30,120 nucleotides of DNA from the IMG/VR virus record IMGVR_UViG_3300025286_000088, positions 1 to 30,120 of that record. One strand, 5' to 3'. The translations under genes and the position numbers were made by a program. This stretch comes from a virus. Of this stretch, positions 1-30,120 are shown one piece after another (within the stretch, counting starts at the first letter, position 1; the number at the start of each line of letters is the position of its first letter). The notes under the pieces are model-generated. The model did no database searches. It saw nothing but the letters and a program-made list of their open reading frames with translations, and was not told the origin of the DNA.

Positions 1-9
1 TCCCTGCAC

Positions 10-1293
10 CTACTCAACCCCTAGCGGCTCGGTAGTCTCCCACCGCCCGTTCTGGCTCACGAACCTGTCGTCGCCCGATAGCGTGGCCGATAGGCTGCGG
101 CTAGGGGCGTCAAGTAGCTCTGCAAGGTCTGCCGTACTCATGGCTCCGTTTTCGCTGATCGCGATACTGACCCGCTCTCCCAGGGGCAGACCGGCCACCA
201 GCTTGGCGTTCTGCCGGATGTCCAACTCGTCGATAGAACAGCCATCCTGTCCCCATGTCAGCCGGAAGCCCTGAGGTGGCCGTAGAGAGCCGGTATTCGA
301 CTTCCGGTGGTGTAGGGCATAGTCCGAGTGGTTCTGCCTCTGTCCGGCGCTTACAGCTAGCTCAAACACGTTGCGTGGGAGGTTGATCCAGTAGACACTT
401 CCGAATGGCGAAGACCTCCCGCCCTTCCGCGCCTCATGTGTAACATGAGCCAGGATGATCGACTGGACGGGATCGTTAGGGTCTGACATATCCCGCAAAG
501 AATCGAAGAACTTGAGGGTCGGAGCCGCGCTCTCCGGCTCCCCGCCGCAGGCAGGGCCAGCGGAGTCGATCACTATCGTCCTGATGCCGAGCCGTGCGAC
601 CTCGGCCTTGAGGAACTCGACGGAGTCCCAGACCGGCCCGGACATAAATCGGTAAAACACCATCCCCGTCCTGCCAGCCTGCGGATGGTCGGGGTCAGGC
701 CACGACCCCGACTCTACGCCTGCGGCATTTAGCAAGCCACGGTTCCGATGCCAGGTCATCCGGTCGCTCGTCTCCCAGTCGAGGAATAGGACGTTGCCCT
801 GGATCGCCTTGAGGCCACCGACCTGGGTGCCGGTATGTAGCGCGGACGCCCATGCGAGGGCCATCTGGGACTTGCCGATCCCTCCCGCGCCATAGACCAG
901 CGTCGGGAGATTCTGCCAGACGATCCCCGGCAAGACCTCAGCAATCGCCGCAGGCGTCTCTATCGCGCCGAGGGCCACTATCGGCACCCCGGCCCGGTAT
1001 CGCTCCAACACCAGGATGGACGCCTGGGTCAGCCTCTGACGCCAGTCCCCTCGCTCGGAGACATGGTCGAGGTCAGCGATAACCGATCGCCACGTCTTTG
1101 TAATCGAGGTTCGCACCGGGCCAAGCAAATGAGGCGATAGCTCCTCCTCGTCACTGATCGTGATCTCGGCATCAACCTGGTAGTCCCGGTGTTCGTATAT
1201 CCGCTCCATTCGAATCGTGACGCCCTCGGCCCAGCGGACGATATAGGTGGTGCCGAGAGCCTCAAGTCTCGGAATGGTTAGCTCTAATGTCAT
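10..1293 (-). CDS. RecA-fold AAA ATPase (RepA/AAA_25-like), probable replication or recombination ATPase
   Basis: Protein of 427 residues. The Walker A motif GAGGIGKS is at residues 135-142 and the Walker B strand IRTIVIDSAG at 237-246. A later AHVTHE motif and a GSVYWINLPRNVFEL stretch match the RepA/AAA_25 pattern of single-stranded DNA translocases and helicase-type ATPases. The ATG at 1293 is preceded by AGGGAGG and overlaps the stop of the upstream gene as ATGA; a longer open frame reaches back to 1347, but its start lacks a good ribosome site. The stop at 10-12 depends on the odd first 15 bases. On the closed circle the frame runs through the terminal repeat and ends with NGCTT at 29977. 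It is the only replication ATPase in the window. Whether it acts as helicase, loader or recombinase cannot be told. Confidence 0.85.
   Translation of the reverse strand: MTLELTIPRLEALGTTYIVRWAEGVTIRMERIYEHRDYQVDAEITISDEEELSPHLLGPVRTSITKTWRSVIADLDHVSERGDWRQRLTQASILVLERYRAGVPIVALGAIETPAAIAEVLPGIVWQNLPTLVYGAGGIGKSQMALAWASALHTGTQVGGLKAIQGNVLFLDWETSDRMTWHRNRGLLNAAGVESGSWPDPDHPQAGRTGMVFYRFMSGPVWDSVEFLKAEVARLGIRTIVIDSAGPACGGEPESAAPTLKFFDSLRDMSDPNDPVQSIILAHVTHEARKGGRSSPFGSVYWINLPRNVFELAVSAGQRQNHSDYALHHRKSNTGSLRPPQGFRLTWGQDGCSIDELDIRQNAKLVAGLPLGERVSIAISENGAMSTADLAELLDAPSRSLSATLSGDDRFVSQNGRWETTEPLGVE
16..141. repeat. Terminal direct repeat, left copy (circular closure)
   Basis: These 126 bases are identical to 29995-30120 at the other end. 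They lie inside the coding sequence of the AAA ATPase. The simplest reading is assembly overlap of a circular or circularly permuted genome of 29,979 bp. The 15 bases before the repeat (1-15) do not match the corresponding bases 29980-29994, so the left edge is a variant or an assembly artefact. Confidence 0.9.
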
Positions 1294-1541
1294 AACGGTG
1301 TTCCTCCCTTTCGCTCGCGTTTCTGCGGAGTAGACGGTGGCGACCATTTGGGCTGTCGCTCCATCCGCTCCAGAATATCCCCCAGACGCAAAATAGCCCC
1401 GGCCAAGTCCTCGTCAGTGCGAGAACTCGACCGGGACGTATGCAGCGACCTGTAGTATGCGGTATCGACGGCGCGGCACCAGCCGCTGCCTGGGTGTACG
1501 GCGTAGTCGTGGAGATCGCAGTTATCAGGTGTGCAGGGCAT
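1290..1541 (-). CDS. Small Cys/His-containing protein
   Basis: Protein of 83 residues. Cys3, Cys8, His11, His16 and Cys22 at the N-terminus suggest a small metal site. The centre is a charged helix (about residues 42-62) and the tail is basic and Pro-rich. The ATG at 1541 overlaps the stop of the upstream gene by one base (TAATG), and the stop overlaps the ATPase start as ATGA. Both junctions indicate translational coupling in the early operon. A longer reading frame upstream of 1541 only shadows the neighbouring gene. Function unknown; the position suggests a helper of the ATPase or of the upstream OB-like protein. Confidence 0.7.
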   Translation of the reverse strand: MPCTPDNCDLHDYAVHPGSGWCRAVDTAYYRSLHTSRSSSRTDEDLAGAILRLGDILERMERQPKWSPPSTPQKRERKGGTPL

Positions 1542-2410
1542 TACCAGTCCAGCGACCTGTCGACAAGCTTGGCGTACAAAAACTCGCCTAGCCCTTGCAC
1601 CGTGTTGCCAGGTTTTTCCAGGTACGCGCCAGAGGATGCATACCCACCGTCCTGTAGTACACGAGATATATGCTCCTTGCTCCATCCCTGGGTCGTGACC
1701 CACTCGGATAATTCCGCTTTGTTTTTCAGCGGTGGTGGCCCATCCTCCGGCTTCTGCTCCACCTCGATCACGACCGCGCCCGCGTCCTGAGCCGCCTGCA
1801 CGAGCGGGGACTCGCACCGTGCCGCCATCCGCGTGTTGTACCATCCGGCCAGCTTCTCGGCGTCGAAAATTAGACCGTCCAGCACATAGACTCCCGGCTC
1901 CACCATCGCCAGGATATCGCTGACAGCCTTGCGGTCGTTGACCCCCTCGACCTCCCGCCGGAACTTTGCGAGGGCTTCGGCCTGCCGCTCATCGGGCGTT
2001 GGTGCAGGGCGGTAGACCACCCCAGGCACTCCAGAGGCGTCCGAGGATCGCGGGAGAGGCGCGTTAGGGGTCTGGCCCGTGGAACTACTAGGGGCTGCTC
2101 CGTTCGGCGCTCCGGCGGGCCGAGAAGCGATCATATTCCACGTGACTTGGTAGTCCTTCTCGGTGCCGTCGACGGGGCCAGCCTCGATGTCGCCCCGATC
2201 GATGTAGTATTTGGCCCGCTGATAGGCCGCGAAGGTCGCCATCACGGTGGAGCCGATCTGCGGCGGTGGCCCCTGGTCTTTTTTCCAGACCAGATACCTA
2301 TATGATCGGTCGCCGTCGAACGCCGGGATGTCTGCCTCGATGGAATACTTCCAGCTTGCGTCGTCGGTGACGGTTACGATTGTAGCCTCGGTTTCAATTC
2401 GGTCTGACAT
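1541..2410 (-). CDS. Hypothetical early protein, possible OB-fold ssDNA-binding protein
   Basis: Protein of 289 residues. Residues 1 to about 95 are rich in beta strands with aromatic and basic residues (YRYLVWKK, FAAYQRAKYYIDRG), which resembles an OB-like single-stranded DNA-binding domain. A Pro/Ser/Ala-rich linker follows (about 96-140), then a helical domain, and a short C-terminal module (about 222-289) of the form KNKAELSEWV...WSKEHISRVL. The ATG at 2410 overlaps the previous stop by one base and has GGGAGATA upstream. The SSB-like reading is an inference from strand pattern and its place beside the ATPase; I do not recognise a named family. Confidence 0.65.
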   Translation of the reverse strand: MSDRIETEATIVTVTDDASWKYSIEADIPAFDGDRSYRYLVWKKDQGPPPQIGSTVMATFAAYQRAKYYIDRGDIEAGPVDGTEKDYQVTWNMIASRPAGAPNGAAPSSSTGQTPNAPLPRSSDASGVPGVVYRPAPTPDERQAEALAKFRREVEGVNDRKAVSDILAMVEPGVYVLDGLIFDAEKLAGWYNTRMAARCESPLVQAAQDAGAVVIEVEQKPEDGPPPLKNKAELSEWVTTQGWSKEHISRVLQDGGYASSGAYLEKPGNTVQGLGEFLYAKLVDRSLDW

Positions 2411-2847
2411 TATCTCCCTCCCTTGATTGTCGGCTTGGCCTTGAATTGAATTTTGGGATTCCCAGGTATCTTGGCGTCCTCGATGATCGCCCGGTGGTCA
2501 TGCGAGAGCTTCGCCAGGGTCTTGGCCTGGGTCATGTTCCACCGCTCCGGCTCCCGCTTCACGACCTCCCGATCCGGCGTGTAGCCGACGAGGTCGTCTG
2601 GGCTGGTGATCTCCCGCAGGCGGGCCAGGATGCTATAGTCGTATGTCACTGGCGTAACCAGGGTAGCCTCGCCAGCGTCGCTCTTGATTACGGTCGCGCC
2701 TCGCTCCTGCATAGCCTCGATGATCGCCCGCTCGGTGTAATAGACCGCCTGTTCCATTCCCTTGAGCCTGTCTCTGGCGGTAACGAGTTCATCGATCAAT
2801 TCCTCCAAGGACAGGTCTAGCGTGGATTGTGCCTCTTGTAGCCTCAC
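2410..2847 (-). CDS. Coiled-coil early protein, unknown function
   Basis: Protein of 145 residues. The first half is a long amphipathic helix (ELIDELVTARDRLKGMEQAV), which looks like a coiled coil, followed by a mixed domain and a basic C-terminus (KIQFKAKPTIKGGR). I chose the GTG at 2847 because AAGGGAG lies six bases upstream and the codon comes one base after the stop of the HTH gene. An ATG at 2907 would overlap that gene by 59 bases. The shape recalls siphovirus-resistance Gp157-like or host-nuclease-inhibitor-like coiled-coil proteins near phage SSB genes, but this is only a shape resemblance. Confidence 0.7.
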   Translation of the reverse strand: MRLQEAQSTLDLSLEELIDELVTARDRLKGMEQAVYYTERAIIEAMQERGATVIKSDAGEATLVTPVTYDYSILARLREITSPDDLVGYTPDREVVKREPERWNMTQAKTLAKLSHDHRAIIEDAKIPGNPKIQFKAKPTIKGGR

Positions 2848-2848
2848 G

Positions 2849-3070
2849 TTAATCTCCCTTCTCAGCGGCCTTCGGTGGCCGTCCATTTCGTAACTCTCGC
2901 CTCGCAAATGGGTACGGTATGAGCCAGACCGCGCCCCGCGGCATCTCTATCTTCCGAGCGCCCCTGAACGCGCCCTTCGCAATCAGCCTGCCCACGCGCT
3001 GCCGCGTGATCCCGTAGTGAAGAGCGGCCTCAGTTACCGTTCCCCATTTACCCATTGGCATGTGTATCAC
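2849..3070 (-). CDS. Small helix-turn-helix DNA-binding protein (excisionase/MerR-like)
   Basis: Protein of 73 residues. TVTEAALHYGITRQRVGRLI (about residues 11-30) is a clear helix-turn-helix. It is followed by a wing ending in AVWLIPYPFARRE, the pattern of small phage excisionase or MerR-type DNA-binding proteins. The start at 3070 has AGGAGG eight bases upstream. A strong hairpin (3088-3125) lies just before the ribosome site. With no integrase present, a transcriptional regulator is more likely than a true excisionase. Confidence 0.75.
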   Translation of the reverse strand: MIHMPMGKWGTVTEAALHYGITRQRVGRLIAKGAFRGARKIEMPRGAVWLIPYPFARRELRNGRPPKAAEKGD

Positions 3071-3087
3071 CTCCTCTCCGTTATTAC

Positions 3088-3125
3088 TCCCAGGGGTCGT
3101 CAGCCGGTAGGGGCTGACGGTGGGA
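3088..3125 (-). terminator. Strong hairpin between the DUF932 and HTH genes
   Basis: CGTCAGCC (3098-3105) pairs with GGCTGACG (3112-3119) across a six-base loop. The flanks TCCCA (3088-3092) and TGGGA (3121-3125) extend the stem across an internal mismatch. No clear T-run follows on the minus strand, so it may be an attenuator, a leader structure for the HTH mRNA, or an operator rather than a full terminator. Confidence 0.5.
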
Positions 3126-3162
3126 GGTTATAGTTTACCATCGTCAACCACTAGATGATACC

Positions 3163-4143
3163 CTATCCGACGAGGATCGACCAAGCCTGCGTCCGCATCA
3201 CCTCCCCACCGCCACCGAGCCAGGAGTTCTGGAGCCGCCCAGAGACTACCTTGTCATCGGTGGAGTCTATGCTGGCGACCGCTCGACCGCCCCGGCTGTA
3301 GTCCAGGTATTCGGTGACCGCGTTGAAGGCATCCCAGCGGGTCTCGCCCCGGTTGCCCTGACCCAGGTAGAACAGGTCGAGGAGCTTGCTTGCCGCCGGA
3401 GCCTTGACCCCGTATTGCCGGTCGATAGCTATGTCGGGTTCGAGATCGAGGAGCTTGTAGGTCATGTCCTTCATCTCGTCGTGGTTCCAGGCTTGCTCCG
3501 CGATCCGGTTGGCGTCGTCCATGAGCCGCTGCATGTATGCGGCATTGAGGCCGAGGAGGTCGCGGGCCTCGTTGACCCGGCCCATGATCCCCGACGTGTG
3601 CTTCGCCGCAAATGCCGCCCTGCTGCTGGTGGCCGCTCCGAGGGTGTTGGAGCAGACCACCCTCACGGGCGTTAGGCGCATCCTGAGCGCAGCCGTCCCG
3701 TCGTGGCTGTTGTCCAGGAGAATGAAGCTCTCCAGCTTCTCGCCGTTGTCCAGCTTGTAGTCGCCTGGGAGCCGGCAAAGCATCCAGACCCGGCGACCAC
3801 CGAACAGGCTCCCGACCGTGTGAAATGTCGCGTCACCGGAGCCGACGACCGCGTTGATCGCGTCGAAACAGGTCAGGTTCTGGACGGGCGTGTATCCGTC
3901 ACTCATGACCCCGAAGACCTCGTCGGTGTCCTTGCGGACGATGGCCTTCTTGCCCTTGATCTCCTTGTAATAGCCTAGCCCGCCCCGGTAGACCGGCTCT
4001 GCCACCACCTCCCAGTCCAGGTTCGCAGCCTCAACCGCCTGGGCCGCTGTCATCGCCTGACCCTCGACGTAAGTCCCCAGACCGTGCCACGGCCTGCGGC
4101 CAACGTAAGCCATCCCGTCTGTCTCTGTAATTCCTGCGGGCAT
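3163..4143 (-). CDS. DUF932 / phage-plasmid-like protein (TIGR03299 type)
   Basis: Protein of 326 residues. The N-terminal pattern AYVGRRPWHGLGTYV, the WEVVAEPVY stretch, GVMSDGYTPVQN, the VRVVCSNTL motif and the C-terminal NAVTEYLDY region match DUF932 proteins, which are common in phages and plasmids and have no settled function. The ATG at 4143 has GAAGGAGG upstream; the open frame reaches 4266 but without a ribosome site there. The length is usual for the family. Its place at the head of the second half of the early operon fits an early, replication-associated role, but that is inference. Confidence 0.85.
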   Translation of the reverse strand: MPAGITETDGMAYVGRRPWHGLGTYVEGQAMTAAQAVEAANLDWEVVAEPVYRGGLGYYKEIKGKKAIVRKDTDEVFGVMSDGYTPVQNLTCFDAINAVVGSGDATFHTVGSLFGGRRVWMLCRLPGDYKLDNGEKLESFILLDNSHDGTAALRMRLTPVRVVCSNTLGAATSSRAAFAAKHTSGIMGRVNEARDLLGLNAAYMQRLMDDANRIAEQAWNHDEMKDMTYKLLDLEPDIAIDRQYGVKAPAASKLLDLFYLGQGNRGETRWDAFNAVTEYLDYSRGGRAVASIDSTDDKVVSGRLQNSWLGGGGEVMRTQAWSILVG

Positions 4144-4248
4144 GATGCCCCTCCTTCTCGCTACTATATTTGGGCTTGGCTCCGCTATAACATCGCCAAT
4201 GCCCACCCTGTCGGGCCGATATGTCCTCGCTCCTTCCCACTCGATTCT

Positions 4249-4270
4249 GGCAGTGGCCCGAACCACTGCC
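4249..4270. other. Perfect inverted repeat in the gap before the DUF932 gene
   Basis: GGCAGTGG and CCACTGCC are separated by six bases (CCCGAA). It lies in the 182-base gap 4144-4325 between two early genes. No T-run follows on either strand, so an operator or mRNA structure is as likely as a terminator. I see no gene in the rest of this gap. Confidence 0.5.
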
Positions 4271-4325
4271 GGTGATGAGACCCGCCCCGCTGGCTGCGAG
4301 GCGACGCTTCGGGCTTAACTCCTGG

Positions 4326-4535
4326 TTAGTACCGCTCGATGTGACCAGTCCAGATGTCGCGATAATATCCCCTGTCGTGATCCTCGTCGATTGTGTCCAG
4401 GTCACTATGCCTGCGCTCCACGCAGGGACACTCGCAGGAGGTCTGGGGCCGAGGACTGCAACGATGCTCGTAGATCATCTCGTTCCTCCCGGCCCAGCAC
4501 GGTGTGCAGATCAGTATCTGGTTGCTATCTGTCAC
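4326..4535 (-). CDS. Cys-rich small early protein
   Basis: Protein of 69 residues with Cys10, Cys13, Cys26, Cys34, Cys36 and Cys38 (including CECPC), suggesting a zinc knuckle, and an acidic Asp/Glu-rich C-terminal half. The start is GTG at 4535, overlapping the upstream gene by 11 bases and lacking a clear ribosome site, so expression probably relies on translational coupling. The family is not recognised. Confidence 0.55.
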   Translation of the reverse strand: MTDSNQILICTPCWAGRNEMIYEHRCSPRPQTSCECPCVERRHSDLDTIDEDHDRGYYRDIWTGHIERY

Positions 4536-4818
4536 GGTCGAACCATACGAGGTCTGGGCTGTTCTCCCAGGCCAGATTATTGTCTACGGCGATCCGCTGC
4601 ATAGTCATCCAGACCGACGGCAGGCCATAGGATTTCACCGTGTCGGTCGTGATGACGTAACCGTCGAAGCCCTTCCATTCCATCCCATCGCCGCAGAGAC
4701 GGCACCTGATCCTCATGACGTTCAGAACGGCCCGCACATCGCCCCAGCGCCCGTTGTCATGCGCCCAGACCACCGAGTGGCAGGCCAAGCAGAATACCAT
4801 CGTTCCGAGTTCTCTCAT
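4525..4818 (-). CDS. Zinc-ribbon-like small early protein
   Basis: Protein of 97 residues. Two Cys pairs, Cys10-x2-Cys13 and Cys39-x2-Cys42, form a probable zinc ribbon. The C-terminal half is aromatic (VWMTMQRI, ENSPDLVWFDRD). The ATG at 4818 overlaps the stop of the upstream gene as ATGA. Proteins of this kind are frequent in phage early operons and may bind nucleic acid or a host protein; the function here is unknown. Confidence 0.7.
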   Translation of the reverse strand: MRELGTMVFCLACHSVVWAHDNGRWGDVRAVLNVMRIRCRLCGDGMEWKGFDGYVITTDTVKSYGLPSVWMTMQRIAVDNNLAWENSPDLVWFDRDR

Positions 4819-5087
4819 CTCTGTCTCCTCTCGCCCCCGCGGGGCCGCTCAGGGTTAATAAAGCTCGTAGGATAGGTGGCTGGGCTTGAGTTGACGTTAC
4901 AAGCGGCGATGAATTCGCGCGTGTCGAATCTCTTGATCCGCTTGCTGACAATAGCCTCGTCCATGAAGTATGTCGCTAGACCGCGCACGACCATGTCGAA
5001 CTCCCATCCCGGCGGGTCGTCGGTTTCAAGCTGGACAGCGGCCAGCACCGCTGCGATACGGGCGTGGCGTTTATTTATGCATTCCAT
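4815..5087 (-). CDS. Hypothetical early protein
   Basis: Protein of 90 residues, mostly helical (HARIAAVLAAVQLE, GLATYFMDEAIVSKRIKRFD), with a basic Arg-rich tail. The ATG at 5087 lies two bases after the stop of the upstream gene. The frame remains open upstream to 5177, but that part overlaps the neighbour and reads like out-of-frame sequence. The ribosome site is weak, so coupling is likely. No family recognised. Confidence 0.65.
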   Translation of the reverse strand: MECINKRHARIAAVLAAVQLETDDPPGWEFDMVVRGLATYFMDEAIVSKRIKRFDTREFIAACNVNSSPATYPTSFINPERPRGGERRQR

Positions 5088-5089
5088 CG

Positions 5090-5368
5090 CTACACCAGCG
5101 CCTTGAATTTGCGTACGGTGACGCGCTCCCCGCCGACCAGGAAATATCCCTTGTAGTAGACGTTCCTGGCCGAGCATCGGACTGAGGACGTGTAGGTGTA
5201 CCGGACGCCCTCGTGCCGGAATCCCACGCTCCAGTTATTTTTCTGCTCCATCGACCGTCTGCCGCTCGCGCTGCTAGGCGGTGTCCAGGTGTAGGAGCCG
5301 CCGAAGCTCTGGTGTTGCTCCAGCGCCCTCGCGACCTTGTCTCGCTGTCCCTTGCTGATTGCTCTCAT
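5090..5368 (-). CDS. Hypothetical early protein, basic and aromatic
   Basis: Protein of 92 residues. The N-terminus is a basic helix (SKGQRDKVARALEQH) and the C-terminal half is rich in beta strands (WSVGFRHEGVRYTYTSS, VYYKGYFLVGGERVTVRKF). The ATG at 5368 overlaps the stop of the preceding 33-residue gene as ATGA. The charge suggests nucleic-acid binding, but no family is recognised. Confidence 0.65.
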   Translation of the reverse strand: MRAISKGQRDKVARALEQHQSFGGSYTWTPPSSASGRRSMEQKNNWSVGFRHEGVRYTYTSSVRCSARNVYYKGYFLVGGERVTVRKFKALV

Positions 5369-5466
5369 CGCGCATCCTCCCAGCGGGCCAATATCCGCTC
5401 TGCCTGGGCCAGGGTCAAGAACCCGGTGTCCAGCAATGCCCTGATCTCCGCTATAGCCTCTGCCAT
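5365..5466 (-). CDS. Very small early peptide (33 residues)
   Basis: The product is a single amphipathic helical hairpin (IAEIRALLDTGFLTLAQAER). The ATG at 5466 has GGAGAAGGAG upstream, and the stop overlaps the next start as ATGA. The good ribosome site and tight packing are the reasons to call it. The open frame continues upstream to 5553, but that part is antisense to codons of the neighbouring gene. Function unknown. Confidence 0.6.
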   Translation of the reverse strand: MAEAIAEIRALLDTGFLTLAQAERILARWEDAR

Positions 5467-5494
5467 GTCTCGTCTCCTTCTCCCCGTAGGGTGC

Positions 5495-5719
5495 TTACCG
5501 ATTCCGTATGGCGTCCTGCAACTGCGCCACCAAGTACGGGCCGAGTGCGCCACCGCCGAACTCGCCGATGCTGTTGTCCTTCGCTTCGACTAGAACGTCT
5601 CGGAGCGCCCGCGTCATCCTCAGCCCGACCACCACGGTGTCGGCCCCGTTGTGGTATGCGTCCTGGCGACTAGCCTCTGCCGCCTTCGCGTCCTCTCGCC
5701 GTGCCTGCAACTCTGTCAT
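5495..5719 (-). CDS. First gene of the early operon, small RHH-like or helical protein
   Basis: Protein of 74 residues. A charged N-terminal helix (ARREDAKAAEASRQDAY) is followed by VVVGLRMTRALRDVLVEAKD, a strand-helix pattern like ribbon-helix-helix repressors, and a Gly-rich turn (IGEFGGGALGPYLV). The ATG at 5719 has AAGGGGG upstream. It is the first gene after the control region and a candidate autoregulator, for example of the palindrome at 5920-5935. The RHH assignment is a guess from pattern. Confidence 0.65.
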   Translation of the reverse strand: MTELQARREDAKAAEASRQDAYHNGADTVVVGLRMTRALRDVLVEAKDNSIGEFGGGALGPYLVAQLQDAIRNR

Positions 5720-5748
5720 CGTGTCCCCCTTCTTCTTAATCCACCCTT

Positions 5749-5815
5749 ATCTTACTATACCGGTTTTCCGTTGTCACCTACTTATCTATATAAATCAGGC
5801 ACGAATCTTACGCAA
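5749..5815 (-). promoter_or_regulatory. Candidate sigma70-type promoter(s) for the early operon
   Basis: On the minus strand GTGACA (5772-5777) and TAAGAT (5749-5754) are 17 bases apart. A second possible pair, TTGCGT (5810-5815) and TATATA (5787-5792), is also 17 apart. The stretch is clearly AT-richer than its surroundings and ends about 30 bases before the first early gene. Matches are partial, so the exact start is uncertain. Confidence 0.45.
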
Positions 5816-5919
5816 TTTCGCCAATTTGCTGGAAATCGACAGAATTCGCCCTATTTGGGGCAAATCGGGGCGAGGATGGGGAATTAGACTAGCGGCGTAG
5901 GTAACAGGTGCCTCACGGG

Positions 5920-5935
5920 AATCTGTTAACAGATT
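5920..5935. promoter_or_regulatory. 16-bp perfect palindrome, operator candidate
   Basis: AATCTGTTAACAGATT is a perfect dyad. Its right side lies within a 22-base stretch (5924-5945) that recurs with one mismatch at 24140-24161. The core TGTTAACA also occurs in the gap at 28694-28701. Placement in gaps suggests a site for a phage-encoded regulator. Confidence 0.5.
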
Positions 5936-5995
5936 GTCCGTAGACGCCTAGTACAGGGCCAGGGTGGGGAATGTGGTGCCAGAGGGTAATAGAAG

Positions 5996-6033
5996 GGGCC
6001 GAGGCAGCGAGAGGCTAATCCTCTGCCCCGGCC
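5996..6033 (-). terminator. GC-rich hairpin, terminator of the late/lysis region
   Basis: On the minus strand GGGCCG and GGCAG, then AGG, pair with CCT, CTGCC and CGGCCC with one small bulge. TTCTATT follows the stem. It stands 26 bases after the stop of the last gene of the late block and before the early promoter, where a terminator is expected. The T-run is weak. Confidence 0.6.
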
Positions 6034-6058
6034 CAGAGAAGGGAGACGCTCTATCCTA

Positions 6059-6232
6059 TCATGCGTCGGACTGCAACACATCCTTGCTGAGGGCGATTAT
6101 CCCGGCGATGCACCCAACGGCGATCTCCGTCTGGCCCGACCGGATAGACAGGATGGCGATCACAATGAGGCCCACCAGGGCCAAAAATATCTGGGGTCTT
6201 AATTTTCCGAGGAAGTGCGTGAGATGTTCCAT
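6059..6232 (-). CDS. Small membrane protein, holin-like
   Basis: Protein of 57 residues. A short polar N-terminus (MEHLTHFLGKLRPQ) precedes a clear transmembrane helix (IFLALVGLIVIAILSI, about 15-30) and a second, weaker hydrophobic segment (IAVGCIAGIIAL, about 37-48), with a charged end. The ATG at 6232 has AGAGGT upstream and lies 9 bases after the previous stop. Two-helix proteins of this size at the end of a late operon are often class II holins. The assignment rests on topology and position. Confidence 0.65.
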   Translation of the reverse strand: MEHLTHFLGKLRPQIFLALVGLIVIAILSIRSGQTEIAVGCIAGIIALSKDVLQSDA

Positions 6233-6241
6233 AATCTACCT

Positions 6242-7102
6242 CTATCGGATGAACACCGGCTCCTCGACCACGCCATCATACACTGTGTTGACCGACACCG
6301 AGGAGTGTAGAATCAGATCAGCCGAGTCGATATCCCCGTCGTCTCCAATCCTGACGTCCTCTAGGATCACCCGCCCGATCTCAAAATAGTCTGCATTGAA
6401 GGCGCCCGTCCATGCCCTTACGCCGTCCAGTATCATCGTGTCGATGATCACGTCGCCGCCCGTGGTAGTCTGTCGGAGGATGATGCGGTCAACGACCATG
6501 TCCTTCGCGATGTAGCTGGTGGCCCCTCTGCCCGAGCCGATCACCACGTCGTTGGTGGTACTGCTCATCGTGGGGCTGAACGTATGGCCCGCCGCTACTA
6601 CCGAGGACGTGGCGTGGAGCGAGTAGATGTCACCATTGGCCCAGTCCATCGTCGGGAACTCGGAATTTCGGATTATCAGGGTGTCGATGGTTATCACGTC
6701 GGATGTCGATGTCCCCGAGAGTTGGAACGCATCGGCAATGCCGGACTTGCCCAACGACACATTGGTGAAGCTGATCACGTCGATCCTGATGCCCGCTGGC
6801 ATGTTAATTTCCAGCGTCTGGCTGCGATCTGTGGGGAACTCGGCGTCCACCACCCTAGACCCGATCATCGAAGGGGCATCATAGGACGCCCCGACCATCG
6901 GCCAGATAATCTCCTGGTCGCCTGACGAAATGAGCAAAAACGTCGCCGCCAGGAATCCCAGCACAACCGTGGACAGTGATGCAACGATGAGCTTCCCGCC
7001 ACCGAGATATAGTCCTCCAGGCAGCGGGAGCCTGAGCCGGGATATCCCAGGGATTTTGAGGGTCAGCCCTGGCATCGAGAACCGAAACTTTTTCTCATTC
7101 AT
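6242..7102 (-). CDS. Membrane-anchored beta-repeat protein, unknown
   Basis: Protein of 286 residues. A basic N-terminus is followed by one hydrophobic helix at about 37-58 (LIVASLSTVVLGFLAATFLLI); the rest is probably exported. The exported part carries recurring strand units such as VITIDTLIIRNSEF, VVDRIILRQTT, VIIDTMILDGV, IGRVILEDVRI and SADLILHSSV, which look like a beta-solenoid. It overlaps the upstream membrane-protein gene by 8 bases. No peptidase, amidase or muramidase motif is visible. It could be an envelope-disrupting or host-surface protein; I do not recognise the family. Confidence 0.7.
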   Translation of the reverse strand: MNEKKFRFSMPGLTLKIPGISRLRLPLPGGLYLGGGKLIVASLSTVVLGFLAATFLLISSGDQEIIWPMVGASYDAPSMIGSRVVDAEFPTDRSQTLEINMPAGIRIDVISFTNVSLGKSGIADAFQLSGTSTSDVITIDTLIIRNSEFPTMDWANGDIYSLHATSSVVAAGHTFSPTMSSTTNDVVIGSGRGATSYIAKDMVVDRIILRQTTTGGDVIIDTMILDGVRAWTGAFNADYFEIGRVILEDVRIGDDGDIDSADLILHSSVSVNTVYDGVVEEPVFIR

Positions 7103-7409
7103 CTGGCTTCATCCGTCCCTTAATTTCATCACTCATAAGGCCCACGATTACGCCTGCGGCACTGGTCACGGGCAGCGCAAATATGGAGAAGGCCACGAGT
7201 ATGATATCGAGATGCGGCGCTATCTCCGCAGGCTTGGAGGTGGTCTTCCAAACGATCAGCACTCCCAATGTTACGAAAGCCAGAAACAACGGCCCGACCA
7301 ACACAATAGTTAGAAATTGTGTCCCAGTTAGCGTAGTTTTAGTGCGTGCTTCTAATTCGGCAATCCGCTGCCGGGACTCTTCAAGTTCCTGTTGAGGATC
7401 AGTCGCCAC
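7095..7409 (-). CDS. Coiled-coil membrane protein, holin-like
   Basis: Protein of 104 residues. A heptad-rich N-terminus (QQELEESRQRIAELEAR) precedes two hydrophobic helices (FLTIVLVGPLFLAFVTLGVLIV, about 32-53, and IILVAFSIFALPVTSAAGVIVGLM, about 69-92) and a charged tail. The start is GTG at 7409, overlapping the upstream gene by 11 bases, with a weak ribosome site. The topology resembles holins or antiholins. With the 57- and 286-residue proteins it forms a membrane-protein block where the lysis cassette would be expected. Confidence 0.7.
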   Translation of the reverse strand: MATDPQQELEESRQRIAELEARTKTTLTGTQFLTIVLVGPLFLAFVTLGVLIVWKTTSKPAEIAPHLDIILVAFSIFALPVTSAAGVIVGLMSDEIKGRMKPDE

Positions 7410-7767
7410 TGATGCGGAACCATACCACTACCATAGCAGCCCCCGCTGCAGCGGGATCAACATCATCGCGATGGAAGACCACTAAGTCTCGCAACACGTC
7501 CGACCACAGCAAGACGTACCCTTCCTCCTCGACCCTCCGCACCAGTTCTCTCATCTCATCGTCACGTTGGCATGGGTGCGGGAAGACTGGCTCGCACCGC
7601 TGCTGAATGAGGTGGCGGAGTATCTCCGGCTTGTGTTGGCGTAGGTCTGATTGGAATTCCTGTGGCACGGAACCCGGCGCACATCGAACATTGAAGCCGG
7701 TAGGTGTTAGCTCGAACTTCGCCCCGGTTCGCTGGACTTTATCTATCAGATCAGATGCTACGGACAT
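7399..7767 (-). CDS. TubC N-terminal docking domain-like protein
   Basis: Protein of 122 residues. Residues 1 to about 53 match the TubC_N pattern: an amphipathic helix (DLIDKVQRTGAKFEL), a short hairpin (TPTGFNVRCAP), then a helix (FQSDLRQHKPEILRHL). In biosynthetic enzymes this fold docks subunits; similar domains occur alone in phage and plasmid proteins with unknown roles. The C-terminal part (DEMRELVRRVEEEGYVLLWS...AAMVVVWF) is alpha/beta. The ATG at 7767 is two bases after the previous stop, with a weak ribosome site. Confidence 0.65.
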   Translation of the reverse strand: MSVASDLIDKVQRTGAKFELTPTGFNVRCAPGSVPQEFQSDLRQHKPEILRHLIQQRCEPVFPHPCQRDDEMRELVRRVEEEGYVLLWSDVLRDLVVFHRDDVDPAAAGAAMVVVWFRISGD

Positions 7768-7769
7768 CT

Positions 7770-7916
7770 CTAGAACTCAAGAACCTCTTCGTTAGATAAG
7801 TTATGTATTTCACTGTCATTACTGACATCACTGTCATGGCCATCGACCCTGATCGAGGCTATCAGCCCCCCGCCCAGCGCCTCAGCGGTCTTCAGCATGA
7901 ACTGCTCGTCTATCAT
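7770..7916 (-). CDS. Small acidic protein (48 residues)
   Basis: The product has a Gly-rich helix (LKTAEALGGGLIASIRVDG) and an acidic, Asn/Ser-rich second half ending in NLSNEEVLEF. It fills the gap between two genes with only 2-3 spare bases on either side, which is the main support. The AGAGG before the ATG is too close to be a normal ribosome site, so coupling to the upstream gene is assumed. No family recognised. Confidence 0.5.
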   Translation of the reverse strand: MIDEQFMLKTAEALGGGLIASIRVDGHDSDVSNDSEIHNLSNEEVLEF

Positions 7917-7919
7917 CCT

Positions 7920-8693
7920 CTAACTAACCGCTACCGCATGACGATTTACACTAGTAATAACCAGCAACGCCTCCGACCCATGTGTGTTCGTGAACGTAGA
8001 CCTTACCAGGTATGTGGAGCCGCCTGAGACAGCTTTCATGCCCTGTTGATTGGCTTGTACCGCGGCCCCAGTACCAACAGCACCAGTCTGCGCAGAACCT
8101 TGTGCAGTGCCGTCAATCAGCAGAACTGCCGAATATGATGAACTTCCACTTTGCCCTGTGAAAATCCAATTTGTTGAGGCCACCAGAGCCACATCTACAG
8201 ACGGAGTAATCCCAACCTCTAAATAAGTGTTTGCGCCTGCGGCAACTACAGTAGCATAACCGATAGAGGTTGAACCACCACTTGAAGAGCCGCCAGAAGC
8301 GTTGATAGTAGGCGTCAAATCACCCATATCATGCCCGTGATTGCCAGCCGCCGCCTTGACCGACGTTGTTCCCAGGCTTCGCAAACTGGCAGTCCCCGCC
8401 GAGGCGTCTGCCGCTGTCAGGTTGACGACGGACGAGCCGTACCAGAGGATGTCGTTCCCGTTCCGCTGAAGCTCGCCAGCGGCGTCAGGATTGGCGCTCT
8501 GGTCGGCAAACGTGAGAGTTGCCAGGGCCGCGAGAGTTAGACCCGACATGCTCGACGCGCCGAATCCAGCCGCTCCGGTGTGGGTGTGGGTGCTGAGAAC
8601 GAGCATATTGTCGCGCACGTCGGTGTTGAGGCTAGACGCCGTGACGATGCCTGAACTAATAGCTGACCAATCTCTCGGTGCAGTCCAGCCCAT
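7920..8693 (-). CDS. Tail adhesin / receptor-binding-like protein, longer paralog
   Basis: Protein of 257 residues. The first ~118 residues are plainly related to the 118-residue protein encoded at 8853-9209 (shared LNT-x-VRDN-x-LVLSTHxHxGAAG, LQRNGN and AAAGNHxH). The rest is a Gly/Ser-rich stretch (GGSSSGGSTSIGYATVV) followed by a beta-rich domain. The ATG at 8693 has AGGAGAG upstream. A 60-base count gives about 65% GC in the N-terminal coding part (8401-8460) but 47% in the C-terminal part (8161-8220), suggesting an exchanged tip domain. Probably a tail-tip or decorating adhesin. Confidence 0.7.
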   Translation of the reverse strand: MGWTAPRDWSAISSGIVTASSLNTDVRDNMLVLSTHTHTGAAGFGASSMSGLTLAALATLTFADQSANPDAAGELQRNGNDILWYGSSVVNLTAADASAGTASLRSLGTTSVKAAAGNHGHDMGDLTPTINASGGSSSGGSTSIGYATVVAAGANTYLEVGITPSVDVALVASTNWIFTGQSGSSSYSAVLLIDGTAQGSAQTGAVGTGAAVQANQQGMKAVSGGSTYLVRSTFTNTHGSEALLVITSVNRHAVAVS

Positions 8694-8702
8694 ATTTCTC
8701 TC

Positions 8703-8840
8703 CTACTGTATCGGGAACCGGAACGGGAACTCGTAGATGAAACCGTGGGATACGATTCGGCTGATTAGCATGAGGGCCGGAGGCGGTGGTCGCTTCGCCT
8801 GCCGGATCATCGGTCGGGCCGTGACTGTCGTCATACTCAT
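8703..8840 (-). CDS. Small basic, Pro-rich peptide between the adhesin genes
   Basis: A 45-residue frame with the ATG at 8840 (AGAGG nine bases upstream) that ends 9 bases before the next start, so it fills the gap exactly. The product has a basic Pro-rich segment (RQAKRPPPPALML) and an aromatic end (YEFPFRFPIQ). A competing GTG frame in the same gap (8656-8850, 64 residues) runs into the next gene and is less likely. One of the two may be translated; the evidence is modest. Confidence 0.45.
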   Translation of the reverse strand: MSMTTVTARPMIRQAKRPPPPALMLISRIVSHGFIYEFPFRFPIQ

Positions 8841-8852
8841 TCAGCGGCACCT

Positions 8853-9209
8853 CTATACATGGGTATGGTTACCAGCCGCTGCCTGGGTCGAGCCTGTGCC
8901 AAGAGTCCGGTGGGACGCAGTCCCGGCCACTGCGTCAGCGTAGAGGCCGACCAGCACGGCCCCATAATACACCAGATTGTTCCCGTTGCGCTGGAGACGT
9001 CCCGCCGTCGATGGATTGCCCGACTGGTCTGCGAGTACCGGTACCGCCAGGGCCGACAGGGAGACCCCTGAGAGCGTCGAGGAACCCATGCCAGCCGCGC
9101 CAGAGTGGGCATGTGTCGATAGCACCAGCAGATTGTCGCGGATGTGAGTGTTGAGGTCGCCAGCAACCGCCATCGTACTCGTCCAGCTTTTCGGTGTAGT
9201 CCAAGCCAT
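8853..9209 (-). CDS. Tail adhesin-like protein, short paralog
   Basis: Protein of 118 residues, beginning MAWTTPKSWTSTMAV and ending AAAGNHTHV. It matches the N-terminal module of the protein at 7920-8693 almost throughout and stops just where that protein continues into its extra domain. The His-x-His motifs (THAH, NHTH) recall metal-binding trimeric fibre segments. The ATG at 9209 lies one base after the upstream stop, with no strong ribosome site. It probably arose by duplication; the two may build mixed or alternative tail tips. Confidence 0.7.
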   Translation of the reverse strand: MAWTTPKSWTSTMAVAGDLNTHIRDNLLVLSTHAHSGAAGMGSSTLSGVSLSALAVPVLADQSGNPSTAGRLQRNGNNLVYYGAVLVGLYADAVAGTASHRTLGTGSTQAAAGNHTHV

Positions 9210-9210
9210 G

Positions 9211-10764
9211 TCAGAATGCCGGTATCGTGGACGTACCGAGGACGCTCGTCCCCAGCACCCAGAATTGAGAATAGCCGCCGGACGCTGGCGAGAGCTTCCA
9301 GGTCACGATGTGTTCCTTGCCGCCGTCCCCGACCTTGTGCCTCTCATGCTCGATGAAGAAATCCCCGCTGATGCCCAGGGCTGCATCGTTGGTTGCGGTG
9401 ACGGTGATCCGCTCCGATAGGTCACGATTCAAGACCTGCCCGATATTTCCTTGAGTCGCTGCCGGAATCGTCATCGTCAGAATCTCGATGGGCGAACCGT
9501 AGATCGCCATCTGATAGTCGCACCAGTCCTGAGCCTCGGAGGTCGTCGGGATGAACTTGGTCTTCGCCACATATTTACGTTCCCCGTAAATCCCCTGCGA
9601 GGTGGTGTCGATGGCCCTGACGATGCACGGGTTTTTGGTGGATACTGCCGTCCCTCTGGCCTGGAGCTTGGTCAGGTAACCACTCGATCCGGTGGCTGAG
9701 TTGGTCAACGTGATTGCCATCCGTTCAGCGGTCTTGGCCTGGGTCACGGTAATATCAGATGTCAGGTTCGTACCGCCACCACCGGATGCCGAGTTGAGGA
9801 GGTAATCCGTCGTCGCTGCCGGAGTCGTCCAGGCATCGACCTCCATCGCATTATTCGCTGCGTCAGGGTTCGGAAATTCGGCCTCAAATGTCTTGGCCTC
9901 ACCGGGAGCCAGGGTGGGCGAATCCGAACCGGTCTCAGGATGCGTCCAGAGTACAGCGACCGAGGCCGTGTCAAACTTTCTGGCCGTTGCCTCGACGTGA
10001 TTGATGATCGTAGTAAGCGGGTCTGTCTGGGATAGCGACACGTAGCTGTGCGTGGCACCGGATGCGTCGGAGAAGGTAGCCTGGGAGGTCGTGGACGCCG
10101 TCTCGGTTAGCCGGTGAAACCGATTCTCAAATGCCACCTGGCCGCTCTTGGATTCCTTAATAAATCCGGCCTCAGCTTCTTCGACTAACCGAAGAGCATC
10201 GATGACCTTCTTCCGCGACATCCAGAACCGGCTGATCGTGGTCTGCCCGGTGTCCAGGTCACGATCCGCTGCTTCCGTCCAGCCCACGTCGTCGAGAATA
10301 TCCCCCACGGCCTGATCCGTCCGGCGGTTGGTCTGAGATGCAAGCTGCGTCTCAAACTGGTTGAGATAGCCCAATATACCAAATGCCACTAAAGTACAGG
10401 TCTTGACCCCCAGGGTCGATGGGGCAGGCAGGATGCGATCCAGCTTCCCCTGCCATCTGACGCCATCGTTGAACGCGAGCGGGAACGTGTACGGGAAGCT
10501 CCCGCTCCCGGCCTGGAGCCGCACGGTACGCCCCGGCAGGATTTTGCCAGTCAGGGCCGAGGAGGTATTGGACGGAGAGTACTTGCCAGCAGTGTTGACC
10601 AGGGTAGCCGTGAGCTTACCGGCTATCGACCGACCGAGAAGGGCCGAGGCGTAGTCCCGCCCCCGCTCCCATGCAATCGACAGGGTATCGCTGGTCACGT
10701 CATCGTTCGCGTCAGTGAAGTCGCCGTCGTTGTTCCAATCGACGAGGAGGGTGTAACTAGGCAC
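9211..10764 (-). CDS. Large tail hub / baseplate-like protein
   Basis: Protein of 517 residues. The N-terminus (YTLLVDWNNDGDFTDANDDVT) carries an acidic repeat like a Ca-binding loop, followed by a domain with WERGRDYASALLGRS and a beta-rich stretch (WQGKLDRILPAPS), then TDQAVGDILDDVGW. A C-terminal segment reads YGSPIEILTMTIPAATQG. This organisation resembles phage tail proteins that start with 'DWNNDGDF', found in the tip region of siphoviruses. The start is GTG at 10764, overlapping the upstream gene by 8 bases. No catalytic peptidoglycan motif is visible. Hub assignment is by position and size. Confidence 0.7.
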   Translation of the reverse strand: MPSYTLLVDWNNDGDFTDANDDVTSDTLSIAWERGRDYASALLGRSIAGKLTATLVNTAGKYSPSNTSSALTGKILPGRTVRLQAGSGSFPYTFPLAFNDGVRWQGKLDRILPAPSTLGVKTCTLVAFGILGYLNQFETQLASQTNRRTDQAVGDILDDVGWTEAADRDLDTGQTTISRFWMSRKKVIDALRLVEEAEAGFIKESKSGQVAFENRFHRLTETASTTSQATFSDASGATHSYVSLSQTDPLTTIINHVEATARKFDTASVAVLWTHPETGSDSPTLAPGEAKTFEAEFPNPDAANNAMEVDAWTTPAATTDYLLNSASGGGGTNLTSDITVTQAKTAERMAITLTNSATGSSGYLTKLQARGTAVSTKNPCIVRAIDTTSQGIYGERKYVAKTKFIPTTSEAQDWCDYQMAIYGSPIEILTMTIPAATQGNIGQVLNRDLSERITVTATNDAALGISGDFFIEHERHKVGDGGKEHIVTWKLSPASGGYSQFWVLGTSVLGTSTIPAF

Positions 10765-10942
10765 CGACTCTGTCCGTGATAATTTCGACGGGGCCAGCCC
10801 CGTTTTTCATCTCGTCCAGTTCGGCTACCAGTTCGTCCCGCTGTCGCTCGGCCATGATCCGTCGGAGTTGCTCTGCCGCCAGCGGGTTGTGGTTCAGGAG
10901 CGCCTGGAGGTCTTCGTCAGTAATCTGCAAATTGGGTGCCAT
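10757..10942 (-). CDS. Small charged helical tail-region protein
   Basis: Protein of 61 residues, mostly helix with dense charge (DEDLQALLNHNPLAAEQLRR, AERQRDELVAELDEMKNG), a probable coiled coil. The ATG at 10942 has GGGAGCG upstream and directly follows the previous gene's stop. Related small helical proteins often sit between fibre and hub genes; the role is unknown. Confidence 0.65.
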   Translation of the reverse strand: MAPNLQITDEDLQALLNHNPLAAEQLRRIMAERQRDELVAELDEMKNGAGPVEIITDRVGA

Positions 10943-11140
10943 CTATGAGTCGCTCCCGTCCCATGCAGCCAGGTCAGCCCCGACGGTCGTAGCATCGGCC
11001 TTCACCGCGTCCATCTGCGCGGTCTTGGCTGTGTCCTTCCAGTTCTCGGCCTCCTGCCGATAGCGGTTCAGGCCGTTGATCGCCGCATTAACTGCGTCCC
11101 GCTTGACCACTAATATCGCCAGAGCCTGGTCGTTGTCCAT
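10943..11140 (-). CDS. Small helical tail-region protein
   Basis: Protein of 65 residues: an Ala-rich amphipathic helix (DQALAILVVKRDAVNAAING) and a second charged helix (RYRQEAENWKDTAKTAQMD). The ATG at 11140 has AGGAG seven bases upstream, two bases after the fibre stop. No family recognised; position suggests a tail tip or fibre accessory. Confidence 0.65.
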   Translation of the reverse strand: MDNDQALAILVVKRDAVNAAINGLNRYRQEAENWKDTAKTAQMDAVKADATTVGADLAAWDGSDS

Positions 11141-11142
11141 GT

Positions 11143-13059
11143 CTATACTCCTATCGCGGCCTCTATCCGGGCCAATCGCTCGTTCGTCGCCTCGTTCTGG
11201 GCGTCCATACGCTGCCGATTTTGGAACACTGCCGACATAGAAAATTCAAAATCTCGACCCAGAACAGTGAAGACTTCGGGGTCGCCCTCATTGTTTACAG
11301 TCCGCTCGATTACACCGACGCGCTCCATGTAGTCGAGAGCGCCGGGTTCGCGCAGGGCCATCGCCCGATAGTCCTCCACGTCGTCGTGCCACTCGACCAG
11401 CCCGCAACACGTAAAGATCTCGGCCTCATGCCTGCCACACGTACCGCAGACATAGTCAAATGTACCAGTCGGATGAGTGGCGTTATAGGACATAACGGGA
11501 GGCGAGGCGTCCGTTACACGGAATACGTCGTCCGTGCCGAGAGCCGTGCCTCTCGTCAACACCAGCAAACTTGCGCTAACGTCGATGCCCATGCGGAAGG
11601 TGTGGTTGGAACCCTCTATCCACTCAAAAAACCCGTCCCCTGACGATGAACCGGCGACCTTCACCTGTACCCTCGCGCCATAACCTGATGCGTCATTTGT
11701 GTTCTGACATCGAATTGTCTGCTCCCCGCTCGTCGGGGCAGCATGTAGGAGGTTCGCCGCCGTCCAGTCGTTGCCGGACGCGCCAACGTTCAGGAGGGTG
11801 CCAGTGGAGTTGAGGTCTATGTCGCCGTCGAACCGGGAAACGCCAGCGTCAACTACGAGAGCATAATTATTTGTAGCTCCCGACATGGGGGCAGCTATCC
11901 ACACCGTAGAAGCATCGGTTGTAGTACCACCACCAGCGGTTGTGACCGCATTTCCTTTGACCCGCAACTGGCCCATATCTGTGTGGGTGCCGCTTGCCGC
12001 CTCTATAACCGTTCCCTCGATGTTAACAACAAATCCAATGTCACTAGGATCGGGAGTGACGGCAGTCAACACCGCCAATCCTGCTGCATCAAAACCGTTA
12101 GCTCCCGTGATGGAGCCGCCAATTATGACACCCGAAGACCCTGACGCACTCCGCAGGAGACCAATAGTACCTGTGCCTGCATCTGCATGAAATAGGTTAT
12201 CTGCTGCATCCGATTCAATGACAACATCAACATTAGCCTGAGAATCGTTTAGCCGTATGGCAGAACCAGCGGCAGCGTTCAGCGAGAGATTGCCTGACGA
12301 GGTACTGATCGACTGAGAACCGGTAAATGTGAGGTCGCCATCAACCGTCAGCGTTGACCCGTCAAACGTGAGGTTCCCTTCTGCCGTGATCGCGCTTGCC
12401 CCGTTGCCGGTCAGGACGGCATTGCTGGTCAGGGTCGATACGCCCGTGCCACCGTATGCCACTCCTACATCTGTCCCCTGCCATACGCCAGTGGCGATGG
12501 TTCCGACGCTGGTCAGGCTGGATGCCGTGACGCCACTGGCAAGGGTTGATCCCGTCAAGCTTCCGGCAGCAGCAGCAGCCGGTGCGGCCCACTTCACGCC
12601 CGTCGTCTCGCCCGAATCAGCCGTCATTACGTGGGTGTTAGTACCGACACCAAGCATCTGAGGATTACCGGAGCCGTCGCCGATCAGCAGATGGCCCTTG
12701 GTACTCATATCGACAGCCCCGATAGCAGAGGTGCCGTTACCGATCAGGACTCCGTTGGCGGTCAGAGTGCTGACACCCGTCCCTCCATAAGCCACCCCGA
12801 CATCCGTGCCCTGCCAGACCCCTGTCGTGACCGTTCCCAGCCCGGTGATAAACGTGGTGGCCTGCCAGTCCGGCTTGCCTGACGTGACTCGCAGCACATC
12901 GTTCGTCGAGCCGATTCCAAGCCTGAGAAGCTGAGCGGTCGTATCGGCATAAACTATGTCGCCCACGGCCTGGTTCGCGACAACGTGCGTCCCGATCCCC
13001 TCCCACTCGGCCTGAGTCAGTTCGGTGCCGACGCTGCCGTGCTTCAGTTCGTTCGCCAT
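11143..13059 (-). CDS. Tail fibre with YGGTG repeats
   Basis: Protein of 638 residues. A Gly/Thr/Ser-rich beta fibre carries two ~42-residue repeats (residues 73-114 and 184-225) sharing GVWQGTDVGVAYGGTG, a motif typical of phage fibres. The middle is beta-rich with SNGNLSLNAAAG-like strands. At the C-terminus there is a Cys motif (Cys538, Cys541, Cys551, Cys552), an Asp/Glu-rich helical part and a final coiled coil (QNEATNERLARIEAAI). The ATG at 13059 has GAGGAG upstream. GC is mosaic: 67% at 12481-12540 but 38% at 12181-12240. No S74-type chaperone motif was seen. Confidence 0.8.
   Translation of the reverse strand: MANELKHGSVGTELTQAEWEGIGTHVVANQAVGDIVYADTTAQLLRLGIGSTNDVLRVTSGKPDWQATTFITGLGTVTTGVWQGTDVGVAYGGTGVSTLTANGVLIGNGTSAIGAVDMSTKGHLLIGDGSGNPQMLGVGTNTHVMTADSGETTGVKWAAPAAAAAGSLTGSTLASGVTASSLTSVGTIATGVWQGTDVGVAYGGTGVSTLTSNAVLTGNGASAITAEGNLTFDGSTLTVDGDLTFTGSQSISTSSGNLSLNAAAGSAIRLNDSQANVDVVIESDAADNLFHADAGTGTIGLLRSASGSSGVIIGGSITGANGFDAAGLAVLTAVTPDPSDIGFVVNIEGTVIEAASGTHTDMGQLRVKGNAVTTAGGGTTTDASTVWIAAPMSGATNNYALVVDAGVSRFDGDIDLNSTGTLLNVGASGNDWTAANLLHAAPTSGEQTIRCQNTNDASGYGARVQVKVAGSSSGDGFFEWIEGSNHTFRMGIDVSASLLVLTRGTALGTDDVFRVTDASPPVMSYNATHPTGTFDYVCGTCGRHEAEIFTCCGLVEWHDDVEDYRAMALREPGALDYMERVGVIERTVNNEGDPEVFTVLGRDFEFSMSAVFQNRQRMDAQNEATNERLARIEAAIGV
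12385..12510 (-). repeat. Fibre internal repeat B
   Basis: This encodes residues 184-225 of the fibre, the second copy of the repeat whose first copy is coded at 12718-12843. The proteins are nearly identical in the core, but the DNA differs at many third positions, so the copies have been kept by protein selection and not by recent duplication. Confidence 0.75.
12718..12843 (-). repeat. Fibre internal repeat A
   Basis: This encodes residues 73-114 of the fibre, 111 residues before the second copy. Core motif GVWQGTDVGVAYGGTG. Confidence 0.75.
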
Positions 13060-13068
13060 GCTACTCCT

Positions 13069-15201
13069 CTATGCCGTTGCCAAGATTCCCTGGAACCCAC
13101 CACGCCTCGCGCCATCTCTAACGGCCTCGGCGACTCGGTCTTCAAAATCGTCCATGCCATAGGTCGGCCCCATTATGTTGATAATGATAGCACCCATGCC
13201 GCCTGCCCTACCTAACGGCACCACCGCCTCTGGGCCACCCTCGCCGAGCATCGCCAGGGTAGGCGACCGGACAATGCCGCCCTGGGCCAGCTTCGGAATG
13301 GGCGAAAAATTGAACGGCGCAAACGTGAACCCTGGGATGACCGTTACGCCGCGAACCTTCTTCGGTTCCCAGCCCATGTCAATTGCATTTAGCAGGTCGA
13401 GCAGCTTGTTGATACCGCCGATGATTAGATTGACCGGCCCTTTCACAAAGCCCCCAACTGCGTCCCAAATAGACTCCCATTTATTACGGAACGCATCCAG
13501 GGCCTTGTGAATCGCACCGCCGGGACGCAACCACGCGAAATGGTCTATCCAGACACTCAGGATAAAGCCGCCGATAGCGGCGAACGTACCCGTGATGCCA
13601 TTCCAGACTGAGTCCCATGTGTTCTTGATCTTGTTCAGAGCGGTATGCAAAGCGCCACCCGGCAACGCCCACCCAAACTTGTCTACAAATACCTCGCTGA
13701 TCTTCTCCCACGCAACAATTGCCAGGATGCGAATCGCCGCCCAGATGTCCTCCCAATGTTTTTTGATGAACTGAATCGCCTTGATCAATACCCCGCCTGG
13801 TAGCAACCAGCCCCAATTGGAATTGAACGCATCAAAGATCGCACCTGACACTGTCTCCCAGGTTTCCGTGACAGCATTCCAGACTGAGTCCCACGTTTGC
13901 TTGACAGTTTCAATCGCATTAGGCAATGCACCGCCCGGAAGCAGCCACGCGAAATGTTTCGCGAACGCTTCACTAATCGCGCTAGAAACCGTCTCCCAGG
14001 TTTCCTTGAAGAACCGGACGATGGTATCCCAGTTTTTGAAGGCTGCGATTGCCAGGACGACTGCCGCAACTATCCCCAGGATGATCAGCCCAATCGGCCC
14101 CATCGCGATATTGAGCGCGGCCATAGCTGCCGTCTGGAGCCACGTTGCCGCCGTCGTTATAATCTGGGCAGACCCCATAGCCGCGATGGCGGTAGTCATT
14201 GCGGGGATCATTATCACTAACGGGCCGAGGGCCGTAGCTACATTACCGATGGGAGACAGCGCGCCTTTGACCCTGTTTTTCATAATGTCGAACTTGTCGG
14301 ACATTGTCAGGGTGGTCGCTCCGAGTTCGGCGACCTTCCCCTCCGAATTCTCCATCGCCGCCAGCATATCCTCCAGGGAGAACACGCCCTTGTCGATAGC
14401 GTCCTTGAATCGAATGCCCGCACCTGCGCCGAAGTTGGAGGTCGCAATTGCCAGCGCCTCGGTATCTGTCTCAGCGTTCTGAATGCTGGCGATCATATCC
14501 ATGAGACCCGCCGTAACATCGGTGACGCCTTCCTTCGCCAGCTTTCCGATTGCCGTGTTGAGTCCCGGCATCATTTTGGAGGCCGACAGCCCCGCCGCTT
14601 CCATGTTCGCGACCAGTGCAGTGGCCTCGTCAAGGCTCAGGCCCATCGTTGCCAACTGCGGGCCAAATTTGACGACGGTATCCGCAAGGGTACTCATCGG
14701 CACACCCACCGCCTGGGAGGCCGTGGTCAACTTGTCCAGTTGAGAGCGTGTATCTTCAGCCGGAACCCCGAAGGCGATCATGGAGTCGGCGACCGATTTA
14801 ATCATCGGCCCCGCCTCTTCTCCCATCGCCCTGGAAACATCGAGGAAGGCTTTGGTGACGTCCTCCAACGCCGCGCCCTCCAACCCCATCTCAGTGTTAA
14901 TGTCCGCAATCGCCGAGGATACTGCCGCAGCGTCTTGCGGCACATCTGCCCAGACATCCTTGAACGACTGGTTAAGCCCCTCCAGTTGCTCACCAGTAGC
15001 ACCGGTTCCGGCGGCGATGGTGTTGGTCGCCTCCTGATATTCCTGGCCGAGTTTCGCCGCCGCGCCAGCGGCCAGGGTGAGACCTCCAGCCGCCATAGCA
15101 ACGCCCTTCATGGCAGACCGGAACTTTGTTCCCATCCCCTTGACGTTTTTCTCTGCCGTCTTGGTATCGGCGTCGACCGTTATGGTGACGGTATTAGCCA
15201 C
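13069..15201 (-). CDS. Tail tape measure protein
   Basis: Protein of 710 residues. The N-terminus (VTITVDADTKTAEKNVKG) and the Ala-rich helices that follow are typical of siphovirus tape measures, and a hydrophobic stretch runs from about 324 to 388. Residues ~390-590 hold four units with a period of exactly 46 (LLPGGAL at 420, LLPGGVL at 466, ALPGGAL at 512, LRPGGAI at 558), each followed by a W-D/E-x-[IV]-W helix. The C-terminal GGIVRSPTLAMLGEGGPEAV is the usual tape-measure end. The start is GTG at 15201 with GGAGG nine bases upstream. The family rule of about 0.15 nm per residue gives a tail near 100 nm. Confidence 0.9.
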   Translation of the reverse strand: MANTVTITVDADTKTAEKNVKGMGTKFRSAMKGVAMAAGGLTLAAGAAAKLGQEYQEATNTIAAGTGATGEQLEGLNQSFKDVWADVPQDAAAVSSAIADINTEMGLEGAALEDVTKAFLDVSRAMGEEAGPMIKSVADSMIAFGVPAEDTRSQLDKLTTASQAVGVPMSTLADTVVKFGPQLATMGLSLDEATALVANMEAAGLSASKMMPGLNTAIGKLAKEGVTDVTAGLMDMIASIQNAETDTEALAIATSNFGAGAGIRFKDAIDKGVFSLEDMLAAMENSEGKVAELGATTLTMSDKFDIMKNRVKGALSPIGNVATALGPLVIMIPAMTTAIAAMGSAQIITTAATWLQTAAMAALNIAMGPIGLIILGIVAAVVLAIAAFKNWDTIVRFFKETWETVSSAISEAFAKHFAWLLPGGALPNAIETVKQTWDSVWNAVTETWETVSGAIFDAFNSNWGWLLPGGVLIKAIQFIKKHWEDIWAAIRILAIVAWEKISEVFVDKFGWALPGGALHTALNKIKNTWDSVWNGITGTFAAIGGFILSVWIDHFAWLRPGGAIHKALDAFRNKWESIWDAVGGFVKGPVNLIIGGINKLLDLLNAIDMGWEPKKVRGVTVIPGFTFAPFNFSPIPKLAQGGIVRSPTLAMLGEGGPEAVVPLGRAGGMGAIIINIMGPTYGMDDFEDRVAEAVRDGARRGGFQGILATA
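13389..13944 (-). repeat. 46-residue tandem repeats in the tape measure
   Basis: Four PGGA-containing units repeat with an exact spacing of 46 residues (138 bases) from about residue 420. The surrounding Trp positions are kept while the rest diverges. No indel breaks the register. Confidence 0.75.
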
Positions 15202-15448
15202 TCGTGTCGTCCTCCACCTTGCCCTCGCTCACGATTGCCAGCATCCGCAATATCCCGACGTCCTCGGCCATTAGCTCGGAGGGCAGGCAGCTATACCGTT
15301 GACAGATGCCGTCCACCATCTCGGCCTGTTCCAATTCAATTGGCCTAACGATAGGCGTACCGTCCTGATAGGTGCCGCCTCGGACAGACTTCCACCGTGC
15401 TATTCCGAGGCTGAGGCTTCCCCCGCCGTGGTCGCGGCCTCGCTCCAC
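15194..15448 (-). CDS. Tail assembly chaperone, downstream (T-like) frame
   Basis: An 84-residue open frame in the -1 frame relative to the upstream chaperone, overlapping it by 49 bases and the tape-measure start by 8. The meaningful part (ELEQAEMVDGICQRYSCLPSELMAEDVGILRML) resembles the second frame of lambda G/GT-type chaperones, which precede the tape measure. The 5' part before the frame-0 stop reads like shadow sequence and has no ribosome site, so I infer expression only as a frameshift fusion and not as a free protein. Confidence 0.65.
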   Translation of the reverse strand: MERGRDHGGGSLSLGIARWKSVRGGTYQDGTPIVRPIELEQAEMVDGICQRYSCLPSELMAEDVGILRMLAIVSEGKVEDDTSG

Positions 15449-15780
15449 GCTCCCAGGATCGCAGTACCGAGCGCAGGCGGCAGGGCCAAAAATCCCTCAG
15501 CGTCCGGCGTCAGCACCGTGCCGTCCTCGTCTTGTAGGTTCCAGGCGTCAAGAATCTGGTCGCCGAACATGCTGAACGCGGCCCGCAGGCTCTCAGGATC
15601 GGCGTCCGATGCCCCTGCGAGTTGCTGGAGGTCGAGGAACGTCCGCAGATCGACGTCCAGCCGAGCCTCGATGTGGATGCCCTCGTACTCCGGCTGGGCG
15701 AATACCAGGATCGCCCGCCGACGCTGGATTATATACGGCCTGACGCCGTTCTTAGTTGCTACCACTAAACTGTCGACCAT
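15400..15780 (-). CDS. Tail assembly chaperone, upstream (G-like) frame
   Basis: Protein of 126 residues. An alpha/beta N-terminus with basic strands (NGVRPYIIQRRRAILVF) is followed by an acidic helix-rich half (DLRTFLDLQQLAGASDADPESLRAAF) and an Ala/Glu-rich end. Its place between the tail tube and the tape measure is that of lambda gpG. The ATG at 15780 overlaps the tail-tube gene by 16 bases. The only run near the end that could let the ribosome slip is GGGGGAA (15418-15424), which is not a perfect X-XXY-YYZ site. Confidence 0.75.
   Translation of the reverse strand: MVDSLVVATKNGVRPYIIQRRRAILVFAQPEYEGIHIEARLDVDLRTFLDLQQLAGASDADPESLRAAFSMFGDQILDAWNLQDEDGTVLTPDAEGFLALPPALGTAILGAWSEAATTAGEASASE
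15418..15424 (-). other. Candidate -1 frameshift site
   Basis: GGGGGAA in the upstream chaperone frame is read GCG GGG GAA. Slipping back one base keeps perfect pairing in the P site (GGG) but costs a middle-base mismatch in the A site (GAA to GGA). It lies 15 bases before the frame-0 TAG, within the overlap of the two frames. It is the best run there but not a canonical heptamer. Confidence 0.4.
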
Positions 15781-16181
15781 GCCGGGACGGTGCCATCGGC
15801 GAGGTTCAGAGTTACGCTCCAGGTCAACGCCCCGTCCGATCCCCGCGTTATCGCGTAACTCCCCACCTGCATCTCCATCGCCAGCTTGGGATTGGAGGAG
15901 CTATTGCCGCCGATCCGCAGATCGAACGTCCGAGTCCCGGTGCGAGTCTTGAAGACGTCGTGGCTCTTGTTCGACGCCGCGTTGAAAAACCCGTTGAGAC
16001 TGACATCGCCGTCAGACATTCCGGTAATCCGTTCCCGCGCCGACTTGTCGAGGCCGGTGGTCTCGACTAACTCCTGCGCGATGTTGATCCCGTAATCTCC
16101 GATGTCATTAGAGATATCTCGCGCCGTACCGCCGGAGTCATCCACTGCCAAGTAATCGCCCAAACCAGTTTGCTTCGCCAT
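15765..16181 (-). CDS. Tail tube protein, short paralog
   Basis: Protein of 138 residues, beta-rich, with the segment ELVETTGLDKSARERITGMSDGDVSLNGFFNAASNKSHDVF. It aligns with residues ~35-75 of the next gene upstream. Its length and fold pattern fit lambda-like tail tube proteins. The ATG at 16181 has AGGAGG eight bases upstream. It lies 12 bases after the longer paralog. It is the likelier main tube subunit, since it lacks the extra domain. Confidence 0.75.
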   Translation of the reverse strand: MAKQTGLGDYLAVDDSGGTARDISNDIGDYGINIAQELVETTGLDKSARERITGMSDGDVSLNGFFNAASNKSHDVFKTRTGTRTFDLRIGGNSSSNPKLAMEMQVGSYAITRGSDGALTWSVTLNLADGTVPAWSTV

Positions 16182-16193
16182 GATTTCGACCTC

Positions 16194-16925
16194 CTATAGT
16201 CGCGTGAATCCCACTGCAATCTTTGCGTTGCTAAATGTCCCCGTCGTTCTCACTTTCAGATACCGAGCAACATTGCCGGACATCACTAGTCTCTCCGATG
16301 TCGGCGCACCCGCTGTTGCTACAGTTGAGAACGTCATAAAGTTCGAATATGAACCACCGCTTGAGGTAGATTCCTGTAAATTTACTGTGACACTGCCAGA
16401 GGCAACGCTAAACACTTGCAAATACCCGGCCCCGCCGTTAGACGTTGCCGCGCCACCATCAACAACCGTTCCCGAACCAGCCGACGAATGTGTGTCATCA
16501 TGGGCGGTCAGCATGGTTCCAAATTCTAGCCCTGCACCGTTCGATGTCGTATAGGTTGCGTTTGCCGAGATCGCAGACCCAGGGGAGCGGGTCGTCGTGT
16601 ATGTCCCCTGTTTGCTGACCAGCCCGACGCACGGATCGCCCACCGCCGCCCCCATCGGCACAAGAACGTCCTGATCAGCCGTCGGCTGTTTGCCGCTATT
16701 GGATGTCCAGACCGCATGGGATCGGTTCGACGCTGCATCGAACCAAGCATCGACGCTGATCTCCGCATCTGCGATCCCGACGATCCGCTTCTTGGCTTCG
16801 ACGTCGAGCGTCGTCACGTCCAGAAGCTCGTTGGTGTAACCCAGGCCACTTAAGGCGTTCGCATCGCCGGACAGATCGTAGCCCTCGACGTAGAGACGGA
16901 CGTTCAAGCCGTTTACCTTAGCCAT
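16194..16925 (-). CDS. Tail tube-like protein with extra C-terminal beta domain
   Basis: Protein of 243 residues. The N-terminal half parallels the short tube protein (LLDVTTLDVEAKKRIVGIADAEISVDAWFDAASNRSHAVW). From about residue 115 on there is an added beta-sandwich-like domain (YLQVFSVASGSVTVNLQES, RYLKVRTTG), a type found on phage tail and decoration proteins. The DNA for the extra domain is lower in GC (40% at 16321-16380) than the tube part (70% at 16621-16680), pointing to a separate origin. The ATG at 16925 has GGGAGG upstream. It could be a minor tube subunit or tail decoration. Confidence 0.75.
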   Translation of the reverse strand: MAKVNGLNVRLYVEGYDLSGDANALSGLGYTNELLDVTTLDVEAKKRIVGIADAEISVDAWFDAASNRSHAVWTSNSGKQPTADQDVLVPMGAAVGDPCVGLVSKQGTYTTTRSPGSAISANATYTTSNGAGLEFGTMLTAHDDTHSSAGSGTVVDGGAATSNGGAGYLQVFSVASGSVTVNLQESTSSGGSYSNFMTFSTVATAGAPTSERLVMSGNVARYLKVRTTGTFSNAKIAVGFTRL

Positions 16926-16970
16926 ATATACCTCCCGCGATTGCGCCCCTGTACGACGTTCCTGGTGCGT

Positions 16971-17405
16971 CTAAGGGGTGATCGTGACCTCGCCGTATAT
17001 CTCCATTTCAAACGGAACCGAGACGGTGCGGAATACTCCCCCGCTCATGTTGGTATACCCAACTGTCGCAGGGCCAAGGCTTGTTTCCGTCACGTTGCCC
17101 CCCAGGTCTGCGTCCGACCGGAGTTGAGTGTCGATCTGCACCATCGCGTCCCAGACCGCCAGCTCGATGCTCTCCCGAACATCCGGCGAATCCTGCATAC
17201 GGAAATATGCCCGCACCATCACGGTCGTCCGTGATCCAATATCCCCCAGCGTCTCAAAATCGTTCCTCCTACCCGTGACCCAGAACGCCAGAACCGGCGT
17301 CCCTGAGATCGCCAATGGCTCCCCACGATAGACCGCGACGAAGGCGGGGTCGGAGATCGCCGTGAGTAACGTGTCAATCTGGGCCAATGCCCCTGATCGG
17401 CTCAT
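16971..17405 (-). CDS. Tail terminator / tail completion protein
   Basis: Protein of 144 residues. The N-terminal helix (ALAQIDTLLTAISD), central strands (FWVTGRRNDFETLGDIGSR, TTVMVRAYFRMQ) and C-terminal strands (FRTVSVPFEMEIYGEV) fit the tail terminator (lambda gpU-like / gp17-like) family, which caps the tail tube. The ATG at 17405 overlaps the upstream stop as ATGA. Position between the gp10-like gene and the tube proteins supports the call. Confidence 0.7.
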   Translation of the reverse strand: MSRSGALAQIDTLLTAISDPAFVAVYRGEPLAISGTPVLAFWVTGRRNDFETLGDIGSRTTVMVRAYFRMQDSPDVRESIELAVWDAMVQIDTQLRSDADLGGNVTETSLGPATVGYTNMSGGVFRTVSVPFEMEIYGEVTITP

Positions 17406-17872
17406 GCGTCGAACGCCTCAGCGATAGCCGCCCCGATGTACTCCTCATGCAGCGTCGGATTATCCATATGTTCACGGGTATTTTTGAACATACCGTAGCC
17501 CTTAAACGACGAAGAGGCATTCCGAGGGCTGATCCCCTCCACCCAGGCCGCATAGATCAGGTTCTGTCGGCCTTCCTGCTGCTCCCCTGCCGCAACAATT
17601 GCCACGCTGTCGCGGATTACCGCGGCCCCAATATGCCGCCTTAACTCCCCGATCTTGCGCCCATGCCTTTCACTGGGTGCGGACTTGTTGTATTGCGAGA
17701 GGGGTGGCCCCCACAACTGGTAAGGCTTACGTTCATCCCCAAGAATCCGGGCCGATCCCTCAATCGTCACCAAGTCCAACAAGCCCCGGTTCGTCGCCTC
17801 CACCAAATTCTTGGACGCATCCTTATCGAATAGTGGGCCGTGCATTTTGAAGGTCGTGGTCTTGGGCGGCAT
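17402..17872 (-). CDS. HK97 gp10-like head-tail joining protein
   Basis: Protein of 156 residues. An N-terminal helix (DASKNLVEATNRGLLDLVTIEGSAR), a central basic segment with HGRKIGELRRHIGA, and a C-terminal part with YGMFKNTREHM match HK97 gp10-type neck proteins, which join head to tail. The ATG at 17872 shares a base with the preceding stop (TAATG), a sign of coupling. Position right after the gp6-like connector is the usual one. Confidence 0.75.
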   Translation of the reverse strand: MPPKTTTFKMHGPLFDKDASKNLVEATNRGLLDLVTIEGSARILGDERKPYQLWGPPLSQYNKSAPSERHGRKIGELRRHIGAAVIRDSVAIVAAGEQQEGRQNLIYAAWVEGISPRNASSSFKGYGMFKNTREHMDNPTLHEEYIGAAIAEAFDA

Positions 17873-18789
17873 TAGAACATGACCCCGTTAGACGTTGCCG
17901 CCACGCGGTACTGAGCCAGGGTCATGAGGATCGACTGAATCTCGCCCTCGGCTGACGTGATCGCCGCGCTACCGGAACCGATGGTAGTCACCGCCCCCAG
18001 GTCGCGGTCTCTGAATACAACCTTGGAGAGATCGAGGCAGGCTTGGACGACAAGCTCTGGATAGTCGTATCGGTAGACCGTCGCCCCTCCGCTATGAGTT
18101 GCCGCAGTCGTGCTGTTAACGCCCCGCTCGACCGTCAGAGTGTTCCCGCTGATCGCCGTGATGTATAGCTGCTCCGAGTCGATGAGGATTACCTGGGCTG
18201 GCCCCAGATTGGTGGCAGATGTGACCGACGCGGATGTCGCCGTCGTAGACGTTATGGCGTCAGCGGTCGTTACGCTGGCCGTGTCGGACGTGTAGCCCCA
18301 CTCCGCGAGAATCGCCAACGTTTGCTGGCCTGCGTCGAGACCCTTGGTCGTGTCCTCGTTGAGCTTCAAAACCGTCTTAGGGCTGAAGTTGTAGGGCATC
18401 AACCAGAAGTCGGCGTTATATCCCTCGGTCAATGTCTCCGAGGTGGCCCGGTCTGTCGCACCATATGCCGTCACGGTGGTAGACGAGATCAGCCAGCCGT
18501 CCAGCGGTATGACCCCTACCGTGCTGACCGTTGACGACAGGTCTCCCTGGTCGGACGCGGTCGTGTACTGGGGCGACTGCCGGAGAGTGCCAGGGCCAAT
18601 ATCGTAATATCGCGTCTGGGTCTGCGGCCCGAACGTCCCGCCTCCACAGTAATCGTCTATTCGCCGACTGGAAGCCTCAAGGATGCGCCGGATTGCTCCA
18701 GCGTCCTCAGTCCAGCCAGACGAGTAGGACGTACCCGCGAGGTAGTCCCGCAGGTCGTCAGCAGTCGCATAAGTGTGGCGAGTCGCCAA
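17872..18789 (-). CDS. Head-tail connector (gp6-like) with inserted beta domain
   Basis: Protein of 305 residues. The first ~60 residues (TYATADDLRDYLAGTSY, AIRRILEASSRRIDDYC) are the helical start of gp6-like adaptor proteins. The middle is beta-rich, with a ~45-residue unit (VILIDSEQLYITAIS, LTVERGVNSTTAATHSGG) also seen in other phage connectors. The C-terminal helices (DYPELVVQACLDLSKVVFRD) complete the fold. The start is TTG at 18789, directly after the upstream TAG, with GAGGAG nine bases before. The family norm is 90-200 residues; the insert explains the extra length. Confidence 0.8.
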   Translation of the reverse strand: MATRHTYATADDLRDYLAGTSYSSGWTEDAGAIRRILEASSRRIDDYCGGGTFGPQTQTRYYDIGPGTLRQSPQYTTASDQGDLSSTVSTVGVIPLDGWLISSTTVTAYGATDRATSETLTEGYNADFWLMPYNFSPKTVLKLNEDTTKGLDAGQQTLAILAEWGYTSDTASVTTADAITSTTATSASVTSATNLGPAQVILIDSEQLYITAISGNTLTVERGVNSTTAATHSGGATVYRYDYPELVVQACLDLSKVVFRDRDLGAVTTIGSGSAAITSAEGEIQSILMTLAQYRVAATSNGVMF

Positions 18790-18963
18790 CTACTTGTTCT
18801 CCTCGGTCTCGACCTGTTTGGTCGTTGGCTTGGACACCTGCTTCTCAAAGTAGTCGGGATACCGTTTAAGCGTTGTCGCCGGGACGTCGTAGGTTTTCCC
18901 GGCCTCGTAGACCTCCCCGGTAGCCCCGAACGTGACGTTCTGGATACATTTCGCCTTGGACAT
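18790..18963 (-). CDS. Small protein between capsid and connector genes
   Basis: Protein of 57 residues, beginning with a small beta unit (VTFGATGEVYEAGKTYDVP) and ending in a charged Lys/Glu/Thr tail. The ATG at 18963 has GGAGGAG upstream; the stop abuts the TTG of the connector. Proteins of this size with an 'EAGKTYDVP' strand often lie between the major capsid protein and the connector and may be head accessory proteins. The function is not known. Confidence 0.7.
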   Translation of the reverse strand: MSKAKCIQNVTFGATGEVYEAGKTYDVPATTLKRYPDYFEKQVSKPTTKQVETEENK

Positions 18964-19042
18964 AATTCTCCTCCAAAGCTGGGCGCGGAGATCGCTGAGG
19001 TAGGTAAGTCAGCTAGCCCCGCACCCAACCCGTTGACCGCCT

Positions 19043-20350
19043 CTAGGCGGCTCTAGGAATCTTGAAAGCTGCCGCCAGCCCGACCTGGCCGTCGCCCCGA
19101 CGTGAGGCGAAAAAGCCGACCTGGTCATTTTCCATGTAGAGGCTGTCGTTCCGACGGATCGTGAATCCGACCCTATCGAATATGTAGTACTGCCGGAAGT
19201 CGCCGAAGATGGCGATCTTCTCGGTGCTGGTGATGTTGCCGCCCAATCCGCTGGTGACGTCGGTATCCACCACTGGCCGACCCAGGATGAACGCCGCCGG
19301 AGCGGTGGTGATGTTGGCGATCCCAGTGACGCCGTTTCCGGTGACCTGAATCTGGTTGATCAGCGAGTTAATCGCCGACTTCATGACCCAGGTCGAGTTC
19401 GCCCGGTGCTGGGCATTGAGGGCGTAGAACGTGCCGATGAGGTCTGCCACGACGACACTTGTCGATCCGGCCATCGTGTAGAACGCAACGTCTGTATCCG
19501 ACATGATCCCGGCGTACTGCGTGGTGTTGTTACCGCTGATTATGCCCACGTCCTCAAACCGACCCGCCGACTCTTGGAACACCTGAGTCAGCAACGCCGG
19601 AAGGTTGATGGCACTGTCGTCCAGAAGTTCCCTGGTCACCTTGACCAGCCCTCCAGACTTCTCCAGCGCGAAGGCGACCTGCCCGACGGTCGGGGTCTGG
19701 TCGCTGTATGCCGCTTCCTCCGCGATAGCCGCCCAGGTCGCGCTGCCCATCGTGGGAACGTAGCCATCTTTGGAACTGACGCGGATCACGGTGCAGAGGG
19801 GCCGAAGCTGCGACCCTGGAACTCCTGGGTCTCGAATTACCTGGTTGATAAACTGCTCAGGAACGAAGAAGCCTCCTTCGGCATCTGTTTCCTCTTGCAT
19901 CGCCTTGACTTCGTCTGCCGATGCGGTCTTCCAGAACACGTCGTCGGATGGAGACCTTAACCACTTCACGAACGTGTCGGTCTGGAACCGAGCCTCCTCC
20001 TTTTGGGTGACTCCCATCTGCTCCTGCACCCACATGGGCTGCGCCATTGCGGGCATTCCCTTGACCCACGAGGAGGGCTGATATGACGCTTTATTAACCG
20101 CCCCGGTGTCGTTCGGGTCGTATGCCGCGACATCCTTGTCGGCTATCGGCACGGTGTTGACAGGTCGATTGAACTCGCCCTTGAGCGCCTTGAGTTGGCT
20201 TGCCGCCTGGTCGATCCGGTCGGCCTCTGCCATCTTGGTCTGAGCATCCCCAATCATCGCGTCGAAGCCCTGGACGTTACCCGCCTCAAGAGCGACTTCG
20301 GCCTGGACTAGCAGCGCATTGGCCTCTTGTCTGGTGTCATACGTGGACAT
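19043..20350 (-). CDS. Major capsid protein, HK97 fold
   Basis: Protein of 435 residues. A helical, charged N-terminal ~100 residues act as the presumed delta/scaffold region (ANALLVQAEVALEAGN). Then come the HK97-type features: EETDAEGGFFVPEQFINQVIRD, the strand LVKVTRELLDDSAINLPALL, the long helix, and the C-terminal YYIFDRVGFTIRRND. A protease gene just upstream fits delta-domain removal; no separate scaffold gene is seen. The ATG at 20350 has AAGGAG ten bases upstream; the longer open frame to 20404 overlaps the protease gene and lacks a site. Length is slightly above the usual 300-420. Confidence 0.92.
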   Translation of the reverse strand: MSTYDTRQEANALLVQAEVALEAGNVQGFDAMIGDAQTKMAEADRIDQAASQLKALKGEFNRPVNTVPIADKDVAAYDPNDTGAVNKASYQPSSWVKGMPAMAQPMWVQEQMGVTQKEEARFQTDTFVKWLRSPSDDVFWKTASADEVKAMQEETDAEGGFFVPEQFINQVIRDPGVPGSQLRPLCTVIRVSSKDGYVPTMGSATWAAIAEEAAYSDQTPTVGQVAFALEKSGGLVKVTRELLDDSAINLPALLTQVFQESAGRFEDVGIISGNNTTQYAGIMSDTDVAFYTMAGSTSVVVADLIGTFYALNAQHRANSTWVMKSAINSLINQIQVTGNGVTGIANITTAPAAFILGRPVVDTDVTSGLGGNITSTEKIAIFGDFRQYYIFDRVGFTIRRNDSLYMENDQVGFFASRRGDGQVGLAAAFKIPRAA

Positions 20351-20357
20351 CGTTCGT

Positions 20358-21605
20358 TTACTCCTTATATGCTTGGAATTTATAACCGAGTACGAGCTTG
20401 GCACGTTGTAGGCGCAAGGCGCGTCGGGCCGTGTCCGAGGCGGCCTCTGGGGCCGTGTCGGAGGCGGCTACGTCCGGTGCGTCCTCGGTGTCTGCTTCGC
20501 CAGTTGCTGGCTCAAATAGGATGCCGTCGTGATCGGTGCAGAACGACCTGGCCTCGGCCTCGCTCCAGTCATCCAACGGCAGGCGGTATGATGCGATTTC
20601 CCAATCGCCGGTTTCCGTATCTCGCCCGAAGAGTATCTCTACGGGCCGGTCGTCAATGGTCTCGGTGCTGGAGCGGAACGTATCGAACTGACCTGGCTCC
20701 CGTATCCTGCAAGCGTGGAAATTCGGGTACGGCTTCGACCCATCGGGAAGATCGGCAGACCGTAGTTCGGAGGGCTTCCGGCCAGACTCGCGGAGATGCC
20801 GCGCCAGGTGGTTGTAGACCCCGCGTCGGTCGGTCTCCGGTATCGCCGTCCGGCGGGCGTTGAGGTTCGCCAGGGCGGTCGTGATGGCCCTGACGTTAGC
20901 CGCACCGCCTCGACCGTTCCGACCAATATGGTGATGGAGGTATTTATAGCTCGACTTGAGTTCGGGATCACCCTCGGTATCCACCCATGCGTGGGCCGCT
21001 CGGAGGATCGCCGCGCCACCCTTGATCCGACCCCGCATCAGATCGCCGTCCCAGGCGTCCTCAACCCATGCCGTTAGGTGAGATGCTATCGCGCCCTTCA
21101 CATCGTCCGTTACTGGCGAAGCCTTGGCCGCGACCGTAGATGTAGACGGTGACGATCCTCGGATGACCGACGAGACCTCGACCCAGTCAAGATTCGCAAT
21201 CCGACGGAGTACGGTCGAGACGTCGCTGCCCTCCTGACTCACATCGCTCTCCTTCGGGATGTTGAAGCCGATGCTCCACTCGCGGACGTAGTCGCCTGCG
21301 ACATTGCTGTAAGCGTCACGGCCCGCTTCGGTGTCCATATTGAATTGCATCCTGGTGAACAGCCGATACTCGTCTCCGGTGATGTATTTGGGCTGGGCGA
21401 ATATTACCTTGCCGACCAGCTTCCCCTGGTCGTGGCCGGACAGCACGGGAATCGGGAGGTTCTCGCGGATGGACTTATCGAACGCGGTCGGCTCTACTAT
21501 GTCCCCGTCCGCATCCATGACGCCCATCGTGTTCGTATACGCCTCGACTATACCTTCGGCCTCGTCGATGGCCTTCGCGCTAGCGATCATGGTCTTGTGG
21601 ATCAT
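20358..21605 (-). CDS. Prohead protease (S78 / HK97 gp4 type) with two extra C-terminal domains
   Basis: Protein of 415 residues. The protease domain covers about 1-150: DGDIVEPTAFDKSI, the His58 motif VLSGHDQGKLVGKV and the Ser111 motif EWSIGFNI, the His/Ser pair of S78 peptidases. Residues ~170-275 form a second domain with KYLHHHIG and an ALANLNARRTAIPETDRRGVYNHL stretch of a type fused to other prohead proteases. Residues ~290-370 form a third (NFHACRIREPGQF, RLPLDDWSEAEARSF). An acidic Ala/Asp linker and basic tail follow. The ATG at 21605 overlaps the portal stop as ATGA and has GGAGG upstream. The family norm is about 200 residues. Confidence 0.88.
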   Translation of the reverse strand: MIHKTMIASAKAIDEAEGIVEAYTNTMGVMDADGDIVEPTAFDKSIRENLPIPVLSGHDQGKLVGKVIFAQPKYITGDEYRLFTRMQFNMDTEAGRDAYSNVAGDYVREWSIGFNIPKESDVSQEGSDVSTVLRRIANLDWVEVSSVIRGSSPSTSTVAAKASPVTDDVKGAIASHLTAWVEDAWDGDLMRGRIKGGAAILRAAHAWVDTEGDPELKSSYKYLHHHIGRNGRGGAANVRAITTALANLNARRTAIPETDRRGVYNHLARHLRESGRKPSELRSADLPDGSKPYPNFHACRIREPGQFDTFRSSTETIDDRPVEILFGRDTETGDWEIASYRLPLDDWSEAEARSFCTDHDGILFEPATGEADTEDAPDVAASDTAPEAASDTARRALRLQRAKLVLGYKFQAYKE

Positions 21606-23701
21606 ATTGCCTGTTCCTCCGGTTTGAATCCCCTGGGCATCGGCATCCAGTTGAGCGTCCCGTTCGGGTGGTCGTCTACAAGGGCGGCTGCTTCCGTTGA
21701 GTAAATCAGCCCGTTCCGTTCGGAGCAAGTCCGACCATCGCCAGGGTCAATATAGGTGTCGTCAGAATCGCCGCCATCGTCAGCCTGGACGTACAAAAAA
21801 CCCTGCTCCTTGTAGAACCCGACCGTGGTCTGGTTCTGCGTCCTCATTACCTCGGTGCGGGCGATCAGCCGGGAGCGGTTCTCGGTCTCGGTCAGGAGAG
21901 AGCGGATGCCTGGGAAATTGTCGTCCGGCACTCCCCGCGCCAACTGCGTGACCGTGTAGCCGCGCTCCACGCCGATCTGTACGGCCTTGCTGACAGCTTT
22001 GTTAGTTGTCCGGTGGATCATCGCGGCCCGTGTCGGAGCTTGCACCAGTGCCTCCTGCACCACGGGCAGCTTCTCGTCCCAGTCCAGCGTCCCTGCGATG
22101 CCGAGGTCGTTGATGATCTTGAACGTGCGCTTGCTGACCTTCTGGGCCGCTGCCTGAAGGATGCGCGACAGGTTGCCCGTCTCGATGGGCGGCAGCATAT
22201 CCTCAACGCCGAATGGATAGTCCTTGACCACCTCGGTCTGACGCTCCATGTGACGCCCCAGGATGCCGTCTACGCGATTCCTGATGCCTCGGAAGTGGGT
22301 TAGCACCTTGGCACTCAGCGCGTCCGTCTCCTCCTCGCGATCCTCGATCAATTGCCGCCGCATTATCCGACCACGCGGGGCAACACGAGGAGCTTTCAAC
22401 TCAGATAATGCCAGCGTCTGCTCGACCGGAGCCGCGTCCACGGCAACGGGTGCGGCAGCACCCTCCGCAATCTCAAACACCGACGACGGGACGCGACGCA
22501 CCGCGCCGTCCGATACCGCATTGAATCCCAACTCCTCCCGCGCCTCGTTGAGAGTGATGATCCCGCCTGCGAATAGGGCAGTCAGGCGAGTGGTCGTCGC
22601 TGCCTGGTCGTCGAGGACGCCCCGCATTGCAACCCAGTCGACCGCGAGGGTTTCGTTCCCGCTGTATTCGTCGAACAGGTTGCGGTTGAAGTACCTTAAA
22701 ATCCTCGCGACCATCGGCTCCAGGGTCTCGGAGTGGAAGGCCAGACGAGCCTCCCGGTAGTTGCTGAAGGTCGAACGCTGGAGTCCGACGTTGGCCCCGA
22801 CAAGGATAGGAGGAACGCCGAACACCGCGCAGATGCGGGACTCGGTCAGGTTGTGCAGACCGGTCAGCTCCATGTCTTTCGGAGAGTTGGACATGGGCTG
22901 GTACTCGGCGTCATCGTCAAGGATGGCGATACGGTGGAAGTTGTTGACCCCGCCAAACTGGCTACGCCACCGTGACCGAATCGTTGACGCTTCCTCCTGG
23001 GAGGTCAGCCGACGCTTTACCTTCAGCAGACCCGACGGAACGCCAGCGTTCTGGAAATAAATCTTGGCGAAGTCCGTCATGTTGAGGTCTAGGTTGACGG
23101 TTCGTGCTGCGACCTGGAGAGGAGAGAGGCCGTAGATGTCCTCGACAGGATTGGGCAGGGCCAGGTGGCACATATCTCGTGCCTCGACCCCATACTCGGT
23201 GCCGCCCACGGTGTAGACATAGCTCTCCGCGCCATAATCCCCAGGGACGATGGTCACGCGGTCGGGCCGCAGTAGGTAGAGGGCCGAGACCTGGTCGTTC
23301 CGCGACCGCTCCTTGATGGCGTAGGCGTTGCCCGCGACCATGAGGAACGTGACCAGCCGCTCGATGAACGAGTACCAGTCGTTGTACGGGTTGGGCTTGG
23401 AGGTCAGGTCGTAGAGGAGACCCCGGTCTATCTCGACAGTACCGCCGTCGGTGGACGGTGCCTGGACATAGTACCGCGGAGATGCTGCCGAGGTTGCTAG
23501 CTCGCGGATACAGGCGTGAACGATCTCGTTTTTGCCGTATCCCTGAGATGCAAAACTCGCGTAGTTGACATCAGGATACGAGGCCACGCCCGCGTCCATG
23601 TTGAGCGGGACGGTGGTGGACAATTCCGCTTGCTTGCGGAACAGCGTGTCCCAGAACGCCAAAGCGACCTCCTCCGGCGTTCGGGCTTGCGCCTCGGACA
23701 C
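21602..23701 (-). CDS. Portal protein fused to a MuF-like head morphogenesis domain
   Basis: Protein of 699 residues. Residues ~30-410 are a typical HK97-family portal (NEIVHACIRELATSAASPRY, GNAYAIKERSR, YGLSPLQVAARTVNLD, FGVPPILVGANVG). A Pro/Ala linker follows, then a helical part and the MuF signature RLIARTEVMRTQNQTTVGFY (from 611), Cys659 in DGRTCSERNG and HPNGTLNW (678 on). In most phages these are two adjacent genes. The start is probably GTG at 23701, about 25 bases after the predicted transcription start; there is no strong ribosome site. A TTG at residue 14 or 15 with GGAGGAGG upstream is an alternative. Confidence 0.9.
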   Translation of the reverse strand: MSEAQARTPEEVALAFWDTLFRKQAELSTTVPLNMDAGVASYPDVNYASFASQGYGKNEIVHACIRELATSAASPRYYVQAPSTDGGTVEIDRGLLYDLTSKPNPYNDWYSFIERLVTFLMVAGNAYAIKERSRNDQVSALYLLRPDRVTIVPGDYGAESYVYTVGGTEYGVEARDMCHLALPNPVEDIYGLSPLQVAARTVNLDLNMTDFAKIYFQNAGVPSGLLKVKRRLTSQEEASTIRSRWRSQFGGVNNFHRIAILDDDAEYQPMSNSPKDMELTGLHNLTESRICAVFGVPPILVGANVGLQRSTFSNYREARLAFHSETLEPMVARILRYFNRNLFDEYSGNETLAVDWVAMRGVLDDQAATTTRLTALFAGGIITLNEAREELGFNAVSDGAVRRVPSSVFEIAEGAAAPVAVDAAPVEQTLALSELKAPRVAPRGRIMRRQLIEDREEETDALSAKVLTHFRGIRNRVDGILGRHMERQTEVVKDYPFGVEDMLPPIETGNLSRILQAAAQKVSKRTFKIINDLGIAGTLDWDEKLPVVQEALVQAPTRAAMIHRTTNKAVSKAVQIGVERGYTVTQLARGVPDDNFPGIRSLLTETENRSRLIARTEVMRTQNQTTVGFYKEQGFLYVQADDGGDSDDTYIDPGDGRTCSERNGLIYSTEAAALVDDHPNGTLNWMPMPRGFKPEEQAI

Positions 23702-23727
23702 ATCGCCGGATCAGGCCACTATCAAGG

Positions 23728-23757
23728 ATAATACCACGCCTGGTTAAACCGCGTCAA
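23728..23757 (-). promoter_or_regulatory. Sigma70-type promoter of the structural operon
   Basis: On the minus strand TTGACG (23752-23757, 5 of 6 to consensus) and TATTAT (23728-23733, 5 of 6) are separated by 18 bases. The -35 box begins right after the stop of the upstream small gene, and the portal start lies about 27 bases downstream of the -10. It is the best-matched promoter in the window. Confidence 0.65.
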
Positions 23758-23991
23758 TTAGCCGAGGACTTCCCCGCCCACTATGGTGACTGCCTCGTCT
23801 GGGCAGAACAGCATCATCTCGTATCGGTTTCTGATACTCCACCACCCCTGCGGTGTATGGTAGGTGAAATGAGTCCCGCCCATGAGGTCAATCATGCCGG
23901 TCGGCAGTGCCTCCTCCTCAATCCCGCACCGAACACAGGTGAATGTTTTGGGGTTGCTCAATTTAATCGACACGTCCTTCCACTGTCCCAT
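23758..23991 (-). CDS. Small Cys protein between TerL and portal
   Basis: Protein of 77 residues with Cys19-x2-Cys22 near the N-terminus and Cys68 near the C-terminus; aromatic centre (THFTYHTPQGWWSIRNRY). It may be a small zinc-binding protein. The ATG at 23991 has GGGGAG upstream and lies 12 bases after the Com-like gene, suggesting a two-gene unit. The promoter for the head genes follows its stop. No family recognised. Confidence 0.7.
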   Translation of the reverse strand: MGQWKDVSIKLSNPKTFTCVRCGIEEEALPTGMIDLMGGTHFTYHTPQGWWSIRNRYEMMLFCPDEAVTIVGGEVLG

Positions 23992-24003
23992 TGCCTACTC
24001 CCC

Positions 24004-24117
24004 TCAATCAGCCTCGTTGCGGGACTTGCACCGGGAACAGACGATTACCGTACCGGGTGCGGCCTTCTCGGCCAGGAGCTTGCCGCACCCCTGGCACCGG
24101 AGTTCCTTGTGGATCAC
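24004..24117 (-). CDS. Com-like zinc finger protein
   Basis: Protein of 37 residues with Cys8-x2-Cys11 and Cys27-x2-Cys30 around a short hairpin (ELRCQGCGKLL, VIVCSRCKSRNEA). This is the pattern of Mu Com-family zinc fingers, which in Mu bind the mom mRNA to allow its translation. Com-like proteins are widespread in phages without mom, so the target here is unknown. The start is GTG at 24117, with AGGGG seven bases upstream. The upstream gap holds the 22-base repeat. Confidence 0.75.
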   Translation of the reverse strand: MIHKELRCQGCGKLLAEKAAPGTVIVCSRCKSRNEAD

Positions 24118-24139
24118 TAAATCGCCCCTGGCACTGATG

Positions 24140-24161
24140 TGTTAACAGATTGACCGTAGAC
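24140..24161. repeat. 22-base repeat copy (TGTTAACA family) before the Com-like gene
   Basis: This 22-base stretch matches 5924-5945 with one mismatch. It lies in the gap between the TerL stop (24188) and the Com-like start (24117). The dyad of the other copy is only half kept here. A shared operator or control site is the simplest reading. Confidence 0.6.
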
Positions 24162-24187
24162 AACCCGTACCGCCGGTAGGTATATAA

Positions 24188-25393
24188 CTACCACACCCCG
24201 ACCCCCGGCGCACTTGTCCGGCCATATACCGCAAGGGCCAGCGCCATGACGCAGTCGTCGTGCATCCCGTCTGGCGCAGAGTACCGGACGCCCGTCCTGG
24301 TGTACTCGTAGGCGAAGGCGTCCAACTCGGAGACGATCACGCCCTGCGGATACCTCACTTCGCCGGTCTGGATCGCCATCGCTAGACCCTCCATTAGCCT
24401 CTGCTTAGATGACGAGGAGAAGTTGTACCCCTCGACGTTGGGTAACTCCCGCTGGAGTCGTTCAACGATCGGGTCGCCGACCCCGGTAGAGTCCACGATC
24501 GCGGGCGTCAGGCCGATCTCCTGGGCCAGCCGTCGGACAGTCTCCTCCCAGGGCCACTGATAACGGTCGAACCGGCAGACGGCCCCGGTCTCGTCGAGGC
24601 CCACCACGACCGTCCAGTCAACGGACTTCGCCAGGTCTACCCCGTAGACCGCCGGAGGAGCGCCGGAGACGTCCCCGATGCAGGCTCGGATCGCTTCCTG
24701 CCCGAACGGGTTCCCGCCGTCGTCTGACGGCTCGGCGAAGTACAACTCGCGGAATACGCTTTCAGGTAGCTGCCGCTGGGCCTGGTCGATCTCCTCCGAC
24801 GCTATGATCCCCGCGTCGATGGCGTCCGTGGCCGTGAGCTTCGCATAGGCCCAGCCCGGCTCCCCTCCCTCGGCCCGACGCGCCAGGGCATACGCCCAGT
24901 TCCGACGGCCCTTGACGTTGCCGATGATCCGCACCGGGCCACGGGTCGCGGTCAGGGTCGAGCGGATCGCGTGCCACGCCTCCTCCCGCATCCGCGTCGC
25001 CTCGTCCAGCACGGCGGCGTATACGTCCTCGCCGTATAGGTTGTCAGGCTTCTCGGCAGACTTGAACGAGATGATCGCACCGTTGACCAGCGTGATCGTA
25101 AGCTCGGATTCGTTGGGCGTGTACAGGGTCTCCGGCAGGCCGCGCTTGAGCCGCCGGTAGGCGATCTTCGCCTGCGGATAGACCGGGCTGATCCACCAGA
25201 ACGCTTGACCCCGCAGACCGCCCATAGCCCGCTCCAGTATCCAGGCGATACAGGCGACCGTCTTGCCGCACTTCGTCGACCCCTCGATGATCCCGTAACG
25301 GTCAGGGCTGAATATCGCCGCCTGCTGCTTCGGGTAGAGGCTCGGTCTCCGATAGGTCACCGTTGGGGCCGTCGCCGTTGAGGTAGTTCCCAC
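24188..25393 (-). CDS. terL: Terminase large subunit
   Basis: Protein of 401 residues. The ATPase part has Walker A GSTKCGKT (38-45) and Walker B VYAAVLDEA (124-132). The nuclease part has three acidic clusters: GVDLAKSVDW (Asp253), AIVDSTG (Asp301) and MHDDCVMALALAV (Asp379/380). This is the usual TerL build, slightly shorter than the 450-550 common in siphoviruses but with all motifs present. The start is GTG at 25393 with GAGG upstream, and it overlaps the TerS gene by 92 bases, an unusually long overlap that couples the two subunits. Confidence 0.93.
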   Translation of the reverse strand: MGTTSTATAPTVTYRRPSLYPKQQAAIFSPDRYGIIEGSTKCGKTVACIAWILERAMGGLRGQAFWWISPVYPQAKIAYRRLKRGLPETLYTPNESELTITLVNGAIISFKSAEKPDNLYGEDVYAAVLDEATRMREEAWHAIRSTLTATRGPVRIIGNVKGRRNWAYALARRAEGGEPGWAYAKLTATDAIDAGIIASEEIDQAQRQLPESVFRELYFAEPSDDGGNPFGQEAIRACIGDVSGAPPAVYGVDLAKSVDWTVVVGLDETGAVCRFDRYQWPWEETVRRLAQEIGLTPAIVDSTGVGDPIVERLQRELPNVEGYNFSSSSKQRLMEGLAMAIQTGEVRYPQGVIVSELDAFAYEYTRTGVRYSAPDGMHDDCVMALALAVYGRTSAPGVGVW

Positions 25394-25823
25394 TTGCCGC
25401 CTCGATGCTGAAGGTTACTTCGCCCTGGGTCAGGTGGATCGCCCGCTGGTCGATTGTGATGAGCGGCTCCTTCGGTATCACGCCGTTGATCTCGCTGATC
25501 CGGTGCATGATCGACATCACCATCTTCGTCCCGGCCTCGTCGCCGGCCAGAGCCCGAGGCCACCACCGGGAGAGGAGGGTCGTGTACCGCTCCATTTGCA
25601 GGCCGCGTATCTGGTCGGCCATGCCGCTGTACTTCTCGGCAAGGTCGTTGAGGACGCGCTTGATCGACCGGTGAACCTGGGACTTGTCGACGCCCAGGGT
25701 CTCGCCGATCTGCTTCTCGGTCGCGCCGCCCTTGTATAGCTCCAGCATCTGATACCGGCGAAGCTCCCATTCGGCCCGCTTCTGCGGCGTCGGGTAGAGT
25801 CCCGGCTGCTTACGTTTGGGCAT
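25302..25823 (-). CDS. terS: Terminase small subunit, HTH DNA-binding
   Basis: Protein of 173 residues. A basic N-terminus (PKRKQPGLYPTPQKRAEWE) precedes a helix-turn-helix (KQIGETLGVDKSQVHRSIKRVL, about 36-57), long helices for oligomerisation (SGMADQIRGLQMERYTTLLSRW) and an acidic C-terminal tail. This fits the TerS role of recognising phage DNA and recruiting TerL. The ATG at 25823 has GAGGG upstream and overlaps the previous gene by 14 bases; the end overlaps TerL by 92. TerS is assigned by adjacency and HTH, not by family signature. Confidence 0.8.
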   Translation of the reverse strand: MPKRKQPGLYPTPQKRAEWELRRYQMLELYKGGATEKQIGETLGVDKSQVHRSIKRVLNDLAEKYSGMADQIRGLQMERYTTLLSRWWPRALAGDEAGTKMVMSIMHRISEINGVIPKEPLITIDQRAIHLTQGEVTFSIEAASGNYLNGDGPNGDLSETEPLPEAAGGDIQP

Positions 25824-26097
25824 TGATAATCGCCCTCAACTCCCCGGCCACCGTCGCCTGCTCGGCTGTCCCGTCTACGATCACAATATATTTTCCCCAC
25901 GCTGACACAAGGCGATTGACCTTCGTAATGCGGCCTCGGAACCAGGAGTCTGCGAAACGACTCCCGCGCCGCCATGCTCGATACTGCGCCACTAACTCCG
26001 GCACCGCGAGATAAACCATCGTAAGCTTAAAGCCTTTGGGGATAAGCTCCGATGCCGGGACGCGCCTCAGCTCCTTGATGCGGTCTCTGATGTGCAT
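25810..26097 (-). CDS. Small basic protein before TerS, possible chimera
   Basis: Protein of 95 residues. The first ~20 residues (IRDRIKELRRVPASELIP) look like the N-terminus of phage ParB-like nuclease domain proteins, but the continuation (AVPELVAQYRAWRRGSRFAD, NRLVSAWGKYIVIVDG) does not show the expected GHxR-type motif. It may be a fused or decayed relative, or the likeness may be chance. The ATG at 26097 has GAGGAGG upstream and the gene overlaps TerS. Function unknown. Confidence 0.65.
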   Translation of the reverse strand: MHIRDRIKELRRVPASELIPKGFKLTMVYLAVPELVAQYRAWRRGSRFADSWFRGRITKVNRLVSAWGKYIVIVDGTAEQATVAGELRAIINAQT

Positions 26098-26118
26098 GGT
26101 CTACCTCCTCGACCCTCC

Positions 26119-26346
26119 TCAGAACGATAATGGATAAAGCTCCTCAAGATGCTGCCATAGCTGCGCCATTGGCCGGAGGTTCTGCGTGAGGGTAATGTGA
26201 TTCACGTAGTTGTTCCGTCCAGGTCGAGTCGGAGATAAATGTATCACGTCATCGAACTCCCACCCGATCAGCCTTGACCGGCCCAGGCTTCTGAAGTGCG
26301 CCAGGACGCGGAGGTCACATCGCCGTTCGTTTGTGCCGACCAACAT
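26119..26346 (-). pseudogene. PD-(D/E)XK-like nuclease, C-terminal fragment
   Basis: A 75-residue frame whose sequence (CDLRVLAHFRSLGRSRLIGWEFDDVI, then LTQNLRPMAQLWQHL) looks like the C-terminal half of the phage nuclease family whose N-terminal half lies at 27684-27926. In intact relatives this part follows the catalytic lysine strand by about 15-30 residues. An in-frame TGA directly precedes its ATG, and no good ribosome site is seen. It is separated from the N-terminal half by the methyltransferase gene. It is probably a remnant; translation as a separate subunit is possible but not supported. Confidence 0.65.
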
Positions 26347-26380
26347 TCAGCGCCACAAAAAGAATCTATTACTTGGATCA

Positions 26381-27703
26381 TTAGGGCATGTAGTCTCTAC
26401 GGCGAATATTTCTTCTGCGTTTCTTTGCAGCGATACTTCCACTGTAGGAGCCGAATGGTGGCTTACCCGGTATCTGCTGCTTACTTGTGAGCGGCGGGAT
26501 GAATCCATCTACTAGTCCACGTACATGCAGTGCTAGTGCAAGTGAGAACAGCGGAGGTACGGAATTCCCGATTTGTTTGAATTTATCATCGAATGGACCT
26601 TCGAATTTGAAATCTGGAGGAAATCCCTGGAGCAAGGATGCTTCTCTTACTGAGAGCCCCCTGTGTTGTTCTGGATGAACATAACGGCCGCAGGATGGCG
26701 TTCTGCATCTAGCAGTTAATGTTATCGATGGTCGGTCCCAATGCAATCGTCCATATACATCAAAGAAGCCATGTACCCTATCTAAGCACTCGGGACCAAC
26801 GCCTTTTGGTCTAGAACCGCCATCTAATGGGACTTGCTTGATGAGTTCTACGGTTGCCTTGCGATGTCTCGAGGTCACATGAAGCGGATCCGACGCTGAC
26901 TGTTCACCCGCCTGGAGCTGAGGCAAGTCTCCGATTGCATCTCTCACAGTGTTGAATGAACCCTCCTTCAACATACCGATGGGCAGGGAGGGGATAAAGT
27001 TTCTTGAAGCTATACAAATCAGCCGATGCCTGGATTGTGGGACCCCAAATGATGCCATATTGAAGATTTCGTAGCTGATATGATACCCATGGTCGGCCAA
27101 AACACTCCAAAACTCCTGGAAATGTCTCCAGTGTCTTTTTCCTAGGAGATCCGGAACATTTTCCATTATGATCAGCCTTGCGTTTAGTTCTACTGCTGTC
27201 TCAGCGAAACGTACTACCAGCGAACTCCTCTCATCTTGTCTCTTATCCTTTTTCTTATGGGAAGAAAAAGCCACACACGGAGGCCCGCCAATGACGATCG
27301 GAGCATCGACATCCGAGTCCTTGCGGATCATCTCAGCAACTTCAATAGGGGGAATAGATAGCAAATCCAACTGCTTAGGCTTTAAGCCGAAGTTCGCACG
27401 ATAAGTTGCGTTAGCATGAATATCTGTATCTATGGCCTCTATCAATTTGAACGTTCGAAGGGACTGCTCAATAAAATGAAATCCATACGAAAGTCCACCG
27501 CAACCAGAGAATAAATCAAGCACAGGGATTTGGCCGCAGGTACTGTCATTCGGTTCGTCAACACCATCAGTCCTAGTTAATATCCGCCGAAACTCTCTAC
27601 CGAATAGAGAACTGTCTTCTCGGAAACTCACATTTCTCCCTGTCACAATCTCAGTACTTAATTGCACTTGTGAATAATCCCCATCAATAGACGAGGAAGT
27701 CAT
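26381..27703 (-). CDS. DNA cytosine-5 methyltransferase (Dcm-type), solitary
   Basis: Protein of 440 residues with all main C5-methyltransferase motifs in order: I DLFSGCGGLS (63-72, AdoMet binding), IV GGPPC with catalytic Cys143, VI ENV (181-183), VIII QSRHR (223-227), IX RPSITLTAR (324-332) and X GNSVP (379-383). The region between VIII and IX is the target-recognition domain, so the sequence specificity cannot be read. No restriction enzyme gene is adjacent, so it probably protects phage DNA from host restriction. GC is about 45-48% on sampled lines against about 70% in TerL, pointing to recent gain. Its start overlaps the nuclease fragment by 20 bases, with AGGAG nine bases upstream. Confidence 0.92.
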   Translation of the reverse strand: MTSSSIDGDYSQVQLSTEIVTGRNVSFREDSSLFGREFRRILTRTDGVDEPNDSTCGQIPVLDLFSGCGGLSYGFHFIEQSLRTFKLIEAIDTDIHANATYRANFGLKPKQLDLLSIPPIEVAEMIRKDSDVDAPIVIGGPPCVAFSSHKKKDKRQDERSSLVVRFAETAVELNARLIIMENVPDLLGKRHWRHFQEFWSVLADHGYHISYEIFNMASFGVPQSRHRLICIASRNFIPSLPIGMLKEGSFNTVRDAIGDLPQLQAGEQSASDPLHVTSRHRKATVELIKQVPLDGGSRPKGVGPECLDRVHGFFDVYGRLHWDRPSITLTARCRTPSCGRYVHPEQHRGLSVREASLLQGFPPDFKFEGPFDDKFKQIGNSVPPLFSLALALHVRGLVDGFIPPLTSKQQIPGKPPFGSYSGSIAAKKRRRNIRRRDYMP

Positions 27704-27926
27704 GCCCGCCGTCTCCTGCCCGCCTGACCGTCATGTCTAACGCGAGGCCGGTCGAACGGTGGAAAGCGTGTTCGCCGGAGATGCCCAGGTACTCCCGATC
27801 CTGACGAATCGGATTGCTGGTGTTTTGGTTCCGGTGAATCTCCACCCGTCTGCGGGCGACCCCTTCCAGGTCGGAAATCGTCGGGCATGAGGGATCACAA
27901 ACATGTTCCAGATCGATGGACACCAT
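27684..27926 (-). pseudogene. PD-(D/E)XK-like nuclease, N-terminal fragment
   Basis: An 80-residue frame. EYLGISGEHAFHRSTGLALD with Glu52, then RRAGDGGHDFLV with Asp76, match the start of a phage PD-(D/E)XK nuclease family in which 'GDGGxDF' is soon followed by a D-[VI]-K strand. Here it stops four residues after the Asp. The N-terminal ~40 residues, with Cys10 and Cys14, are of unknown type. The ATG at 27926 has AGGAGG upstream, so the fragment is probably still translated, if only to lead ribosomes to the methyltransferase start inside it. Confidence 0.7.
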
Positions 27927-27954
27927 GATTACGCCTCCTATTTTATCGCCAGGA

Positions 27955-28224
27955 TTATCGCCAAGCCGCCAGGGTTGTACCGGGCGTCGGTCGTGCCTTC
28001 CACTCCTCCAGGCTCGTCCAGGTCAGCCCGCACACTCCCTGACACTCTTGACCCCCCCACAAACCCCCTACACTTTCCAGATTAAGCCGTAACCGGAGGT
28101 GGCCGAAACAAATCGGACAACGGATCACCCCGATCTTCTCGTCGTAGATATTTAGTTCGCAGAATTGGCAGGAGCAAACGACGTCGAATGGTTCTCCGAT
28201 GCCGTCAATATCGGTTGTCTGCAC
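27955..28224 (-). CDS. Zinc-ribbon small protein
   Basis: Protein of 89 residues with three Cys groups: CSCQFC (17-22), CPIC (36-39) and CQGVC (61-65). This suggests one or two zinc ribbons. The GTG at 28224 has AGGAGG seven bases upstream and lies 11 bases after the RusA stop. A longer frame with an ATG start upstream overlaps RusA and is a shadow. Probably a nucleic-acid-binding or adaptor protein of unknown target. Confidence 0.7.
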   Translation of the reverse strand: MQTTDIDGIGEPFDVVCSCQFCELNIYDEKIGVIRCPICFGHLRLRLNLESVGGLWGGQECQGVCGLTWTSLEEWKARPTPGTTLAAWR

Positions 28225-28235
28225 GGTTGCGCCTC

Positions 28236-28619
28236 CTATGTGCTGACGGGCGTCACGGTAACCGCCACCTTGCTCTCGGCCCTGGTCTTGACCCGCGTGG
28301 CAGTCATAGTGTACTCGATGACATGGTCGGGATCGTCGTCCACTGGCATGGCCCCTGCGTCCACGAGGCCATCGATGATCGGGCCGCAGAGGGTCGCGAG
28401 GCCGTCCCAATCGTAGGGCTTGCCGCAATAATATTGCCGGACGGAGACCCGACACCGCTCCGGCGTTGCCCAGTTGCCCTCCTTCTCGATCAGTCCCAGA
28501 ATGTAGGCATCCTCGCGGGCCTGCTTGACCAGGGGCCGCGTCTCCCTCCAGTGCGCTCTCCTGAGACCATTCTTCGATAATCGCTTATCAGGCTGGAACT
28601 CCACCGTTAGCGTATCCAC
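28236..28619 (-). CDS. rusA: RusA-type Holliday junction resolvase
   Basis: Protein of 127 residues. RusA features are present: an N-terminal strand then SKNGLRRAHWRETRPL, and the acidic active-site cluster KPYDWDGLATLCGPIIDGLVDAGAMPVDDDPDHV (Asp70, Asp72, Asp83, Asp94-96). RusA dimers cut Holliday junctions and in phages also help with packaging and replication ends. The length matches the ~120-residue norm. The start is GTG at 28619; a long hairpin lies just upstream in the leader. Confidence 0.88.
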   Translation of the reverse strand: MDTLTVEFQPDKRLSKNGLRRAHWRETRPLVKQAREDAYILGLIEKEGNWATPERCRVSVRQYYCGKPYDWDGLATLCGPIIDGLVDAGAMPVDDDPDHVIEYTMTATRVKTRAESKVAVTVTPVST

Positions 28620-28638
28620 CCTTACATTCCCCCTCTCT

Positions 28639-28680
28639 CTCTCCCTACGCCCCCCCTCTTTAGAGGGGGGCTAGGGAGAG
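28639..28680 (-). terminator. Long, nearly perfect hairpin upstream of rusA
   Basis: Inner stem CCCCCCTCT (28651-28659) pairs with AGAGGGGGG (28662-28670) over a two-base turn. The outer stem CTCTCCCTA (28639-28647) pairs with TAGGGAGAG (28672-28680) across a small bulge. That makes 18 base pairs in 42 bases. The purine-rich run that follows on the minus strand contains the rusA ribosome-site area. It may end transcription from the ParB-like gene or control rusA translation. Confidence 0.6.
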
Positions 28681-28686
28681 GGTAAT

Positions 28687-28739
28687 AGTTAACTGTTAAC
28701 ACCATTGATCAGGTTAACCTTAACATCCCAAATGTTAAG
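28687..28739. promoter_or_regulatory. Cluster of GTTAAC palindromes and an inverted repeat
   Basis: GTTAAC occurs at 28688-28693, 28695-28700 and 28713-28718 (the last within GGTTAACC), with TGTTAACA at 28694-28701. CTTAACAT (28719-28726) and ATGTTAAG (28732-28739) form an 8-base inverted repeat. The block fills most of the gap between the ParB-like gene and rusA and is AT-rich. A multi-site operator or a replication origin are the main options. Confidence 0.55.
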
Positions 28740-28747
28740 GATTAACA

Positions 28748-29698
28748 CTATGATAGGAATGGGAACGGCTCGCTACCCTGCTCCCACTTGATAACCTTCC
28801 GTTTCTGTCCGGTCGACCATAGCTGCCAGGTTTTCAGGATTAGGGCCAACCGCTCCTTTTTATCCATTTTAAGCCCTGGCCCCATCTGGTCGATCAGACG
28901 TCGCCGAAGGGCGATGATGGGATTGCCCTCGCTCAGGTTATAGCCCGACAGGACACTGCCCAAGAATTCCTCGGCACGTTTTACGGTGGCTCCTGTCCAA
29001 GTGATGGCCTGCCAGACCAGAGTGGCCTCCGACGCGGAGATGAGCGCCCGTCCCTGACCGGCTGGACGCAGCGCCATAGATCGCTCGGTAGCTATTCTGA
29101 GTTCAGGATAGTGCTCCAGGTCTTCCATAATCCTGGGGATGGTCGTCCGTTGCTCCGGCGATGCAGACGCCGGATGGGTCATGGCACGGAGGTCATGGGC
29201 GACGTAACCCTTCCAGAGCGTCAACGCCGCTGCTAGGGCTGCGGCGTTCTTCTCCCCGGCCATCTGTAAGTTCTGAGCGCCCGACCGCTTCTTCCCCGTA
29301 TCGACGGTGGGCCTGACAAGAGGCTGGATGCCAGTAATGGCCGGGACGAGGTACTCGTGACCCGAATTTAGCACGGCCTGGAGCCGGTGTTGCCCGTCGA
29401 TCAGGATGCCGTTGGTGTCGAATATCACCGCCTCACCATTCTCGCGCCAGTAGCCATGATCCATTTCAGCCGCTAGCAGTCGCGCAGAATCACGCGAGAA
29501 CGAGCGGTTATGGCTGTTCCGTTTCAGCCAATTCAGGGCGATCTCCGGCGTGAGTAGAACGATTCTCGCCGCCATCACATGGTCGATCGGCTCGGCGATC
29601 CAATAGCAGCCTTCCCGGCAGATGTGATAAGCGTCGTATCGCATATCGTCCGGCTGACACCTGCGCTGATAAGTATTCGTTCTCGTTGTCGTAGCCAT
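28748..29698 (-). CDS. ParB/Srx-fold DGQHRL protein
   Basis: Protein of 316 residues. LLTPEIALNWLKRNSHNRSFS, WRENGEAVIFDTNG and the signature DGQHRLQAVLNSG (101 on), then DTGKKRSGAQNL, match a phage and plasmid family of ParB/Srx-like domain proteins. ParB-like domains bind or act on nucleotides and DNA; the activity of this subgroup is not settled. The second half is helical. The ATG at 29698 has AAGGAG nine bases upstream; a longer frame to 29791 lacks one. Possible roles are replication control or DNA binding at the palindrome block just downstream. Confidence 0.8.
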   Translation of the reverse strand: MATTTRTNTYQRRCQPDDMRYDAYHICREGCYWIAEPIDHVMAARIVLLTPEIALNWLKRNSHNRSFSRDSARLLAAEMDHGYWRENGEAVIFDTNGILIDGQHRLQAVLNSGHEYLVPAITGIQPLVRPTVDTGKKRSGAQNLQMAGEKNAAALAAALTLWKGYVAHDLRAMTHPASASPEQRTTIPRIMEDLEHYPELRIATERSMALRPAGQGRALISASEATLVWQAITWTGATVKRAEEFLGSVLSGYNLSEGNPIIALRRRLIDQMGPGLKMDKKERLALILKTWQLWSTGQKRKVIKWEQGSEPFPFLS

Positions 29699-29754
29699 AC
29701 AGTTGATCTCCTTCTCTCGCTTGAAAATACATCGAGTCGTCGTCATCATGGTGG

Positions 29755-29943
29755 TTAGGCGGTTACCCCCCTCAGTCCCCTCGGCAACCACTCTAGTGCG
29801 CCGCAGTCAGCGCACTCCCAGGCCGTCAGGGTCTCGCAACGAGGACACACGGTGAGCGGCGTGTCGTCACCGGCCTCGATGCCGCAACATCGCGAAACTG
29901 GGTTGTGGAACGATTCCGAGTTGGTCGTGCAGTTGTGTGTCAT
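29755..29943 (-). CDS. Zinc-ribbon small protein
   Basis: Protein of 62 residues with Cys33-x2-Cys36 (CPRC) and Cys44-x2-Cys47 (CADC) as a rubredoxin/zinc-ribbon knuckle pair, plus Cys5, Cys19 and Cys20 in the N-terminus. The ATG at 29943 has AGGAGG upstream. On the circle it follows the AAA ATPase by 33 bases, so it belongs to the same early operon. Function unknown. Confidence 0.7.
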   Translation of the reverse strand: MTHNCTTNSESFHNPVSRCCGIEAGDDTPLTVCPRCETLTAWECADCGALEWLPRGLRGVTA

Positions 29944-29976
29944 CCCTTCACCTCCTGGGTGGCTATGCTAGGTCGT

Positions 29977-30120
29977 CTAGGTGGTACAGCCGTTAACCCC
30001 TAGCGGCTCGGTAGTCTCCCACCGCCCGTTCTGGCTCACGAACCTGTCGTCGCCCGATAGCGTGGCCGATAGGCTGCGGCTAGGGGCGTCAAGTAGCTCT
30101 GCAAGGTCTGCCGTACTCAT
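29977..30120 (-). CDS. AAA ATPase, C-terminal part across the circle junction (partial)
   Basis: This carries the last 47 residues of the AAA ATPase listed at 10-1293; the first 42 are coded by the terminal repeat, and the final five (NGCTT) replace the E of the left-edge version. The stop is TAG at 29977-29979. This is probably the true end of the gene, since it continues into unique sequence. Confidence 0.8.
   Translation of the reverse strand: MSTADLAELLDAPSRSLSATLSGDDRFVSQNGRWETTEPLGVNGCTT
29995..30120. repeat. Terminal direct repeat, right copy
   Basis: Identical to 16-141. See the left copy for the reading as circular closure. Confidence 0.9.

Follow-up and report, generated by a model that had tools for sequence, protein, structure and literature searches.

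Gene content of the locus

The window analysed here is one whole virus record of 30,120 bases. Its two ends (positions 1-141 and 29995-30120) have 126 bp in common, followed at one end by 15 divergent bases, and a sister contig, L082 (IMGVR_UViG_3300008216_001362), crosses the window ends and joins them (L082 2267-2392 region; blastn). The window is therefore probably one entire genome of ~30 kb (about 29.98 kb) in circularly permuted form, and the phage was probably an environmental, tailed one. Relatives were gathered by searching IMG/VR with the large terminase, which gave 80 loci at 62-100% identity, and by searches with each of the two nuclease halves described below; terminase matches in named phages stayed below 35% identity.

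On the minus strand, the genes follow each other in the order RusA-like, small zinc-ribbon-like, ORF 27684-27926, ORF 26381-27703, ORF 26119-26346, ORF 25810-26097, small terminase and large terminase. An earlier sequence-only reading had pointed to the frames 27684-27926 and 26119-26346 and to a methyltransferase gene between them, and they were found where it had located them, all on the minus strand. The borders of the locus and the two nuclease remnants are:

28236 to 28619, minus strand: RusA-like gene (phrog_34, E=8.6e-5; 82-99% in the nearest relatives), upstream border of a variable slot
27684 to 27926, minus strand: N-terminal nuclease remnant, 80 aa, ending in GDGGHDFLVY as previously read, with a stop codon produced by the junction
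26119 to 26346, minus strand: C-terminal nuclease remnant, 75 aa, beginning with MLVGTNERRCDLRVLA
25302 to 25823, minus strand: small terminase-like gene (HTH_23), which bounds the slot downstream
24188 to 25393, minus strand: large terminase (Pfam Terminase_6N/6C)

A nuclease-like gene split in two

The frames 27684-27926 and 26119-26346 had been proposed to be the two halves of one gene, and comparison with the relatives bore this out. Both halves were found within one unbroken ORF of 169-175 aa in L005, L007, L009, L010 and L085, which form one close group, and in the separate L086. The N-terminal remnant is 80-100% identical to the first half of this ORF, and in the same intact relatives the two halves are separated by 42 nt and share one frame. 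They are therefore one split gene and not a chance pairing, and two separately conserved short genes, which the earlier reading had named as a refuting outcome, were rejected as an alternative because the relatives have a single ORF. No recognisable ribosome site was found before the ATG of the C-terminal frame.

Across the split, the intact relatives read ...GDGGHDFxVxGxxIDVKCVSxxxRMLVGT..., with GxxIDVKCVSxxxR as the intervening residues. The window is short of exactly 14 residues, IDVK included, which correspond to GIAIDVKCVSELGR in the sister contig L082 and to GLDIDVKCVSDPGR in L086. A loss of 15-30 residues containing the D/E-x-K strand had been predicted; the strand is indeed gone, and the gap is just under the predicted size. 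The accompanying expectation that the nuclease should be dead is supported by this loss, and judging from its residues the protein is almost certainly inactive in the window.

The proposed membership of the PD-(D/E)XK family gained support from motif spacing and from two distant homologues, but none from profile libraries or structure prediction. The intact proteins contain GEHAF, GDGGHDF and, nine residues later, IDVK, which amounts to D...(D/E)xK with a short spacing and a conserved E before it. One distant homologue was found at L109:1896-2414 (E=9e-12, last viral scan), and g112 of Cylindrospermopsis phage Cr-LKS4 (hhalign E=2.6e-5) was the sole, and remote, homologue among annotated phages. 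Both retain GExxF, GDGGxDF and I(D/Q)VK at the same spacing, followed by a GW strand; IDVK is intact in L109, while Q replaces D in g112. PD-(D/E)XK active sites usually show a pattern of this form, GExxF / GDGGxDF / I(D/Q)VK.

Neither of the two short ORFs of the window gave a family match. The intact L086 and L005 proteins matched no curated family profile in Pfam, PHROGs, NCBIfam, PADLOC or PDB sequences, and family searches with the L109 homologue itself were likewise empty. Two AlphaFold runs, for which few homologues were available, reached pLDDT values of 36 and 38. A profile miss does not exclude PD-(D/E)XK, which is a very diverse superfamily, and on the strength of its motifs the split gene is likely to belong there. 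The contig of the L109 homologue comes from an unrelated virus and is 30.8 kb long; a RuvC-like gene and an m5C-type methyltransferase lie close to the homologue (L109:1896-4087).

The insert is a fragment of a two-methyltransferase operon

The DNA between the two halves comprises the following features:

26349 to 27688, minus strand: foreign insert, 1340 bp in the window and 1403 bp in L082
26381 to 27703, minus strand: M1, a complete C5-cytosine DNA methyltransferase of 440 aa, slightly overlapping ORF 27684-27926
26349 to 26381, minus strand: start of a second C5-cytosine methyltransferase (M2), 11 codons (MIQVIDSFCGA), cut inside motif I

The GC content of the insert is 46.6% (in L082) versus 59.6% for the rest. 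M1 matched Pfam PF00145 (E=2.9e-51; residues 61-386, profile positions 3-314 of 324) and TIGR00675 (148 bits against a cut-off of 100.65), and in an alignment with nine relatives motifs I, IV, VI, VIII and X were present as LDLFSGCGG, PPCV, MENV, QSRHR and FKQIGNS. Its identity to proteins from cellular genomes and from two IMG/VR contigs was 48-55%, and no relative above 55% was found in a cellular genome or among viral contigs.

At all nine related loci, M1 is followed directly downstream by a second m5C methyltransferase, and the ends of the two genes usually overlap. The same arrangement begins in the window, where the ATG of the second gene overlaps the M1 stop codon as TAATG. The 11 codons agree in position and sequence with the M2 starts at nine of nine related loci, and at the cut the nuclease sequence resumes. 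Because the M2 start is cut within motif I directly behind M1, the insert is an operon fragment, and its sequence marks it as a torn piece of an LlaJI/BsuMI-like two-methyltransferase restriction-modification (RM) operon that carries the whole of M1 and 11 codons of M2. The sequence-only reading had seen a complete Dcm-type gene of lower GC between the halves, which was right as to completeness and GC content; calling it simply a Dcm-type gene missed that it is part of a broken two-methyltransferase operon.

Downstream of the methyltransferases, the related loci carry McrB-like AAA genes (L091 and L096) or an HNH-type gene (L097), and in L092 McrC- and McrB-like genes lie on the opposite strand. 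Vsr-like genes were seen upstream or nearby in several of the nine loci. These McrB, McrC, Vsr and HNH assignments are tentative ones, made by reading the sequences. When the window was held against an LlaJI/BsuMI-like operon, no full second methyltransferase was found next to M1, only the 11 codons, and no McrB/McrC-like restriction subunits adjoin M1 there, its neighbours being phage scars and the terminase.

Conserved catalytic genes commonly host self-splicing or homing introns, and an ORF within the nuclease gene could be of that kind. Such an origin is extremely improbable here: no intron family was matched in the window, L082 or L002, and the insert ends within the second methyltransferase gene. 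Splicing would moreover not rebuild the nuclease from the window form, in which some of its codons are missing.

Insertion preceded loss of the catalytic strand

The junctions of the insert involve three further features:

27687 to 27688, minus strand: deletion junction, at which nuclease sequence ...CTCGTCTA is joined to insert sequence TTGATGGGG...
26308 to 26348, minus strand: 41-bp nuclease sequence, of which one copy is left in the window
23758 to 23991, minus strand: small zinc-ribbon-like gene, of which bases 23764-23861 (98) recur at the left end of the sister contig L002, 10 nt before the insert

The insertion had been thought to lie at the catalytic strand itself. This was contradicted by L082, in which the same insert sits 27 residues further along the nuclease and IDVK is present. 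The nuclease of L082 reads ...GDGGHDFLVYGIAIDVKCVSELGRMLVGTNERRCDLR, the insert then starts from TTGGACAGTG, and the gene resumes after it at GAATGTTGG. A 41-bp sequence, GAATGTTGG...CCTCCGC, borders the insert at either end in L082 and is present as a single copy in the intact relatives.

When L082 was aligned with the window by blastn, its segments 2267-4699 and 4845-6954 came to lie next to each other on the window. The ~145 bp of L082 that are absent from the window consist of the 42 nt encoding the 14 missing residues, one 41-bp copy and the first 63 nt of the insert. IDVK is found in all intact relatives and hence ancestral, so L082 represents the older state and the window the deletion form, with insertion first and deletion second. 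On this comparison, the catalytic strand was lost not with the insertion, but by a later, second event, the deletion of about 145 bp.

The other sister contig, L002 (IMGVR_UViG_3300025267_000963), matches the window at 100% identity for 7,050 bp, counted from the insert onward. Its left flank (L002:1-108) is made up of a 98-bp exact copy of its own zinc-ribbon gene and 10 bp (TGGATTCCAA) before the insert, and this left end is either a duplication junction or a chimera. Three near-identical contigs (the window, L082 and L002) hence share one identical right junction and have three different left junctions. Assemblers often use k-mer sizes one above the lengths found here, 98 and 126, which fits contig ends at graph branches. 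Exact-match scans with both insert ends matched only the two sister contigs.

A contaminating bacterial methyltransferase that was misjoined to the phage during assembly would explain the foreign GC content, the bacterial relatives and the left junctions that differ between contigs. Such a chimera is nevertheless very unlikely, given that three contigs, which come from at least two metagenome datasets, agree in their right junction and that L082 has nuclease sequence on both flanks of the insert.

Two accounts of how the fragment arrived were weighed. In the first, it was taken up where two tandem copies met, each copy extending from GAATG in the nuclease across terS and terL as far as the zinc-ribbon gene, and the left end of L002 would show this junction. 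L082 and the window would then be independent deletion derivatives that lost the additional copy at separate points, and the 41-bp repeat would be left over from that duplication instead of being a target-site duplication. This origin, which is a finer version of the capture scenario preferred below as it concerns how capture happened, has a chance of somewhat under one half. It accommodates the common right junction and the three left junctions among near-identical contigs, as well as the 10 bases that L002 has more than L082 to the left of the insert; the zinc-ribbon copy of L002 also reaches the contig start, as expected at an assembly-graph branch. Against it, the junction rests on one short contig end that a chimeric read could mimic, and the full duplicated structure was seen in no contig.

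In the second account, the fragment was inserted directly with a 41-bp target-site duplication, so that L082 would be the primary form, the window its deletion derivative, and the L002 end a chimera or a later rearrangement. An exact 41-bp direct repeat right beside the 1403-bp insert in L082, with a single copy in intact relatives, is what such an event should leave behind, and roughly one chance in three is given to it. Known transposases, however, leave duplications far shorter than 41 bp; the insert has neither inverted repeats nor a recombinase gene, no further copies were found in IMG/VR, and the break in L002 only 10 nt from the same left edge is left unexplained. The duplication account is thus slightly favoured over direct insertion, and the data do not decide between the two. 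A transposable element with terminal inverted repeats was rejected as a candidate, as such repeats and a recombinase are missing and the only three copies share one right junction.

A variable slot with the scar of a lost modification module

Between the C-terminal nuclease remnant and the small terminase lies one more frame:

25810 to 26097, minus strand: deletion-scar ORF of 95 aa, in which a 20-aa ParB-type leader is fused with 70 C-terminal aa from a P-loop base-hypermodification kinase

By blastp, this ORF showed 95% identity over 20 aa to a ParB-like protein of L017, and 44% over 70 aa (E=2e-18) to a kinase of L055 that itself matches PF18751 (E=7.8e-18). It consists of two fused module ends, and the lineage has therefore lost a hypermodification module. 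The kinase end is also present in L003, a contig that shares 99.985% identity with 6.5 kb of the window. The label 'ParB-like' is a tentative one, after similar genes of this kind, and Pfam gave no support for it.

In the relatives, the slot between RusA and terS holds mostly modification genes: the ParB-like leader with N6/N4 methylases, other m5C methylases that are about 27% identical to M1, a TAGT glycosyltransferase with radical SAM, or a Tet_JBP dioxygenase with ADDT, a phosphatase and a P-loop kinase. Among the 33 loci with both slot borders, 7 had no match to any probe and 7 more had the leader only. The sequence-only reading, in which a nuclease was replaced by a modifying enzyme, is fair as a description of gene content; it left out a further loss from the lineage, that of a separate, resident modification module.

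Several slots of uncultured relatives are worth recording in their own right. L055:3049-6581 and L072:5-4064 carry the leader, Tet_JBP, the ADDT amino acid:DNA transferase, the phosphatase and the P-loop kinase immediately upstream of the small terminase. In L086:1321-3972, L034:3130-5754 and L014:4915-6571, the leader gene is followed by a TET-associated glycosyltransferase (TAGT), and the slots of L086 and L034 also contain a radical SAM/SPASM gene, a possible further base-modification pathway.

One could imagine that the nuclease cuts unmodified DNA, of the host or of a rival phage, and is tolerated only together with the modification enzymes of the slot; loss of the module would then have made the nuclease self-harmful, its disruption would have been selected, and the methylase would have taken over. 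Modification genes accompany the intact nuclease in the slot of both independent lineages that have it, and the nuclease was absent from every slot in which no modification gene was detected. Support for this reading is thin, the sample being too small, and it is improbable as it stands. If it were true that the nuclease depends on DNA modification, this would explain why the two kinds of genes travel together.

The predicted role of M1

The first five codons of M1 (ATG ACT TCC TCG TCT) are nuclease gene sequence in another frame, 9 nt after AGGAG, and M1 may start either at this nuclease-derived ATG or at a GTG inside the insert. Its motif IV reads PCV while all nine relatives have PCQ, so the activity of M1 could be altered. 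By analogy with lactococcal phage phi50, M1 would most likely protect the phage DNA from an LlaJI/BsuMI-like system. As the donor type of system has two methyltransferases, methylation by M1 on its own may be limited to one strand of the site.

M1 could also be a recently captured passenger, inactive or unselected, that is being lost, as were the hypermodification module and the nuclease beside it. With its two scars the slot shows decay in this lineage, M1 is confined to three near-identical contigs, and the deviating motif IV points the same way. M1 is however open without frameshift or stop codon and is preserved from codon 6 onward in all three rearranged forms, and the passenger reading is on the whole rather unlikely.

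Taken as a whole, the explanation preferred here, with reasonable though incomplete confidence, is capture, deletion, a dead nuclease, and protection by M1 taking over from the lost module. A fragment of the operon would have been caught by illegitimate recombination in a small nuclease-like gene beside the packaging genes. The later deletion of ~145 bp took away both the IDVK strand and the left edge of the insert, leaving M1 behind the ATG and AGGAG of the old nuclease gene. M1 would be transcribed with the surrounding co-directional genes and methylate cytosines of the phage DNA, presumably conferring protection against a restriction system of the donor's type and succeeding the lost base-hypermodification module. 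The phage has thus probably swapped older DNA-protection genes for a bacterium-derived methylase.

Relation to known systems

In LlaJI, the genes are arranged as M1-M2-R1-R2, the restriction subunits resemble McrBC and the site is the asymmetric GACGC/GCGTC (PMC1459862). RM systems of the LlaJI, BsuMI and LlaI type combine two m5C methyltransferases with McrBC-like restriction subunits, and M1 shows its 48-55% identity to the first methyltransferase of such tandems, with the same order of M1 then M2 and the same overlap of stop and start. Unlike these systems, the phage has M1 and 11 codons of M2 only, and no restriction genes.

The lactococcal phage phi50 gained a LlaI methylase domain identical to that of plasmid pTR2030 (Hill et al., 1991, as recounted in PMC4190342). 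As far as that account goes, phi50 resembles the present case in that a phage took part of an RM operon and retained the methylating part. It differs in that here a whole first methyltransferase was taken up, within a nuclease gene and by an uncultured environmental phage, and in that the protective role is in this case predicted. Lactococcal phages of the 936 type carry orphan methyltransferases beside their terminase genes, which are thought to protect phage DNA (PMC4190342), and so also have an orphan methyltransferase in the packaging module; those genes, however, sit between intact phage genes and are not described as operon fragments in a broken gene. Compared with the base-hypermodification modules of phages (Tet_JBP, P-loop kinase and amino acid:DNA transferase), of which L055 and L072 have one in the same slot, the window retains two module ends as a 95-aa fusion while the module itself is gone.

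The finding is real and well supported: phage capture of an RM methylase is a known kind of event, found here in an unusual setting in which the steps of capture are partly visible. One small region records steps in changing how a phage hides its DNA, namely loss of a module, capture of a torn RM operon and death of a nuclease, and intermediate forms can be seen among near-identical contigs. It offers a natural, uncultured counterpart of the classic dairy-phage case of phi50.

Elsewhere in the window, a Pistol self-cleaving ribozyme was found at positions 4276-4341 on the minus strand (38.5 bits against an Rfam gathering score of 34.5). It is the sole Rfam match in the window and lies directly upstream of a DUF932 gene at 3163-4266.
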